Shown here piece by piece: positions 1-64,000 of a stretch of DNA of 64,000 bases. This DNA is from Caballeronia sp. SBC1. GTDB lineage: Bacteria; Pseudomonadota; Gammaproteobacteria; Burkholderiales; Burkholderiaceae. The translations under genes and the position numbers were made by a program. The notes beneath the pieces were generated by a model, which made no database searches, was not told the origin of the DNA, and was given only the letters and a program-made list of their open reading frames with translations. The DNA lies in contig NZ_CP049157.1 of the NCBI RefSeq assembly GCF_011493005.1, positions 1,922,001-1,986,000 of the forward strand, read 5' to 3'. Position 1 is the first letter of the stretch; each line of letters begins with the position of its first letter.

Positions 1-140
1 TCGCGCCGTCTAAAAATTTCCCATCGGATTGCTCACGACTTCCGAGATGCGCAGCCCCATCAGGTACAGGAGCGAGATCAGCCAGCGCACGCGCGCGAGA
101 CCGCGCCAAAGCAGGGGCTTGAATCGGCCCCGAAAAAATA
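1..140 (-). pseudogene. Tyrosine recombinase (phage integrase) fragment
   Basis: Reading leftwards from about position 140, the minus strand encodes RWLISLLYLMGLRISEVV, which matches the box I region of tyrosine recombinases (the GLRISE core around the first catalytic Arg). The frame stops at a TAG at 10-12, but one base out of frame the sequence continues with RRRD, the usual follow-on in this family. A single-base frameshift in the T-run at 12-16 is therefore likely, with the gene continuing beyond the window. No start codon or N-terminal domain is visible upstream, where the plus-strand gene at 168 begins. It is most likely a dead remnant of an integrated element. Confidence 0.5.
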
Positions 141-167
141 ACCGAAGGAGGTGTTTATAGTGGGTCG

Positions 168-776
168 ATGGACTCCGACTCCTCCGAAGCCACTTCCGTT
201 CTCCAGCTGCGAATCAGTCTGCGAGGCGTTAGCCCGCCGGTCTGGCGGCGACTCCTAATTCCCGAGCAGATCGCGATTGCGCAGATGCATCATGTGATGC
301 AGCTCGCCATGGGCTGGCACGACCGTCACCTGTACCGCTTCGTCATCCGCGCATGGCATTACGGTGGACATCGGGATGGTGCGTTACAGTTCTTCGACGG
401 CCCAGACACCCTGTCTTTGGCTGCGTTTGGCCTGCACGAACATGAGCGCTTCACCTATCTGTACGACTTCACCTCGTGGTGGTTACATGACGTGCGCGTC
501 AAGCGGCGAACGTACAACCACTGGTCAACGCCCCTACCACGCTGCGTAGCGGGCGCCGGGCGTTGTCCGCCAGAAGACGCCGGAGGTCCCGAGAGATATA
601 TGAATGCTCTGGAAGTTCATAGCGAGCACGAGTTTCTCGAGTGGATCGAGACTTTACGCGAAAGCCAGATCGAGGTGAACGATCTACGCGTTGAGGTCGA
701 TGAATGGCTGATCTGGCTGGATCGGTGTTTCGACCGGTGTGCGGCGAATGAGCGGCTGCAGACGCTTGCGCGGTAA
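168..776 (+). CDS. Plasmid pRiA4b Orf3-like (IS1096 TnpR-type) protein
   Basis: A 202-residue soluble protein. It has the family's N-terminal signature: an LRISLRGVSPPVWRRLLIP strand with the PPVWRR core, followed by the MQLAMGWHDRHLYRF helix (residues about 45-60). Length is usual for the family, which is best known from plasmids and as a passenger of insertion sequences; its biochemical role is not established. The start is ATG 168, with AAGGAGG at 144-150. That spacing is long, but no nearer in-frame start exists. It lies 37 bases upstream of the ISKra4 transposase, so it is probably an accessory gene of that element rather than a host gene. Confidence 0.72.
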   Translation: MDSDSSEATSVLQLRISLRGVSPPVWRRLLIPEQIAIAQMHHVMQLAMGWHDRHLYRFVIRAWHYGGHRDGALQFFDGPDTLSLAAFGLHEHERFTYLYDFTSWWLHDVRVKRRTYNHWSTPLPRCVAGAGRCPPEDAGGPERYMNALEVHSEHEFLEWIETLRESQIEVNDLRVEVDEWLIWLDRCFDRCAANERLQTLAR

Positions 777-813
777 ACCGATCGCTTAAGCGACGGTTGA
801 GCGGGAGGCTGCG

Positions 814-2207
814 ATGCAGATCAGCGTGCAGATTGTAGTTCGGACGGAAGTCGACGAGCCAGCGAGCGTCACGGAGATTGCACACTTTGAGCGAGTATGC
901 TTCGATGCCGGTTCACTCGGTTTGCATCTCGACGAGGGGAAGTCGCTGCTGGGCCGGTTGCAGCGTTCAATGATCGGTGCCCAGGCCGCTGAGGCAATGG
1001 CTCGAATGAGCGTGTGTCCGGAGTGCGGTTCCGGTCTGACCGTCAAAGGCCACCATCGGCTGGTCTACCGCTCCGTCTTTGGTCGGCTATCGATCGACAG
1101 CCCGCGGTTGTACCAGTGCCGTTGTTCCGGAAGCGGGCGACGGTCCGTCAGTCCACTGGCCCGTTGCCTGCGTGAGCGGACGAGTCCGGAGCTGCAGTAT
1201 TTGCAAGCCAAATTTGCCGCGTTGAGGTCCTGCGGGCTGACCGTCCGGGTACTGGGGGAGGTGTTACCGCTTGAGCATGTGCTGGCGGCCACCACGATCC
1301 GGAGACGCGTCGCCACACTGGGCCGTCGCCTTGATAGCTCGAGGGCAGCGGTCGCCGTCGAGCAACGGCGATGCACAGATCTGCCTGCTGGCCGATGCAA
1401 CATTCCTCAGCACAGTTTAGTGCGCGCTGTCGGCATTGACGGCGGCTATATCCGGCTCGCCGGGCACAGTAGTCGACAGGACGGCTGGTTCGAAGTCGTC
1501 GTCGGGAAATCACTGCGCGACGACGGTAGCGGACACAGCTTCGCGTACGTTCATACACTCGAGCACGCGCCCGTCGATCGTATGCTGGCGTTTCTCGCGC
1601 AGGAAGGCGTCGCCGCGGATCAGCCGGTGACTTTCCTGTCCGATGGAGGCGACACCGTGCGCCGCGCCCAGCTCGACTTTGGCGATTGTGTACTCGACTG
1701 GTTTCACGTCGCCATGCGGGTACAAAATCTCGAACAGATGATCAAGGGGCTGCCGGACCGCGACGAACGGCCATGCGCCGAAGTGCTGATTGATGGGCTG
1801 CGCAGTGCAAAGTGGCACCTCTGGCACGGCTGCCCCTATCCGGCACTGCGGCGGCTTGAAAGCCTGGGTTGGGAACTCGCCACGGATGGCAGTCCCGAGG
1901 AGGCCAGGTTGCTGGCCAGACTGGAGGAGTTCATCGGCTACATCGAGAATAACCAGCGCTTTATCGTGAACTACGGGGACCGCTACCGTCATGGCGAGCC
2001 GATCACGTCGAGCTTCGTCGAGTCGGCGGTCAACCAGGTGGTCAGTAAGCGCTTTGTGAAGCGGCAGCAATGGCGTGGCGACCGGCTCATGCGCAAGGCC
2101 TTCTGCAGGTGAGGACTGCCGTCCTGAATGAGCATCTGCGATCATGCTTCGAGCGATGGTATCCAGCGCTCGCAGGCAACGATCATGCTCGCCATATCGC
2201 AGCGTAG
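814..2207 (+). pseudogene. ISKra4-family transposase, C-terminal frameshift
   Basis: The frame from ATG 814 (GGGAGG 8 bases upstream) gives 432 residues ending at 2112. It has a zinc-finger-like CPECGSG at about residue 69 and the DDE-fold landmarks VGIDGGY, FLSDGGD and the Glu in FVESAVNQVVSKRFVKRQQ. After RQQ the frame reads an unrelated tail. One base over, it continues as LLQVRTAVLNEHLRSCFERWYP, the typical C-terminus of this family, to a stop at 2205-2207. A one-base deletion close to 2069 explains this. The catalytic residues precede the break, so partial activity cannot be excluded, but loss of the conserved tail makes inactivity more likely. Confidence 0.85.
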
Positions 2208-2231
2208 AGCCCCCGCTTTGGCGCGGTCTCC

Positions 2232-2315
2232 TTCAAGGCAATCGTTCAGCCGTTCTCGCCGGAAGACCGCCTTCGGCTATTCCATGACAACACGGCGCGT
2301 GTTTACGGGTTGTGA
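2232..2315 (+). pseudogene. Amidohydrolase-family C-terminal scrap
   Basis: The plus strand reads FKAIVQPFSPEDRLRLFHDN and then TARVYGL before a TGA at 2313-2315. This is the characteristic C-terminus of amidohydrolase-2 proteins, where the last helix carries an FHDNA-R-Y-L motif. Nothing upstream in this frame continues the domain, because the transposase tail ends at 2207. It is a short remnant marking a rearrangement breakpoint. Confidence is limited by its length of about 28 residues. Confidence 0.5.
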
Positions 2316-2371
2316 AGGTGATTCAGTGCATTCGCCGCGATCAAACCATCTTGCTTGAGCAAGGCCCATAG

Positions 2372-2509
2372 CTCGCCGAGGTGCTCAGGGTGCTGTCGCC
2401 GTACCGGCGGGAACACATCAACCGGTTCGGAGACTATCTACTGGATCTCCAGCGCCCCGTTCCACCGCTCGATTCGACCATCGATTTCGCATTCAAATCA
2501 GCCGCTTAG
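2372..2509 (+). pseudogene. Tn3-family transposase C-terminal remnant
   Basis: The frame encodes VLRVLSPYRREHINRFGDY followed by LLDLQRPVPPLD and ends at a TAG at 2507-2509. LSPY-EHI-RFG-Y-LDL is the recognisable end of Tn3-type transposases. A stop at 2369-2371 separates it from possible further upstream homology (ILLEQGP). About 46 residues of a roughly 1000-residue protein remain, so this is a fossil of a transposon. No 38-bp Tn3 inverted repeat was recognised nearby. Confidence 0.7.
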
Positions 2510-2565
2510 GCTGAGATGTGGCGGATTTTTAACGAATCCCGGCCAAACCTCTAGAGCGGGGGGCG

Positions 2566-3384
2566 CTAAGGCTTGAATCTTTTTGGAAGCGGCTGGCCGT
2601 GCTTGATGAAAAGCCGGGCCAGATAAGAGGGAGACTCGACGCCAACTGCCATCGATGCAGCCAGCACCGTGGTGCCTGACACGCTTAGAAGTTCTGCTGC
2701 ACGTGCGACGCGCTGCCGCGTTTGATAATCGCCGATACTTTCGCCCGTCGACTCACGAAAAATGCGGGTGAGATGGCGGCGGGACAAAGAGAATTCGTCG
2801 GCAATCCGATCGAGATCGAGTTGTTCCGTTAGCGTTGAGCTCAGGAACAGTTTGACATCGTCGATCAGGTGCTTGTGTCTGTCCACAATGGCCGGGCGAA
2901 GCGCGGGACTCAATCCCGCTTCGACACACGCGGTTGCCACGAGACGATCGACCAGGTCCTGCCGATCGCGCGAAAAGTCGTCGGGCTCGTGAACCGCAAG
3001 CTGGCTCTGCAGCCTGATTGCGCCGAGCAGGGACCGATTGACGCTGCAGACCATGACCTTGCTCACGGACAACGTTCTGTTCGCTTTTTTCTCGCAGTAG
3101 GAGACGAAGTCGCTCTCGACATACACGGCGATATGTTCGTTCTCCGTGCAGTGACTTCCCGTTTCGTGAAGAAGACTGGGACGGACAACTGCGAGCGTGG
3201 CCGGGGCAATTTTGACTGGCCGGTCATTAGCTTCCGACGACAGCGCCAGTACGCCGCGCCGCGGCACGAGGAACATGTATTCCTCGTGTTTGTGCAACGC
3301 GGTTGAATATCCGGTTTCCGCGACACGACACACCGCCGAGACATGGCCCGGAGAAATGTGCGAGGACGCGGTTTGATATGTCAT
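2566..3384 (-). CDS. AraC-family transcriptional regulator
   Basis: A 272-residue regulator. Residues about 1-150 form a cupin-like sensing domain (LHKHEEYMFLVPRRG). About 165-265 form the AraC double helix-turn-helix, with LDRIADEFSLSRRHLTRIFRE as the first helix pair and a weaker second one ending in SPSYLARLFIKHG. The ATG at 3382-3384 is preferred because GGAAAG lies just upstream; a TTG nine codons earlier is the alternative. It is divergent from the PhzF/ornithine-cyclodeaminase/ABC-transporter unit that starts at 3874. It is the obvious candidate local regulator, with the imported amino-acid-like compound as likely inducer (inference). Confidence 0.9.
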   Translation of the reverse strand: MTYQTASSHISPGHVSAVCRVAETGYSTALHKHEEYMFLVPRRGVLALSSEANDRPVKIAPATLAVVRPSLLHETGSHCTENEHIAVYVESDFVSYCEKKANRTLSVSKVMVCSVNRSLLGAIRLQSQLAVHEPDDFSRDRQDLVDRLVATACVEAGLSPALRPAIVDRHKHLIDDVKLFLSSTLTEQLDLDRIADEFSLSRRHLTRIFRESTGESIGDYQTRQRVARAAELLSVSGTTVLAASMAVGVESPSYLARLFIKHGQPLPKRFKP

Positions 3385-3873
3385 GACGTGCTTTCCGTCG
3401 CGAACGGCCAAGAATGTGAACGCTTAAATGAACGCGCCGGCCCTACTACGCGACGCTGATAGGCAGCATAACACCGGCAAAAAGTTCTTTCGGTTCCTCT
3501 TTCTGCCTGCCTCAGTGCCGGAGCAGCCTCTCGCTTAGCGGGATAAGGCCAATCAAGCGGGGCGTCGCCGAAAGTATTTCCAGCGCAAAAGCCCTTGAAA
3601 CAAAGCCACCAGGCGGACCAATGATCCGTCATGGCCCGATTGTTATCAAACAATGGCCCAAGCGAGCGCGAAAAAACAAATCGACTCGCGCATCCTAGCG
3701 CCAGGATAAAAGGAGTCGATCTTGTTAATTGTTGGTTACAGAGTTTCCATGCAGCCTTGCCTGACGCGCACTGATCAGCGTCGTACGCGCGCCGTTTCGA
3801 ATAAGCGCAACCAGCGCAATCATGCCCTCGACGGTTGCCTCCCAAACTCCGTTCGAGCGGAAAGGGGGCGTCT
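3385..3873. promoter_or_regulatory. Divergent intergenic region, AraC gene / catabolic unit
   Basis: About 490 bases separate the two divergent starts. I see no coding sequence with recognisable domains. Both promoters and the AraC binding sites must lie here, but no convincing paired direct repeat or -35/-10 set could be fixed by eye. AAAGGGGG at 3861-3868 is the ribosome-binding site of the downstream gene. Confidence 0.5.
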
Positions 3874-4779
3874 ATGAGCGCGCATGAAATCCATCTGGTA
3901 CGCGTTTTCGCAGCAAGCAAAGACGGCGGCAATCCCGCTCCGATCATCCTCAATGCGGATCGCCTGTCCGACAATGAGATGCGCTCGATCGCTGGGGAGC
4001 ACGGGCGCGAAAGCGCCTTCGTACTGCGTCCCGAAGACGCCAGTCACACGTTCCGGTTCCGATTCTTCGTGCCGAATCACGAGATGGAAATGTGCGGCCA
4101 CGCAACGCTGGGTGCGCTGTGGCTTCTCCGAAAACTAGGCGTGTGGACCACGAAGCGGGCATTGATCGAAACCAGGAGCGGTGTCGTCGAGGCGCGGATC
4201 CGGCCCGTCACCGACGTGATAGAAGTCAGCCAGCCGGCAGGCGTGGTGCAGCCTGTGGACGATGCTGGCCTGCTGGCCGCGACACTCGATGTGATGAACT
4301 TATCGGCGAGCGACCTGCTGCCGGTCGGCATTGTCAACGCCACCACAAGTCGTACTAAGACGCTGATCCCGCTCAAGTCCGTGGCGCAGTTGCATGCCTT
4401 ACGGCCGAAATTCGAACGCGTTGAAGCGTTGTGCAGTTCGTTGAATTCAACTGGATTGTATCCGTTCGCTGTCGACGCAGAAAAATCGGACGCGCTCCAG
4501 GCGCGGCAGTTTCCGCGCTCTTCCGGCTATCCCGAGGACGTCGCGACAGGCATTGCCGCGGCTGCACTGCTGTACGGCGCCCGGCACTATGGATTGCTCT
4601 CCGGGCATGCGGACGGCGTGCACGTTCATCAGGGCGTGGCAATGGGCCGGCCATCGGAAATCTCCGTTGAATTCAGAGATTCGCTCGACACTGCTCGGGG
4701 TTGCTGGATCAGCGGCGCCGTGCAATGCGACGATCCGATTGGTAACCAGGCTGATGAGTTGCTTCGGGAAAGACCATGA
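3874..4779 (+). CDS. PhzF-family isomerase/epimerase
   Basis: A 301-residue PhzF-like protein. The family has two alpha/beta halves and catalyses isomerisation or epimerisation with an acidic residue. Here the catalytic Glu of the GRESAFV motif is residue 46, followed by the FFVPNHEMEMCGHATLGA strand-loop, and EDVATGIAAAAL near residue 210 is the second conserved loop. ATG 3874 is chosen over an upstream in-frame ATG at 3835 because of AAAGGGGG immediately before it. It is first in a unit with an OCD-like enzyme (ATGA overlap), a binding protein, an aldolase and an amino-acid ABC transporter. A role in processing an unusual amino acid is likely; the substrate is unknown. Confidence 0.85.
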   Translation: MSAHEIHLVRVFAASKDGGNPAPIILNADRLSDNEMRSIAGEHGRESAFVLRPEDASHTFRFRFFVPNHEMEMCGHATLGALWLLRKLGVWTTKRALIETRSGVVEARIRPVTDVIEVSQPAGVVQPVDDAGLLAATLDVMNLSASDLLPVGIVNATTSRTKTLIPLKSVAQLHALRPKFERVEALCSSLNSTGLYPFAVDAEKSDALQARQFPRSSGYPEDVATGIAAAALLYGARHYGLLSGHADGVHVHQGVAMGRPSEISVEFRDSLDTARGCWISGAVQCDDPIGNQADELLRERP

Positions 4780-5699
4780 ACTTCTACACGAATGAAGAGG
4801 TACGCTCGGCGCTATCGGCTCAGAGCGCTATCGACGCGCTTCGCGATGCTTATCTCGAGCTGGCCCATGGCGATGCCGCCGTGCAGGTTCGAAGCCGCAT
4901 TGCGATCCCCACGGCGAAATTCAGCACGATGTCCGCCATGCTCGGATCGGCGAATATTGCGGCGGTGAAGATGTACACGACGCTCGACGGGCAGTTCTCG
5001 TTTTTCGTCGCGTTGATGTCATTGGACGACGGACGGCTGCTCGCCATGATGGAAGCCGACGCGCTGACGCGCTTCCGCACAGCCGCGACGACAGCGCTCG
5101 CGGCGCAGCATCTGGCGAGACCGGCGAGCAAGAGCATCGGCATATTCGGAAGCGGTGTGCAGGCGAGCGCTCACGCCGAGATGCTGATCTCGCGGTTCGC
5201 TATTGAAGACGCACTGATACGCAGCAACGACATTGAAAGTGCGGAGCGGCTCGCTGTCGACTTGAGGCAGCGGTTCAACGTCCGCGTTTCGCTGGCCTCA
5301 GCCGAGGAGGCGGCAGGATCGGACATCGTGGTGCTCGCCACGCGCTCTTCCACCCCGGTCATGCGAGGTATGTGGCTCAAGCCCGGCAGCTTCATTGCCG
5401 CCATTGGTGCGACGCGTCCCGACCAGCGCGAGATGGACGACGAAACGATCAGCCGCAGCACCGACATCGTGGTCGACTGGCTTGTGCAAACGCCCGCAGA
5501 GTCCGGCGATCTGGCGCTTGCGCCGCCCACATTGCTGGCAACCAAAAAGATTACTGACCTTTGCGCCGTGATCGAAGCCGGCATGGTCCGCCGGGACGAC
5601 TGTGCCGACATTGTGGTGTACAAGGCGGTCGGCATGGCTTTACAGGATGCAGCCATCGCCAACCTCGTCCATCTGACACTCGGCAAGAGAACTCGATAA
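4776..5699 (+). CDS. Ornithine cyclodeaminase / mu-crystallin family protein
   Basis: A 307-residue member of the OCD/mu-crystallin family. These NAD(P)-dependent enzymes act on amino or imino acids, for example ornithine cyclodeaminase, alanine dehydrogenase, ketimine reductases and pyrroline-2-carboxylate reductase. The Rossmann loop is IGIFGSGVQA, with GSGVQA at residues 125-130. The substrate pocket includes K65 in AAVKMYTT and R101-T102 in FRTAAT. IGATRPDQREMDDE carries the conserved Asp region. The start overlaps the PhzF stop (ATGA), showing translational coupling. Sequence alone does not decide between cyclodeaminase, dehydrogenase and ketimine reductase. Confidence 0.9.
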   Translation: MNFYTNEEVRSALSAQSAIDALRDAYLELAHGDAAVQVRSRIAIPTAKFSTMSAMLGSANIAAVKMYTTLDGQFSFFVALMSLDDGRLLAMMEADALTRFRTAATTALAAQHLARPASKSIGIFGSGVQASAHAEMLISRFAIEDALIRSNDIESAERLAVDLRQRFNVRVSLASAEEAAGSDIVVLATRSSTPVMRGMWLKPGSFIAAIGATRPDQREMDDETISRSTDIVVDWLVQTPAESGDLALAPPTLLATKKITDLCAVIEAGMVRRDDCADIVVYKAVGMALQDAAIANLVHLTLGKRTR

Positions 5700-5821
5700 G
5701 CAAACTCGCTAAGAACGCTACAACCGTTCTTTCTCCAATCTTTATATCCATCCACCGCGTCATGAGAGCGCGCAGGGTTGCTCTCATCGACCCGACCAAC
5801 TACCATTTCAGGGAGACCCAA

Positions 5822-6727
5822 ATGAATACCTTTCATCGCACATTCACGTATATAACGTTAGGATTCCTTTTATTGATCACAAGATCAGTGTTTGCCGATG
5901 ACCTGGGGCCTACGCTCGACAAGATTCAGAAATCCGACGTTGTCGTGATTGGCCACCGGGAAGCATCCATTCCCTTTTCCTATTACGATGAAAACCAACA
6001 TGTCATTGGCTTTTCGCAGGACCTTTGTCAGAAGGTTATCGACGCCATCAAAGTCAAGCTGAACAAGCCCGACCTTAAGGTGCGCATGGTTCCGGTGAAT
6101 TCCCAGAACAGAATTGTCCTGGTACAGAACGGCACGGTCGACCTCGAGTGCGGTGTCACCACCAACACGAACGCCCGGCATGAACAGGTTGCGTTTTCAG
6201 ATACGTTCTTCGTAACGCTCACGCGGTTGCTGGTCAACAAGAATTCCGGCGTGAAGGATTTCAGCGATCTCGCCAATCAAACCGTCGTGACCAACGCGGG
6301 CACCACAGCCGAAGCCATCCTGCGTCATCTAAACGTCGAAAAGAAGCTGGATATGAGCATCATCTCTACGAAAGACTATGGGGAATCGTTCCTGACTTTG
6401 CAAACCGGCCGCGCCAGGGCTTTCATGCTGGACGATGTGTTGCTGTATGGCGCGCGCACCCTGGCAACGACACCGTCCGACTGGATAGTGACCGGAACCG
6501 CCCAATCTAAAGAACCCTATGCGTTCATGATGCGCAAAGACGATCCGCAGTTCAAGCAACTGGTCGACGACGCACTGACCAAGACCATGAAGTCAGGCGA
6601 CATCAATAGCTTGTTCGCCAAGTGGTTCCAGAAGCCTGTTCCGCCGAAAAATATCAACTTCGATTTCGCGATGAGCCCGGAACTGCGGGCGCTTTACGCA
6701 AATCCGAACGATCAAGCCGCCTATTAA
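5822..6727 (+). CDS. Polar amino-acid ABC transporter, periplasmic binding protein
   Basis: A 301-residue class F/GltI-like solute-binding protein. Residues 1-25 are a signal peptide ending VFA before DD. The mature part has GHREASIPFSYYDEN, typical of glutamate/aspartate-type binders, VDLECGVTTNT, and a C-terminal SLFAKWFQKPVPPKNINFDF motif close to GltI. ATG 5822 follows AGGGAGA. The longer upstream open frame (from 5561) is a shadow of the preceding gene. The matching permeases and ATPase follow after an aldolase gene. Ligand is probably a polar amino acid or derivative; glutamate itself is not certain given the catabolic neighbours. Confidence 0.9.
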   Translation: MNTFHRTFTYITLGFLLLITRSVFADDLGPTLDKIQKSDVVVIGHREASIPFSYYDENQHVIGFSQDLCQKVIDAIKVKLNKPDLKVRMVPVNSQNRIVLVQNGTVDLECGVTTNTNARHEQVAFSDTFFVTLTRLLVNKNSGVKDFSDLANQTVVTNAGTTAEAILRHLNVEKKLDMSIISTKDYGESFLTLQTGRARAFMLDDVLLYGARTLATTPSDWIVTGTAQSKEPYAFMMRKDDPQFKQLVDDALTKTMKSGDINSLFAKWFQKPVPPKNINFDFAMSPELRALYANPNDQAAY

Positions 6728-6853
6728 ACGTCGGGGCGCGAAAGGACAAAGCTTCATTCGCGCCACTAGCCTCGTGTCTTGCAGGCGTCCACCGCAGGTG
6801 TCGCCTGAGCACGTGACGAAAGCGAAACGCGAAACCGCTCCAGGAGGAAATAC

Positions 6854-7648
6854 ATGGCCCATGGCCTCGATACAAACAAGGTGACCCAACGAGCGCAGGT
6901 GCGGCCGGGTGAACTCGACACGCTCGCGATTCGTCAAGCGAGAGTCGATCTCGCAGCGTGCTTCCGCATGGCGGCGCGGCTTGGCATGCAAGAGGGCGTT
7001 TGTAATCATCTGTCGGCTGTGCTTCCCGGTCGCGACGACTTGTTCCTCGTGAACGCGTTCGGGTACGCGTTCGAGGAGATCACTGCCTCGAACCTGCTGG
7101 TATGTGACCTTTATGGCAATGTCATAGAGGGGGAGGGTATCCCCGAAATCACGGCGTTCTACATTCATGCACGCGTACATCTAGGACAACCACGGATCAA
7201 GGTCGCCTTCCATACGCACATGCCGAACGCGACCGCATTGACGATGGTGCAGGGTGCTCCGCTGCTTTGGGCCGGGCAGACGGCGCTCAAGTTTTTTGGC
7301 AGAACCGCCGTGGATCCGCTCTTCAACGGACTCGCGCTCGATGAGACCGAGGGCGATCGGATTGCCGATGCTATTGGCACTGCCGACGTGGTGTTCATGA
7401 AGAATCATGGCGTGATGATTTTAGGCAGCAGCATTGCGGACGCATGGGACGACATGTACTACCTGGAGCGAGCCTGCGAGGTTCAGCGACTGGCACTGTC
7501 GACGGGGCTTCCGTTACAGTTGATCGATCGCGACATGGCCGAGCAGACTTATCGGCAGATGCGCTCGGGCGGCCGTGAAAGCGCGCGCCGTCATCTCGAG
7601 AGCATCAAGCGAATCCTGAACAAACACGATCCCGATTACGCACTTTAA
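6854..7648 (+). CDS. Class II aldolase/adducin-family protein
   Basis: A 264-residue class II aldolase/adducin-fold protein. Such enzymes use a zinc ion to cleave or decarboxylate hydroxylated substrates. Metal ligands are visible as H120 and H122 in AFHTHMPN and H185 in MKNHGVMILG. EGVCNHLSAVLPG near residue 50 is the phosphate/substrate-binding turn. GGAGG lies shortly before ATG 6854. The gene sits between the binding protein and the permeases of one importer. That arrangement suggests it acts on the imported compound or a product made by the PhzF/OCD enzymes. Substrate cannot be read from the sequence. Confidence 0.88.
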   Translation: MAHGLDTNKVTQRAQVRPGELDTLAIRQARVDLAACFRMAARLGMQEGVCNHLSAVLPGRDDLFLVNAFGYAFEEITASNLLVCDLYGNVIEGEGIPEITAFYIHARVHLGQPRIKVAFHTHMPNATALTMVQGAPLLWAGQTALKFFGRTAVDPLFNGLALDETEGDRIADAIGTADVVFMKNHGVMILGSSIADAWDDMYYLERACEVQRLALSTGLPLQLIDRDMAEQTYRQMRSGGRESARRHLESIKRILNKHDPDYAL

Positions 7649-7864
7649 ACTCGGAATGCACGGCTTTGCTGGATTCTGGAGCGGCCGCCGGCGCGTTATC
7701 CGATTTGGAGTATCAGCGTTCATGTCCATGACCATTCGGACGCCACGTGGCGCCTACAGCGAGGCACGCCAGCTTCGCCACGTTTCATGAGCCAGCCGCC
7801 ATCAAGACCCGCCGAGCCACGCTACCGCATGACTTAAAGGTCAATCCGTACCCTGGAACTCAAG

Positions 7865-8605
7865 ATGTCCTACCACTGGAATTGGGGCGTTTTCCTAAGC
7901 CCTGTATCAACCGGCGAGCCGACAACCTATCTCGGCTGGCTCATTTCCGGTTTCTGGGTGACCGTTACCGTGTCGCTCGCGTCATGGGTCGTAGCGCTGG
8001 TGGTCGGCTCGTTGTTCGGCATTCTGCGCACCGTGCCCAACAGGAAGCTGGCCGCTATTGGCACCGGTTATGTCGCCATCTTTCGTAATATCCCGCTGCT
8101 CGTGCAGTTTTTCATCTGGTATCTCGTGATACCGGAATTGCTGCCTGTTTCCATCGGCAACTGGTTCAAGCAGTTGCCGCCAAACGCGCAGTTCTATTCG
8201 TCATCCATCATCTGCCTCGGGTTGTTCACCGGAGCACGCGTGTGCGAGCAAGTGCGCTCGGGCATCAACGCCTTGCCGCGCGGACAGCGCGCCGCCGGTC
8301 TCGCGATGGGCTTCACCGAATGGCAGACGTATCGATACATCCTGATGCCCGTCGCCTACCGGATCATCGTGCCGCCGCTGACGTCGGAGTTTTTGAACGT
8401 GTTCAAGAACTCCGCGGTGGCATCGACTATCGGCTTGCTTGAATTGTCGGCACAGGCGCGACAGCTTGTGGATTACACCGCGCAGTCGTATGAGTCGTTC
8501 ATCGCCGTGACGCTTGCCTACATGCTGATCAATCTGGTCGTCATGCAACTGATGCGCTGGGTCGAAGCCAAAACCCGGTTGCCCGGCTACATTGGAGGCA
8601 AGTGA
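7865..8605 (+). CDS. Amino-acid ABC transporter permease (GltJ-type)
   Basis: A 246-residue inner-membrane permease of the HisM/GltJ type. The N-terminal [19 protein letters not shown] is characteristic of GltJ. Several hydrophobic segments follow, and the EAA loop reads [21 protein letters not shown] (residues about 138-158), which contacts the ATPase. The stop codon overlaps the start of the next permease by one base. It forms the channel with the second permease. The longer open frame at 7747 on the same strand is a shadow in another phase. Confidence 0.92.
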
Positions 8606-9282
8606 TGCATCATTTCAATTGGAGCAGTGTGCTGAGTTCGCTGCCCACGCTGTGGACCGGCGCCATTATCACCTTCAAGATCACGGTGCTTGCGCTTGTG
8701 TTCGGGATTCTCTGGGGCACCGTGCTCGCGTTGTTTCGCTTGTCGGGCATCAAGCCGCTTGAATGGTTCGCGAAGGGGTATGTGACGCTGTTCCGTTCCA
8801 TCCCGCTCGTGATGGTGTTGCTGTGGTTCTTTTTGATCGTGCCGCAATTCCTGCAAAATGTGCTGGGGTTATCGCCGGAAATCGATATCCGGCTTGCTTC
8901 CGCCATGGTCGCGTTCTCGCTGTTCGAGGCCGCGTATTATTCGGAAATCATCCGTGCCGGCATTCAGGCGGTGTCGCGCGGGCAGGTGAACGCGGCGTTC
9001 GCGCTCGGCATGACGTACACGCAGTCCATGAGGCTGATTGTGCTGCCGCAGGCGTTTCGCGCGATGGTGCCGCTGCTGCTCACGCAGGCTATCGTATTGT
9101 TCCAGGATACGTCGCTGGTGTATGTGATCAGCCTCGCGGACTTTTTCCGCACGGCAACGAATGTGGGTGATCGCGACGGTACGACCGTCGAAATGGTGTT
9201 GTTCGCCGGCGCCTGTTATTTCGTGGTGTGCCTGGCCGCATCCGGTCTCGTCAAAAGTCTTCAGAAAAAGGTCGCTCGATGA
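8605..9282 (+). CDS. Amino-acid ABC transporter permease (GltK-type)
   Basis: A 225-residue HisQ/GltK-type permease with about five membrane segments and the EAA loop [24 protein letters not shown] one codon earlier (8602) is possible, but ATG 8605 overlaps the gltJ-type stop by one base and has TTGGAGGCAAG just upstream, so it is preferred. The end overlaps the ATPase start (ATGA), consistent with a tightly coupled operon. Confidence 0.92.
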
Positions 9283-10004
9283 TCTCACTCAAGAATGTTT
9301 CGAAATGGTATGGCCCGTTTCAAGTGCTCACCGATTGCACGACGGAAGTCAAAAAAGGCGAAGTAGTGGTGGTGTGCGGTCCTTCGGGCTCGGGCAAGTC
9401 GACGCTGATTAAAACCGTGAACGGACTCGAGCCGTTCCAGAAGGGCGAGATCACGATCAACGGGCAGTCGATTGGCGACAAGAAAACCAACCTGTCGAAG
9501 CTGCGCTCGAAGGTCGGCATGGTGTTTCAGCACTTCGAACTGTTCCCGCATCTGACGATCGTGCAGAACCTGACGCTGGCTCAGATCAAGGTGCTGGGAC
9601 GCTCGAAGGACGAAGCAACGGTCAAGGGATTGAAGCTGCTGGAGCGCGTGGGCTTAAGCACGCACGCTGACAAGTTCCCCGGCCAGCTTTCCGGCGGGCA
9701 GCAGCAGCGGGTGGCGATTGCACGGGCGTTATCGATGGATCCGATCGCCATGCTCTTCGATGAACCCACGTCCGCGCTGGACCCGGAGATGATCAACGAA
9801 GTGCTCGACGTCATGGTCGAACTCGCGCAGGAAGGCATGACCATGATGTGCGTGACGCACGAAATGGGCTTTGCGAAGAAGGTCGCGCATCGCGTGATCT
9901 TCATGGACAAGGGCTTCATTGTGGAAGACGACAAGAAGGAAGCGTTCTTCGAGAATCCGAAGTCGGATCGGGCCAAGGACTTTTTGGCCAAGATTCTGCA
10001 TTGA
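9279..10004 (+). CDS. Amino-acid ABC transporter ATP-binding protein (GltL-type)
   Basis: A 241-residue ABC ATPase. Walker A GPSGSGKS is at residues 34-41, the Q-loop lies in [12 protein letters not shown], the signature is LSGGQQQR, and Walker B is [14 protein letters not shown], followed by the H-loop VTHEMGFA. The start at 9279 overlaps the permease stop. It energises the importer formed by the two permeases and the binding protein at 5822. It is the last gene of the unit before an IS element; no clear terminator was found after it. Confidence 0.94.
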
Positions 10005-10150
10005 TCGTCTGATCTGGCTTCGTCGCGTTCAGGTGAACTGCCAGGCAACGGTTTCACGCACGCAGACCTCGGGGTATCGTTATAGACACCCACTTGCGTT
10101 TAAATTGACATAATATAAATTATCAACATTTAAGTATGTAGCAGCTAAGT
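10005..10150. other. AT-rich spacer before the IS
   Basis: The stretch between the ATPase stop and the left end of the IS has no gene. Its last 50 bases are strikingly AT-rich compared with neighbouring DNA, a common preference for IS insertion (inference). No hairpin terminator was recognised. Confidence 0.4.
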
Positions 10151-11704
10151 TGTAATGTCCGCTTTTAGCTAGATTCAAATGTCCGCTTTCGGGCGGCATA
10201 AGCTTACCCGGCGTCGATTCCCACGGCGCCGGGGGCTACGATGGCGGCGACGGACAGAATCACCATGACGATGCGCGAGTTGGACCGGTTCAAAGTGATT
10301 CAGTCGGTGGTCGAGGGGCTGCTCAAGCCGTGGCGTGCCGCCGAGCGGCTGTCGTTGACGACGCGTCAGGTTCGACGCCTGGCAGCACGCCTGCGCGAGC
10401 AAGGGCCGCCTGGGCTGATCTCGGGCCGCTGTGCCAAGCCGAGCAATCACCGGATCGATGCTGGGCTCGCCGTGCGCGCCGTGGCGATCATCCGTGAGCG
10501 GTACGCGGATTTCGGTCCGACGCTCGCCTGCGAGAAACTGCGTGAGTGCCACCACCTGAAGCTGGCCAAGGAGACGGTCAGGCGCTTGATGATCGACGCG
10601 GGCTTATGGACGCCGCGCCGACAACGTCCACCCAAGATCCACCAGCCGAGGAACCGGCGTTCGTGCCTGGGCGAGCTGATCCAGATCGACGGCAGCGATC
10701 ACCGCTGGTTCGAGGAGCGCGCGCCGGCGTGCACGTTGCTGGTGTTTATTGATGACGCCACCAGCCGGCTGATGACGCTGCACTTCACCGCGACCGAGTC
10801 GACCTTCAGTTATTTCGAAGCGACGCGACGCTATATCGAGCAGCATGGTAAGCCCATGGCGCTCTACAGCGATAAAGCCAGCGTATTCTCGGCTAATCAC
10901 AAAAGCACCGCTGACAAGGGAATAACGCAGTTCGGCCGGGCCTTGTACGAACTCAATGTCGACACCTTTTGTGCCAACAGCAGCCAGGCCAAGGGGCGCG
11001 TGGAGCGCGCCAATCTGACCTTGCAGGATCGGCTCGTGAAGGAGTTGCGGCTGCGCGGAATCGACACGCAGGAGGCCGCGAATGCTTATGCGCCCCACTT
11101 CATCGCGGACTTTAACAACCGGTTTGGCAAGGCTCCGAAGAGCGACTACAACGCTCATAGACCACTGCGCGACGACGAGGACCTGGATTCGGTTTTAACG
11201 TCTCGCGCATCGCGCTGCGTGTCGGCCACACTGACCGTGCAATACGATCGGGTGCTCTACCTGCTCGATGATTCGCCCGTGACCCGAGCGCTGATTCATC
11301 ACTATCTGGACGTATACGAGTACCCGGATGGTCGCATCGAGATCGTGGCCAATGGCACTGCCCTGACCTATCGCCAGTACGATCGGCTCTCGGATGTAGA
11401 CCAAGGTGCTGAGATCGATAACAAGCGCCTTGGCCACATCCTCGCGCTGTCTCGGCAGGTGCAAACAGAGCGCGACAACCGGCGTATTGGAGCCGCGCCA
11501 TCACGCACGAATAGCGGCGAAGAAGTCCGGTCGAAGATGCGCAAGAGCGGCACGCGTAAGCAGCGCGAACTCAAGCAAATTGACCTGAACGCGATGATCT
11601 TGCGAACCTCTGAAATACAGGCAGCCGCGGTGGGGAAACTGCCTTCTACAGAGATAATTCTCAACCCAAAACCGGACATTTCAATTTAGCCCAGAGGCGG
11701 ACAT
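10151..11704 (+). mobile_element. ISNCY-type insertion sequence, apparently intact
   Basis: The ends are imperfect inverted repeats of about 39 bases. The left end starts ATGTCCGCTTTTAGCTA at 10155; the complement of the right end, ending at 11704, starts ATGTCCGCCTCTGGGCTA. Both carry a second ATGTCCG about 25 bases inside. A single complete transposase gene lies between. No clear target duplication was found (TGTA occurs near both ends but not exactly adjacent). The element separates the amino-acid transporter unit from a truncated aminotransferase. Confidence 0.75.
10241..11689 (+). CDS. ISNCY-family transposase
   Basis: A 482-residue DDE transposase. Residues about 10-75 are an HTH region (ERLSLTTRQVRRLAARLREQG). 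The integrase-like core has the first Asp in ELIQIDGSDHRWFEER, a second in YSDKASVF, and the Glu in KGRVERANLTLQDRLVKELR. The C-terminal part includes the RYDR/YLDDSPVTR-type region usual in ISNCY proteins. No frameshift or stop is seen, and inverted repeats flank the gene, so it may be functional. Confidence 0.88.
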   Translation: MAATDRITMTMRELDRFKVIQSVVEGLLKPWRAAERLSLTTRQVRRLAARLREQGPPGLISGRCAKPSNHRIDAGLAVRAVAIIRERYADFGPTLACEKLRECHHLKLAKETVRRLMIDAGLWTPRRQRPPKIHQPRNRRSCLGELIQIDGSDHRWFEERAPACTLLVFIDDATSRLMTLHFTATESTFSYFEATRRYIEQHGKPMALYSDKASVFSANHKSTADKGITQFGRALYELNVDTFCANSSQAKGRVERANLTLQDRLVKELRLRGIDTQEAANAYAPHFIADFNNRFGKAPKSDYNAHRPLRDDEDLDSVLTSRASRCVSATLTVQYDRVLYLLDDSPVTRALIHHYLDVYEYPDGRIEIVANGTALTYRQYDRLSDVDQGAEIDNKRLGHILALSRQVQTERDNRRIGAAPSRTNSGEEVRSKMRKSGTRKQRELKQIDLNAMILRTSEIQAAAVGKLPSTEIILNPKPDISI

Positions 11705-11811
11705 CTGTATCTGGCCTCGACAAAGTTGTCAGGGCTTTTTAGAAATGTCCGGTTCTAGCAGTTCTCGAACCTAAAAGTCCGCCCAAATCCTTGGAAAGCG
11801 ACTTTTTAAAC

Positions 11812-11848
11812 GTAAAAGTCCAAAAAAGTTCTTTGTCTGGACTTTTAC
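11812..11848. repeat. 11-bp perfect inverted repeat beyond the IS end
   Basis: GTAAAAGTCCA (11812-11822) and TGGACTTTTAC (11838-11848) are exact reverse complements with a 15-base loop. The flanks at 11742-11792 carry further GTCCG-type motifs resembling the IS ends. The arrangement suggests a relic of another element's end or a hairpin terminator, just before a truncated gene. Confidence 0.6.
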
Positions 11849-11872
11849 ATCCGGAAGAAATTTGCCTTTTCT

Positions 11873-12304
11873 TTGAAGGTACATTTACGTCCACCACAAT
11901 GGGTGCACGGCTATACGTATAGTGGCCATCCTCTCGCCTGTGCGGCGTCTCTCGCGGTACTCGACATCGTCGAATCCGAAGATCTGCCTGCCAACGCGGC
12001 CCGGGTGGGCAAGCATTTGCTCGAGCAACTGCTTCCATTACGGGAGGAATATGCAACCCTGGGCGATGTACGCGGCAAAGGCCTGATGTTGGCGCTGGAC
12101 CTCGTGACCGATAAGGCCAGTCGAACGCCGCTCAATCCAAGCGAGGGGTTTGCGGCGCGCGTGGCCGATGCCGCGCGCACACGCGGCGTATTGGTACGCG
12201 CAATCGCCAACAAGGTCGTAATGTCCCCGCCGCTAACTCTGAAACTTGAGGAAGCAGACCTTATGGCTCGGGCTTTGCGTGAAGCTCTGGAAGAATGCTG
12301 TTGA
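11873..12304 (+). pseudogene. Class III aminotransferase, C-terminal third only
   Basis: From about 11903 the frame reads VHGYTYSGHPLACAASLAVL, the PLP-enzyme segment that follows the active-site Lys in class III (omega) aminotransferases. It then runs through a normal C-terminal domain (GDVRGKGLMLALDLV, SPPLTL) to the stop. The first two thirds, including the PLP-binding Lys, are absent; sequence before 11903 looks non-coding. Truncation probably came with the IS or the inverted-repeat region immediately upstream. It may once have been the terminal gene of the catabolic unit at 3.9-10 kb (inference). Confidence 0.8.
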
Positions 12305-12347
12305 AATCCACGCTGGGCAAGCGGCTAGAGCTTGTCCTGCACGTGCA

Positions 12348-12369
12348 CGAACGCCCCAGTGGGCGCTCG
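12348..12369 (+). terminator. Possible rho-independent terminator
   Basis: CGA-A-CGCCC pairs with GGGCG-C-TCG around a CAGT loop, with one mismatch, followed by TGTTTT. It lies 44 bases after the aminotransferase remnant. The remaining bases to the next gene at 12612 hold nothing I can identify. Confidence 0.45.
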
Positions 12370-12611
12370 TGTTTTACATCCTCGCGATTCAGAACAAGCA
12401 GACAAGCTGTCGTCGTCCTGCCTCATTTTCGGCAATGACCGGCTCACTTTGGCCTCGGCGTGCTCGACGAACGTCGACTCAATACCGTAGCCCTTGTGGC
12501 CTGCTGGGTGGTTTTACACTCCGTGTCGGTCAATTCCCGAACGGAATGCCCGAATCATAAGGATCGTAGTTCCCGTCATTGCGTCTATATTTTCGAGGTG
12601 GACAAGGAGAC

Positions 12612-13175
12612 ATGGAAACTCAAGCTAGCTACAACGTGGTAGACAGGTACCCGCTCGTACTTCGACTACTCCACTGGGCCAGGGCGATGCTGATCGCCGC
12701 GCAGCTATGGACGGGATGGACGATGGTTGGGCTGAACGACAACCTGCCCGCCAAGTTCGACTGGTACTACCCAACACATAAGCAGTTTGGAATTTTGACC
12801 CTTCTGCTCGTCTTGGTGCAGTTGGTGATCCGCTCCAGGAAACGTCTTCCGGCGCCGCCGGCAGGACTTGCCACTTGGGAAAAGAAATGCTCGAAGGTAG
12901 CTCACTACTTGCTGTATGGTTTAGCAATCGTGGTGCCGTTGATGGGTTATTCCATGTCAAGCACCTACACTCAAAGCGATGGTGTACCCTTCTTTCTAGT
13001 CCACTTACCGGAGCTACTGCCTAAAAACGACAACTGGTTTAGAGTATTTCAATGGTTGCATAGGACGTTAGCTTATACGTTGCTGGTGCTCATAATTTTG
13101 CATGTCCTCGGTGCCTTGAAGCATCGCTTCGTCGACGCGGATCCCAGTAACGATGTTTTGCGTCGGATGCTGTAG
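12612..13175 (+). CDS. Cytochrome b561 family protein
   Basis: A 187-residue four-helix membrane protein of the bacterial cytochrome b561 family, which binds haem b and passes electrons from quinol. Helix 1 begins RYPLVLRLLHWARAMLIAAQL with the conserved His, the second His is in THKQFGILTLLLVL, and the last helix holds FQWLHRTLAYTLLVLIILHVLGALKHRF with two more His ligands. ATG 12612 follows AAGGAG. A longer frame from 12579 adds 11 residues with no hydrophobic or conserved content. The gene stands alone between two decayed segments. Partner unknown. Confidence 0.9.
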   Translation: METQASYNVVDRYPLVLRLLHWARAMLIAAQLWTGWTMVGLNDNLPAKFDWYYPTHKQFGILTLLLVLVQLVIRSRKRLPAPPAGLATWEKKCSKVAHYLLYGLAIVVPLMGYSMSSTYTQSDGVPFFLVHLPELLPKNDNWFRVFQWLHRTLAYTLLVLIILHVLGALKHRFVDADPSNDVLRRML

Positions 13176-13325
13176 GTTCGGTGATCAGTATCACTGATCT
13201 ATTTAGTCGGCCTTGCAGAAATTTGTGAGACCCGCATGGCGTGGACATGAAGTTAGCTGGCGAGTAATAGAACTCACGGAACGAATATCGATCCACCTGC
13301 GCGCCTTGCTCGTTCGTGGCGCGCG

Positions 13326-13550
13326 AGCGGTGCTGCGGCTCACTCCTTGACCCAAGGCATGCGTGCTCAATTGCGGCCGTGGGGCATGCGGGTGATCGGC
13401 GTCTACCCTGGACCAATGGATACAGCTATGAGCGCGAGCTTGCCCCAGCCCAAGGTGTCCCCCAAAGCTGTTGCCGCTGCGATCATGACGGCTCTCACGT
13501 CCGGCGAAGATGAAATCTTTCCCGGCGAGGCGGCACAGAAGGTTCGCGCA
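13326..13550 (+). pseudogene. Short-chain dehydrogenase C-terminal fragment
   Basis: The frame reads AAHSLTQGMRAQLRPWGMRV followed by IGVYPGPMDTAMSASL. It corresponds to the helix after the catalytic Tyr/Lys and the PGPMDT loop of SDR enzymes, then ...DEIFPGEAAQKV. The N-terminal nucleotide-binding half and the YxxxK motif are missing upstream. It runs directly into an unrelated minus-strand fragment near 13550, so this is a breakpoint. Confidence 0.65.
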
Positions 13551-13780
13551 CGAGGGGAAATGTCTTCCTGCTCGTCAGCAAGCCTCGGATACACGCGATA
13601 GCCGATGACGAGGACCTTCATCGCCGCGTCGAAGTACGGCTCGCCGCGGATGCGGTACGGCGACGTCGCAACGTCGAAATTGATCATGGCCACAGGCTCG
13701 CCATCCGCGAGCAAGTTCTCCAGCACGAGATACGAGCGGATCATACCGAACTGCGTGTCGCCCTTGCCATACCCGCTCAA
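13550..13780 (-). pseudogene. Unrecognised protein fragment
   Basis: The minus strand has good coding character from 13780 down to about 13550 (SYLVLENLLADGEPVAMINF, then ATSPYRIRGEPYFDAAMKV). The frame then passes into the complement of the SDR fragment. A TAA lies upstream and the first codon is TTG. I do not recognise the family. It is probably a truncated 3'-less gene rather than a working protein. Confidence 0.35.
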
Positions 13781-14104
13781 GTCGGCTTAGATCGTCTCAC
13801 CCGCACGCTCGAACACTCCTGACCACGGCAAGGGACTTCCCGTGATGCGCGCGCATCACTAACATCTCACGATGCGCCCAATTGACCGCCAAATCCGGCA
13901 ACCAAACAAGGCATGTCTTTGAAACCGCCCTGCCACGACGCTACTCGGGGACGTTGCCGTGATCAAGGGTATTGTCGCGGCAACCGGTGCACTTCCTACG
14001 ACATATAAATAGTTGTAAAAAGTTGATAATGCTGCGAAAGCGGCGCGGTAACGCCACCGCTAAACACGTCTTCAAGCACCTGCCCCCTGACGTTCAGACC
14101 TTGA
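13781..14104. other. Intergenic stretch, nothing recognised
   Basis: About 320 bases between the decayed fragment and the end of the haem lipoprotein gene. No domain-bearing frame, RNA gene or hairpin with a T-run was seen. Confidence 0.5.
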
Positions 14105-16414
14105 TCAGTTCTGAAGCAGGCTCAGGTAGTTGCTGCTCGGATACGCGGTGTTCAGCCACGTCGCCAGCCGATTGACCTGGGTTTTATCGATTCCCTCCCC
14201 TTGCATGAGGGGGATCTGGTTCCACGTCCAGGTGGGGAAATTCTCAACAGTGCCGCCGGACAACGTCCCGTGAACATAGTTGATCTCACATAAGCTCCTC
14301 ATGCTCCAATAGCAGGTCGTCTCGCCAGGCACCGCGTTCGCCTGGCCTTCGCGCTGCCACGAGTTGATGTTGAAGCTTGTTGTGGTATCCATCCAGTTCG
14401 ACAGGAATGCGCCCACAACCGCTTGCTCCGTCGCCAAGCTCGTACCGTTCCATACGCCGCTTTGGCCGCCATTCCACACATCGAGAGGACTGGAATCGCG
14501 AATCGTCCAGCCACGGTCGACGTTGGTGACCCCCACGCCGTTATCCATTTCCTGGGCACCCTTCAAGACGTACAGGAAGTTCCTGATCGGCTCGGCTCGG
14601 CCGCTGCTTTGATACAGGTTGTTGAGCAAGCCATACGCGTATTGCCAGTCTGTCGGCAAATGAACGTTATGCGCGCCTGATCCAGGGTTCAGCAAGATCT
14701 GCAGGTAATACCATTGATTGGCCTTCACATAGTGGCCAACGGCACTACCGAACATGCTGTTATTGGGCGGGAATCCCTGTATATGCGGGGAGACATTGAA
14801 TATGAATCGCCAATATCCGCACCAGCCTCGCGCTTCAGCTTTCGGAGCCTGCTCTTCATTGACCCATGCGGCCGGGCAGTTTACCTCCAGCGAATAGTCC
14901 TGGGCGAGCTCCCACGACTTCAAAAGCTGCCATTGCACCGTCCCATAGAGATTTTCCTGTTGGGGAATCGTATAATTTCCGGACACGCCCGCATTTGGTG
15001 GAGCGAAATCTTCGCCGAGCGCGACACCCCAGTAATAAAGGTCGTTAAATATATCGCCCGTCTTGCCTTGAGCGTAGGGAGTTCCGCCGTTAGCAAGCTG
15101 GGTTTTCATATTGTATGTGCCGTTCCCCGTGCCCTCTCCGGCGTATAACTTGTTTAGATTGCTGTTGGTGAAATAGTCGCCCCACGCATCTTTCGGATGG
15201 ATACGCGGGACCCAGTGATTCCAATCGGGCAACTGAAAACCGATGGGTATTTCCCTGATATTGATGTGCCCTTTGGTCGCGATGGTGGCTGCATTTATTC
15301 CGTTGGGGAAGATCGCGGCGAGCGTGTCCAGATCGTTCTCGGACACCGCATCTACGCCGGCCCCGCATGTCCAGTCGCTGACCGGAGCGCTGTCCAGTCC
15401 CGGGCCGGGTTGATAAGGCGGGTTCCACGGTCTGCAATTGACGCCCGGGGTTGGGTACCGGCTCGACAGGCTGCGAATATAGCTAGCAATTTGCAGGCCC
15501 TGATTTTGAGTCAAACCGTGGTATTCACTTCGGACAACAATGGAATTATTCGAATAGTTGAATTTAAACAAGTCACTTCCGCTGGCGGCGTGACAGTCCA
15601 TGCAATGAGCCTTGAGTTGCTGGCCGGCGTTGATTGGCGAGTCGATCAACGTAGCGCTTTGCCACAACGCCTGGCCTGCGCTTATATCGCTCGCTCCCGG
15701 AAGCGGCGCGGTCCATTGGGTGGGATCGTCTTGAGTGAAGTTGTTGGCCGAGATCAAGTTTTGTCCCGAGACATCCTGCAAGTTAAACGATAAAACCCGG
15801 TAACCGGAACTGACACCATCGGTTGTGTTGAATCGGAAATTAATAACGTTGTTGCCATTGACCGCGCCGGAGACAGACACGTTCAAGCTAATGGTGTCGT
15901 AGCCGCCTCCTATGCCGCCATACAATTTCGCATTGCCAAGCACCGTGACGTTTGCGTTGGTTAAATCGATCCAGGGACCGCCATTTATCTGAACGGAACC
16001 TTTAGCGTCGTACGATAAATTGTTGACCTTCATGGTCAGGACTTTAGCCGATGCGCCGCTTGGGACAGTGAGCGTCGTGCTAACGATATTGCCGCCGGCG
16101 GCGCTCATCACTTCCAGAGGCATGATGATGGCGCCCGCCACTGATGTGCCTTGCGCGGGTGTGGTCGCCGCTGAGGTGGATGTACCCGCGGCACCGCCCG
16201 AAGATGTTGAAGCCGAGGCGGGGTTACTTGAGCTGGCGGAACCGGACGAAGCGCCCGCCGGTGCGCTGGCAGAAGCAGGGCTACTTGCGGAGCCTGAAAC
16301 CCCGTTGGGCTGACCTGACCCACCGGCGTCAGCGCCCCCTCCGCCGCCCCCGCAGGCGCTCAGGATGACGCTGCTGATCACAACAAACATCGAAACTCTA
16401 TTGAGTTTTATCAT
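14105..16414 (-). CDS. Large lipoprotein with one c-type haem site
   Basis: A 769-residue exported lipoprotein. Residues 1-20 form a signal peptide with lipobox LSAC and lipidation at Cys21. A Gly run and a Ser/Ala/Gly-rich linker extend to about residue 90. A beta-rich domain follows (TMKVNNLSYDAKGSVQINGG). A cytochrome-c-like segment has the haem motif CMDCH at 271-275. About 450 residues are rich in Trp and Asn with no family I can name. It probably sits on the outer or inner membrane facing the periplasm. No oxidase or reductase neighbours are present; cytochrome b561 at 12.6 kb is the nearest redox gene. Function unknown. Confidence 0.82.
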   Translation of the reverse strand: MIKLNRVSMFVVISSVILSACGGGGGGADAGGSGQPNGVSGSASSPASASAPAGASSGSASSSNPASASTSSGGAAGTSTSAATTPAQGTSVAGAIIMPLEVMSAAGGNIVSTTLTVPSGASAKVLTMKVNNLSYDAKGSVQINGGPWIDLTNANVTVLGNAKLYGGIGGGYDTISLNVSVSGAVNGNNVINFRFNTTDGVSSGYRVLSFNLQDVSGQNLISANNFTQDDPTQWTAPLPGASDISAGQALWQSATLIDSPINAGQQLKAHCMDCHAASGSDLFKFNYSNNSIVVRSEYHGLTQNQGLQIASYIRSLSSRYPTPGVNCRPWNPPYQPGPGLDSAPVSDWTCGAGVDAVSENDLDTLAAIFPNGINAATIATKGHINIREIPIGFQLPDWNHWVPRIHPKDAWGDYFTNSNLNKLYAGEGTGNGTYNMKTQLANGGTPYAQGKTGDIFNDLYYWGVALGEDFAPPNAGVSGNYTIPQQENLYGTVQWQLLKSWELAQDYSLEVNCPAAWVNEEQAPKAEARGWCGYWRFIFNVSPHIQGFPPNNSMFGSAVGHYVKANQWYYLQILLNPGSGAHNVHLPTDWQYAYGLLNNLYQSSGRAEPIRNFLYVLKGAQEMDNGVGVTNVDRGWTIRDSSPLDVWNGGQSGVWNGTSLATEQAVVGAFLSNWMDTTTSFNINSWQREGQANAVPGETTCYWSMRSLCEINYVHGTLSGGTVENFPTWTWNQIPLMQGEGIDKTQVNRLATWLNTAYPSSNYLSLLQN

Positions 16415-16443
16415 CGTTTATTTTCGGTGCGGAAAGATAAAAA

Positions 16444-16468
16444 ACTCCCGGCCCGGCCAGGCGGGAGT
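16444..16468 (-). terminator. Terminator-like hairpin in the lipoprotein leader
   Basis: On the minus strand ACTCCCG pairs with CGGGAGT across an 11-base GC-rich loop and is followed directly by TTTTTTATC, a good intrinsic-terminator profile. It lies about 30 bases before the lipoprotein start codon, in the same direction. It is either an attenuator of that gene or the end of an unseen upstream transcript. Confidence 0.6.
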
Positions 16469-17698
16469 CCAGCATTTTTCAGATGCAGTGCGATTTCCGC
16501 AGAAGACAGCGCCTTGCACGAAATGGCAGTCGTGTTGCTGGAATAAACCTGGACGGGAGACGCCCGCTGCTCACCGCAAGCTCATCAAGCAGGCAATATT
16601 TTTCGCCCGCGCCTGCGCCATACCGGCGCACTTGAGAACGGGCAATTTTCCTAAGCCAACTGCCAGCATCAATTGAGCTGGTATCGAGGAGCGCTTGAAA
16701 ATTTCTGGTTATATTGTATGAAGAATTAATCGAATGACGCCCGAGTTTGGATTTGGGCGCGTATTGCTGAAACCACAGGTGCGGATAGTTTGATTGGCGC
16801 AGCTCATTTAGTTGTCCCACGGGAGCAATGGCCAAGGGGCCATTCATATTTTTCGTCGGGTCACCGAGCTTGGGCATTCGCTTTTGTCTCCACGCCACAC
16901 ATTGTTTGGGCTCAATTCACAACTGCAGCATGCTTACTCACTAACATGTGAAACATGTGAAAACGCAGATCTTAAACGCCGCGTTTGTGCGACCGCCATG
17001 CGCTCGCTAAGGGCGATCTCGACAATCAGCACTAGCTGACTGCTTCCACTCCAGCATGTTTTTCAGCGCACCGCAGACGCTCAATGCAAGTTGACCGGAT
17101 GATAAATGGTCTTAGCGTTTTATCAAACAATTCATAATATTTATCGAAAATATGATGAAGCTTAGCGCTGCGGCGGAGGTTGTCTAAGGCATGCCCTCGA
17201 CAGTTCATATGCGGGTCCGCCCCAGGATGCGCGTCGCAGAGATGGGACAGAATAGTTCGCTAGCAGTGGCCCGTGATGCTATGGCTTATCTGCTCAATGC
17301 GGCCTAGCCATCGGATGTATTTCTATTGAACGCCGGACTAAGCCGGCAATCCATTCGCTAAGACGGAGCCCGCTACAGGGACGCTCTATTACTAAATACT
17401 TTCGAAACACCTCGCCGAATTTCGCCCCTTTAACGATCAGCCCAAGGTCTGGGCGCGCGCTGAGCAGCCGCGCATACCGCCGCATTTCTGCAAGCTCAAG
17501 TTGCGAGTGCGATGCAACGAAGGCGCCGCATTTTCCGCGTTTTATTTAAAGCATCGGTTAGCGGGCCATCGACTGCAATCGGACGCTATGGGCGCTTGAT
17601 ATGAAATCAAAAGAAGGACCAGCGAGATCGAAGACGCTCGACCGCGATGTCATATGATGTCCACTTCGCGACCCTCAATACCCGACAGGCGGATCAGC
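16469..17698. other. 1.2-kb region without recognised genes
   Basis: No frame here carries a domain I can identify. A minus-strand frame ending at 16479 (139 codons) lacks a convincing start and homology. The region includes a short direct repeat of ACATGTGAA near 16943 and an AT-rich patch at about 17118-17165. It may hold promoters for the oligopeptidase gene or an sRNA, but neither can be shown by eye. Confidence 0.45.
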
Positions 17699-19753
17699 AT
17701 GACCGACAACGGCAACCCGCTGCTGCAGGACTGGCAAACGCCCTACCAACTGCCGCCCTTCCAGCAGATCCAGTCCGAACACTTCGCGCCCGCATTCGCG
17801 GTGCTCTTCGAGCAACATCTCGCGGAAATTGATGCCCTTGCTGGCAATCAGGCCGCGCCGACATTCGACAACACCGTGGCCGCGTTCGATGCGGCCGGCG
17901 CCACGCTTGATCGTGTGCGCCTGACCTTCGAAAACCTGTGCGCTTCCGAGTCGCCGGCCGCGTTGCAGGCGGTAGAGCGCGAGATGGCGCCGCTGCTGGC
18001 CGCACACGACAGCAAGGTCGCCATGCACGCCGGTTTCTTCGCGAGGCTCGACGCTGTCCGCGAGCAAGCAACCGTGCTGGATCTCAGCGAAGAGCAGCGG
18101 CGTTTGCTGCAACGCATGCATACGGATTTCGTCCGTACGGGCGCCACGCTGCAAGGGCCCGACCGGGAGCGTTTCGCGGCCATCGCCACGCGGCTCGCTG
18201 ATCTGCAAACGCAGTTCGCGCAAAACATACTCGCGGACGAATCCAGCTACCAGTTGCCGTTGACATCGGAAGCGGACCTGGCCGGATTGCCTGATTTCCT
18301 GCGCCAATCGGCACGCAGCGCCGCAAAGGACCGCGGTGTAGAGGGCTACGTGATCACGCTCTCGCGCTCGCTGATGCAGCCCTTTCTCACGTGGTCCACC
18401 TGCCGTGATCTGCGCGAGACGGCATGGCGCGCCTGGACTAGCCGTGGAGAAAACCCGGCACGCGATAACCGGCCGATCGCTCGCGACATCCTGATGCTGC
18501 GGCAAGAACAAGCACGTTTGCTCGGCTACGAGAACTTTGCCGATTACGCGCTTGCCGATCGCATGGCGGGCACAGCGTCAGCGGTCCATGCACTGCTTAG
18601 CCAGGTATGGGAGCCGGCGAAGGCCAGCGTTGAACAGGAGCGCCAGGCGCTGGCCGCGCAGGCGGCCGCGCTGGGTGAACCTACCGACATTGAACCGTGG
18701 GACTGGTACTACCTCGCCGAGAAGGTACGGGTTAGCCGCTACGCACTCGACGATGCGCAAGTGAAACCGTACTTCAGCCTGGACGCCATGCTTGCCGCCA
18801 TGTTCGATTGCGCGGAGCGCCTGTTCGGCGTGCAGTTCATGGAGCAAACCCACGAGAAGACCGGCGTGTCGCTGTATCACCCGGACGTGCGCCTTTGGGA
18901 GGTGCGCCGCGGAGCTGAACTGGTGGGCATTTTCCTTGGTGACAACTACTCCCGGCCCAATAAACAAGGCGGCGCGTGGATGCATGTTTATCGCAGGCAA
19001 AGGCGTAATGGCGGAAATGTGACGCCGATCGTGGTGAACAACAACAACTTCGCGCGCACCGACGATGGTCCGACGCTGCTGAGTTTCGATGACGTACGCA
19101 CGCTGTTTCATGAGTTCGGCCACGGCTTGCACGGCTTGCTGTCTGATGTGAACTACGGTCGTCTGTCGGGTACCAATGTCCCGCAAGACTATGTGGAACT
19201 TCCTTCGCAGTTGATGGAAAACTGGGCCACGGTAGCGGAAGTGCTCGCGAAGCACGCGCGTCACGTGACGACTGGCGAACCTATTCCGGCTGCGCTGATC
19301 GAACGCATCAGAGCTTCCCAGACTTTCAACCAGGGGTTTGAGACGGTCGCCTACACATCGTCAGCCTTGATCGATATGGCGTTGCATCAGCAGAGCGATC
19401 CTGCGGGCATCGACATCGCCCGGTTCGAGATAGCCGAGCGGGAGCGTCTGGGCGTACCGCGCGAGGTGGGTATGCGCCACCGGCTGCCGCACTTTGGCCA
19501 TATCTTCAGCGGCGGATATTATGCCGCGGGGTATTACGTCTACATGTGGGCAGAGGTCCTGGAAGCTGATGCGTTCGATGCCTTCGAAGAAGCCTGCGAC
19601 GCATTCGATCCCGCGCTAGCGGACAAGCTGCACCGGTACGTGTACAGCGCCGGTGACAGCCGCGAACAGGGTGCGGCGTTCCGCGCTTTTCGTGGCCGCG
19701 ATCCACGCGCCGAGCCAATGTTGCGCAAACGTGGATTGCTGCGAACTGAGTGA
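17699..19753 (+). CDS. M3-family oligopeptidase / peptidyl-dipeptidase
   Basis: A 684-residue zinc metallopeptidase of family M3 (oligopeptidase A / Dcp type). It cleaves short peptides in the cytoplasm. The zinc site HEFGHGLHG begins at residue 471 and the third ligand lies in the ELPSQLMENW segment. The long helical N-terminal region (DWQTPYQLPPFQQIQSEHFA) is typical, and length is normal. ATG 17699 is preferred to an upstream ATG at 17654 because the conserved sequence starts there and GGCGGA precedes it. No signal peptide. The substrate pool may include peptides brought in by the gsi-type importer at 23-29 kb (inference). Confidence 0.92.
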   Translation: MTDNGNPLLQDWQTPYQLPPFQQIQSEHFAPAFAVLFEQHLAEIDALAGNQAAPTFDNTVAAFDAAGATLDRVRLTFENLCASESPAALQAVEREMAPLLAAHDSKVAMHAGFFARLDAVREQATVLDLSEEQRRLLQRMHTDFVRTGATLQGPDRERFAAIATRLADLQTQFAQNILADESSYQLPLTSEADLAGLPDFLRQSARSAAKDRGVEGYVITLSRSLMQPFLTWSTCRDLRETAWRAWTSRGENPARDNRPIARDILMLRQEQARLLGYENFADYALADRMAGTASAVHALLSQVWEPAKASVEQERQALAAQAAALGEPTDIEPWDWYYLAEKVRVSRYALDDAQVKPYFSLDAMLAAMFDCAERLFGVQFMEQTHEKTGVSLYHPDVRLWEVRRGAELVGIFLGDNYSRPNKQGGAWMHVYRRQRRNGGNVTPIVVNNNNFARTDDGPTLLSFDDVRTLFHEFGHGLHGLLSDVNYGRLSGTNVPQDYVELPSQLMENWATVAEVLAKHARHVTTGEPIPAALIERIRASQTFNQGFETVAYTSSALIDMALHQQSDPAGIDIARFEIAERERLGVPREVGMRHRLPHFGHIFSGGYYAAGYYVYMWAEVLEADAFDAFEEACDAFDPALADKLHRYVYSAGDSREQGAAFRAFRGRDPRAEPMLRKRGLLRTE

Positions 19754-19929
19754 AGCGGTCTTTGCCAAGCTGCGCCTCAAGCTTCCGAGTTGCCACACCG
19801 AGGCAGGAGTTCCGGCATGCATCGCTTCGTGGGAAGTGGCGAACGTCACAGCGAACGTCACAGCAAGCGTAACTTCTGCCGGCATGACGGGGCGTCACGC
19901 TTGGCGGTAGCCGAATACAGGACTCGGAG

Positions 19930-20574
19930 ATGGCGAAGCCTTCCAGAACATCACTTTTTGCTGCGGCCGCCAGGTGGGATGCCGCCTCGGTCGCAGCGAA
20001 TCTGGCCTTGGCGCCGGAGCTTGTCAAGGTAACCGATCCCCAAGGACGTACGGCCCTCCACCGGGCTTGTGCAGTCAAGCCCGGCGGCAATCCTCAACTC
20101 GCCGAGCCGGACGGAATCAGGACCGTTACAACGCTTCTGGAGGCGGGTGCGGAGCTCGAACGGGAAGTCCCTATGAACGAGGACGAAGGCGATTTCCGCG
20201 CAACGCCCCTTTGGTATGCCGTCGCCCGGGGCGAAAACCTGCCGCTGGTCCGGTTCCTTTTGCAGCGTGGCGCAAACGCAAGCTATTCGCTTTGGGCGGC
20301 AGTATGGCGCGACGATGATCTTCTATGTCGCACCCTGCTGAACTCCAAACCGGAGCTTGATCTCAGGGCGCATGGTGAGACACCCATTTTCTATGCCGCC
20401 CGGCTTAAGCGGCTCAAGACACTGGATCTCCTGATCAAAGCGGGAGCGGACCCGTCAATAGCGGATTCCGCCGGCCGCGACGCGGTGGACATTGCGCGGG
20501 CAAGGCGCCTGCCCAAAGCAATCATTGACCGGCTGGAGCATCTGAAGAGCGGCATGCAGACCAGCCGTACGTGA
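19930..20574 (+). CDS. Ankyrin-repeat protein
   Basis: A 214-residue soluble protein made almost entirely of ankyrin repeats. Visible units include DPQGRTALHRACAVKPGG, FRATPLWYAVARGENLPLVR, HGETPIFYAARLKRLKTLDL and a terminal DSAGRDAVDIARARRLPK. Such repeats bind proteins; no catalytic domain or signal peptide is seen. It stands between the M3 peptidase and a PhzF-like gene with no overlap, so no operon partner is implied. The start ATG 19930 follows GGAG. Confidence 0.85.
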   Translation: MAKPSRTSLFAAAARWDAASVAANLALAPELVKVTDPQGRTALHRACAVKPGGNPQLAEPDGIRTVTTLLEAGAELEREVPMNEDEGDFRATPLWYAVARGENLPLVRFLLQRGANASYSLWAAVWRDDDLLCRTLLNSKPELDLRAHGETPIFYAARLKRLKTLDLLIKAGADPSIADSAGRDAVDIARARRLPKAIIDRLEHLKSGMQTSRT

Positions 20575-20697
20575 GCGCATTGAATCAGAGCGACTGGCCC
20601 GATCCATCCTCGCCCATCTGTATAGGGCGCCTTGACGGTTCATCACGCAATAATGGCGGTTCGTCGTTGGTGAGCTTAATGAACCCTGGAGGCACTC

Positions 20698-21612
20698 ATG
20701 AACCGTCGCTATGTCACGGCAGATGTATTCACGGACGAAAAATTCAAAGGCAATCCGGTCGCTGTCGTGTTGGACGCAGAAGGTTTGTCGACGAGCCAGA
20801 TGCAGGCGATTACTGTCGAATTTGGTTATAGCGAAACTACATTTGTATTGCCACCCCGCGATCCCGCCAACACGGCCTGGGTAAGAATTTTTACGCCGAG
20901 CCGTGAAATTCCTTTCGCCGGACATCCGAACATTGGTACGGCGTTTGTACTGGCTGCGCGGGCGGCATCGGGTCAGACGCCTCTGCGAGATCAACTCGTG
21001 TTTGAGGAAGCCGCGGGCCTCGTTCCTGTCACGCAACTGAAAGAGGACGGGAAGCTGGTCGGAGCGGAACTCATTGCGCCAGAGCCGTTAGTCCGGCTGT
21101 CGCAAGTGCCGCAAGACCGCGTGGCCGCTTGTCTTTCCCTGGATCCCGCCGATATCCTGGTCGACGCTCACCCACCACAGGTCGCCTCGGTCGGCCTCCC
21201 ATTCGTCGTTGTTGAACTTGCGTCCCGGGATGCGCTCCGCCGGTGTACACCGAACCTCATCGCTTATAAAGGCTTGCTGCCCATTGACGGCGCTGTGTCT
21301 ATCTACGCCTATACACGCGATGCAGGCCGGGACGCGACTAACGCGGACTGCGATCTGCAAGCCCGCATGTTCACGCCCCGCATGACAGAAGACCCGGCGA
21401 CCGGGAGCGCAACCGGAGCCATGGCCGCACTGGTCGCCCAGGTCCGCGGGCAGTCGGATCTGGTGCTGCGCGTGGGTCAAGGCGTAGACATGGGGCGGCC
21501 GAGCGTCTTGATCGCCAGCGTGGATACTGACAACGGCAAGTCAAGGGTTCGCATTGGCGGTAAATGTGTCAGCGTGATGGAAGGATCGTTTTGGCTCGCG
21601 TCTTCTGACTAG
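20698..21612 (+). CDS. PhzF-family isomerase/epimerase (second copy in window)
   Basis: A 304-residue PhzF-like protein. The catalytic Glu is E46 in GYSETTFV, followed by [19 protein letters not shown] and, near the C-terminus, [12 protein letters not shown]. Start ATG 20698 has CTGGAGGCACTC before it. It shares only fold-level motifs with the copy at 3874 and differs in loops (FAGHPN versus MCGHATLG), so it is not a recent duplicate. It converges on the gsi-type operon from the other strand. Substrate unknown. Confidence 0.88.
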
Positions 21613-21694
21613 ACGGACGCGTCGGCGAGGCTTGAGGCTGGCAGTCAATTCGACATGGAACGTTCTGCAATGCACGGCGCAAGCCTCCGCCCCC

Positions 21695-22528
21695 TCACCG
21701 CAGCATGAACGACATCGCCGACAAGCAGTTCAACATACGCACCACATGTTCGACGGACGCTGCGTTAAAGCGCAGCGTCACACCATCCACTCGCGTCAGC
21801 GACGGCCACTGACAAAACAGATCGGCAAGCGCAGTAGTCTGCACACGCAGTTCGCATTCAACGGGTGCGGATGACACGCGCGCGGCATCTCGAATCGTGC
21901 CCTCCACCACATGACGCTCAACAACCGCGCGCGCCGCGCGCTCGATCGCCATGCACGCGCTTTCCGGCGTCTGTGTCACGCCACTCGCGTGACCGGTCGC
22001 GTTCTTGGTAACGACGAAGCTGGCATCCGGGAATTGTGCTCGCGTTTCCTCGGCGAAAACATCGTCGCCTGAAAGCAGCACGACATGCGCACCGTATTGC
22101 GCAGCCAGTGCGCCATACAACCCTGCTTCACCGGTCTCCACGCCGTTCAACAACACCCGCGCAAACGCGAAGCTATTAACGGTGTGGGCCAGAATGCCGC
22201 GGCTCTGCGACATCGCGTGGTATCCGATCATGAATACGAGTTCGGCTCCGTATTCCAGCCCCGCCATCATGCCGAGTGTCCGGGGTTTTCCGAGCACGAC
22301 TTGCGCGCGGGTATCGAGCAGATCCGGCAGCAAGTTGCGGAATCCGCCGTGCGAATCGTTGACCCAGACCCGGGTTGCGCCGCCCGTAAATGCTCCTTGT
22401 ATCGCGGCATTTGCCTCAAGCGTCATCCAGCGTCGAGCGCGTTCATATTCGCCATTGCCCGCACGCGTTTGCTCGGGATTAAACACACCCGCGATGCCTT
22501 CTATATCGACTGAAATCAGGACGTTCAT
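21695..22528 (-). CDS. dppA: M55 D-aminopeptidase (DppA-like)
   Basis: A 277-residue zinc D-aminopeptidase of family M55, releasing N-terminal D-amino acids from short peptides. The residues known for Bacillus DppA are in register: D8 and E10 (SVDIEGIAG), H60 (WVNDSHGG), H104 (IGYHAMSQ), the nucleophile-position H115 (ILAHT), and a Glu at about 134. ATG at 22526-22528 is used; the longer frame upstream overlaps the preceding gene and has no conserved content. It is the last gene of the gsi-type operon, 19 bases after the P1 peptidase. Confidence 0.92.
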   Translation of the reverse strand: MNVLISVDIEGIAGVFNPEQTRAGNGEYERARRWMTLEANAAIQGAFTGGATRVWVNDSHGGFRNLLPDLLDTRAQVVLGKPRTLGMMAGLEYGAELVFMIGYHAMSQSRGILAHTVNSFAFARVLLNGVETGEAGLYGALAAQYGAHVVLLSGDDVFAEETRAQFPDASFVVTKNATGHASGVTQTPESACMAIERAARAVVERHVVEGTIRDAARVSSAPVECELRVQTTALADLFCQWPSLTRVDGVTLRFNAASVEHVVRMLNCLSAMSFMLR

Positions 22529-22547
22529 GGGGAAGATAAAGGCCAGG

Positions 22548-23618
22548 TCAGGTGAGCAGCCGCGCGATATCCGGCGCCGCGTCGAGTAATGAAAGACGTC
22601 GATGGCCATCGCGGCCCGACAGCGAGGTAGCGCTCCAGAGCGCGTCGACAATAGCTTGTTCGACGCTATCCGCACAGGCCTGGAAGAGCGGGTCGAGGCG
22701 GGCATCGGCGAGGATGGGAGGCGGAGTAATGAGGCTGGCGTCGTGGGGCACCGTGTAGGCCGTCGAGAAGGCCAATGCGATATCTCCGCTGCCGTGTCCG
22801 TAGACTGAACCGGTCCGCGCCAGACTGGCTGCGGCGCGCATGGATAAGCGTTTCAGTTGGCGTGCGTCGAGCGCAGCGTCCACGGCAATGATCATGATGA
22901 TCGAGCCCTGCTCAGGTTTGGTAGCAGTAGCATGGGCGTTGCGCTCCGCCAGTATCCGGCCGATGGGTTTGCCTGCGAGCGTGAGCATAGGCAGTCGGCC
23001 GAAGTTAGCGAGCACCAAAGCACCCACGGTGACCGTCTTCCCCGCGACAGATACCACGCGCGAAGCCGTGCCTATGCCCCCCTTCAGGTCGAAGCACGAC
23101 ATGCCGCGCCCCGCACCCACCGAGCCGCTGGCTACCTCGATGCTTGCCGCGTCGCTCGCTCGCAGGTAGTGTTCGCCTCTGACCGCCAGCGCCTGGATAT
23201 CGTTCAGGTAACCGTCGTTGCATTCAAACACGAGCGGATTCACCGTCGGCCATTCGCGTCCGACTTGCGGATTGGCACGGATCGTTGCGCGAATCTGCGC
23301 CTCAGCGACCGCCCCGACACCAAACGTATTGGTCAACGCGATCGGCGTCTCCAGCACGCCGAGTTCGTCAACCTGCATGAGACCGATGCTCTTGCCGAAG
23401 CCGTTGATCACGGTTACGGCAGCCGGCACCTTGCTGCGAAATGGATCGCCCCCGGGATCGCCTCCATGCGGATGAATGACCGTCACACCGGTTTGAACCG
23501 GTCCGTCGTCCAGCGTGAAATGGCCGACCGTCACGCCCGCTACATCGGCGATAGTCCCAAGCGGCCCGCTCGGCAACGCGCCAATAGCGGGCTTGAGGGG
23601 CAAATGCGTGTCGCTCAT
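22548..23618 (-). CDS. P1-family (S58, DmpA-like) aminopeptidase
   Basis: A 356-residue N-terminal-nucleophile peptidase of the DmpA/BapA group, which removes L- or D-amino acids (or beta-peptidyl residues) after self-cleavage. The autoprocessing site is G238-S239 in [14 protein letters not shown]. The family's start [14 protein letters not shown] and the late [11 protein letters not shown] motif are present. Its start overlaps the permease stop by four bases. With the neighbouring M55 peptidase it suggests the importer brings in peptides with D- or modified residues (inference). Confidence 0.92.
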
Positions 23619-24523
23619 GGCCGGTCGAGCTTCGGATCGAGCGCGTCGCGCAAACCGTCGCCGAGCAGGTTGAACGCCAGCACGGTCACGAAAATGGCAA
23701 GACTCGGAAACAACGCGATATGCGGTGCCGTCACCATGTCTGCGCGCGCCTCGTTAAGCATGGCGCCCCACTCCGGCGTAGGCGGTTGTGCGCCAAGACC
23801 GAGGAACGACAGGCTCGCCGCGGTAATGATCGAGGTACCAATACGCATCGTGAAGTACACCACTACGGACGATATGGTCCCCGGCAGGATATGCCGCATG
23901 ATGATGGTCCAGTCCGACGCGCCTATGCTTCGAGCCGCCTCAATATACGTCAGCCGCTTGAGCATCAGCGTATTGCCGCGCACGAGCCGTGCAAACGCCG
24001 GAATGCTGAAGATGGACACCGCGCAGATCACGTTGACCATGCCGTTGCCGAGAATGGCGACCACGCCGATCGCAAGCAGGATGCCCGGGAATGCGAACAG
24101 GACGTCTGCCACGCGCATGGTGATGCGATCCCACCAGCCTTCGTAGTAACCGGCAAGCAGACCGAAGAAAGTGCCGATCGCAGCGCCAATGGCAACCGAC
24201 AGGAAACCCGCAGCAAGCGAGATGCGAGCGCCCGAAAGAATCCGGCTGAAGATGTCCCGACCCAATGAATCGACGCCAAACCAATGCGCCATGGATGGCG
24301 CTGCGTTCAGCGCGTCGTAGTCGAAATAGTTCTCCGGATCGTACGGAACAATGTGCGGCGCCACGATCGCGACCACCACGAGCAGCAGCACCACGACGCC
24401 CGCTGCGAGCGCTACGTGTTGCTTGCGGAACTTGCGCCAGAACTCGCCCCAGGGCGTGCGGATCGCGCTGTCTGCCTGTGTTTCGGGCGCCACGATATTT
24501 ACCTTGCTGCTTGTCGTGCTCAT
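23615..24523 (-). CDS. gsiD: Peptide/glutathione ABC transporter permease (GsiD-type)
   Basis: A 302-residue DppC/GsiD permease. The N-terminal cytoplasmic segment is followed by a first membrane helix ([20 protein letters not shown]) and the [23 protein letters not shown] periplasmic signature. The EAA loop is [21 protein letters not shown]. The ATG at 24521-24523 is preferred; the longer frame reads into the gsiC-type gene. The spacer to the preceding permease is 7 bases. Confidence 0.93.
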
Positions 24524-24530
24524 GCGGACC

Positions 24531-25451
24531 TCACTTGAAACGGATAGTCGGATTGATGACGGCATACAGCACGTCGACAACCAGATTGATGACAATGAAC
24601 TCAAGCGAAAACAACAGCACTTCTGCCTGGATCACCGGATAGTCGCGCATGGAAACGGCATCGATCAGCAGGCGCCCGAGTCCCGGCCAGTTGAACACGA
24701 CCTCGACCACAATGGAGCCGCCTAGCAGGAAGCCGAACTGGAGCCCCATCATGGTGACGACTGGAATCATCGCGTTGCGCAGGCTGTGCTTTACGATCAC
24801 CAGCCACTCCGGCACGCCCTTGGCGCGCGCGGTGCGCACGAAGTCCTCGTGCATCACTTCGACGAACGACGCACGCGTGAAGCGCGCCATGACCGCGGCA
24901 ACCGCTGCGCCAAGCGTCAGCGAAGGCAGCACGTAGCTTTTCCATGAGCCATCGCCGACTACCGGTAGCCAGCCCAGTTGTACCGAAAAGATTTCCATCA
25001 GCAGCATGCCGAGTGCAAACGCGGGGAATGAAATACCCGATACCGCCAGCGTCATGCCGAGGCGGTCCGGCCATCGATTACGCCATACCGCCGACGTTAT
25101 CCCCACCGCCATCCCAAAGACTACCGCCCACACCATGCTCACCAACGTCAGCAGCAAGGTCGGCATGAAGCGTTCACCGATCTCGGCGCTGACGGGCCGT
25201 TTGCTGCGTGTCGAGACGCCGAAGTCGCCGTGCGCAATGCGCCAGAAAAAGTGCACGAATTGCTGCGGCAGCGGTTTGTCGAGACCGAGGTCGCTGCGTA
25301 CCAGAGCGACAGTGGCCTCGTCGGCTTCGGGACCGGCGGCAAGACGCGCCGGGTCCCCCGGCAACAGATGCACGAACAGGAAGACCAGCACGGCGACGAT
25401 AAAAAGCGTCGGCAGCAGGCCCAGGAGACGTTTGACGAGAAAGTTCAGCAT
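24531..25451 (-). CDS. gsiC: Peptide/glutathione ABC transporter permease (GsiC-type)
   Basis: A 306-residue DppB/GsiC permease. It begins [20 protein letters not shown] with the typical first helix, followed by [15 protein letters not shown] and the EAA loop [26 protein letters not shown] at 25449-25451 is the usual family start; the longer frame upstream has no support. It pairs with the following permease. A stem-loop separates it from the binding-protein gene. Confidence 0.93.
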
Positions 25452-25533
25452 GAAGGCGATCCGGCTGTCATGCAGCCGCCGTGGCCCGACGTTCCCGGCC
25501 ACAGCACACAACAGCAAAAGAGACTAGGAAGCC

Positions 25534-25554
25534 GTCCGGCATGACGAGCCGGAC
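25534..25554 (-). promoter_or_regulatory. Intercistronic stem-loop between gsiB and gsiC
   Basis: GTCCGGC and GCCGGAC pair perfectly around ATGACGA, 14 bases after the binding-protein stop. No T-run follows. Such hairpins commonly protect the upstream mRNA and keep binding protein levels above permease levels. Confidence 0.6.
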
Positions 25555-25567
25555 AACGAGATAAACC

Positions 25568-27130
25568 CTACTTGATAGCGATCTCATCGAAGTTGAACGA
25601 ACCGTCCGGCGCCACATAGGCACCCGACAGACGTTTGCTGCGCGCATAGAGCAGCTTCTCCTGAGCCAGAAAAATCCACGGCGCGTCGGCCCAGATGCGC
25701 TTTTGCGCGTCTGTGTAGAGCGCTGTCTTCTGCGCGCGGTCGGTGGTCTCGAGCGCCTTCGACAAATCGGCGTCGACAGTATCGTTCTTGTAGTAAGCGG
25801 TGTTCGCGAGCTTCGGCGGGGTTGACGCCGAGGCCAGCAGAGGCGAGATCGCCCAGTCCGCTTCACCCGTCGACGAGGACCAGCCGATGTAATACATCCT
25901 GACGGGCGCGGTTGCCGGGTCCGGTGCGCTCTCGACCTTCGCCACGCGCTGCCCCGCTTCGAGCGCTTCCACTTGCACCTTCACGCCGACCTGCGCGAGT
26001 TGCTGCTGCACGAATTGAATGACCTTTTGCGAGGTCGAATTGTTATACGCCGACCAGAGGGTCGACTCGAAACCGTTCGGATAACCGGCCTCTTTCAGCA
26101 GGGCGCGCGCTCGGGCCGGATCGTACGGCCAAGGCCCGGTTTTCATTGCGTAGTCCACGCCCTGGGGCACGACACCGTCGGCTGGCGTGGCGTACCCTGA
26201 GAACGCCACCTTCGTGAGCGCGTCCTTGTTCACTGCATAGTTCAGCGCTTCGCGGACCTTCGGGTTATCGAACGGTTTCTTCGTCACGTTCAGGCTGATA
26301 TAACGCACGATGATCGACGGCCCGGCAAACAAGTCGACCTTTGGATCGGCCTTGAGCATGGCAGCCTGTTCATACGGCACCTGAAAGGCGAAGTCAGCCT
26401 CGCCGGTGCGCATCAGCGCGGAACGCGTGTTGTTGTCGACAACAGGCTTCCAGTCAATAGCATCAATCTTCGGATACCCCGTCTTCCAATAGCCGGCGAA
26501 CTTCTTCACCGTCAGGTCGCCCGCCGGGTCCCACTTCACGAATTCGAATGGGCCCGTGCCGACCGGATGAAAGCCAATGTCCTTGCCCCACTTCGTCATC
26601 GCAGCGGGCGAGATCATTACCGCCGACGGATGTGCGAGCACGTTGATGAACGCGGAGAACGGCGTCTTGAGCGTGACCTTGACTGTGTACGGATCAACCA
26701 CTTCGGTTTTCTCGATGCGGTTGAACATGTTGTAGCGCTTGAGCTTGTTCGCCGGGTCGGTCACCCGGTCAAAGTTGGCCTTCACTGCCGCAGCGTTGAA
26801 GTCGGTGCCATCCTGGAACTTGACGCCCTGGCGCAACTTGAACGTGTAGACGCGTGCATCGGGGCTCGCTTCGTAGCTGGTTGCCAGCACGTTCACGAGC
26901 TTCATGTCTTTGTCGAAACCGAACAGGCCTTGGTAGAACGACTTCGCGGCAGCTTGCGAGAGCGTGTCGTTGGCGTCATAGGGATCGAGGGTCGTAAAGG
27001 TCGATGCAACGGCCATCACGGCGGTTTGTCCGGCGTGCGCCGTACCGCTCGCGAGCATGGCGAAAACTACCGCGCCGCCGGCCAGCAGCGCGCGCAAACG
27101 AAACGGAGAAGACAGGACAAGCGAGGTCAT
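25568..27130 (-). CDS. gsiB: Peptide/glutathione ABC transporter binding protein (GsiB-type)
   Basis: A 520-residue family 5 solute-binding protein. The signal peptide ends GTAHA around residue 33. The mature protein has [20 protein letters not shown], typical of Gsi[21 protein letters not shown], and [17 protein letters not shown] at 27128-27130 is used; the longer frame adds sequence ahead of the signal peptide. It is the periplasmic receptor for the importer encoded around it. Glutathione is the E. coli Gsi ligand; here other di- or tripeptides are equally possible. Confidence 0.92.
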
Positions 27131-27217
27131 AAGGGTGGGCTCCAGGCAGCTTGGTAATAAAAACAGGTAAGCAAGGTTGCGATGAAAAACGTCCGGCGCT
27201 TGAGTGATCACAAACGA

Positions 27218-29131
27218 TCAGTACGCACCGCCAATTCGATGTCCGGCAACAAAATGGTCCGGACCGACCATGACGAGCGGGGCGAACACCGGCTCGTCGT
27301 GAAGCGCGCGAATCGGGCTTGGCATTTCATCGACAGCAAGCACGCGCTTCGCGTGGCGCCGCGCCGGATCGGCAACCGGCACCGCGCCCATGAGTTTTTT
27401 CGTATAGGCGTGCTGCGGCGCTTCGAACACCGCGCGGCGCGGCCCGATCTCGACGATCTGCCCGAGATACATCACCGCCACGCGATGGCTGACCCGCTCG
27501 ACCACCGCCATGTCATGCGAAATGAACAGATAAGCGACGCCAAGTTCACGCTGCAGATCGAGCATCAGGTTCACGATCTGCGCCTGCACGGACACATCAA
27601 GCGCTGACACGGATTCATCGGCGACGACTACTTTCGGATTCAATGCGAGCGCACGGGCAATGGCTATGCGCTGTCGTTGTCCGCCAGAAAATTCGTGCGG
27701 ATAACGGCGCGCCGCTTCGGCCGGCAGGCCCACCTTGTCGAGCAGCCATGCAACCCGCGCCTGTGCTTCGGCGCCTTGCGATACGCCGTGTACGAGCAGA
27801 GGCTCCATGATCGAGAAGCCAACCGTCAGGCGCGGGTTCAAGGACGAGAACGGGTCCTGGAAAATAAACTGGATGTCGCGGCGCAACGCCTGCAACGCGG
27901 GTCCGGTCAGTGAGCTGATCTCGTTGCCGTTGAACTCGATCGAACCGCTCTGGCTTTCCACGAGCCTCAGCAACGAGCGGCCCGTGGTGGATTTGCCGCA
28001 GCCCGATTCGCCCACCAGCGCAAGCGTTTCGCCGGGACGCAGGTCGAAGCTCACGCGTTCAACCGCGTGCACGCGGCCTGTCACGCGGCCGAACAGACCG
28101 GTCCTGACCGGGAAGCGCGTGACCAGATCACGCACCCGGAGGATCGGCGGCGTGGCATCGGCAATAGCCGGCTGTGGTTCATACGCGACCGCTGGCGCCG
28201 GAACCAGTGTTTCATCGGCACCGGCCTGTTCCACGGTGAGAATCGGAAACTTGGCCGGCGAGTGAGTGCCGGACATCGCGCCAAGACGCGGAACCGCGGC
28301 CAGCAACGCTTTCGTGTAGGGATGCGAAGGTTTGGCAAACAGCGCTCCGGATTCGCCCTCCTCTACCTTCTCACCGTGATACATCACCAGCACGCGGTCA
28401 GCCACTTCAGCGACTACACCCATGTCATGCGTGATAAAGATCACGCCCATGTTCATCTCGTCCTGCAAGCCACGGATCAGTTGCAGGATCTGCGCCTGGA
28501 TCGTGACGTCGAGCGCGGTGGTCGGTTCATCGGCGATCAGCAGCGCGGGCTTGCATGAGAGCGCCATTGCAATCATCACGCGTTGGCGCATGCCGCCGGA
28601 CAACTGATGCGGAAACCGCGCTGCCACGCGGCGCGCTTCGGGAATACGCACGAGTTCAAGCAAACGCAAGGTTTCCGCGCGGGCAGCGCTGCGGCTCTTG
28701 TGCTGATGCAACTCGATCGCTTCGCCGATCTGATCGCCCACGGTGAACACCGGGTTAAGCGATGTCATGGGCTCCTGGAAGATCATCGCGATGTCTGCAC
28801 CGCGTATTGAACGCATCGTGCCGGACGAAGCGCGCGCGAGATCGAGTACGTGGCCGTCACGCCGCCGGAACGCAATGGAGCCGCTGGAAATGCGGCCGCC
28901 GCCATGCTCGATCAGGCGCATCAGTGCGAGCGAAGTCACCGACTTGCCCGACCCCGATTCACCGACAATCGCGAGTGTCTCGCCGCGATCGACCGTCAGC
29001 GACAGGTTGCGCACCGCGTTAAAAGCCTTGTCGCCCTGGCGGAACGCGATCGAAAGATCGTCGACGGCAAGCACGCGTTGCGGCGGCAAGGTGTCCAGAC
29101 GTGGTTGTGCAATGTGCGGTGAAATCGGCAC
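27218..29131 (-). CDS. gsiA: Peptide/glutathione ABC transporter dual ATPase (GsiA-type)
   Basis: A 637-residue protein with two ABC ATPase domains in tandem, as in GsiA, rather than separate DppD/DppF proteins. Walker A of domain 1 is GESGSGKS at residues 57-64, with LSGGMRQR and [12 protein letters not shown] after it. Domain 2 starts near 345 and has [16 protein letters not shown] and [11 protein letters not shown]. It energises the two permeases downstream. The gene lies between the isoaspartyl peptidase and the binding-protein gene, all on one strand with short spacers. Confidence 0.95.
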
Positions 29132-29203
29132 GATGTTTTCCTCAGGAGGTGAACGCGGCCCGGGCGATGATTCGCGCAGTGCCGAGCAGCAAAAGAACGA
29201 ACG

Positions 29204-30184
29204 TCAGCGATAAATCGCCGTTACGGGTGCTTCTCCGACCCGCGCGAAACCGCGATACATGCCGTCGGTATTGAACGGCAACGTGACGTTGCCGCGCGCG
29301 TCGACGGCGATCAGTCCACCGCGGCCATTAATGCGCGGCAGCCGTTTCATCACGACATCGGTCGCAGCTTCTTCCAGCGATACCCCGCGATACGCCATTT
29401 GCGCAGCCACGTCGTAAGCGGCGACCATCCGCATGAACATCTCGCCGGAGCCCGTTGTGGAGACGGCACAAGTGGCATCGTCGGCATAGCAGCCTGCACC
29501 GATCAACGGGGTGTCGCCCACCCGCCCGGCTTGCTTGTTGGTGACGCCGCCTGTTGACGTGGCGGCAGCGAGGTGCCCGTGCTGGTCGAGCGCGACCGCA
29601 CCGACCGTACCGAACTTTCGATTCGGATCGATAGGTTCGTGCGGCGTGGGCTCTGCGCCGCCACCTGTCAACGTCGCGCCATCGTGATCGAGCATTACGC
29701 GCTGCTGGCCGCGTGCAAGCAGCCATTGCTTGTGACGGGCGTCAGTATGGAAATACGCAGGGTCGACCAATTCGAACCCCTGCGCCACGGCAAATGCTTC
29801 CGCACCGCCGCCGGTGAACATCACATGGTCGCTGACGTCCAGCACGCGGCGCGCGACGAGGATCGGGTTGCGCACGCGCGTCACGCAGCAGATCGCGCCC
29901 GCTTCCAGCGTGCTGCCGTCCATGATCGACGCGTCAAGTTCGTGCGTGCCGTCGGCGGTGAAAACGGCACCGCGTCCCGCGTTGAACAACGGGTTGTCTT
30001 CGAGCAGACGGACGGCTTCGCTCACGGCGTCGAGTGCGCTGCCACCGGTGGCCAGTACGCCTTGACCTGCTGCGAGGATGTCGTTCAGGCTCGCGTGGTA
30101 GCGCTGCTCTGCTTCGGAGTCCATCAGTGTGCGCAAAATGGTGCCTGCGCCGCCGTGAATGGCAATGACTGCGGTCGGGTTCAT
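29204..30184 (-). CDS. iaaA: Isoaspartyl peptidase / L-asparaginase (Ntn hydrolase)
   Basis: A 326-residue plant-type asparaginase/isoaspartyl dipeptidase. It cuts itself before the nucleophile T193 in KFGTVGAVALD, and GRVGDTPLIGAG and TGSGEMFMR form the substrate site. The N-terminal IHGGAGT motif is typical. It removes beta-aspartyl bonds from dipeptides. In E. coli the homologue is also the first gene of the gsi operon, matching this order. Its start overlaps the RpiR-type regulator's stop by four bases. Confidence 0.93.
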   Translation of the reverse strand: MNPTAVIAIHGGAGTILRTLMDSEAEQRYHASLNDILAAGQGVLATGGSALDAVSEAVRLLEDNPLFNAGRGAVFTADGTHELDASIMDGSTLEAGAICCVTRVRNPILVARRVLDVSDHVMFTGGGAEAFAVAQGFELVDPAYFHTDARHKQWLLARGQQRVMLDHDGATLTGGGAEPTPHEPIDPNRKFGTVGAVALDQHGHLAAATSTGGVTNKQAGRVGDTPLIGAGCYADDATCAVSTTGSGEMFMRMVAAYDVAAQMAYRGVSLEEAATDVVMKRLPRINGRGGLIAVDARGNVTLPFNTDGMYRGFARVGEAPVTAIYR

Positions 30185-31170
30185 CGTTTCGGCTGTTTGT
30201 TGAGTCGTGGATTACTGGATGACCGGGGTTTGCTTGGCGGGCGATCCGATGAGCCCGGCGTTGACGGGCTGCTTTCGCTGGACGGCGTTTCGGTCAGCCA
30301 CGGCAACACGAATTCGGTCATGTCCGCGGCAGCTTTGGCCGAGCGTTCGGTGCGATAAGCAACGGCGTCGCAGAGTGCTTCGATAACAGCCAGCACCGCT
30401 GCGTCGGAATTGGCCGCGAGCCGGCGTTCTGCACGGACACACAGCGTCAGGTCCGCGAACTGCCCAAGCGGTGAATTCACGCTGTCGGTCAAGGCGAGCA
30501 CGCGGGCACCCAGGCTCGCGGCACGGCGTGCGAGCTGGATCGTGTCGTCGACATAACGCGGAAATGCAATGCCGATCACGAGATCGCCCTCGCCTGCGCT
30601 GAAGAGCCGGCGCGCTGCGTGCGTCGGCCCGCCAACGAACGCAAGCGATTGCACGTTGTCGTGATAGGGCATCAGGCCGTGCTCCATCAGCCCGGCCAGA
30701 AATGCGCTAGCGCCTGCTCCGAGCACGAACACGCGGCGCGCTGCAAGAATGGCTTCTACCGCTGCATCCGCCGCGGCGCCGTCAATGGCGCTGCGTGTCA
30801 AACGCAGGTTGACTTCGGCCTGTTCAAGCGACGCACCGAGCAATTCGTCACCGCTCGCGGGCGATTCCTGCGCCGAACGCAAGCGCTCAACTGGAGCAAG
30901 CGTCGCTTCGAAACCTCGCACCAGCGCGCCGCGAAATGCCGGATATCCGTCAAAGCCCAACGCACGTGCGAAGCGATTCGCGGTCGCCACGGAGGCGCCG
31001 ACGGCATCCGCCAGTTCATCTATACGCATGGTCGCCGCACGGAACAAGTTGGCCTGAACATAGGCGCCCATGCGCCGATGAATTGGCGTCAGGCCCGGCA
31101 TTGCCGCCACGATAAGTGCCGCGATACTCAGTCCGGACGGACCGGATACAGCGGGCGGATGATCTGCCAT
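30181..31170 (-). CDS. MurR/RpiR-family transcriptional regulator
   Basis: A 329-residue regulator. The N-terminal RpiR HTH (residues about 25-95) includes MRIDELADAVGASVATANRF. A SIS domain (about 130-270) contains VFVLGAGASAFLAGLMEHGL, which in relatives binds phosphosugars or, here, perhaps a peptide-related ligand. The last 35 residues are an unusual Ser/Pro-rich tail (SSESSPSTPGSSDRPPSKP) absent from typical members. It is the first gene of the import/peptidase operon and is translationally coupled to it, suggesting autoregulation. Confidence 0.9.
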   Translation of the reverse strand: MADHPPAVSGPSGLSIAALIVAAMPGLTPIHRRMGAYVQANLFRAATMRIDELADAVGASVATANRFARALGFDGYPAFRGALVRGFEATLAPVERLRSAQESPASGDELLGASLEQAEVNLRLTRSAIDGAAADAAVEAILAARRVFVLGAGASAFLAGLMEHGLMPYHDNVQSLAFVGGPTHAARRLFSAGEGDLVIGIAFPRYVDDTIQLARRAASLGARVLALTDSVNSPLGQFADLTLCVRAERRLAANSDAAVLAVIEALCDAVAYRTERSAKAAADMTEFVLPWLTETPSSESSPSTPGSSDRPPSKPRSSSNPRLNKQPKR

Positions 31171-31537
31171 GAGGAAGGATCAGCAAGAAGCCGAGGAAGT
31201 GACGATGAAAGTATATTTACACAAAATTTCTCTCGAAAAAAATGTATTTTCATTGAGAGGGTTTTCCCTGAGAAAATCCGGGAGCGTAATGACCCGGCGG
31301 ATGGGAATCACATTGAGGCGGCTCCTCGAACCGCACGCTCAGGCGATTCGAAGCATGCAGAATTGCTGTTGACGCGTTGGAATGAAGCGTTTAGGGGCGA
31401 GCGATGGATGCTCAGTCAGCAACGCTGTATCGGAACACAGTAGGTATCCTGATTATTATTTCGAGCGGCTTGATTTGGTTAATCCAACACTCCGGCGTCC
31501 TGCTCAAGCCGTCCCGAAAACGGCTGCCGCATCCTTC
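31171..31537. promoter_or_regulatory. Upstream region of the gsi-type operon
   Basis: About 370 bases with no recognised gene. Between 31213 and 31300 there is an AT-rich patch with repeated GAGA/TTTTC motifs (TCTCTCGAAAA, ATTTTCATTGAGAGG). These could be the operon promoter and RpiR operator, but symmetry is imperfect. Confidence 0.4.
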
Positions 31538-31756
31538 TCAGTGCCGATGATGCATCCACCAATGGTGGGGGTGATCAGTCGTGTGTTCCCGTTTTTGACC
31601 GGACGATTTCGACTCGTTAATTAACAGAATAATTGCCACCAGCGCCAAGCCTCCGAGGCCAACCAGGACGTTGATCAAATCGATGGCGGAACTGTGCAGG
31701 GTTAATCGGGACGCGGATCCAATGATATCCATTACGGTGTTCACAAATTCGTCCAT
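31538..31756 (-). CDS. Small membrane protein with His-rich C-terminus
   Basis: A 72-residue protein. One hydrophobic helix (LINVLVGLGGLALVAIILLI, about residues 29-48) is followed by a charged stretch and the tail DHPHHWWMHHRH. The ATG at 31754-31756 has GGAGGGCG just upstream, a strong ribosome-binding site. The longer frame adds eight residues without one. Family not recognised. The His/Trp tail could bind metal (inference). It is transcribed away from the efflux operon starting at 32112. Confidence 0.6.
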   Translation of the reverse strand: MDEFVNTVMDIIGSASRLTLHSSAIDLINVLVGLGGLALVAIILLINESKSSGQKREHTTDHPHHWWMHHRH

Positions 31757-32111
31757 GACGCCCTCCCGCGCACTCTGCACTTACCTTTTCATGATAGGTA
31801 AAAAGAGGCTTGGGAGTAAGCCATCCGTCTTCAAATTTTCAAAGATTTCCCCTGATGTATTGCAGCGTTCCATCAGGGATCACCGCAACGTGCGAAGGAA
31901 GCTGAAACCATAACAATCATCGTTCGGGATGTCGTCAATTCGTAAGCGGATAGACGGCGCGAATGAATCGACCGTGCTAGGCTATGCAAAAATTTTACCC
32001 AGCATCAGCGCTAGCCGTTCCGAACAAAGCAAAAAGGAATATCGGAAATACAGGTTGCTTGACTATGCACGCCCGCCAGGCCGCACAGGCTGAGCAGGCC
32101 AAGGTGAATCG
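31757..32111. promoter_or_regulatory. Promoter region between small membrane gene and efflux operon
   Basis: About 355 bases between divergent genes without recognised coding content. It should contain the promoters for both; no regulator gene adjoins the efflux operon and no clear operator palindrome was seen. Confidence 0.4.
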
Positions 32112-33620
32112 ATGATTGACGTCAGCCGGCCCATTGTCCAACTGCGTGCGTGCGCCGCACTTTGCGGCTGTGCAGCATTGGCTGCTTCATTGGCGTCTTG
32201 CATGGTCGGACCGGACTATCGAACGCCAGCGGCACCTGCTACAGACACCTACACACCTGCCCCGCTACCCGAGCAGACTGCCTCCGCGCCAGGCGCCGCC
32301 GGCGTGCCGCAACGCTTTGCCGCGGGGCAGGACATTCCCGCCGAGTGGTGGGCGCTTTTTCATTGCGAACCGCTGGATGCGCTGATTCGTCAGGCACTTG
32401 CCAACAGCCCGAATATCGCCTCCGCGCAAGCGGCATTGCGGCAAGCCCGGGAGAATTTCAAAGCGCAAGCCGGCGGCACGCTGCTTCCGAGCGTGGACGC
32501 CCAACTCGGCGCCACACGCGAAAAGCTCAGCGGCCTTGGGTTCGGCGAGCCGGGGCTCAGTGAGGACCTGAACCTCTACAACGCATCGGTGAACGTGTCA
32601 TACAAACTCGACATCTTCGGTGGTGCGCGGCGCGAACTCGAGGCGCTTCATGCGCAAATCGATTACCAGAGTTTCCAGCTTCAGGCGGCTTACCTCGCAC
32701 TGACTGCGAACATTGTGACCGCAGCGGTCAGGGAGGCGTCGTTGCGGGCGCAGATTGAAGCCACGGAGCGCATTGCTGCGGACGAAGCGGACCAGTTTGG
32801 TGTCCTCAGTCAGCAACTTGATCTGGGTGGCGTAAGCCGCACGGCCGTGCTGGCGCAACAAACGCTATTGGCGCAGACCCGGGCTACGCTGCCGCCGCTC
32901 AGGCAGTCGCTAGACCAAGTGCGTCATCAACTCTCCGTGCTGGCCGGCATGCTGCCCAGCGATCCAACGCTACCCGAATTCCGGCTCGACATGTTCTCGT
33001 TGCCTCAGACGCTGCCGGTAAGCCTGCCGTCAGCGCTCGTCAGGCAACGGCCGGATATTCTCGCCGCCGACGCGGTACTGCACCAGGCCAGCGCGCAAGT
33101 GGGCGTGGCCACCGCCGCGATGTACCCCCAGATCACGCTCTCCGCCAGCTACGGTTCCGAGGCACTGACGCCCGCACAAGTGTTCAACGCCGGCAGCACG
33201 ATCTGGAGCCTGGGCGCCGGCCTGCTGCAACCGGTTTTTCACGGCGGGCAGTTGAGCGCGCAGAAACGCGCGGCGGAGGCGGCCTATGAGCAGGCCGGTG
33301 CGCAGTATCGCGAAACGGTTTTGCTGGCGTTCCAGAACGTGGCGGACTCACTGCGCGCGCTCGATCACGACGCGAGCGGTCTGAAGGCCCAGACGGAGGC
33401 GTGGCGTGCCGCGAGCGAGTCGCTGGACCTGACACGCGGGCAGTACCGCGTTGGCGGAGTGAGCTACCTGTCGCTGCTTGACGCGCAGCGTCAGTACCAG
33501 CAAACCGTGACAAGTCTCGCGCAGGCCCAGGCGTCCCGCTATGCCGACACCGCCGCCCTGTTCCAGGCGCTGGGCGGTGGTTGGTGGAATGTGCCGGCCG
33601 CCGCGCAAACGCCGCACTGA
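32112..33620 (+). CDS. NodT-type outer-membrane efflux lipoprotein
   Basis: A 502-residue outer-membrane factor of the TolC/NodT family. The signal peptide ends with lipobox LASC and lipidation at Cys30, followed by MVGPDYRTPAAP, the family's mature N-terminus. Two coiled-coil/beta repeats follow, with typical RQRPDILAADAVLHQASAQVG and YRVGGVSYLSLLDAQRQY motifs. It is first in a three-gene tripartite efflux operon and makes the exit channel. Confidence 0.93.
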   Translation: MIDVSRPIVQLRACAALCGCAALAASLASCMVGPDYRTPAAPATDTYTPAPLPEQTASAPGAAGVPQRFAAGQDIPAEWWALFHCEPLDALIRQALANSPNIASAQAALRQARENFKAQAGGTLLPSVDAQLGATREKLSGLGFGEPGLSEDLNLYNASVNVSYKLDIFGGARRELEALHAQIDYQSFQLQAAYLALTANIVTAAVREASLRAQIEATERIAADEADQFGVLSQQLDLGGVSRTAVLAQQTLLAQTRATLPPLRQSLDQVRHQLSVLAGMLPSDPTLPEFRLDMFSLPQTLPVSLPSALVRQRPDILAADAVLHQASAQVGVATAAMYPQITLSASYGSEALTPAQVFNAGSTIWSLGAGLLQPVFHGGQLSAQKRAAEAAYEQAGAQYRETVLLAFQNVADSLRALDHDASGLKAQTEAWRAASESLDLTRGQYRVGGVSYLSLLDAQRQYQQTVTSLAQAQASRYADTAALFQALGGGWWNVPAAAQTPH

Positions 33621-33711
33621 TACAGCCTGATATAGCACCTCGCAGACACTTGCTGCACGCAACACGCTATCAGGAAAACAACGCTCGGCACCCGCCCTGC
33701 CGTGCAAGGAC

Positions 33712-34869
33712 ATGACGATGATCGAAAGACGACGGATGGCCAAGCGAATGGGGATCATGCTGATCTGCGTCGGCCTGCTGCTGGCCGCGCTGGTGGGCTT
33801 CAACCTGTTCAAGGCGCACATGTTCGCGAAGTTCATGGCGGGCAATTCCGCCCCACCCGCGACCGTGTCGGCCGCGGTAGCCGGCTATCAGTCATGGCAG
33901 CCCCAACTTGCCGCGGTCGGAAGCCTGCGTGCGGTGCGCGGCGTCGATGTCACCACCGAAGTCGCCGGCCTCGTGCGTGAGATCGCTTTCAGTTCCGGGC
34001 AGGAAGTAAAAGCCGGGCGAGTCCTCGTCAGGCTCAATGCCGACTCCGACGTGGCGCTGCTCCAGTCATTGCAGGCAGCGGCAGAACTTGCGCAAACGGT
34101 CTACCAGCGCGATAAAGCCCAGTACGACATCAAGGCGATCGCCAAGGCGCAACTCGATGCGGACGCCGCCGACCTGAAGGGCAAGAAAGCGCAAGTCGCA
34201 CAACAGGCCGCGCTAGTCGACAAGAAGACCATTCGCGCACCGTTCTCGGGGCGCCTCGGAATTACCACGATCAATCCGGGGCAGTACATCAATCCAGGTG
34301 ACGCGATCGTGACGCTGCAGGCTATCGATCCGATCTACGCGGACTTCACGTTGCCGCAACAACAGCTTGGCCTGCTCGCGATCGGCCAGGTTGTCGCAGT
34401 CGATACCAATGCGTACAGCGGACAAAGCTTCTCGGGCAAGGTCCTGTCGATCAATCCCAGAGTCGATAGCGCGACGCGCAACGTGCAGGTGGAAGCGACC
34501 GTAGACAACCGTGAACGTAAGCTATTGCCAGGCATGTACGCCAACGTGAAGATTGACGCGGGCGCTGAGCAACGCTATCTGACGCTGCCGCAAACGGCCA
34601 TCACCTACAACCCCTATGGCGCGACTGTTTTCCTCGTCAAACCCGGCACGCAACCGAACGCGCAGGGCAAGACGCTGCCGGTCGCCCAACAGGTGTTTGT
34701 CACGCCCGGCCCAACGCGCGGGGATCAGGTCGCGATCCTGAAGGGTGTGGATGCCGGCGCACAAGTGGTAACGAGCGGCCAGTTGAAGCTGAAGAACGGA
34801 ACGCCGCTTGTCATCAACAATAGGGTGCAGCCTGCAGACAACCCGAACCCCACGCCTCAGGAACAATAA
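33712..34869 (+). CDS. RND efflux periplasmic adaptor (membrane fusion protein)
   Basis: A 385-residue HlyD-like adaptor. One N-terminal membrane helix (about 15-34) anchors it; no lipobox is present. The lipoyl/barrel-sandwich halves are VTTEVAGLVREIAFSSGQEV and KKTIRAPFSGRLGITTINPG on either side of an alpha-hairpin. The beta-barrel and membrane-proximal parts follow. It links the RND pump to the NodT-like channel. It lies 91 bases after the channel gene and 12 before the pump gene. Confidence 0.93.
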   Translation: MTMIERRRMAKRMGIMLICVGLLLAALVGFNLFKAHMFAKFMAGNSAPPATVSAAVAGYQSWQPQLAAVGSLRAVRGVDVTTEVAGLVREIAFSSGQEVKAGRVLVRLNADSDVALLQSLQAAAELAQTVYQRDKAQYDIKAIAKAQLDADAADLKGKKAQVAQQAALVDKKTIRAPFSGRLGITTINPGQYINPGDAIVTLQAIDPIYADFTLPQQQLGLLAIGQVVAVDTNAYSGQSFSGKVLSINPRVDSATRNVQVEATVDNRERKLLPGMYANVKIDAGAEQRYLTLPQTAITYNPYGATVFLVKPGTQPNAQGKTLPVAQQVFVTPGPTRGDQVAILKGVDAGAQVVTSGQLKLKNGTPLVINNRVQPADNPNPTPQEQ

Positions 34870-34881
34870 AGAGACCGCGCG

Positions 34882-37800
34882 ATGAAATTCACCGATCTCT
34901 TCATTGAACGGCCAGTCCTCGCGTCAGTTGTGAGCCTGCTGATCCTCGTGCTTGGACTGCGCTCGCTCGCGAGCCTGAAGGTCAGCGAATATCCGCAGAC
35001 CGAGAATGCTGTGGTAACCATTAGCACAGCTTACTATGGTGCAAATGCCGACACCATCGCGGGCTTCATTACGCAGCCACTCGAAGCGGCGGTTGCGCAG
35101 GCGCAGGGTATCGACTACTTGTCTTCAACCAGCAGCACTGGCGTGTCGACCATCACGGCCACGCTGCGCCTGAACTACGACGCCAATCGCGCGTTGACTG
35201 AAATCAATACGCAGATTGCCTCGGTGCGCAACCAGTTGCCGCCGCAAGCGCAGCAGCCGGTGTTGACAGTCCAGACGGGTCAAACCACCGACGCCATGTA
35301 CATGGGCTTTTACAGCAACGTGCTGCCGAGCAACAACGTCACCGATTATCTGCTGCGTGTCGTCAAGCCCAAGCTCGATTCGATCGAAGGCGTGCAGACG
35401 GCCGAGGTCCTTGGCGGGCGGCAGTTCGCCATGCGCGCGTGGCTCGACTCAACCCGCATGGCCGCGCATGGCGTGACGGCAGCGGATGTCTACACCGCAC
35501 TGGGTAACAACAACTACCTCGCGACGCTCGGCACCACCAAGGGGCAGATGGTCAGCGTCGACCTGAACGCGGGCACGGACCTGCATACCGTCGACGACTT
35601 CAAGCAACTCGTCGTCAAGCAGAAGAACGGCTCGATCGTGCGGCTCGACGATGTAGCGAACGTCGTGCTCGGCGCCGACAGCTACGACTTCAACGTCGCG
35701 TTCAGCGGCAAGCGTTCAGTGTTCATCGGTATCAAGGTGGCGCCGGATGCGAACATTCTTGATGTGGCCAAGCGCGTAAAGGTCATCTTTCCCACGCTGC
35801 AGAAACAGTTCCCTATCGGCATGACGGGCGATATTGTGTATGACGCGACCGACTTCGTGAACACGGCTATTTTCGAGGTCATCAAGACGCTGGTCGAGGC
35901 GTTGCTGATTGTGACTGCGGTCATCTTCCTGTTCCTTGGCAGTTTCCGCGCGGTTATCGTGCCCGTGATCGCGATGCCGCTGTCGCTCATCGGCACGTTC
36001 TTCGTGATGCAGTTGCTGGGGTATTCGATCAACCTGCTGACCTTGCTCGCACTCGTGCTCGCAATTGGGCTGGTAGTGGACGACGCGATCATCGTGGTTG
36101 AAAACGTCGACCGTCACATGAAGCATGAAGGCAAGACGCCCTTCGAGGCAGCGTTGATTGCCGCGCGCGAATTGGGCGGCCCGATCCTCGCGATGACCGT
36201 CGTGCTGATCGCGGTGTACGTGCCGATTGGTTTCCAGGGTGGCCTCACGGGTGCCCTCTTCACGGAGTTCGCCTTCTCGCTTGCCGGCGCCGTGGCGGTA
36301 TCCGGCGTGATCGCCCTGACCTTGTCGCCTATGATGTGCTCGCGCTTTTTCCGCGCGGAGCAGGAGTCCGGGCGTTTCGCGCTGTTCATCGATCGTCAGT
36401 TCGACCGGGTTCATCGCGGGTACGGGAGACTGTTGCATGCGACGCTCGATACCTGGCCCGTGTTCGTCGTCATGGGCGGCCTCTTGCTTTGCGGCGCGGT
36501 CTACCTGTTCATGACGTCCAAATCCGAGCTTGCGCCGCAGGAGGATCAGGGGATTGTCTTGTCGCAGATCCAGGGTCCGCCGAATGCGACCATCCAGCAG
36601 ATGCAGACGTATGCGGACCAAGTGTTCGAGATATCGAAGGCACTCCCCGAATACTCGCAGATGTTCCAGTTGACAGGTGCACCAACGCTCAATCAGGGGA
36701 TCGGCGGTGTGTTGTTCAAGACGTGGGATCAGCGCAGCAAGGGCGCGACCGCGTTGCAACAGGAATTGCAGCAGAAGTGGAATCAGATCGCCGGTGCGCG
36801 CGTGGCCGCGTTCCAGTTTCCGCCTCTGCCAGGCTCGCAGGGCTTGCCGGTGCAATTCGTGATCAGCACGACAGAGCCGTTCGAAAATCTCAACGAAGTG
36901 TCGCAGGCAGTCCTTCAGAAAGCACGCGAGAGCGGGATGTTTTTCTTTGTCGACAGCGATCTCAAACTCGACAAGCCTGAGGCCACGCTGGTGGTCGATC
37001 GCGACAAGGTAGCGTCGCTCGGGCTTTCGCAAAGCGATGTGGGGCAAACACTTGGGGCGGCGCTCGGCGGCGGCTACGTGAACTATTTCTCCATTGCCGG
37101 GCGCTCTTACAAGGTCATTCCGCAGGTGCTGCAAACCGACCGGCTGAATCCATCACAGGTGCTTGATTATTACTTGCGGACTCCTGACGGAAGCGTCATT
37201 CCCGCGGCGACAGTTGCGCACATCCAGCATAACGTTGTACCGGAATCGATCAACCACTTCCAGCAGCTCAACTCGGCAACGATCTCCGGCGTTATTGTGC
37301 CTGGCGTGTCGCAAGGCGAGGTGCTGGAGTTCCTGCGCACAGTGACAGCGCAGGTTGCACCGGCAGGATACTCGGCGGATTACTCGGGACAGTCCCGGCA
37401 GTTTGTGCAGGAATCCGGCGGCTTTGTCCTCACGCTGCTATTCGCCACCATCATTGTGTTTCTCGCGCTCGCGGCACAATTCGAAAGCTTCCGCGATCCC
37501 GTCGTGATCCTGGTCTCCGTGCCGATGGCGCTCTTCGGCGCGCTCGTTTTCATCAACATCGGGTTGACGTCGCTGAACATCTACACGCAGGTCGGGCTTG
37601 TCACGTTGATGGGGCTCGTCAGCAAGCACGGCATCCTGATCGTGCAGTTCGCGAATGAATTGCAGCGCGCCGGCAGGTCCAAACGCGAGGCGCTGGAGGA
37701 AGCGGCCGGTGTGCGGCTACGTCCGATCCTGATGACCACGGCGGCGATGGTGCTCGGCGTCCTGCCGCTCGTGATCGCGTCGGGGGCCGGTGCTGCGGGC

Positions 37801-37926
37801 CGCAACGCGATGGGGCTTGTGATCTTCACGGGGCTATCCATTGGCACGCTGTTCACGTTGTTCGTCGTGCCCGCGATGTACATGTTCCTGGCGGCGGATC
37901 ACCATCGGAAAATGATTCAAGAATGA
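34882..37926 (+). CDS. RND multidrug efflux pump permease
   Basis: A 1014-residue AcrB-like proton antiporter with twelve membrane helices and two large periplasmic domains. N-terminal FTDLFIERPVLASVVSLLI is typical. The proton-relay Asp pair is in GLVVDDAIIVVENVDRHM of helix 4. C-terminal LVTLMGLVSKHGILIVQFAN is a conserved segment. Length is normal. Substrate range cannot be read from the sequence; drugs, dyes or plant aromatics are typical in this family. No adjacent TetR or MarR gene is present. Confidence 0.95.
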   Translation: MKFTDLFIERPVLASVVSLLILVLGLRSLASLKVSEYPQTENAVVTISTAYYGANADTIAGFITQPLEAAVAQAQGIDYLSSTSSTGVSTITATLRLNYDANRALTEINTQIASVRNQLPPQAQQPVLTVQTGQTTDAMYMGFYSNVLPSNNVTDYLLRVVKPKLDSIEGVQTAEVLGGRQFAMRAWLDSTRMAAHGVTAADVYTALGNNNYLATLGTTKGQMVSVDLNAGTDLHTVDDFKQLVVKQKNGSIVRLDDVANVVLGADSYDFNVAFSGKRSVFIGIKVAPDANILDVAKRVKVIFPTLQKQFPIGMTGDIVYDATDFVNTAIFEVIKTLVEALLIVTAVIFLFLGSFRAVIVPVIAMPLSLIGTFFVMQLLGYSINLLTLLALVLAIGLVVDDAIIVVENVDRHMKHEGKTPFEAALIAARELGGPILAMTVVLIAVYVPIGFQGGLTGALFTEFAFSLAGAVAVSGVIALTLSPMMCSRFFRAEQESGRFALFIDRQFDRVHRGYGRLLHATLDTWPVFVVMGGLLLCGAVYLFMTSKSELAPQEDQGIVLSQIQGPPNATIQQMQTYADQVFEISKALPEYSQMFQLTGAPTLNQGIGGVLFKTWDQRSKGATALQQELQQKWNQIAGARVAAFQFPPLPGSQGLPVQFVISTTEPFENLNEVSQAVLQKARESGMFFFVDSDLKLDKPEATLVVDRDKVASLGLSQSDVGQTLGAALGGGYVNYFSIAGRSYKVIPQVLQTDRLNPSQVLDYYLRTPDGSVIPAATVAHIQHNVVPESINHFQQLNSATISGVIVPGVSQGEVLEFLRTVTAQVAPAGYSADYSGQSRQFVQESGGFVLTLLFATIIVFLALAAQFESFRDPVVILVSVPMALFGALVFINIGLTSLNIYTQVGLVTLMGLVSKHGILIVQFANELQRAGRSKREALEEAAGVRLRPILMTTAAMVLGVLPLVIASGAGAAGRNAMGLVIFTGLSIGTLFTLFVVPAMYMFLAADHHRKMIQE

Positions 37927-38000
37927 GGTGATCGCGATCTAGTCGGGCGATCGCTTTACTTTGTCCAGCGTCCCGCCAGCAAGAAACCACGAACCTCCCG

Positions 38001-39545
38001 TCAAACCGCGGGACTGATTTGCCGCACCCGCTTCCACGTACCGAACATCACGAAACTGGCCACGGCCAGCACCCACGCGCCTACACAACCGTACAGCATG
38101 ACCAGGCCAAAGCCATGCACGAGCGCTGCATGAACGACCGTCCCTGATGAATCCAGTGAAGCTAGTCCCGGAAACCCCTGCTTGAGAGCGGCAACATCGC
38201 CCGCGGCTATTCGTTCTGCCAGCGATCTCAGTTGCGGCCCATCAAGAGCCCCGGAAAAGGCGCGCCTCAAGTACGACAAGATGCCTTCCATCAGGATGTA
38301 TCCCATCAACGCGATGTTGATGGCCAGCGAGATCAGCCTCGCGCTCATGTCGATGCCCGAAGCCATGCCTGCGCGCGTGCTCGGAACCGAACTGGTCGTC
38401 GTATTGGTCACGGGCGTATTGGTCAGTCCCAATCCGATGCCGGCCAACAGGCAACCGGGCAGCATGGTCAACCAACTGGCATGCTCCGCGCCACTGCCCG
38501 CGCGCATCAGGATAAAACCTGCACCAATCGTAAACAGACCCAGCGGAATGACGACACCCGGGTGATATCGAAGCGAAAGACGTTCGGCCAGCGGTGGGAT
38601 CACCAGCGTGGGAAGCGTATAAGCCAGAAGTGCTGATCCGGCAGTCACGCTGTTGTAACCCAGACTACTCTGGAAATAAATTGGCAGATAAATCATGAAC
38701 GGCCAAAAGCTGAAATTCATGCCCATTGATCCAAAAAGCGCACCCGAAAAGTTGCGTATTTTGAACACGGAAAAATCGAACATGGGATGAGCGTTCATCT
38801 TTTCCGCGACTATGAACAGGATAAAACTGATCGCTGCCGCGGTAATGATGCCGATGCCCTTGATACTGGTAAAACCAAGGTCGGACCCTTGCGTAATGAA
38901 ATACGCCAGGCCGAAAACCGATAGGGAAAGCGTGACAATTCCCAGCAGGTCCAGCTTTTTCGCCTGCGGGTCGCTGGATTCCTGAACCCCGTTAAAAACA
39001 AGAATTAACGTGACTATCGCGATCAGAACGTGGATCAAGAACACCCATTGCCAATCCGACACTGCCACAATGACTCCGCCCACAATCGGCCCGAAACCCA
39101 AGCCAATGCCGAATATGATCCCCCAGGCGCCAAAGGCTCTGGTACGGGCCTGTCCCTCCTGGAACTGATGCGAAAGAACTGCTACCTGGCAAATCAGCAT
39201 TGCCCCACCGGCTATGCCTTGAAGAAAGCGGCTCACAATTAACACGGAAACGCTCTGCGCCATCCCGCAAATCAGGGACGTGATCGCGAACAAGACAATG
39301 GCGATCATAAAAATATGTTTTCTGCCAAATCGGTCCGCGAGCGTCGCGGTTGCCATCAGAACCGTCGTACACGCGATGGTGTACGCGTTCATGATCCATT
39401 GCATTTCCTTGAAATCGCCATGCAATACTTTTTCAAGGGTTGGCAATATCACCGGGACGCTGGAGATTTCCAGGCCGAACATGAGCGAAGCCAGACAAAT
39501 GGCAGCTAATGCAATTGAGTTTTTGCCGGGATGAACGAGTGTCAT
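38001..39545 (-). CDS. MFS exporter, DHA2 (EmrB/QacA) family
   Basis: A 514-residue major-facilitator antiporter with about fourteen helices. Motif A is LADRFGRKHIFM, motif C is GIIFGIGLGFGPIVGGVI, and the first helix is SIALAAICLASLMFGLEISS. The ATG at 39543-39545 gives the usual N-terminus; ATG at 39593 or a TTG at 39632 would add a polar extension, and none has a clear ribosome-binding site. It is divergent from a LysR gene with a strong palindrome between them, so it is probably controlled by it. Substrate unknown. Confidence 0.9.
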   Translation of the reverse strand: MTLVHPGKNSIALAAICLASLMFGLEISSVPVILPTLEKVLHGDFKEMQWIMNAYTIACTTVLMATATLADRFGRKHIFMIAIVLFAITSLICGMAQSVSVLIVSRFLQGIAGGAMLICQVAVLSHQFQEGQARTRAFGAWGIIFGIGLGFGPIVGGVIVAVSDWQWVFLIHVLIAIVTLILVFNGVQESSDPQAKKLDLLGIVTLSLSVFGLAYFITQGSDLGFTSIKGIGIITAAAISFILFIVAEKMNAHPMFDFSVFKIRNFSGALFGSMGMNFSFWPFMIYLPIYFQSSLGYNSVTAGSALLAYTLPTLVIPPLAERLSLRYHPGVVIPLGLFTIGAGFILMRAGSGAEHASWLTMLPGCLLAGIGLGLTNTPVTNTTTSSVPSTRAGMASGIDMSARLISLAINIALMGYILMEGILSYLRRAFSGALDGPQLRSLAERIAAGDVAALKQGFPGLASLDSSGTVVHAALVHGFGLVMLYGCVGAWVLAVASFVMFGTWKRVRQISPAV

Positions 39546-39793
39546 GAATATCACGGGTTGGCCGGATGCTCCGGCTAACCGCGCCTCCCGCATGTCCACG
39601 TGAAACTTTGGCGCGTTGACGTTGACTTGCAATACACACTGGATAAACCACTGAGCTCGATTTGATAACTCTGCATGTTTGATTCACACCGGAAGATTGA
39701 ATGGACCCGCTCGCGAACAGGTAATGCGAGTGGTGCGAGACGCTTGGCACCTGCAGGTGAAGAGGTAATATATAGGGAACTGAAGTCCTCATT

Positions 39794-39820
39794 GATTCAT
39801 TGATTTCCTATCAATGAATC
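39794..39820. promoter_or_regulatory. Perfect 11+11 palindrome, likely LysR operator
   Basis: GATTCATTGAT (39794-39804) and ATCAATGAATC (39810-39820) are exact reverse complements with a 5-base spacer. It starts 53 bases before the LysR gene and lies between it and the divergent MFS gene. Position and dyad fit an autoregulatory LysR-type binding site. Confidence 0.7.
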
Positions 39821-39846
39821 TCTAATGGAACCAATAAGGTGCAGGC

Positions 39847-40752
39847 ATGAGCGACAAGCTCCACGGCGTGACAACCTTCGTCCAGGTGGTCGAATCCGGC
39901 AGTTTCGCGCTGGCCGCCGAGCGTTTGAACCTGACGCGCTCGGCCGTCGGCAAGGTGATCGCGCGGCTCGAATCGCGTCTTGGTGTGCGCCTGCTCCATC
40001 GCACCACGCGCAGCCAAAGCCTGACCGAAGACGGCCAGACTTACTACGATCGCTGCGTGCGGGCGCTGGCCGAACTGGACGCGGCTGAGGCCGATCTGGA
40101 AAGCGGCCGGCGCGAACCGCGCGGCCGCCTGCGCGTCAGCGTACCAATCGCCTTCGGTCATCTGTGCGTGGCGCCGGTCCTGTTGCGTCTTGCATCAAGG
40201 CATCCGCAATTGCAGATCGACATTTCGTTCACCGATCGCGCGGTGGATCTGGTGGAAGAAGGTTTCGACCTCGCCGTTCGCATCGGCGAGTTACGCGATA
40301 GCGTGAGCCTCGCGGCGCGCCGTCTGGGTACGCAGTACTCGAGCATTGGTGCCGCGCCGTCGTATGTGGCACGGCATGGGCTGCCAGCAAGTCTCGAAGA
40401 GCTGGACGGACATGCAGGCATTGCTTACTCACGCGCCGGCGCGGTGTCACCTTGGCAGGTACGGGGTATCGACGGCCAGATACGGCAGGCGCGCATCCAG
40501 CCGCAGGTGAGCCTGGACGATGTGCAGGCGATAGCCGCTGCGGCCATCGAAGGCTTTGGATTGGCGTGGCTGCCTAGTTGGCTACTGTCGCGTCACGAGA
40601 AGACCGGTGAACTGGTGGTCGTCATGAATAGCTGTGGCATGCTGCCCCAGGATATTCACGCCGTATGGCCGCAAACGCGCTACCTGCCCTCGAAGACTCG
40701 GCGTGCCATAGACGCACTGGTCGCCGAGATTCCCGGGATGATCGCGGGTTGA
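39847..40752 (+). CDS. LysR-family regulator
   Basis: A 301-residue LysR regulator. The winged HTH (residues 1-65) reads FVQVVESGSFALAAERLNLTRSAVGKVIARLESRLG with a typical scaffold, followed by a type 2 periplasmic-binding-like effector domain (RGRLRVSVPIAFG onwards). ATG 39847 follows AAGGTG. It is divergent from the MFS exporter and close to a perfect palindrome, suggesting local control of export. Confidence 0.92.
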   Translation: MSDKLHGVTTFVQVVESGSFALAAERLNLTRSAVGKVIARLESRLGVRLLHRTTRSQSLTEDGQTYYDRCVRALAELDAAEADLESGRREPRGRLRVSVPIAFGHLCVAPVLLRLASRHPQLQIDISFTDRAVDLVEEGFDLAVRIGELRDSVSLAARRLGTQYSSIGAAPSYVARHGLPASLEELDGHAGIAYSRAGAVSPWQVRGIDGQIRQARIQPQVSLDDVQAIAAAAIEGFGLAWLPSWLLSRHEKTGELVVVMNSCGMLPQDIHAVWPQTRYLPSKTRRAIDALVAEIPGMIAG

Positions 40753-40849
40753 GGTTGCCTGGGTCAAAGTCTTTCACCAGTGCGTAATTTTCGGCACCCG
40801 CTACCCATACGAGACAGAAGCCACGCGCAAGATGAAACGTGGCTCTCCT

Positions 40850-41743
40850 TCAGCCAGCGCGCTCCAGATAGCGCTTCACTTCGGCGTCGATCCATTCCAT
40901 GAAATGCGCCTGCTTCACACTCAATACTTCACGCTGCTGCCAGACGAGCCAATACTGATACGGGTATGGCACGTGTATATCGGTAATCTCAACGAGCTCG
41001 CCGCGCGCAATGGCATCGGCAACGAGCGTGCGCCGTTCAAGCGCGATGCCCTGCCCCAGAAGCACCGCACCCAGCACGATATTCGAATCGTTCGCGAACA
41101 GGCCACTCACATTCGCGGGTTCGCGCACGTTGGCGGCGCGGCACCAGTCGGTCCAGGGTGCATCGGTGCTTCTTATCAACGGACACGCCACGATCTCCTC
41201 AGCGGAGCAAGGAAGCTGACCGCCGTTGAAATGCGGCGCAGCCACGACCAGCAGTTCGTCGCTAAACAACTCTTTCTGTGCAAGGCCGGGCCAGTGCCCT
41301 TGCCCCATTCGAATACTGACATCGGCCAGACCGTGCCGCATATCCTGTATCTCAAGACTTGTTTGCAGACGCACACGGTAATACGGATGGCGCTCGCGAA
41401 AGCTCGACAACCGAGGCAACAGCCAATGCAAGGCAAACGACGGCAGCGTTGCGATGACCAGTTCGCTCTCTTGAGGACGGGCTTGAGCCAGAAGCGTCGC
41501 GTTTGCAATGTCGCGAAGCGCCGAGCGTATTTCGAGCGCATAGAGACGTCCCTCTTCCGTCAGCCGCAATCCTCTCGCTTCACGCACGAAGAGCGCAACG
41601 CCCATGGTGTCTTCGAGAATCCTGATCTGCTGACTGACTGCCGAGTGCGTCACGTGAAGTTCGCGCGCAGCGAGCGTGACGCCGCCGAGCCTGGCCGCCG
41701 CTTCGAAACATTTGAGCGCGGTTAGAGGCGGGATGTTTTTCAT
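40850..41743 (-). CDS. LysR-family regulator (GcvA-like)
   Basis: A 297-residue LysR protein. The N-terminus PPLTALKCFEAAARLGGVTLAARELHVTHSAVS is characteristic of the GcvA/AmpR-like subgroup. The effector domain follows (ESELVIATLPSFALHWLLPRL). It is divergent from the glutathione-S-transferase gene at 41899 with a 155-base gap, and is its likely regulator. Confidence 0.92.
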   Translation of the reverse strand: MKNIPPLTALKCFEAAARLGGVTLAARELHVTHSAVSQQIRILEDTMGVALFVREARGLRLTEEGRLYALEIRSALRDIANATLLAQARPQESELVIATLPSFALHWLLPRLSSFRERHPYYRVRLQTSLEIQDMRHGLADVSIRMGQGHWPGLAQKELFSDELLVVAAPHFNGGQLPCSAEEIVACPLIRSTDAPWTDWCRAANVREPANVSGLFANDSNIVLGAVLLGQGIALERRTLVADAIARGELVEITDIHVPYPYQYWLVWQQREVLSVKQAHFMEWIDAEVKRYLERAG

Positions 41744-41898
41744 GTAAGTTTTTCTTACGGAAGGCGTTTATTTATGTCGCTTTTCATGCGTCGGCTAACT
41801 GTTTAACCTGATGGCGATAGCGTTTTATGCCATTGTTCAAGCGTATCCAATGGCGCGTATAAAGACCGCTACATGATAGATATTCTAACGGGAACCGT

Positions 41899-42513
41899 AT
41901 GAAACTGATCGGAATGCTGGACTCGCCTTACGTGCGTCGCGTGGCTATTTGCCTCAAGCTGCTAAAGCTTGATTTCGAGCATCGCCCGATTTCGGTATTC
42001 AGTGGTTTCGAGGAATTCCGCAAGCTCAATCCGGTCGTGAAGGCGCCGACCTTGATCCTCGACGACGGTCAAAGCCTGATGGATTCCACGCTGATCCTCG
42101 ACTATGTGACGGCCACTTCGGGGTCGGCTGTCACGTCGACACCGGAGTGCACGGAGGATCGTTTGCGCGCAACCAGGCTCACCGGCCTCGCGTTGGCAGC
42201 GTGTGAGAAGACGGTTCAGATCGTCTATGAACGCAACCTGCGGCCCGTCGAAAAACAGCACGAGCCGTGGATCGATCGCGTCAGTGTTCAGTTGCTGGCG
42301 GCATATGCGGAGCTCGAAGCCGAAGTGGCATTGGCTCCCCTGCCCCTGGACGCGGGCCGGCTTGGACAGGCGGGCGTAACGGTCGCGGTCGCCTGGAGAT
42401 TCACCCAGATGATGGTGCCGAAGATTGTTGTTGCGGCGGAGTATCCCAAGCTGCAATCGTTCTCGGCTTTCGCCGAGCAGCAGCCTGCTTTCGAAAGCAC
42501 GCCGCCTGAATGA
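41899..42513 (+). CDS. Glutathione S-transferase family protein
   Basis: A 204-residue GST-fold protein. The thioredoxin-like domain is residues 1-80, with LDSPYVRRVAICLKLL (Ser in the catalytic position) and NPVVKAPTLILDDGQSLMDSTLILDYV, where the cis-Pro and the Asp-Ser glutathione-binding pair are visible. The helical domain follows. It probably conjugates glutathione to xenobiotics or acts as an isomerase. The divergent LysR gene suggests inducible expression. Confidence 0.9.
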   Translation: MKLIGMLDSPYVRRVAICLKLLKLDFEHRPISVFSGFEEFRKLNPVVKAPTLILDDGQSLMDSTLILDYVTATSGSAVTSTPECTEDRLRATRLTGLALAACEKTVQIVYERNLRPVEKQHEPWIDRVSVQLLAAYAELEAEVALAPLPLDAGRLGQAGVTVAVAWRFTQMMVPKIVVAAEYPKLQSFSAFAEQQPAFESTPPE

Positions 42514-42560
42514 GCGATGGCGAAGGATAGCCGCCGTCTAGTCCACGATGAACAGCTGCT

Positions 42561-42595
42561 CGCGCCGGCGGACCGCTTGCAGTGCGTCCGGCGCG
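42561..42595. terminator. GC-rich hairpin between convergent genes
   Basis: CGCGCCGGCGGAC pairs with GTCCGGCGCG, leaving a small bulge, around a 12-base loop. It sits between the ends of the GST gene and the convergent transglutaminase gene. No T-run follows on either strand, so termination is only a possibility. Confidence 0.35.
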
Positions 42596-42611
42596 TACGA
42601 ACACACGCTCC

Positions 42612-43529
42612 CTAATCGGCATCGGAGTCAGACTCGGCATCCAGCGCCAGCACGGTCACCCCCACATCGACCCGATGTGACCCGCCGCCAAGAATCATCC
42701 CGCGTAGCAGCGACACGTCGCTATAGTCCCGCCCCGTGGCAAGCGTCACATGTTCGAGATCGGCCAGCACATCGTTCGTGGGATCAAGATCGATCCACCC
42801 GCTGCCGGGGCAAAACACCGACACCCACGCATGCGACGCATCCGCGCCGATCAGCTTCTCCTGCCCCGGCGCGGGATCATTGCGCAAATATCCGCTCACG
42901 TACCGGGCCGGCAACCCAAGCGAACGCATGCAGCCGATCATCACTTGCGCAAAATCCTGACAGACGCCCCGACGCATTTCAAACGCGCGATGAGCAGGCG
43001 TGTCATACGACGTGGCCAACGGCTTGTACTTGAAGTCACCATAAATCCGGTGCATCAGGTCGATTGCCCCTTCCGCCAGCGGCGTGCCCGCAGGAAAACT
43101 CTCCAGTGCATAATCCCGCAAGTCCTGCCCGAGACTGATATTCGGCGACGCAAAGCAAAACTCCGTCTCAGGGCGAAACGGCGCACGGGCGCTAAAACGC
43201 ATGTCCTTCGCGACCTCATCCCATGCCGGCGTGGTTGCCGGATCGAGAGATGCCCATCGCGGCGTCAGTTCAACGGTCGTTTCGCTGACCATCTGCAATG
43301 ACCGGTGCGGTGACTCGAGCGAAAAATACAGCACGTCGTTACCGAAGGTATCGACGCGACTATTGATGTACGGCGGCTTCGGCTCAATGCTTTCGGTATG
43401 TGAGATCACGCGTTGCCACGCGCAATTCTGCGGCCGGATAGTCGCGAGATGCTGAGCCGTCTCCACGTACGTTGAATAGCGGTAGGTCGTCCGGTGTGAC
43501 ACCCACAATACCGTTTTCGGAATCTTCAC
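42612..43529 (-). CDS. Transglutaminase-like protein A
   Basis: A 305-residue protein with an N-terminal beta domain (SHRTTYRYSTYVETAQHLATI) and a transglutaminase/papain-fold core. The triad is intact: C190 (RRGVCQDFAQ), H233 (ADASHAWVSVF) and D249 (WIDLDPTND). No signal peptide, so cytoplasmic. The start overlaps the stop of the ATP-grasp/alpha-E gene by four bases. In related bacterial clusters such proteins are thought to hydrolyse or transfer peptide or isopeptide bonds made by the ATP-grasp partner (published prediction; not proven). Confidence 0.9.
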   Translation of the reverse strand: MKIPKTVLWVSHRTTYRYSTYVETAQHLATIRPQNCAWQRVISHTESIEPKPPYINSRVDTFGNDVLYFSLESPHRSLQMVSETTVELTPRWASLDPATTPAWDEVAKDMRFSARAPFRPETEFCFASPNISLGQDLRDYALESFPAGTPLAEGAIDLMHRIYGDFKYKPLATSYDTPAHRAFEMRRGVCQDFAQVMIGCMRSLGLPARYVSGYLRNDPAPGQEKLIGADASHAWVSVFCPGSGWIDLDPTNDVLADLEHVTLATGRDYSDVSLLRGMILGGGSHRVDVGVTVLALDAESDSDAD

Positions 43530-46099
43530 GACGCCACCTGCAATGCCTGGGTATTCGCGTGACTGAAATAGCGTGCGCTGATTTCATGCGCGGCGGCGCT
43601 CACGTGGTCCCCCAGTTCCTCGCAGGCCCGGACGAGTTCGCCATAGTTGCCCTCCTCGTCGGTCGTGCACAGTTGCTCGAGTTCTCGCAACGACTTCAGC
43701 AGCAGCGTTGCGTCGCTGAACGCGCCGTAGTTCGTGTTGCCAGCCGCAATCGAAATCTCGTTGAGCTTCGTGCACAAGCGCGAGTACACGCCGTAGAGGC
43801 CGCGCGGGTTCGTCGGCTCGACCACCAGCAGGTCGATCAGCGCGGGAACTTCGAAACGCCCCGGGTAAAGCGATCGATACGTGAGCGTACTGTCGAACAA
43901 TTGCAGCAACAGATCGAACCCGGCTGGCGTCGTCATCTGGCCATGCTCGGCGGCCACGCGCAGGAAGGTGGTCATCGTCCATACCCGTTCGATGTGCCGT
44001 CCCGCGAACACCAGCTTCCACGCTTCGTCGCGCGTCATGCGGTCGCCCTGCGCGCCACTGATCGCGAGCAGTCGCGTCGACAGTGTTTCAAGCGTCCGCG
44101 TGAGCTTCACACGGTCATAACGCTCTACGCCCGGTCCCGGCTTGAACTGCTGGATGGCGTCGCGGAAGTCGTTGCGCGCGGCCAGGATCGTACGCCAGTG
44201 ATCGGTCGAAAGACGTCCGCGAATCTCGCTGCTCGCGCGCACCTGGCTCGCCAGGTTCTGGCCGATGCTGGCCGCTGCGCCGCTCTCGCCTATGTTGGCG
44301 ACTAGCAAACGTTCCAGCCCGCGCGCCGTGTGCCCTTGGAGCGGCGTGCCGGGTGGCAGCAAGCCACATTGCCACGCGAGGTCCACCATGGTCTCCAGCA
44401 TGCCCTCGGAGTCGTTGCTGTCGATCGACGAGAGGATCACGCGCAGCAGTCGCACATTGTTCTCGGCGCGCTCTCCATATCGTCCGGACCAGAAGAGGTT
44501 TTCTGCGGCGCGGCTGGATACAGTCCGATGCTTGCGCGCAAGGTCAGCCGGTTTGATCGGCGTGGGAAGCAGCGAGAGGCTTGAAGCCGGTTTGCTCGAC
44601 AGCACCCAGGTGTCGACGCTGCTGCTGCCGTATTGCATCGACACCGACGGTTGGCGTTCAGCCCCAAGCCGCGTGAATCCCCCCGGCATCACGGACCAGC
44701 CGCCATCAATATTCGCGATTGCATAAACACGCAGAACCGACGGCCGGCCCGTCAATGTGTTGTCTTCATAACGCGGCGCGTGCGAACTCGGGAACAGGTT
44801 CTGGATGGTGAAGGCGTCCGGCATGACCTCGATCCGCGCGCGCCAACCGGCGAGCGGTTGCAGGCCGTCGCCGAAACCGCGCGGGCTGCCGCCGTTGAGC
44901 GGCAAGCCCGGCCAGGTGGGAATCACGAATGCCTTGTCCAGGCGTTCCAGCACCGCTTCGCGCGCGGCTTTTTCACCGCACCACCAGGTGGGCACACTCG
45001 CCAGGTCCAGCGGCTCGTTCAGAAGCGCGCGCGAGATGGCCGGCAGGAAACCATGCAGCGCCGGCGATTCGACAAACCCCGAGCCCGGCACGTTCGACAC
45101 CATCACGTTGCCGGCCCGCATCACCTGCAACAGGCCGGGCACGCCGATGGTGGAATCGGCGCGCAATTCGACAGGATCGCAGAATGCATCGTCCAGGCGG
45201 CGCATCAGTACGTGAACCCGTTCCAGTCCGGCGAATGTCTTCAGGAACAGCATGTCGTCGCGCACGGTCAGGTCCTTGCCTTCGACCAGCGTGACGCCGA
45301 GGTAGCGAGCAAGGAACGCATGCTCGAAGAAGGTTTCGCTGAACGGCCCGGGCGTCAGCAGCGCGATGTGCGGCGAGCCTTCACCCGACATCATCGCCCG
45401 GCCGCCCTGCACCAGCGCGGCGATCAGTTGCGAGTAGAACGGGGCGAGTCTCTGGACCTTCATCGAACGGAACGGCTCGGTGAATACGTCGGAGACGATC
45501 AGGCGGTTTTCGAGCGCATAACCGAGTCCGGACGGCGCTTCCGTCCGGTGAGCCATCACGGTCCATGCGCCGTTGGGCGCACGCGTCAGGTCCACGGCAA
45601 CCAGCTGCAAATATTGCGCGCCGGGCGGGACGAAACCCTTCACCGAACGCAGATACCCGGGATGCCCGTACACCAGCGCGGGCGGCAGGAGGCCGTCGTG
45701 CAACAGCGTTTGCGGCCCGTAGATATCGGCGACTATGGCGTTGAGCAACTTTGCGCGCTGTGTCACCGCGCGCTCGATCACCGACCACTCGCCTTCTTCT
45801 ATGAGAAATGGCAGCAGGTCCAGCGCCCACGGACGAGGCTCGCCCTTGTCCGCATAGACGTTGTAGCTGATGTCGTTGTCGCGGACTTGTTGCACGATGG
45901 AAGCGGTCGCCCGGTCGAGGCCGGCTATGCCTTCGTCGCCGAGAGCGTCGAAGAATTGCTGCCAGGGCGCACGCAACTGGCCCGACGCGTCGCGCAGTTC
46001 GTCCCAATGGCCCTCCCGGACCGGGACCGCGCGAAGGTGTGACGACACACTCGCGCGGTTCGTGATTGCTTCAAACGGAAGCGTGGATTGGAAGGCCAA
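43526..46099 (-). CDS. Circularly permuted ATP-grasp fused to alpha-E domain
   Basis: An 857-residue two-domain protein. Residues about 75-480 form a circularly permuted type 2 ATP-grasp ligase (DUF404/DUF407 type: DNDISYNVYADKGEPRPWAL, HPGYLRSVKGFVPPGAQYL, HIALLTPGPFSETFFEHAFL). Residues about 528-850 form an all-helical alpha-E domain (DUF403 type: SRAAENLFWSGRYGERAENN). In many genomes these are two adjacent genes; here they are one frame. ATP-grasp enzymes join a carboxylate to an amine via acyl-phosphate, so this is the probable peptide-bond-forming member of the locus. Overlapped by transglutaminase A; 24 bases after the DUF2126 gene. Confidence 0.92.
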   Translation of the reverse strand: MAFQSTLPFEAITNRASVSSHLRAVPVREGHWDELRDASGQLRAPWQQFFDALGDEGIAGLDRATASIVQQVRDNDISYNVYADKGEPRPWALDLLPFLIEEGEWSVIERAVTQRAKLLNAIVADIYGPQTLLHDGLLPPALVYGHPGYLRSVKGFVPPGAQYLQLVAVDLTRAPNGAWTVMAHRTEAPSGLGYALENRLIVSDVFTEPFRSMKVQRLAPFYSQLIAALVQGGRAMMSGEGSPHIALLTPGPFSETFFEHAFLARYLGVTLVEGKDLTVRDDMLFLKTFAGLERVHVLMRRLDDAFCDPVELRADSTIGVPGLLQVMRAGNVMVSNVPGSGFVESPALHGFLPAISRALLNEPLDLASVPTWWCGEKAAREAVLERLDKAFVIPTWPGLPLNGGSPRGFGDGLQPLAGWRARIEVMPDAFTIQNLFPSSHAPRYEDNTLTGRPSVLRVYAIANIDGGWSVMPGGFTRLGAERQPSVSMQYGSSSVDTWVLSSKPASSLSLLPTPIKPADLARKHRTVSSRAAENLFWSGRYGERAENNVRLLRVILSSIDSNDSEGMLETMVDLAWQCGLLPPGTPLQGHTARGLERLLVANIGESGAAASIGQNLASQVRASSEIRGRLSTDHWRTILAARNDFRDAIQQFKPGPGVERYDRVKLTRTLETLSTRLLAISGAQGDRMTRDEAWKLVFAGRHIERVWTMTTFLRVAAEHGQMTTPAGFDLLLQLFDSTLTYRSLYPGRFEVPALIDLLVVEPTNPRGLYGVYSRLCTKLNEISIAAGNTNYGAFSDATLLLKSLRELEQLCTTDEEGNYGELVRACEELGDHVSAAAHEISARYFSHANTQALQVAS

Positions 46100-46123
46100 A
46101 TTGAGCAGTTTTCGTTAATGAAG

Positions 46124-49100
46124 CTAGCGTCGGCGCAAATCGAGCGTGAAAGGAAACTCCAGGCTGCGCTTTGGTTCCTCCACGACCATCCGTCCAGGCG
46201 TATGGCCGATTCTGAAAAAGCGCGCGCGCCGCCGGCTTTCCGCCTCGTATGCGTTGACCGGATAAGTCACGTAATTGCGGCCACCCGGATGGGCTACATG
46301 ATACCGGCATCCGCCTATGGACCGGTTGCTCCAGGTGTCGACAATATCAAAGGTAAGCGGTGCATCTACCCCAATTGACGGATGCAGCGCAGTCGGTTGT
46401 GACCATGCCCTGAAGCGCACGCCGGCCACATGTTCGCTCACCCGCCCGGTGGGTTGCAACGGCAGAGGCACGCCGTTGACTGTCACCACATGGCGGTTGT
46501 CGTTGAGCCCGAGCACCCGTACCTCGAGCCGCTCCACCGACGAATCCACGTAGCGCACCGTACCGCCCGGCGACCCCTGCTCGCCCATGACGTGCCACGG
46601 CTCCAACGCGCTGCGCACCGTCAGTTCGATGCCGTTCGTCTGGACGGCTCCCACCAGCGGGAAACGGAACTCGAAATGCGGCGCGAACCACGCGGCATCG
46701 AACGCATAGCCGGCTTCATTGAGGTCCGCGATGACGTCATGGAAATCCATTTCGATAAACGTGCCGAGCATGAAACGGTCATGCAGTTCCGTGTCCCAGC
46801 GCGTGAGGCGCGTGGTGTACGGCTTGTCCCAGAACCGCGCGACGAGCGCACGCAGCAGCAACTGCTGGACGAGGCTCATGCGAGCGTGCGGCGGCATTTC
46901 GAAGCCCCGCAGTTCGAGCAGTCCGAGGCGGCCGGTCGGACCATCGGGGGAATACAACTTGTCGATACAGAATTCCGCGCGATGCGTGTTGCCGGTCACG
47001 TCGATCAGCAGGTTGCGCAGCGTCCGGTCGATCAGCCACGGCGGCAGCAATGCACTGTCGCGTCCGCCCAGGCGTTCGAGCTGATGTTCGATCTCCTTGA
47101 ACGCGATCTCCAGCTCATAAAGCTGGTCGTTGCGGGCTTCGTCAACACGAGGCGCCTGGCTCGTCGGTCCGAGAAACAATCCCGAGAAAAGGTACGACAT
47201 CGACGGATGATTGATGAAATACGCGATCAGGCTTGCAAGCAGGTCGGGACGCCGCAGGAACGGGCTGTCAGCAGGCGTTGCACCGCCAAGCACGAAGTGA
47301 TTGCCGCCGCCCGTGCCGGTGTGTCGCCCATCGGTCATGAACTTTTCGGTGCTGAGATAACTTTCGTGCGCCGATTGATACAGGAACTCGGTGTGATCAA
47401 CGAGTTGATCCCAGCTCGACGCCGGGTGAATGTTCACCTCGATCACGCCTGGGTCCGGCGTGACCTGCAGCATCTTGAGACGGGCATCGCGTGGCGGCGG
47501 ATAACCCTCTATCACCACTTTCATGCGCAGATCGGCGGCTGTTGCTTCAATGGCCGCGAGCAGGTCGAGGTAGTCATCGAGTTCGGTCAGCGGCGGCATG
47601 AACACATGCAGCAGGCTCTTGCCACTTCCGAACGATTTCGCTTCCACGTCCGGTCCTGCCGCACGCGCCGGATCGCGCGCTTCAACGCACAGCGCCGTGC
47701 GCCGGATCCACGAAGCCGACTCGCCACGCGACGGCTCGCGGGTTGAGGTTGCCGGCCGTTGCCCTATGCTCGCCGTTGCGTCCGTACCCGCTCTTTCTTC
47801 CGTGGTCTGTGCAACCACCGGTTCCCCGCGATATTGCATACGCAATTCCATCGCCTGGCGCAACGGCGCGGGCGGCCCGAACGGATCGTGCGGATGTTGA
47901 TAGGGATAGTCCCCCGCGCTCACCCACGGCAGCGATTCGAGCGGCAGCCGATACCCCATCGGCGAGTCGCCGGGAATCAGGTACATGCGGCCATCGCGGA
48001 AGAACCAGGGGCCGCTGACCCACGCCGGCGCTTGCATCGGGACATCACGTTCGCGGGCGATAGGCAGCACATAACCCGTCACCTGCGACAGGCCTGCGTC
48101 GAACACACGCCGCAAGCGCATGCGTTCCATTTCGTCGTCAAGTTCGGATTCGAACGGGTCCACGTTCACCGGCAGGCGACGTTCACGCCAGAGGTAGTAG
48201 AACGTGTCTTCGTAACCGGGCTGGATATACGACGGATCCAGCGAGACCTTGTCCGCCAGATGTTCGATAAATCGCCGAGCATCTTCAGCGGTGTAATGGC
48301 CGGGATCACGTTCGTCGGCGAATAGCGTCGGGTCTTCCCAGATCGGCTCGCCATCTGCACGCCAGAACAGCGACATGGCCCAGCGCGGCAACTGCTCGCC
48401 CGGATACCACTTGCCTTGACCGAGATGCAGAAAGCCGCCTACGCCATATCGTGCACGCAACTTGTCCATCAGCGAAACGGCATAACCGCGCTTCGTCGGA
48501 CCGAGTGCGTCGGTGTTCCACTCCGCCGCATCGCGGTCGCTCACGGCGACGAACGTAGGTTCGCCGCCCATCGTCAGGCGCACGTCCATGTCGGTCAGTT
48601 GCTGGTCGACTTGCGCGCCCATCTCCTGGACCGCGGTCCACACTTCTTCCGTGTACGGCTTTGTCACGCGCGGGGTTTCGAGCACGCGCTGCACCTGCAT
48701 GATGTGCTCGAACTCGACCTCGCTTTCATCGACAGCGCCAAAGATAGGCGCAGCACTCCCCGGTTCAGGTGTGCAGGCGACAGGGATATGTCCCTCGCCG
48801 GCCAGCAGCCCGGAGGTCGGGTCGAGTCCGATCCAGCCCGCGCCGGGCAGGAAGACCTCGCACCACGCGTGCAGGTCGGTGAAGTCGACTTCAGTACCGC
48901 TCGGGCCATCGAGGGACTTCTGGTCCGGGGCGAGCTGGATCAGGTAACCCGACACGAAACGCGCCGCCAGTCCGAGCTGCCGCAAGGTTTCGACGAGCAG
49001 CCAACCCGTGTCGCGGCAGGACCCCAATGCTTTGTCGAGCGTCTCTTCTGGCGTCTGAACGCCGGGCTCCATCCGAATCACGTAGCCAATGTTCTGCTGC

Positions 49101-49555
49101 AGCCGCTGGTTCAGCGCGACCAGGAAATCGGCCGTCCCTGTAGGCGTCTTGTCGATGCTCTCGACAAACTTCGCCAGCAAAGGCGTTGGCTCGCGCTTGA
49201 TCAGATACGGCGCGAGTTCAGCCGCGAGTTCCGGTTCGTAGGTGAACGGGAATTTCTCGGCGTAGGGCTCGAGGAAGAAGTCGAAGGGGTTGTACACCGC
49301 CATCTCGGCGACCAGATCGACCGTGATCTTGAATTCCCGCGTTTTTTCGGGGAAGACGAGCCGCGCCTGATAGTTGGCGAACGCGTCCTGCTGCCAGTTG
49401 ATGAAGTGTTCGGCTGGCTCGACCCGCATCGAATAGGAGACGATCGGCGTACGGCAATGCGGCGCGGGCCGCAGGCGCACGACCTGCGGAGAAAGGCCGA
49501 CGAGGCGGTCATAACGGTAGTGCGTGACATGGTTCAACGCGACACGGATTGACAC
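46124..49555 (-). CDS. Transglutaminase-DUF2126 fusion protein
   Basis: A 1143-residue protein. Residues 1-290 are a transglutaminase-like module: N-terminal VALNHVTHYRYDRLVGLSPQ, triad C180 (LGSCRD), H229 (DLHAWCEVF) and D245 (GLDPTSG). The remaining ~850 residues are the DUF2126 region (LTMGGEPTFVAVSDRDAAEW, NHFVLGGATPADSPFLRRPD). The start is taken as GTG at 49553-49555, because AGGAGT precedes it and homologues begin SIRVALNHVTHYRY; an ATG nine codons upstream is possible. First gene of the minus-strand unit; divergent from the zinc peptidase gene. Confidence 0.92.
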   Translation of the reverse strand: MSIRVALNHVTHYRYDRLVGLSPQVVRLRPAPHCRTPIVSYSMRVEPAEHFINWQQDAFANYQARLVFPEKTREFKITVDLVAEMAVYNPFDFFLEPYAEKFPFTYEPELAAELAPYLIKREPTPLLAKFVESIDKTPTGTADFLVALNQRLQQNIGYVIRMEPGVQTPEETLDKALGSCRDTGWLLVETLRQLGLAARFVSGYLIQLAPDQKSLDGPSGTEVDFTDLHAWCEVFLPGAGWIGLDPTSGLLAGEGHIPVACTPEPGSAAPIFGAVDESEVEFEHIMQVQRVLETPRVTKPYTEEVWTAVQEMGAQVDQQLTDMDVRLTMGGEPTFVAVSDRDAAEWNTDALGPTKRGYAVSLMDKLRARYGVGGFLHLGQGKWYPGEQLPRWAMSLFWRADGEPIWEDPTLFADERDPGHYTAEDARRFIEHLADKVSLDPSYIQPGYEDTFYYLWRERRLPVNVDPFESELDDEMERMRLRRVFDAGLSQVTGYVLPIARERDVPMQAPAWVSGPWFFRDGRMYLIPGDSPMGYRLPLESLPWVSAGDYPYQHPHDPFGPPAPLRQAMELRMQYRGEPVVAQTTEERAGTDATASIGQRPATSTREPSRGESASWIRRTALCVEARDPARAAGPDVEAKSFGSGKSLLHVFMPPLTELDDYLDLLAAIEATAADLRMKVVIEGYPPPRDARLKMLQVTPDPGVIEVNIHPASSWDQLVDHTEFLYQSAHESYLSTEKFMTDGRHTGTGGGNHFVLGGATPADSPFLRRPDLLASLIAYFINHPSMSYLFSGLFLGPTSQAPRVDEARNDQLYELEIAFKEIEHQLERLGGRDSALLPPWLIDRTLRNLLIDVTGNTHRAEFCIDKLYSPDGPTGRLGLLELRGFEMPPHARMSLVQQLLLRALVARFWDKPYTTRLTRWDTELHDRFMLGTFIEMDFHDVIADLNEAGYAFDAAWFAPHFEFRFPLVGAVQTNGIELTVRSALEPWHVMGEQGSPGGTVRYVDSSVERLEVRVLGLNDNRHVVTVNGVPLPLQPTGRVSEHVAGVRFRAWSQPTALHPSIGVDAPLTFDIVDTWSNRSIGGCRYHVAHPGGRNYVTYPVNAYEAESRRRARFFRIGHTPGRMVVEEPKRSLEFPFTLDLRRR

Positions 49556-49831
49556 ACCTGACTCCTGGACGAATTTTGGCACTCTTCAAAAGCAAACTCC
49601 ATGCCGTTTGGCTAAACACGCCATCGGGCAAGGCTCCCGGAAACTTCCATGCACTCAATACTGCGTTTTAAGCCTTCCCCAGCATCCGTTGATGCACCAA
49701 CCTGGCGCGTAAAACGCCCTTTGCGTCTGGACCGGACCGTTCCTGCAGCGGCACGTGGCTTGCTTGGCAGGAAGCCACCATCGAGCCACCGTCACAGTTT
49801 TCACACCCGCATTCCAGCCTATCTCTTCAAT

Positions 49832-50998
49832 ATGAAAACATTTCATTGCGGCCGTTGCCAGCATCACGTTTTTTTTGAGAACGTGAAATGCGAATCCTGT
49901 GCGGCGTTGCTGGGCTTCGTGCCTGAATTGTCCGAAGTTTGCGCGTTCGAACCGGCCGGCGACTCGGCTGGCGATTCGTCCGGCATTGCGCTGTGGCGCG
50001 CGCTGAATCCATCGGCGAACGGTGCGCTGTTCCGGCAGTGCAACAACTACGCGCTCGAGAATGTCTGCAACTGGATGATCCCCGCCGACTCGCCGGACGT
50101 GTTGTGCCCGGCGTGCAGCCTGACGCAGACCATCCCCAATCTCACCCAGCCGAACAATCGCGTCTACTGGTACAAGCTCGAGACGGCCAAGCGGCGCTTG
50201 CTGTTTGCGCTCTCGGCGCTCGGCCTGAACACGGATTCGCGACGGTCCAATCCGGAAACCGGTTTGCAGTTCGAGTTTCTTGAAGACGGCAACATGGGGG
50301 CGAAGGTCCTGACCGGTCACGACAACGGCCTCATTACGATGAACATAGCCGAAGCCGACGACGCCCTGCGCGAAGGCATGCGCGCGGAAATGCACGAGCC
50401 GTACCGGACCCTGCTCGGGCATTTCCGGCATGAGATAGGCCATTACTATTTCGACCGGCTCGTAGCGAATACAAGCTGGGAAGAACCGTTTCGCGAGATG
50501 TTCGGCGACGAGCGCGTCGACTACGCTCAAGCACTTCAGGCCCATTACGACAATGGACCGCCAGCCGACTGGGACCAGTCTTATGTGAGCGCCTACGCCA
50601 CCACGCATCCGTGGGAAGACTGGGCCGAGACATGGGCACATTACCTGCATATCGTCGATACGGTGGACACCGCCGCGGCCTGCGGATTCAAGCTTGATCC
50701 AAAGTCGGAAAACGAGCCTTCGCTTACCGAGATCGAGCCGGTCGAGAACACCAGTTTCGATAACCTCATGAAGCAATGGTTTCCGTTGATGTATGCATTG
50801 AACAGCTTGAATCGAAGTCTGGGACTGGCTGATGCGTACCCGTTCACGCTCTCGCCGAAGGTCGTCGCCAAGCTGCGTTTCGTGCATAAGGTGATTGCGA
50901 GCGCGGGTGCTCAGAATCAAGCGAACCAAGCGAAAGAAGCGAACGCTGATGTTCAGCAAGACATCAAGCAAGACCAACCAGCAGCGGCAGCGGGTTGA
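49832..50998 (+). CDS. Zinc-ribbon putative metallopeptidase
   Basis: A 388-residue soluble protein. The N-terminus has a zinc ribbon (C6, C9, C20, C23) and a second Cys set (C70, C79, C92, C95). The central HExxH zinc-peptidase site is H200-E201-I-G-H204 within GHFRHEIGHYYFDRL, followed by FGDERVDYAQALQAHY, which may supply the third ligand. The C-terminal 40 residues are Gln/Lys/Ala-rich. The longer frame from 49649 adds sequence without conserved motifs. It is between, and on the opposite strand from, the DUF2126 gene, and precedes transglutaminase C, so it is probably part of this system. Confidence 0.85.
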   Translation: MKTFHCGRCQHHVFFENVKCESCAALLGFVPELSEVCAFEPAGDSAGDSSGIALWRALNPSANGALFRQCNNYALENVCNWMIPADSPDVLCPACSLTQTIPNLTQPNNRVYWYKLETAKRRLLFALSALGLNTDSRRSNPETGLQFEFLEDGNMGAKVLTGHDNGLITMNIAEADDALREGMRAEMHEPYRTLLGHFRHEIGHYYFDRLVANTSWEEPFREMFGDERVDYAQALQAHYDNGPPADWDQSYVSAYATTHPWEDWAETWAHYLHIVDTVDTAAACGFKLDPKSENEPSLTEIEPVENTSFDNLMKQWFPLMYALNSLNRSLGLADAYPFTLSPKVVAKLRFVHKVIASAGAQNQANQAKEANADVQQDIKQDQPAAAAG

Positions 50999-51135
50999 TC
51001 AGTAATTAATCAGTAGTTCGATGTATTTAACGCCGTCTTGACCACCTTTCATGGTGAAATAAGCGACGTCAATGCCAGCAGCTCCGCGGCCGAGACTCGG
51101 CCATTTGAGCGCCCCAACCAAAAAAGGTCAGTCCG

Positions 51136-51939
51136 ATGAAGCTCCGCGTTGGTTACGAACTGGTCTACGAATGCGTGCAGCCGACACCGATGCTGCTGAT
51201 GCTGAATATGCACGCGTCGCGGGCGCAGAACATCCTTGTTCCGGACATCCTGAGGGTCAACCCGCAGGTGCCCTACTCGCAGTATCACGACTCATTCGGC
51301 AACTTATGCAGCCGGCTGGTTGCGCCCCAAGGCTGGCTCACGCTGTCCACTCAGGGGCTGATCGACGTGCCGCCTTATCCGGAAGTGCAGGAGCCCAACG
51401 AGTATCAGCATGCGGTTGAAGAACTGCCCGACGAGTGCATGCAGTTCCTGATTGGCAGCCGCTACTGCGAGACCGACCTGCTGTCCGATGCCGCCTGGCA
51501 GATGTTCGGCCATACGCCGCTCGGACGCGCCCGGGTGCAGGCTATTTGCGACTTTGTTCATCGGCACATCCGCTTCGACTACAACTGCGCGCGCCCGACC
51601 AGGACGGCTTTCGAAGCGTATCGGGAAGGCGTGGGCGTGTGCCGGGACTTTGCTCACCTAGCCGTCGCGTTATGCCGCGCGATGAACATTCCGGCGCGTT
51701 ACTGCACGGGGTATATCAGCGACGTCGGTTTGCCGCCGCCCTATGCACCCATGGACTTCTGCGCCTGGATCGAGGTGTATCTTGGCAACACGTGGCAGAC
51801 ATTCGATCCGCGCAACAATGCGCCGCGCACCGGCCGCGTATTGATGGCAAGAGGCCGCGACGCCGCCGATGTCGCGTTGAGCAACACCTTCGGTGCCACC
51901 ACGCTGGTCAGGTTTAGCGTGGTCTGCGAGCCTCAGTAG
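51136..51939 (+). CDS. Transglutaminase-like protein C
   Basis: A 267-residue transglutaminase-fold protein. N-terminal beta domain about 1-85; core from about 130. The nucleophile C169 is in GVGVCRDFAH and the Asp D224 in TFDPRNN. The position of the usual catalytic His (HAW in the other two paralogues) is C209 in MDFCAWIEVY. This suggests altered chemistry or a non-catalytic role, although this subgroup may naturally vary there. C-terminal GRDAADVALSNTFG is typical of the subgroup. Start ATG 51136. Same strand as the zinc peptidase, 137 bases after it. Confidence 0.88.
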   Translation: MKLRVGYELVYECVQPTPMLLMLNMHASRAQNILVPDILRVNPQVPYSQYHDSFGNLCSRLVAPQGWLTLSTQGLIDVPPYPEVQEPNEYQHAVEELPDECMQFLIGSRYCETDLLSDAAWQMFGHTPLGRARVQAICDFVHRHIRFDYNCARPTRTAFEAYREGVGVCRDFAHLAVALCRAMNIPARYCTGYISDVGLPPPYAPMDFCAWIEVYLGNTWQTFDPRNNAPRTGRVLMARGRDAADVALSNTFGATTLVRFSVVCEPQ

Positions 51940-51977
51940 TTCCTTAGCAAACCGCACGACGTATTCAACAACCACAT

Positions 51978-52490
51978 TCAGCAGAGCGCGGGCGCCGTGC
52001 GAGCCAGCCGATGGAAGTGGCGGCCGAAATAGATCAGGCTGTCGCCGTCGCCCCGCACTACGATGTCCGCTACTTCCACGAACATCACCGAGTGCGAGCC
52101 CACCGTTTTAGTATCGACGATACGGCCTTCAAGGCTAGCGAGTGCGTCAGCTAGAACGGGCAAGCCGAGGCGCCCCGCGGTCCAGGTCTGCTGCTCGAAT
52201 CGTTCGCTCATCGGCAAGTTGGTCATGCCGGCGAAATGACGCGCCAGTTCCTGATGATCGGCAGGCAGCACATTGATGCAGACGTTGCCGTTCCCCGCGA
52301 GTACGGAATGGGCGAAGCTCGACTGGTTCACGCAGACAAGCATGGTGGGCGGTGTGTCGGTCACCGAACACACCGCGCTTGCGGTCATGCCGCAGCGACC
52401 GCGCGGGCCGTCGGTGGTGATGATGTTGACGGCCGCCGACAGGTACGCCATGGCCTCCCGAAACAGCTTGCGGGTGCTGTCGTTATTCAT
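51978..52490 (-). CDS. Flavin reductase family protein
   Basis: A 170-residue FMN-binding split-barrel flavin reductase, which supplies reduced flavin to a monooxygenase. Typical landmarks are AMAYLSAAVNIITTDGPRGRCGMTASAVCSVT near the N-terminus, PPTMLVCVNQSSFAHS, FCINVL-like VCINVLPADHQELA, and SHSVMFVEVADI. It converges on transglutaminase C (38-base gap). No monooxygenase gene adjoins it, so its partner is elsewhere. Confidence 0.9.
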   Translation of the reverse strand: MNNDSTRKLFREAMAYLSAAVNIITTDGPRGRCGMTASAVCSVTDTPPTMLVCVNQSSFAHSVLAGNGNVCINVLPADHQELARHFAGMTNLPMSERFEQQTWTAGRLGLPVLADALASLEGRIVDTKTVGSHSVMFVEVADIVVRGDGDSLIYFGRHFHRLARTAPALC

Positions 52491-52812
52491 GTATTTGCTC
52501 CCCGGTTCACGCTAATACATCCGAATGCATCGGACTCGATTCCGAGTCCTGCTGCGCCTGGTGCTTTTTCATCGGGTCGCTTCGCCGCGAATGGCGAACT
52601 ACAGATAACGACCGTGCCAACCGCAAGATACGCAAGCCAGGCTGCATTCGGTAATGGCGGTAGATTGCCGCGATCCCGCCAGGGCGGTATGCCTGCTGGA
52701 CCACATCCGCGGATAAATGATCGGGGAACGGCCATGCAGCGTTAGCCGGATTGCCCGGCTAACGCTGCGGTTCGATGCGTAGGTTCAGTACGCGGGGAGA
52801 TTGATGCCGCTG
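52491..52812. other. Intergenic stretch with two hairpins
   Basis: About 320 bases without a recognised gene. It contains GGACTCG/CGAGTCC around ATTC at 52532-52549, 42 bases before the flavin reductase start, and the much stronger inverted repeat at 52736-52768. Confidence 0.5.
52736..52768. repeat. Perfect 14-bp inverted repeat
   Basis: GCAGCGTTAGCCGG and CCGGCTAACGCTGC are exact reverse complements around ATTGC. It lies 45 bases beyond the end of the VOC gene on the minus strand. No T-run follows on either side, so it may be an mRNA-end stabiliser, a factor-dependent terminator or a dispersed REP-like unit. Confidence 0.7.
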
Positions 52813-53247
52813 TTACTTCGCAAACAGCGAAGCGATGTTCGCAAACGCCTTGATCTCGAGCGCATTGCCCGACGGGTCCAGAAAGAACATGGTCGCCTGT
52901 TCACCGACTTCGCCCTTGAAGCGCACATGCGGCTCGATGATGAATTCCACGCCCGCCGCCGTGAGTTTGTCCGATGCAGCTTGCCACTGATCCATGGGCA
53001 ACACCACGCCGAAGTGCCGGACCGGGACTGCGTCGCCGTCTACCTCGCTCGTCTTCCGATGACCAATTTCTTCCGGCGCAAGATGGGCCACGATCTGGTG
53101 CCCGTAGAAATTGAAATCGACCCAGTCGGCCGAGCTACGGCCTTCCGGGCAGCCGAGCAGGTCGCCATAAAACTCACGGGCGGCCGCAATGTCATGGACC
53201 GGAAAGGCGAGGTGAAAAGGGGAAATGGCAGCAGTGGTGTCGCTCAT
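52813..53247 (-). CDS. VOC-family (glyoxalase/dioxygenase-like) protein
   Basis: A 144-residue vicinal-oxygen-chelate protein with two beta-alpha-beta-beta-beta modules. Residues [23 protein letters not shown] and [18 protein letters not shown] start the modules, with a metal-ligand His in each, and [15 protein letters not shown] ends the second with the ligand Glu. It could be a dioxygenase, isomerase or resistance protein; substrate not readable. Divergent from the LysR gene at 53454, its likely regulator. Confidence 0.9.
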
Positions 53248-53453
53248 GGCAGGCTCGGATATCGGTTGAGTGGTGCTTATTCGACAACGCGGACGAGGTC
53301 TGTCCGCGCCGCCCTCATGGTGCGCGAAAAATGGCTATCACGCCATGGGAAGACAGTTTAGGGGCAACAAGAATAGTTGAATAACGATAGTTTTTTTATC
53401 TCAGCATCAATAAAATCGATAAATAAAAGCCAACAAAAGCGGTCGATAAAACC

Positions 53454-54320
53454 ATGATGCGAGAACTGAAAACCTTTCTGGCGGTAGTGCGTTTCGGGAC
53501 GTTCGCGAGTGCCGGCGCGCATATCGGGCTGACGCAATCGGCTGTCAGCGCACAGATTCAGCGGCTGGAGGAAGACCTGGGTTTCCCGCTATTCGACCGG
53601 ACGGGGCGCTCGGCCACGCTCAACGCAGCAGGCAAGCAGACGGTCGATTCGGCCGAAGAATTGTTGTCGGTCTACGCTCGCCTGGCCGCGCGGGGCGGCA
53701 CAGCGGAACAGTCGGGCCTGCTGCGGGTAGGGGCTATTGCTTCGGCGCAGGCGTCATTTCTGGTGAGCGCCATTGAACTGTTCCGGCAGACTTCTCCCGG
53801 GTGGCGAATCCGCGTGGTGCCTGGCGTGTCGCTCAATCTGCTTGCGCAGGTGGACTCCGGCGAGGTCGACGTCGCGGTGATTATCAAACCCCCTTTCGCG
53901 TTGCCAGCGGAACTGCACTGGCGCACCTTGCTCACGGAAACCTTCGTGCTGCTGGTCCCGCACGAGCTTGCGGATCAACCGTGGCGCGCGCTACTCAAGT
54001 CGGAGCCGTTTATTCGATACGACCGGAGTTCCTTTGGAGGCCGCCTCGTCGACCGCTTTCTCAGGAGGATTCGCGTGACGGTGCAGGACGTGGTCGAGCT
54101 GGATGAATTGCAGGGAATTGTCGGGCTCGTGGCGCACGGGGTAGGCATTGCGCTGATCCCGCAATCATCCGCGCTGCACATACCGGAGACCGTACACGCG
54201 TTGTCTCTTGGAGACGAGACCTTCACGCGTGAAATCGGCCTCGTCCAGCGGCATACGCGCAATGAGCAAACCGTCAGCGTGCAATTCGCCGGGTCCGTGT
54301 GTGCAGTTCTGCCGCGGTGA
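53454..54320 (+). CDS. LysR-family regulator
   Basis: A 288-residue LysR protein. HTH at residues 1-62 (ELKTFLAVVRFGTFASAGAHIGLTQSAVSAQ) followed by the effector-binding domain (GLLRVGAIASAQASFLVSAI). The 206-base gap to the divergent VOC gene contains AT-rich sequence with ATCGATAAA-type motifs where its sites could lie. The gene is followed by a clear hairpin. Confidence 0.9.
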   Translation: MMRELKTFLAVVRFGTFASAGAHIGLTQSAVSAQIQRLEEDLGFPLFDRTGRSATLNAAGKQTVDSAEELLSVYARLAARGGTAEQSGLLRVGAIASAQASFLVSAIELFRQTSPGWRIRVVPGVSLNLLAQVDSGEVDVAVIIKPPFALPAELHWRTLLTETFVLLVPHELADQPWRALLKSEPFIRYDRSSFGGRLVDRFLRRIRVTVQDVVELDELQGIVGLVAHGVGIALIPQSSALHIPETVHALSLGDETFTREIGLVQRHTRNEQTVSVQFAGSVCAVLPR

Positions 54321-54324
54321 GGAT

Positions 54325-54349
54325 GCCCGGTTGGTTCGTAGAACCGGGC
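54325..54349. terminator. Hairpin between convergent genes
   Basis: GCCCGGTT pairs perfectly with AACCGGGC around a 9-base loop, 5 bases after the LysR stop and 20 before the end of the convergent small gene. No T-run is present, but position favours a shared terminator. Confidence 0.5.
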
Positions 54350-54368
54350 TAGCGCAGCCACCCCATCG

Positions 54369-54599
54369 TCAAACAATCTGGAACGGCGCTCGCGGTACGG
54401 TATCTCCGTCGAGACTGGCTATCGCCCAGACGACCGCAAAATTCGTGGCGGCATTATGCGACGCGAAACGGCCCAGTGCGCCGTGTGAGCGTTGATTTCC
54501 ATGCTCGTCCCGGATGACAACGAATGAATCGAAGGCGCCCTGGGCGGGGGCAACCATGGGTCGTATAGTTGATCCTCGGTATTGCATTTCCATAATCAT
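54369..54599 (-). CDS. Small hypothetical protein
   Basis: A 76-residue soluble protein, MEMQYRGSTIRPMVAPAQGA at its start, with an alternation of short strands (FDSFVVIRDEHG) and one helix (SHNAATNFAVVWAIASLDGD). AGAGAG precedes the ATG at 54597-54599. Similar short proteins of this layout are common in Burkholderiaceae genomes, but I cannot assign a function. Confidence 0.6.
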   Translation of the reverse strand: MIMEMQYRGSTIRPMVAPAQGAFDSFVVIRDEHGNQRSHGALGRFASHNAATNFAVVWAIASLDGDTVPRAPFQIV

Positions 54600-54752
54600 C
54601 TCTCTTTATTTAGTTGTCGATGCATCTATGCGCAGCGCTACAAATCAATATGCCAAAACGTGAAAGCGAAGCACGCATGGTTGCGTGTTGCATGTGGCAC
54701 CCTTTCAATTCAACTTACCGCGCAACGCATTGTGCAACTCAGCGCGCCACGA

Positions 54753-54986
54753 TCAAGCTGCCGTGTTGACGCATTCGAGCATTCGCTGGACAGTGGCGTG
54801 CTGGGTTGGCGTCAGTTCCGGATAACGCGCCAGATCGACGACACGCTTGCGCCAATAGGCCTGGTCGAGTAGTGAACCGCCGCCCTCGTCGCTCCAGCGC
54901 GGAACGATCCGCTCCAGATGCGCGATCTCCTGCTCGACCAATAATGGATGTCGGGGGGCTATTGGAAATGTCTGGTCAAAGCTCAC
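54753..54986 (-). CDS. Small hypothetical protein
   Basis: A 77-residue acidic, helical protein (HPLLVEQEIAHLERIVPRW, then SLLDQAYWRKRVVDLARYPE). The start is a GTG with GGAG about 10 bases ahead. No membrane segment or known motif. It precedes no obvious partner; function unknown. Confidence 0.55.
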   Translation of the reverse strand: MSFDQTFPIAPRHPLLVEQEIAHLERIVPRWSDEGGGSLLDQAYWRKRVVDLARYPELTPTQHATVQRMLECVNTAA

Positions 54987-55429
54987 GGCTCATGCTCCAG
55001 TAACAAAGCAGCCGACATTACCGCGACTTCGTCGACAGCGAATCCTCAATTCTGAGGATTTACGCTCGGCGGTAATGCGGCGTAATCATCTTCAGCCGAA
55101 AGCGATAAAAAAAACGCATATGCGCACCGGGCCAGTGCGGCAAATGGCCGTTATTGGGCACAGGGGAATATCGTCCAGAGCGTGCTGGGCGTTCTGGCGC
55201 TCGATAACCAGACCCAATTCAATTCAGTTGGCATGTCAAGCTGACATTTTCGCCGGACTTCTGTTGAAGTGGCTATTCGGCCACTCAACCGCTCGGCCAC
55301 TCAACCGCTCGACCGTCTACGCATTCCGATTCACCGGCACGTTGACTGGGCGCAGCGTTCAGGGAAGATTATTTCCACGCGGTTATTCTCGCGACTATTT
55401 GCTAACTGCCGTTAGACCGTGCGGCGCCT
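54987..55429. other. Intergenic stretch with a palindrome
   Basis: About 440 bases without a recognised gene. The only clear structure is the AATCCTCA/TGAGGATT palindrome at 55041-55060. Further right there is a run of short repeated GGCCACTCAACCGCTC-like units (about 55279-55312), a local duplication. Confidence 0.45.
55043..55058. promoter_or_regulatory. Palindrome TCCTCA-ATTC-TGAGGA, copy 1
   Basis: A perfect dyad, extended to AATCCTCA/TGAGGATT. A second copy with the same arms and spacer TTTC lies at 58427. The two bracket the LuxR regulator and the monooxygenase gene, suggesting binding sites for one factor (inference). Confidence 0.55.
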
Positions 55430-56194
55430 TCACTGCCCATTCGTCTGCACGGCGCGAATCAGTTTGGAGCGGCTTCCGACACCGAGTTTATGGAAAGAAC
55501 GGTCAATATGCGTACGGACCGTCGTATAAGAAATGCCGAGCCGGAAAGCGATCTCCTTGTCGAGCAACCCTTCCACCACCAGCCCGACCACATCTCGCTC
55601 ACGCGCCGTCAGGTTCTTCAGCACGTCCTCTGAAATCAGCTTGGCTTGCGGTCCGGACTGCTTTGTCATGCCCGCTGCGGCGCGCGCTCGCGCTAGTGCC
55701 GCGGTAAAAGCCGGGCGAATAAACTCGGCCATGGCGAGATCATGATCGGAGAAATCTTCCCGATGTTTGCCGCGCCAGATACGCAAGTCGCCTATGTTCG
55801 AATCGCCGGCCCACGCATATACGTTCATGCCCCAGTGCAAACCGTCACGACGCAGAAAGTCGTTGAACAGTTCAGTCCGCATCAGCTCGCCTTGCGGAAT
55901 CACGTTGGTCACACGCACTGCCTCGCGGCAATTTTGCAGCCGCGGAGTCACGGTATCGCGGTACTGGTAGTACTGCTCGTATTCGGACAGGTTGTCTTCC
56001 GACATGTTGAACGACACCCGATTGACGAATTCCTTCTTCGTCTCGTCCCAGACATACGACCCGAGATGGTCTGCGCGCAGCAAGCTGAGCATGCGAACGC
56101 CCACTTCCTGCCGCATTAACTGCTCAGGAAGTGAATCGGCAAGCACGGTGAAGATATCGGAAACCAGACCGGTTTCGCGGCTCGTCAAATACAT
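55430..56194 (-). CDS. LuxR-family transcriptional regulator
   Basis: A 254-residue regulator. Residues about 190-250 are the LuxR/GerE HTH (LTARERDVVGLVVEGLLDKE, with SYTTVRTHIDRSFHKLGVGS). The N-terminal 170 residues are a sensing region of unknown type, not an obvious receiver domain because the DD/K phosphorylation pattern is absent. It is divergent from the monooxygenase gene at 56471 and probably controls it. Confidence 0.88.
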   Translation of the reverse strand: MYLTSRETGLVSDIFTVLADSLPEQLMRQEVGVRMLSLLRADHLGSYVWDETKKEFVNRVSFNMSEDNLSEYEQYYQYRDTVTPRLQNCREAVRVTNVIPQGELMRTELFNDFLRRDGLHWGMNVYAWAGDSNIGDLRIWRGKHREDFSDHDLAMAEFIRPAFTAALARARAAAGMTKQSGPQAKLISEDVLKNLTARERDVVGLVVEGLLDKEIAFRLGISYTTVRTHIDRSFHKLGVGSRSKLIRAVQTNGQ

Positions 56195-56427
56195 TGCACG
56201 GACATGCTGGTTGGTCCCGGGTCAATGGCTCGCATACGGTTTCTCCACGCGCAAGCCTCCACATTTTAAGATGCTGCCCCGCAGACTACACGGACGATAT
56301 TTCCGATTCAAGTCTGTTTTATTCGTGCCGTTAAATAGTTGGCCGTTATTTCAAGTGACGGGCCAGTCGTTTAAACGCATCGCGAGGCGGCGGCATAGCA
56401 GGATCAGGCCGCCGGCACCCAATCCCG

Positions 56428-56447
56428 ACTTCTACTAACGCGGAAGT
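56428..56447. promoter_or_regulatory. Possible operator before the monooxygenase gene
   Basis: ACTTC (56428-56432) and GAAGT (56443-56447) form a short dyad with a 10-base spacer, followed by a repeat of ACTTCTAC at 56448. It lies 24 bases before ATG 56471, where a regulator site could act. The arms are short, so this is tentative. Confidence 0.3.
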
Positions 56448-56470
56448 ACTTCTACCAAACGGGGAAATGC

Positions 56471-58243
56471 ATGGCCTTCATTCCAAATCTACGTCGCAGA
56501 AAGCCGATTATTGCAGCCGGCGAAACATCTCCAGTTGCGCAACCCAGTTTCGGTTATATCGATACCCTGTTCGATTACGGCGCATTGCTCGCCGCCTCGC
56601 CGGATTCGCTGGGAACATTGCAGGCGGCCAGCAACAAGACGATTGCGATTATTGGCGCGGGTATGAGCGGCCTCGTGTCGGCGTATGAATTACTCCGCGC
56701 CGGCGCATCAAACGTCGTGCTGTATGAAGCGTCCGGGCGCATTGGCGGCCGAGCCTACAGCATTCCCTTTACGAGTCAGGCGCCCGCATTCCTGGCCGAA
56801 CTCGGCGCCATGCGTTTCCCTCCCAGCGAATACAGCCTGTTCCATTACCTCAACCGCTTCGGCATCCAGGCAAACTCAAGTTTCCCCGATCCAGGCGACG
56901 TGCTGACCAATCTGGGTTATCAAGGACAGACCTACACATGGCCGGCGAAAGGCAACCCGCCCGATATGTTCGCGACTGTCCATGCGGGCTGGAGCGCGTT
57001 CATCAGTGACGGCTTCACGCCCTCCTCCGGGCCTGCCCTGCTCGCGCCGGTTGCCATTACCGAGCTGCTGCGCAGCGGACAGTCAGGGGCGGCGCGGACC
57101 GCGTGGCAGGCGTATATCGACATGTTCGGCAACCAGAGCTTCTATGGCGCGCTGCAGACACTGTTCAGCGGCGCGAATCCGCCCGGCGGCAAGCAATGGC
57201 GCAACCCGGACGACTACGAGCTGTTTGGCGCGCTAGGCGTGGGGTCGGGCGGACTCGGGCCAATGTACCCAGTCGCTTTCCTGGAGATCGTGCGCCTGAT
57301 GGTCGATGAACTCGAAACTGACCAGTTGTTCATTCCGGCGGGCATTGAATCGCTGGCAAACGCATTTAGCGAGCAAGTATTCGGCGGCCGCTCGATTGCG
57401 CAGCGTGTCGTCAACACCCCGGTGTCACGCGTCACCCGTAATAGCGAGGGTGTGATGCTCACGCTGGCGGACGGATCGGTCCAGTTCGCCGATCGTGTGA
57501 TCGTGACAGCCAGCACGCGGGCGATGCAAATCGACATGGCGTTGAGCGCACCCGCGTCGGCGCTCTCCGCGCAGCAGTGCTCGGCGGTCAATGACGTGCA
57601 CCTGACCAGCTCGTCGAAAGTGTTCGTGATGACGCAGCGAAAATTCTGGCTCGACGAGAACCTGCCCGCGAATATCCAGACCGATACGCTCGTACGTGGC
57701 GTGTATTGCCTCGATTACGCGCCCGCCGATCCCGATTCGCCGGGCGTCGTGCTGCTCAGTTACGCGTGGGAAGACGACGCCATCAAGCAACTCGCGCTCG
57801 GCGGCAATCAGCAGCGCGTGCAGCGGCTCGTGGCCGACCTGGCGCAGACCAATGCCGCGTTTGCGCAGTATGTCGTGCCGATCAATAACGACTACCAGAC
57901 CTATGTGAGGACCGTCGACTGGGATCTGGAGCAAGGGTATTACGGCGCATTCAAGCTGAATTTTGCCGGTGGCGATGCCCAGAGCCAGCAGTTGTTCTTC
58001 CAGTTCCAGGACAGCCTGCAGTCCGCAACGGACCCCTTCATCTATCTGGCCGGCGACAGTTGCTCATTTACCGGCGGATGGGTGGAAGGCGCGCTGCAAA
58101 CGGGTATTAATGCGGTGTGCGCCGTGATCCGGAGCCTGGGCGGCAGCGTTGTGCCGAACAATCCGCTGGATAACATGTCGCCTCCGTATGACTATAGCGG
58201 CGCTTCGACCAGCGAGGCCGGCGAGGCCGGGCGCTCACGTTAA
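56471..58243 (+). CDS. Tryptophan-2-monooxygenase-like flavin amine oxidase
   Basis: A 590-residue FAD amine/amino-acid oxidase. The dinucleotide-binding motif is IAIIGAGMSGLVSAYELLRAG, with GAGMSG at 62-67, then YEASGRIGGRAY. LAELGAMRFPPSEYSLFHYL is characteristic of IaaM-type tryptophan monooxygenases and related L-amino-acid oxidases. The C-terminal FAD motif is YLAGDSCSFTGGWVEGALQTG. Length is close to IaaM. GGGGAAA precedes the ATG. It could convert tryptophan to indole-3-acetamide; no IaaH amidase lies nearby, so general L-amino-acid oxidation is an alternative. Confidence 0.85.
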   Translation: MAFIPNLRRRKPIIAAGETSPVAQPSFGYIDTLFDYGALLAASPDSLGTLQAASNKTIAIIGAGMSGLVSAYELLRAGASNVVLYEASGRIGGRAYSIPFTSQAPAFLAELGAMRFPPSEYSLFHYLNRFGIQANSSFPDPGDVLTNLGYQGQTYTWPAKGNPPDMFATVHAGWSAFISDGFTPSSGPALLAPVAITELLRSGQSGAARTAWQAYIDMFGNQSFYGALQTLFSGANPPGGKQWRNPDDYELFGALGVGSGGLGPMYPVAFLEIVRLMVDELETDQLFIPAGIESLANAFSEQVFGGRSIAQRVVNTPVSRVTRNSEGVMLTLADGSVQFADRVIVTASTRAMQIDMALSAPASALSAQQCSAVNDVHLTSSSKVFVMTQRKFWLDENLPANIQTDTLVRGVYCLDYAPADPDSPGVVLLSYAWEDDAIKQLALGGNQQRVQRLVADLAQTNAAFAQYVVPINNDYQTYVRTVDWDLEQGYYGAFKLNFAGGDAQSQQLFFQFQDSLQSATDPFIYLAGDSCSFTGGWVEGALQTGINAVCAVIRSLGGSVVPNNPLDNMSPPYDYSGASTSEAGEAGRSR

Positions 58244-58273
58244 GCTCGGGTTCACGGAGCGAAGACCCAAAAA

Positions 58274-58296
58274 AAGACCCGCACAAGGCGGGTCTT
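58274..58296. terminator. Strong terminator after the monooxygenase gene
   Basis: AAGACCCGC pairs perfectly with GCGGGTCTT around ACAAG, 30 bases after the stop. The A-run before the stem gives a T-run on the other strand, so it can also stop leftward transcripts from the LysR gene at 58957. Confidence 0.8.
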
Positions 58297-58426
58297 AGTC
58301 TCTCAGTTTCGTATGGCTGAACGCGCGGGCATTCTTTGGCACGTTCGTTTTGCCATCGGAGTGCGGTGTAGACGTGAAGCCCCCCGGCTCTTGCTAAGAA
58401 CTTAACTGATTAAATCGCGCTCCGCA

Positions 58427-58442
58427 TCCTCATTTCTGAGGA
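58427..58442. promoter_or_regulatory. Palindrome TCCTCA-TTTC-TGAGGA, copy 2
   Basis: It has the same six-base arms as copy 1 at 55043 and a spacer differing by one base. It lies 184 bases after the monooxygenase stop. Confidence 0.5.
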
Positions 58443-58485
58443 CAAGAAGTGCCTTGGCCCGAGTTCGTCCAGGTATCGACAATAC

Positions 58486-58524
58486 TCAGGCTTTTTCTTT
58501 CAACGACGCCATGTCGATCACATA
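58486..58524 (-). pseudogene. Alcohol dehydrogenase C-terminal relic
   Basis: The minus strand reads YVIDMASLKEKA before TGA (58486-58488). That is the usual last strand and helix of zinc alcohol dehydrogenases; the complete gene at 61235 ends YRFVIDMATLSV. CGCCATGTCGATCAC is shared base for base at both sites. Only about 12 residues survive, hence modest confidence. Confidence 0.35.
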
Positions 58525-58620
58525 CATGATGATGTGAAAACCATAGATTCGTCCACCCAGTAGGCCTTTAAAGCAATAGCGTAGTGCAAAGGAGTGTATA
58601 GAGAAATAGAGCCATCCACG

Positions 58621-58660
58621 AAAAAACCGGGTATGGAACCGGGGATAAGGTTTTAGTTCT
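58621..58660. repeat. Terminator-like repeat, copy 1
   Basis: AAAAACCGGGTAT followed about 14 bases later by GTTTTAGTTC also occurs at 61168-61206. AAAACC/GGTTTT and two CCGG units can pair. It may be a dispersed terminator module associated with alcohol-dehydrogenase genes. Confidence 0.45.
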
Positions 58661-58956
58661 TTTACGAACTTCTGAAAATTTACGGCTCCTTGAACCTGCC
58701 CGGCCTCCGCTTGTCGCCGATAGGCAGCGCCCGACCCGTTCCCATCATTCGACTCGCCGCCATGCTAACGACGACTCTCAAAGTCCAACGACCTTTCGCT
58801 CATGCACGGTCATCTGCCGCGTCTCGGCCAAAACGAAATTTCCGACGGGCTTGGACGCGCATGCCCCACATGATTCATCGGGCCATGATGGCTGCCTCTC
58901 GCATTGGATCAGGCACGGATGAACTCCGAGCTAGTTCAAAATCTGGAGCGCGCTCT

Positions 58957-59829
58957 CTAAGCGCTTGTCGTAAAGGCAGCATTTTCCGTGATGATTTTCA
59001 GTAGAAAATCCATGACTGCGCGTACTTGTGGCAAACGGCGCAGATCCCGATGCACGCCCATCCAGATATCTCGTGCAAATCGTTCACCGTCGTGCGCGAC
59101 GCGCCGCAGATTCGGGTCGGTGTCTGCCACGAAGCACGGCAGGCCAGCCACGCCGGCGCCTGCTTGAGCCGCTGCGAGGTGTCCCGTGATGTCGCCGATT
59201 TCGCATGCAGCAGGTCTCCCTCTTGCGACGTTCATCAACCACGCCTGCTGTGGCCTATCCGCGAATCCGGCATCGTAGACGATGAACTCCCAGGCAGCCG
59301 GATTGTGCAGATGCGGGTAGTCCTTGCTTGCGTAAAGGTCAAACGACATACGCCCCAGCTTACGTACCACCGTGGTCGCTTCCGTCGGCCGAACCAGCCT
59401 TAGGGCTATGTCCGCTTCGCGTCGACTCAGGGAAACTTGCCGTGGCTCGCCCGAAACAGACAACTGCACGCTGGGATGTGCAATGCGAAAGTCCGCGAGG
59501 TGCTTCACCAGAAAACTGGCCACCAGCACAGGCGGTGCGCTCAGCGAGACCTTGCCGCTTAGCGGAGAAAGGCTGACATCCAGGAATCGTTCGATCGCGT
59601 ACGCATTCTCTTCCATTCCCTGCGCCAGTTCGAACACCCGCTGACCAGCCTGAGTGAGCTTGCAGGATCGGGGAAGACGCTCGACCAGACGGGTCTTCAT
59701 CTCGTCCTCCAATGCGCTCAAGCGTCGGCTTACCGTCGCGTGATCGACCTTCAGGCTGCGCGCAGCCCCGGAAAGCGTACCGATGCGGGCGACCGCGAGG
59801 AAATGACGCATATTTTCCCAATCGAACAT
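58957..59829 (-). CDS. LysR-family regulator
   Basis: A 290-residue LysR protein. HTH at the N-terminus (MRHFLAVARIGTLSGAARSLKVDHATVSRRLSALE) with an effector domain starting near residue 90 (LSGKVSLSAPPVLVASFLVK). The DHATVSRRL wording is typical of a subgroup regulating oxidoreductases or transporters. Divergent from the HPP-like gene at 60089 across 259 bases; that gene could be its target. Confidence 0.9.
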   Translation of the reverse strand: MFDWENMRHFLAVARIGTLSGAARSLKVDHATVSRRLSALEDEMKTRLVERLPRSCKLTQAGQRVFELAQGMEENAYAIERFLDVSLSPLSGKVSLSAPPVLVASFLVKHLADFRIAHPSVQLSVSGEPRQVSLSRREADIALRLVRPTEATTVVRKLGRMSFDLYASKDYPHLHNPAAWEFIVYDAGFADRPQQAWLMNVARGRPAACEIGDITGHLAAAQAGAGVAGLPCFVADTDPNLRRVAHDGERFARDIWMGVHRDLRRLPQVRAVMDFLLKIITENAAFTTSA

Positions 59830-59901
59830 CGGTGCATTTTCTCAAGGATGGTGTGCAGTTATAGGGAATATTCGCACGAAGCCGATGTGTCTACCATAAG
59901 G

Positions 59902-59949
59902 ATTACTTCAGCCGCGATAAAGGCTATTACTTCAGCCGCGATAAAGGCT
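59902..59949. repeat. Perfect 24-bp tandem duplication
   Basis: The 24 bases from 59902 (ATTACTTCAGCCGCGATAAA, then GGCT) are repeated exactly at 59926-59949. It lies in the LysR/HPP-like divergent promoter region, so it may duplicate a binding site or be a simple slippage event. Confidence 0.85.
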
Positions 59950-60088
59950 TATCCCCGATAAGCACGGCCCTGAGCGTCGTCAACGCGCCAGGCCCGTGTT
60001 GGGCAGTCTGCTGGTCATGCACGCTGGCTGGCGCAGCAATCCCGCTTAACCTGCCGCCCGGGCTCCGCACAATACATAGGTCCATTAC

Positions 60089-61048
60089 ATGAGAACCGCT
60101 GAATCTCGCCGGATTATGTCAGCCGTGCTTATCTCGCTCTGCTTCATGGGCGGGATCGCTGGAGCCGCTTCGGCGTCTGGCGTGGCTCTGCTTCTTTTTC
60201 CCGAGTTAGCCGCACTGTCCTATGACGTATTCCTGCGGCCGCGCGGCACTTGGGCCCGTGCGCCCTGGATGCTCGCGCTCTCTCCGGCAGTGACCGCCGT
60301 GCTGGGTGTACTCGTCACTCGTTATCTGCCGTATTCCGCTGCGTCCATTGCGATCTGCATCTTGGGGGCCATGGTCATTCTCAAGTTCATGCGCTCGCCC
60401 ATCGCGCCGGCCATCTCGTCCTGCTTTCTCGCGCTCTCGCTCGGAGAGAAAAGCTGGCTGTATCCGCTTGCGATCCTGCTCGGCACGAGTGCGCTTGCCG
60501 TCCTGTCCTCGGCGTACCGGAGGTTCAACAACCACGAAGTCGCACACGCCGTGCCGAACGCCGTCGATCGGGTCGACGATGAAATCGAATCGTTACCTGA
60601 GCAGTTCCTGTGGGTGCCATTCTTCGTAGCGTTTCTCGGCGCCACCTACCTGCTTTCGATGGCGACCGGAATGAGAATGGTGTTTTTCCCGCCACTCGTC
60701 GTTATTGCGTTCGAAATGTTCGCGCACGCAGACGTCTGCCCCTGGGCTCGGCGGCCGGTACTCTTGCCGGTGGTATGCACGCTCGCGGCGGCAGCCGGCG
60801 TCGCTGCGCTGGCGACATTTGGTCCAGGCGTTACCTCAACGGTACTGGCCATGCTGTTCGGCGTCGTCATGCTACGCGTGACTCGTCTGCATGCAATCCC
60901 TGCACTTGCCATAGCGCTCTTGCCGCAAATCATGACGAGCGCCGACTGGAATTTTCCGATCGCGGTCGGCTTAGGCAGCACGCTCTTGACAGCGAGTTTC
61001 CTGTTCTTCGAGAAATCGTCGGTAGCCGTACGCCAGGTTGCGCAATGA
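60089..61048 (+). CDS. HPP-like integral membrane protein
   Basis: A 319-residue membrane protein with about nine hydrophobic segments in two similar halves. Each half has a Pro-rich loop (VALLLFPELAALSYDVFLRP; MRMVFFPPLVVIAFEMFAHA) and later a helix hairpin (IAPAISSCFLALSLGEKSWL; LHAIPALAIALLPQ). The layout resembles HPP-family transporters, some of which move nitrite or other small solutes, but no soluble domain is present. Substrate unknown. Confidence 0.7.
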   Translation: MRTAESRRIMSAVLISLCFMGGIAGAASASGVALLLFPELAALSYDVFLRPRGTWARAPWMLALSPAVTAVLGVLVTRYLPYSAASIAICILGAMVILKFMRSPIAPAISSCFLALSLGEKSWLYPLAILLGTSALAVLSSAYRRFNNHEVAHAVPNAVDRVDDEIESLPEQFLWVPFFVAFLGATYLLSMATGMRMVFFPPLVVIAFEMFAHADVCPWARRPVLLPVVCTLAAAAGVAALATFGPGVTSTVLAMLFGVVMLRVTRLHAIPALAIALLPQIMTSADWNFPIAVGLGSTLLTASFLFFEKSSVAVRQVAQ

Positions 61049-61129
61049 CGGGTGGTCTCCGAACTGGAGAGTTCCCGTAACCAAGGAAGATACATCACGC
61101 TACCGTGCGGGTCGCGTCGGAAGTAAAAA

Positions 61130-61163
61130 GCTGGATTAAGGAAATCGTAACCCCTAATCCAGC
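61130..61163. terminator. Bidirectional terminator between convergent genes
   Basis: GCTGGATTA and TAATCCAGC pair perfectly around a 16-base loop, with A-runs before and GATTAAAAA after. It lies 81 bases beyond the HPP-like gene and 71 before the end of the alcohol dehydrogenase gene. Confidence 0.65.
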
Positions 61164-61167
61164 CGAT

Positions 61168-61206
61168 TAAAAACCGGGTATCAAGCCGGGTATCGTTTTA
61201 GTTCGA
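61168..61206. repeat. Terminator-like repeat, copy 2
   Basis: AAAAACCGGGTAT, then GCCGGGTATC and GTTTTAGTTC: the same arrangement as at 58621. On the minus strand it follows the alcohol dehydrogenase stop at 61235 by 29 bases, in a good place for its terminator. Confidence 0.5.
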
Positions 61207-61234
61207 CGACGACGAAATCCATGCCAGCAAAGGA

Positions 61235-62290
61235 TTACACGCTCAGTGTCGCCATGTCGATCACGAAGCGATATTTCACATCGCTTTTGACCATGCGCTC
61301 GTAGGCCTTGTCGATCTCGTCCATGCGAATGAGTTCGATGTCCGACGTGATGCCATGCTTGCCGCAAAAATCGAGCATTTCCTGCGTTTCTGCAATGCCG
61401 CCGATCAACGAACCAGCCAGCGTACGGCGCTTGAAAATCAGGTTGCCGACAGACGGCGACGGATGTGCATGCTCCGGCACGCCAACGAGCGTCATAGTTC
61501 CGTCGCGCTTGAGCAGCGCGGTGAACTGATCGAGGTCGTGCGAGGCGGCGACGGTGTTGAGAATGAAATCGAAGGAGTTGACGTGTTGCGCCATCTGCTC
61601 CGGATCTTTCGAAATCACGACCTCATGCGCGCCAAGTCGCTTCGCATCCTCAACCTTGCCCGCAGACGTTGTGAACAACACCACGTGCGCACCGAACGCA
61701 GCCGCGAGCTTTACGCCCATGTGACCGAGCCCGCCCAGGCCGACAATGCCGACCTTCTGCCCGGCCTTGACCTTCCAGTGGCGCAGCGGCGAGTAAGTCG
61801 TGATCCCCGCGCACAACAACGGCGCGACCGCGGCGAGTTCAAGGTTCTCTGGAACAAGCAGCGTAAAAGCTTCGTCCACCACAATCGACTTTGAATAACC
61901 GCCGTAGGTCACGCCGCCCGTGTGTTTGTCTGGCCCATTGTAGGTGCCGACAAAACCGCTGCCTTCGCAATACTGCTCGAGGCCTTCCTGACATGACGGG
62001 CAAGTCCGGCACGAATCCACCATGCAGCCGACACCCGCCAGCGAGCCCACCTTGAACTTCGTGACTTCAGAGCCGACTTCAGTCACCCGGCCGACAATTT
62101 CGTGTCCCGGCACGTTCGGGTACACCGTACCCGCCCATTCGCCGCGCGCGGTGTGCAGGTCCGAATGGCACACGCCGCAATACAGGATCTCGATGCGGAC
62201 ATCGTGCCGACCGGTATCCCGGCGATCGAAGGCGAAAGGAGCGAATGCCGCACCGGCGGAGTGCGCGGCATAGCCATAAGTCTTGTACAT
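61235..62290 (-). CDS. NAD(P)-dependent zinc alcohol dehydrogenase (YahK-like)
   Basis: A 351-residue medium-chain dehydrogenase. The catalytic zinc ligands are C41 (YCGVCHSDLH) and the His of VPGHEIVGRV, with the third Cys in LLCAGITTYSP. A structural zinc loop is SCRTCPSCQEGLEQYC. The Rossmann fold has VGIVGLGGLGHMGVKLAAAFG. The C-terminus ends VKYRFVIDMATLSV. The wording is close to E. coli YahK-type aldehyde reductases. The likely role is reduction of aldehydes or oxidation of alcohols. Confidence 0.94.
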   Translation of the reverse strand: MYKTYGYAAHSAGAAFAPFAFDRRDTGRHDVRIEILYCGVCHSDLHTARGEWAGTVYPNVPGHEIVGRVTEVGSEVTKFKVGSLAGVGCMVDSCRTCPSCQEGLEQYCEGSGFVGTYNGPDKHTGGVTYGGYSKSIVVDEAFTLLVPENLELAAVAPLLCAGITTYSPLRHWKVKAGQKVGIVGLGGLGHMGVKLAAAFGAHVVLFTTSAGKVEDAKRLGAHEVVISKDPEQMAQHVNSFDFILNTVAASHDLDQFTALLKRDGTMTLVGVPEHAHPSPSVGNLIFKRRTLAGSLIGGIAETQEMLDFCGKHGITSDIELIRMDEIDKAYERMVKSDVKYRFVIDMATLSV

Positions 62291-62956
62291 GGTGTGGTCC
62301 TTGAAATAGTTTGTTGGTTCGTTGTTAGTTGTGTCTTCGTCAATACAGGGCGTGCTGTCCGTTCAAAAACCGCGAACATCGGCATCGGCAGGCAACCCGA
62401 GCCCTGAATGACAACGACCTGATCGGTAAGCGAAAAGCTCGATAGAGAAGGCGTCTTGGGCTTGATGACGTCTGGAACCGCGCCAAGACCCGATTCGACT
62501 TCACACGTATCGGCATCGCCCGGTTGTGCGGTTGCACAATTGCAGACCCAACTGGGTGCGCGTTGCCGGGTTTCGTTTCCGAATCTGAATCTGAACCGGG
62601 ACGCCCGGGAGATGCGAGCGCCCCTTCGCAGAACAGTATGCGAATTCTGGACTATCCACTCAATGGAAATGTTGCGATTTCACAATTCCAATTAATGGAA
62701 TGTCGTGTTGCAGCAATTCGCGGGTTGATATCAGGACGTTGTTTGCCGTCATTTGACGTTCTTTGCAGAAGCGAGATGGCCTGTTTGCGCATCGTTTGAT
62801 GGTGATCAACTCTCGTGTACGATGGCTTCACATCGAGCCCCGGCCAAGCCGAGCGTTGCAGACAACGCCATGCCGCGAGCACGGTGCAATAGCCCGCGCG
62901 CTTGAGCCGGATGTGCGCGACGATCCGCTGTCAGCTGTCACTGGGTGGGGATTTCC
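62291..62956. promoter_or_regulatory. Divergent region before ADH and PLP-enzyme genes
   Basis: About 670 bases without a recognised gene. ATTCCA (62685-62690) and TGGAAT (62696-62701) form a perfect six-base dyad with an ATTAA spacer, a possible operator. No regulator gene is adjacent. Confidence 0.4.
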
Positions 62957-64000
62957 ATGCCACGTTCCGACTGGACCCGTGAAGCGATTCGCAAGATTGA
63001 AGCGGACTTCAACCGCTCTGCCGATACCCACCTGATTCCACTGGACCTGCCCGGTTATCCAGCTATTCGCTTCTATTTCAAGGACGAATCGAGCCATCCG
63101 ACCGGGAGCCTGAAACATCGTCTGGCGCGATCCTTGTTTCTCTACGCGCTATGCAATGGCTGGCTGCGCGAACAAAGCACGATTGTTGAAGCGTCCAGCG
63201 GATCAACGGCTATCTCCGAAGCGTATTTCGCGAGACTGCTCGGCTTGCCGTTTGTCGCGGTCATTCCAGCGGGCACATCGAGGATGAAAATCGAGGCGAT
63301 CGAGTTCTACGGCGGGCGCTGCCATCTGGTCTCCAACCCCGCGGATATCTATACGGAATCGCATCGGCTCGCGGCGGAGACCGGTGGCCATTTCATGGAC
63401 CAGTTCACCTACGCCGAACGTGCGACCGACTGGCGGGCCAACAACAATATCGCGGAGTCAATCTTCAAACAAATGGACGACGAGGAGCACCCCGTGCCAG
63501 CGCGGCTCGTCTCCAGCGGCGGCACCGGCGGGACGATCGCCACGTTGGGCCGCTACGTAGCATACCGGCGGCATACCACGCGCATTCTTTGCGCCGATCC
63601 CGAGAATTCGGTATTTTTCGATTATTTCAAAAGCACGCTCGCAGGCACGCCGGACAGCAGCCTGACACTTGATGTCTGATCGAAGATTGAAGGCATTGGC
63701 CGTCCGCGTGTTGAACGCTCCTTCATTCCGACGTGTATCGATGCCATGCTCAAGGTGCCCGACCCGTTGTCGTTTGCTGCAATGCGCTACTTGGCCGGGC
63801 GCTTCGGGCGCCGCGTCGGCGGTTCGACAGGGACCAATTTTGTCGGTGTCCTGTATCTGGCCGAGCGCATGAAGCAGGCGGGCGAACAGGGTGCCATCGT
63901 CAGCCTGATTTGCGATAGCGGTGAACGTTATAGCAACACCTACTACGACAATGCCTGGTACCAGGCGCAAGGAATTCCGGTCGATCAGCCCGATGCGCTG
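62957..64000 (+). pseudogene. PLP-dependent cysteine-synthase-like enzyme, internal TGA, runs off window
   Basis: The frame from ATG 62957 encodes a type II PLP enzyme. [16 protein letters not shown] carries the Schiff-base Lys K53, [18 protein letters not shown] and [10 protein letters not shown] bind substrate and phosphate. At 63677-63679 an in-frame TGA follows SLTLDV. The same frame then continues without interruption as SKIEGIGRPRVERSFIPTCI and later STGTNFVGVLYLAERM and LICDSGERYSNTYYD to the window end, all expected C-terminal sequence. The gene is therefore split by one nonsense codon (CGA or GGA to TGA). Sequencing error, readthrough or recent inactivation are possible; the last seems most likely. 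Confidence 0.82.

Follow-up and report, generated by a model that had tools for sequence, protein, structure and literature searches.

A conserved ATP-grasp/Alpha-E/transglutaminase/DUF2126 cluster with an associated zinc metallopeptidase and sigma-54-type sites in Caballeronia sp. SBC1

Described relatives of the locus

Gene clusters that combine a circularly permuted ATP-grasp protein (CP-ATP-grasp), an Alpha-E protein, a transglutaminase and a GS-like amidoligase were the subject of work by Iyer et al. (2009), who reportedly predicted a role for them in making peptide tags or peptides. The locus analysed here lies in a window of 64,000 nucleotides from Caballeronia sp. SBC1 (the window denotes that whole stretch of DNA). 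It is a CP-ATP-grasp/Alpha-E/transglutaminase/DUF2126 cluster, a kind already known, and shares the domain set and the predicted role in peptide-tag or peptide synthesis with those systems. It differs from them in that its ATP-grasp is part of a fusion and has lost site residues, and it adds an associated zinc-ribbon Peptidase_Mx protein and sigma-54-type sites. A product of CP-ATP-grasp/amidoligase clusters was not found in the literature searched.

The Anbu operon encodes an ATP-grasp, an Alpha-E protein, a transglutaminase and Anbu (PMC6376114, PMC5666114). Three domain types are common to it and to the window locus, which contains DUF2126 and a zincin instead of Anbu. None of the five window proteins matched a proteasome family, and a PF00227 gene of this genome is in another operon, on contig C3. 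As reported in PMC6376114, the ATP-grasp of an Anbu operon released phosphate from ATP, and peptidase tests with Anbu were negative. In Burkholderia cenocepacia, the cluster I35_5080-83 (BCAM1233-1236), described as DUF404/407, DUF403, transglutaminase and large transglutaminase, places the two transglutaminases next to the ATP-grasp and Alpha-E and, when nitrogen is limiting, depends strongly on NtrC and sigma-54 (PMC5491218); its separate ATP-grasp and Alpha-E gene is absent from the window locus. The gene order agrees with that of a Burkholderia puraquae locus (L241), from which we infer that the large B. cenocepacia protein is a DUF2126 protein. The Pseudomonas rlo operon (PMC12239564) also unites an ATP-grasp, a transglutaminase fold and a protease. 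However, its ATP-grasp is described as RimK-like, its protease as aspartic and its transglutaminase as an inactive membrane protein, whereas no membrane segment was seen in the window proteins; a RloABC/RimK-like identity was excluded by domain type and by the absent membrane segments.

Gene models and conserved neighbourhood

The original prediction of named domains between 42612 and 51939 held. The five genes there all have strong Pfam matches, and profile searches matched all the families that it had named (PF14403, PF04168, DUF2126 and PF01841). Three genes are on the minus strand and encode a transglutaminase-fold protein of 305 aa with Cys, His and Asp present (42612..43529; PF08379 and PF01841), a fused CP-ATP-grasp and Alpha-E protein of 857 aa (43526..46099; PF14403 with 433 bits, PF04174, PF04168 with 182 bits), and a transglutaminase joined to DUF2126, a putative amidoligase (46124..49555; PF08379, PF01841, PF09899 with 1320 bits). 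On the plus strand follow a zinc-ribbon Peptidase_Mx zincin-type metallopeptidase of 388 aa (49832..50998; PF10005, PF15887 with 365 bits) and a transglutaminase-fold protein with Cys in place of the catalytic His (51136..51939; PF01841). The minus-strand genes had been called overlapping, which is true of the first pair (four bases, 43526-43529), while the other junction is a gap of 24 bases.

The reading frames first given for the DUF2126 protein (46124-49582, minus strand) and the peptidase (49649-50998, plus strand) were longer. The most likely start of the DUF2126 protein is the GTG at 49555, which is preceded by AGGAG and can be read likewise in the ten loci inspected, and that of the peptidase is most likely the ATG at 49832, since aligned relatives open with MKTFHC or similar. 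With these starts, 49649-49831 would be promoter DNA and the divergent intergenic region would measure 276 bp. Comparison with reference locus L182 gave dN/dS values of 0.036-0.102, which means purifying selection on every part compared; therefore, the window genes are real. No strongly hydrophobic segment was found in the scanned stretches, which in the ATP-grasp protein lay beyond residue 60 (highest 19-residue Kyte-Doolittle mean 1.26), so that a cytoplasmic location of the products is a reasonable assumption. The five proteins had no match in NCBIfam. A defence system was rejected as a candidate, as none of them matched in PADLOC at E<=0.01.

Of at least 591 candidate loci, the best 80 were named. 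DUF2126 is followed at most 3 kb downstream by a fused-type ATP-grasp gene in 72 of these, with Alpha-E seen in 70 of the 72 and the remaining two ending at a contig edge; the 80 loci, so selected and mostly from Burkholderiales, are therefore not independent. In the class, DUF2126 is at most 5 kb from a CP-ATP-grasp in 18 of the 20 genomes that bear it, and two of nine genomes with the fused form have no DUF2126 (G013, G106). Among 80 genomes of the family, the 32 with DUF2126 are the same 32 that have the fused ATP-grasp. The original prediction had named scattered genes as the observation that would speak against one system; what was found is a conserved neighbourhood, and a single system of the amidoligase kind is supported.

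The zinc peptidase is truly associated with it. In 114 genomes sampled across the class, CP-ATP-grasp is present in 13/13 genomes with a strong peptidase match (at least 250 bits) versus 16/101 others (Fisher p=1.6e-9), the 101 including six genomes with weak partial matches of 21-38 bits, one of which (G036) has a CP-ATP-grasp. The peptidase is at most 5 kb from CP-ATP-grasp or DUF2126 in ten of the 13, and within the family it is at most 5 kb from DUF2126 in 18 of 23 peptidase-bearing genomes and apart from it in five. A run of ATP-grasp, Alpha-E and Peptidase_Mx was present in half of the peptidase loci fetched from other families (6/12). A secreted peptide product was also considered and rejected, as no recurrent transporter was seen when the neighbouring reading frames of the 80 loci were clustered (594 frames, each 120 aa or longer, a length that puts a small precursor peptide beyond this comparison). 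Among the 25 largest clusters of such neighbours, the commonest family has members in 19 loci and the second commonest in eight; by eye we take them to be the competence protein ComEC and a LysR-type regulator.

Active sites of the ligase-fold and hydrolase-fold proteins

The CP-ATP-grasp and Alpha-E of the window are joined in one protein (PF14403, PF04174, PF04168), and its ATP-grasp part lacks the E-x-N and DDK motifs, both of which are retained in all 71 canonical stand-alone sequences. The N, R117 and DDK are present in 71/72 stand-alone versus 0/106 fused sequences, and the E of E-x-N in 71/72 versus 1/106 (L127). The stand-alone exception, L246, ends at a contig edge, carries the fused residues and sits with the fused clade; the tree of fused ATP-grasps was scored as not monophyletic, with this sequence, filed as stand-alone, falling inside it. 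The ATP-grasp part is homologous (E=1e-60) to a putative glutathionylspermidine synthase of solved structure, 3n6x, in which L-E-D-N stands at the place of M-A-H-R in the window protein. Of the 106 fused sequences, 60 retain Lys at K320, the window protein not among them. By these residues the window ATP-grasp is a diverged paralogue devoid of the conserved metal/ATP-site residues; its active site is seemingly lost, and it is probably not the ligase. The claim that this enzyme forms amide bonds is not supported for the local copy, and the sole canonical CP-ATP-grasp match of this genome is in the separate Anbu operon on contig C3. Loss of motif residues is no proof of a loss of activity, and the ATP-grasp part is strongly conserved, with a dN/dS of 0.057 against L182. 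The replacement Arg is conserved in 96/106 sequences, and of the 155 columns that the stand-alone sequences conserve, the fused form retains 58 at >=90%, including Q58, R59, R143, E203, D220, R245, D247, R401 and D440 (numbering of the aligned window segment).

The DUF2126 protein is a better ligase candidate than the local fused ATP-grasp. Its dN/dS of 0.036 against L182 indicates very strong conservation, and DUF2126 is a candidate for a circularly permuted GS-like fold. A comparison of its profile with GCS2 and Amidoligase_2 gave no match but was uninformative, as the two controls likewise failed to match one another; with no usable frame in four of 14 loci, each profile contained only three to four sequences. 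A profile search of the PDB with DUF2126 gave nothing credible (best E 0.27).

Three transglutaminase-fold genes had been predicted, and all three products match PF01841, but the triad is retained in at most two of them. In the 42612..43529 protein, Cys, His and Asp are invariant in all 103 aligned relatives. In the DUF2126 fusion the triad is conserved across 119 aligned sequences, as judged by alignment, since a regular-expression look at the catalytic His is misleading there. The 51136..51939 protein has a MDFCAW motif with Cys replacing the catalytic His, a Cys found in five of eight sequences, the window counted. Its gene comes after the peptidase in no loci other than the window, L123, L125 and L182, and in L160 it adjoins a second peptidase copy. 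It is possibly cotranscribed with the peptidase; a strong sigma-54 site of its own was not found (best score 2.5).

In an alignment of 33 sequences of the zinc peptidase, HExxH is invariant and the zinc-ribbon Cys residues are invariant or nearly so. H200, E201 and H204 and the distal E262, D263 and E266 (numbered from ATG 49832) do not vary, so that the protein has the HExxH and conserved distal acidic motif of a Peptidase_Mx zincin. Of the 33 members, 30 match Peptidase_Mx1 (PF15890) weakly, with E values of 0.00021 at best and 0.015 for the window protein, and 9urd, a zinc metallohydrolase lipoprotein, gave a weak profile match around the distal ED..E..A motif (E 0.023). The N-terminal zinc ribbon distinguishes the window peptidase from both.

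Nitrogen control and proposed role

Sigma-54-type sites face both ways out of the divergent promoter region. A -24/-12-type site, CGGCATGGAGTTTGCT (49591..49606, minus strand, score 6.0 of 7), points toward the DUF2126 operon, and another, CGGCACGTGGCTTGCT (49749..49764, plus strand, score 6.0), lies 83 bases before the peptidase ATG at 49832. Sites toward DUF2126 with a score >=6 occur in 7/17 divergent loci, against a mean of 0.06 and a maximum of 2 in shuffles, and sites toward the peptidase with a score >=5.5 in 12/17 (shuffles: mean 0.41, max 3). Such sites precede 51 of 79 operons of this kind versus 2/523 neighbouring control reading frames; 28 of the 79 have no site >=6. The second peptidase copy and the Anbu operon of this genome are preceded by sites with scores of 6.0 and 7.0, respectively. 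The signal is apparent only across loci, not from scanning the window alone, where 29 sites with at most two mismatches were found versus 37.9 expected. An NtrC-like box, TGCACCAACCTGGCGCG (49693..49709, 10 of 12 consensus bases), is weak evidence: boxes of this quality or better occur in 4/17 loci (shuffles: mean 0.47, max 2), and at 9 of 12 or better there is no enrichment in the 17 loci (6/17 versus 3.7 expected).

The motif GGcacg-N4-ttGC is given by PMC5491218, which lists I35_5080-83 among the common sigma-54/NtrC targets. After a shift to nitrogen limitation, its table gives log2 values of -8.2, -9.4, -9.4 and -6.0 for these genes in an ntrC mutant, and -4.8 for glnA. The Anbu operon of P. 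putida is reported to be upregulated under nitrogen limitation (PMC7801951, PMC3325844) and with nitrate versus ammonium (PMC8050072); in one data set from one strain, the Anbu gene was unchanged (1.12) and its three neighbours were up 11-15 fold. The main text on nitrogen starvation of P. phymatum (PMC5748707) does not mention a locus of the window type under the terms searched, and passages of PMC12096838, PMC10274813 and PMC8407117 contain nothing bearing on it. Judged by its promoters and its relatives, it looks as if the cluster is turned on by nitrogen starvation, and nitrogen control is likely. This aspect was absent from the original prediction.

By sequence, the conserved trio of transglutaminase, ATP-grasp/Alpha-E and transglutaminase/DUF2126 genes is divergent from the zinc-ribbon metallopeptidase. 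We propose, with a probability of about one half for the proposal as a whole, that the locus is an amide-bond system induced by nitrogen starvation and acting in the cytoplasm. Phosphorylated NtrC would activate both divergent units upon nitrogen shortage. DUF2126 and a canonical ATP-grasp, acting in trans and here from the Anbu operon on contig C3, would ligate amino acids or amines to a short amide-linked product or tag. A non-catalytic role, as a binding or scaffold partner, may fall to the fused ATP-grasp/Alpha-E protein, and the zinc peptidase and both transglutaminase domains with a complete triad would transfer or remove the product. In this way the cell would likely modify proteins or amines, or recycle them, during nitrogen shortage. 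A wider version, which we offer as speculation and consider rather improbable, is a widespread tagging of proteins or peptides under nitrogen starvation. Its tag would be made by GS-like DUF2126 and canonical ATP-grasp, received or scaffolded by the non-catalytic pseudo-ATP-grasp/Alpha-E, and removed or transferred by hydrolases that can replace one another although their folds are unrelated: a transglutaminase, a zinc-ribbon zincin or the NTN-hydrolase Anbu.

The original prediction implied that the fused ATP-grasp is an active ligase, which would have a rearranged site and yield a small peptide or tag for the transglutaminases and the zinc peptidase to process. The PF14403 match of still 433 bits, the low dN/dS, the retained columns and the conserved replacement Arg are in agreement with this, but the site residues are missing throughout the fused form, and a canonical copy is also present in 32/32 family genomes with that form (versus 24/48 others), which makes an active local ligase unlikely. 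Alternatively, the set would be mainly hydrolytic, with transglutaminase-fold deamidases or peptidases and the zincin recycling nitrogen and the ligase-fold proteins serving for binding. The nitrogen control of relatives, the sigma-54-type sites and the company that Alpha-E/ATP-grasp genes keep with hydrolases of three unrelated kinds (transglutaminase fold, zincin and Anbu) are consistent with scavenging. However, the conservation of DUF2126 and the intact sites of canonical ATP-grasps suggest that ligation is under selection, and the phosphate release by the Anbu-operon ATP-grasp (PMC6376114) points the same way; we regard a mainly hydrolytic, scavenging role as doubtful. Chance proximity of unrelated genes is largely refuted and very improbable: the peptidase is apart from DUF2126 in five of 23 genomes and the His-less transglutaminase adjoins a peptidase gene only in the loci named above, but the order of the cluster is conserved in 72/80 loci, co-occurrence tests gave p=1.6e-9 and 1e-15, and the sites face both ways in a common divergent region.

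The conserved cluster probably forms unusual amide bonds and also cleaves them. The common regulatory signal, in 51/79 operons and in published transcriptomes, indicates nitrogen starvation as the time to look, and the active-site comparison indicates DUF2126 or a stand-alone ATP-grasp, not the fused form, as the ligase to examine. The zinc peptidase, as an added component, represents a third unrelated type of hydrolase in these clusters. Together, the results on regulation, active sites and the peptidase make the question testable by proteomics and metabolomics.

Gene content and conserved neighbourhood

The five genes at 42612-51939 are real, and the domains originally assigned to them were all recovered: a transglutaminase (42612-43529, minus strand), a circularly permuted (CP) ATP-grasp fused to Alpha-E (43526-46099, minus), a transglutaminase joined to DUF2126 (46124-49555, minus), a zinc-ribbon Peptidase_Mx zincin (49832-50998, plus) and a His-less transglutaminase (51136-51939, plus). 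The starts of the DUF2126 protein and the peptidase were corrected to GTG 49555 and ATG 49832, respectively, which leaves a divergent intergenic region of 276 bp. A 5' extension of the peptidase frame (49649-49831) covers the peptidase promoter, and a long open frame at 40832-41725, overlapping an equal-length frame on the opposite strand, looks antisense by eye. The dN/dS values of the locus parts compared with locus L182 (0.036-0.102) represent purifying selection. Among the matches listed, from which very near records are possibly omitted, the nearest named relative at the locus is Caballeronia sp. SEWSISQ10-4 2 (95% identity over DUF2126).

The genome (G000; 8.85 Mb, five contigs) also contains, on contig C3, a complete Anbu operon of canonical ATP-grasp, Alpha-E, transglutaminase and Anbu (L157 6645-11116; PF14403, PF04168, PF08379+PF01841, PF00227) and a second zinc-ribbon Peptidase_Mx gene (C3:1050757; L141 8949-10013), itself preceded by a sigma-54-type site. 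Contig C1 carries a transglutaminase gene pair (L158 8378-10142; also L005), which adjoins an ORF resembling, by appearance, an ECF sigma factor; one member is a His-to-Ala paralogue of the 51136-51939 protein.

The genes, which the original prediction took for one system, are not scattered, but show a conserved neighbourhood and co-occurrence in the class, the family and the named loci. The class sample comprised 114 evenly drawn genomes, every listed one with a different family label. DUF2126 was found in 20, CP-ATP-grasp in 29 and a strong Peptidase_Mx match (at least 250 bits) in 13, and all DUF2126 genomes (Fisher 1e-15) and all strong-peptidase genomes (Fisher 1.6e-9) are among the 29; weak partial peptidase matches (21-38 bits) in six more genomes, one of them with CP-ATP-grasp, were scored as absent. 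By the listed coordinates, no more than 5 kb separates DUF2126 from CP-ATP-grasp in 18 of 20 genomes (exceptions G049 and G101), and the peptidase lies within 5 kb of either in 10 of 13 (exceptions G013, G019 and G025). The order ATP-grasp, Alpha-E, Peptidase_Mx occurs in six of the 12 other-family peptidase loci fetched. At L167 an Anbu-like gene (8925-9671), called from the likeness of its start to the L157 Anbu gene, is convergent with Peptidase_Mx and adjoins ATP-grasp and Alpha-E genes.

Full or near-full-length peptidase matches were present in 23 of the 80 family genomes, with a fragment in a 24th; in 18 of the 23 the gene lies within 5 kb of DUF2126, divergently in 17, and in five it lies elsewhere (G115, G122, G137, G171, G182). 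The named loci are the best 80 of at least 591 matching stretches. In 72 of them a fused-type ATP-grasp gene follows on the same strand within 3 kb downstream, with the Alpha-E part visible in 70 (the other two end at a contig edge), and 67 have a transglutaminase gene in addition. Of the eight exceptions, three have less than 5 kb and five about 10 kb of downstream DNA; in L223 the fused gene lies upstream and in L252 7 kb away. In the locus DNA examined, a canonical ATP-grasp was also found in 40 and the peptidase in 11 of the 80. A comEC-like competence gene, recognized by eye, lies near the cluster in 19 (e.g., L189, L192-L196, L203). The peptidase association was not found in the literature searched; the 2009 amidoligase paper, outside that search, may contain it.

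Candidate ligase and hydrolases

Fused (106) and stand-alone (72) ATP-grasp sequences, aligned together, differ at the predicted active site. E113 is retained in 71 stand-alone sequences versus one fused sequence (L127), and N115, R117, D271, D272 and K273 in 71 versus none. The glycine-loop residues G326, G327 and G329 are each present in 71 stand-alone versus 6, 19 and 8 fused sequences. The sole stand-alone exception at every such position, L246, ends at a contig edge and groups in the fused clade. At the position of M-A-H-R in the window protein, the solved relative 3n6x reads L-E-D-N. We take the E and N, by analogy with glutathionylspermidine synthase, to be an E-x-N metal-ligand motif. 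A wholesale loss is countered by D114 and K320, which 29 and 60 of the 106 fused sequences retain (the window's does not), and by the 58 of 155 conserved columns that both forms share. Because the domain is conserved, a non-catalytic role of the fused ATP-grasp is, judged from sequence, more likely than decay, and DUF2126 is therefore the best candidate for the ligase of the locus; its putative GS-like nature is taken from the Pfam name.

Among the 80 family genomes, DUF2126 and the fused form have the same distribution: both are present in the same 32 genomes. Each of these also contains a canonical copy, which is found in 24 of the 48 others (p=2e-7). In the class sample, in which the two forms were separated by score and frame length, the fused form occurs in nine genomes, each of which has a canonical copy too; two of the nine (G013, G106) lack DUF2126. 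DUF2126 occurs without the fused form in 13 of 20 class genomes, which fits the fused form as an added partner. The window locus is inferred to work in trans with the canonical ATP-grasp encoded on C3 of its own genome. Broken ATP-grasp copies, split across several frames, were seen at G136:C1:574330-575366 and G081:C39:7858-8841.

Across 119 sequences of the DUF2126 protein, the transglutaminase part retains Cys in 118 (one gap) and His and Asp in all, and the family of the 42612-43529 protein has Cys-His-Asp in 103 of 103. In the 51136-51939 protein Cys replaces His; the eight sequences of its group, window included, have five Cys, one Ala, one His and one unreadable residue. The peptidase retains HExxH, the distal acidic motif and the zinc-ribbon cysteines, and shows weak kinship to Peptidase_Mx1 and 9urd.

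Probable nitrogen control

The link of the cluster to nitrogen comes from published data on relatives and related operons. In an ntrC mutant of B. cenocepacia shifted to nitrogen limitation, I35_5080-83 changed by log2 -8.2, -9.4, -9.4 and -6.0, a stronger drop than that of glnA (log2 -4.8), and these genes are listed as common sigma-54/NtrC targets (PMC5491218). That the values are log2 and not plain fold strengthens the regulation step. The Anbu operon of P. putida is upregulated under nitrogen limitation (PMC7801951; PMC3325844); in one strain the three neighbours rose 11-15 fold and Anbu itself 1.12, versus 4.81 in another strain (PMC7801951). The operon is also higher with nitrate than with ammonium (PMC8050072), and a marine metagenome study associates the domains of the cluster with urea metabolism domains (PMC3597751).

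The -24/-12 motif GGcacg-N4-ttGC, as given in PMC5491218, was scored with a scheme devised here (maximum 7); same-genus loci are not independent in the resulting counts. Toward the peptidase, 12 of the 17 divergent loci reach 5.5 (shuffles: mean 0.41, maximum 3) and four reach 6.0 (mean 0.07, maximum 2); toward DUF2126, seven reach 5.5 (mean 0.38, maximum 3) and the same number 6.0 (mean 0.06, maximum 2). Without the window the counts are 11 and 3 of 16, and 6 and 6 of 16, respectively. Sites of at least 6.0 precede the first operon gene in 51 of 79 named loci (shuffles: mean 0.52, maximum 2; one locus had too little DNA) and are absent there in 28, versus 2 of 523 other ORFs of at least 200 aa, not verified as genes, in the same loci. 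Of ten more family peptidase genes that are not part of the divergent set, four reach 5.5 (L139, L141, L156, L161) and six do not, nor do any of six other-family peptidase genes inspected. The site upstream of the own-genome Anbu operon is perfect (7.0), and none was found before the His-less transglutaminase or the C1 pair. NtrC-like boxes matching at least 10 of 12 positions occur in 4 of 17 divergent loci (0.47 expected), but at the looser threshold of 9 of 12 the count is six, against 3.7 expected. Neither the breadth of the sigma-54-type sites nor the ATP-grasp degeneracy was found in the literature searched.

The genes of the window locus form a real and conserved system, one whose kind is known yet unsolved. 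This variant includes a zinc peptidase, its local ATP-grasp has lost the site residues, and it is probably under NtrC/sigma-54 control.
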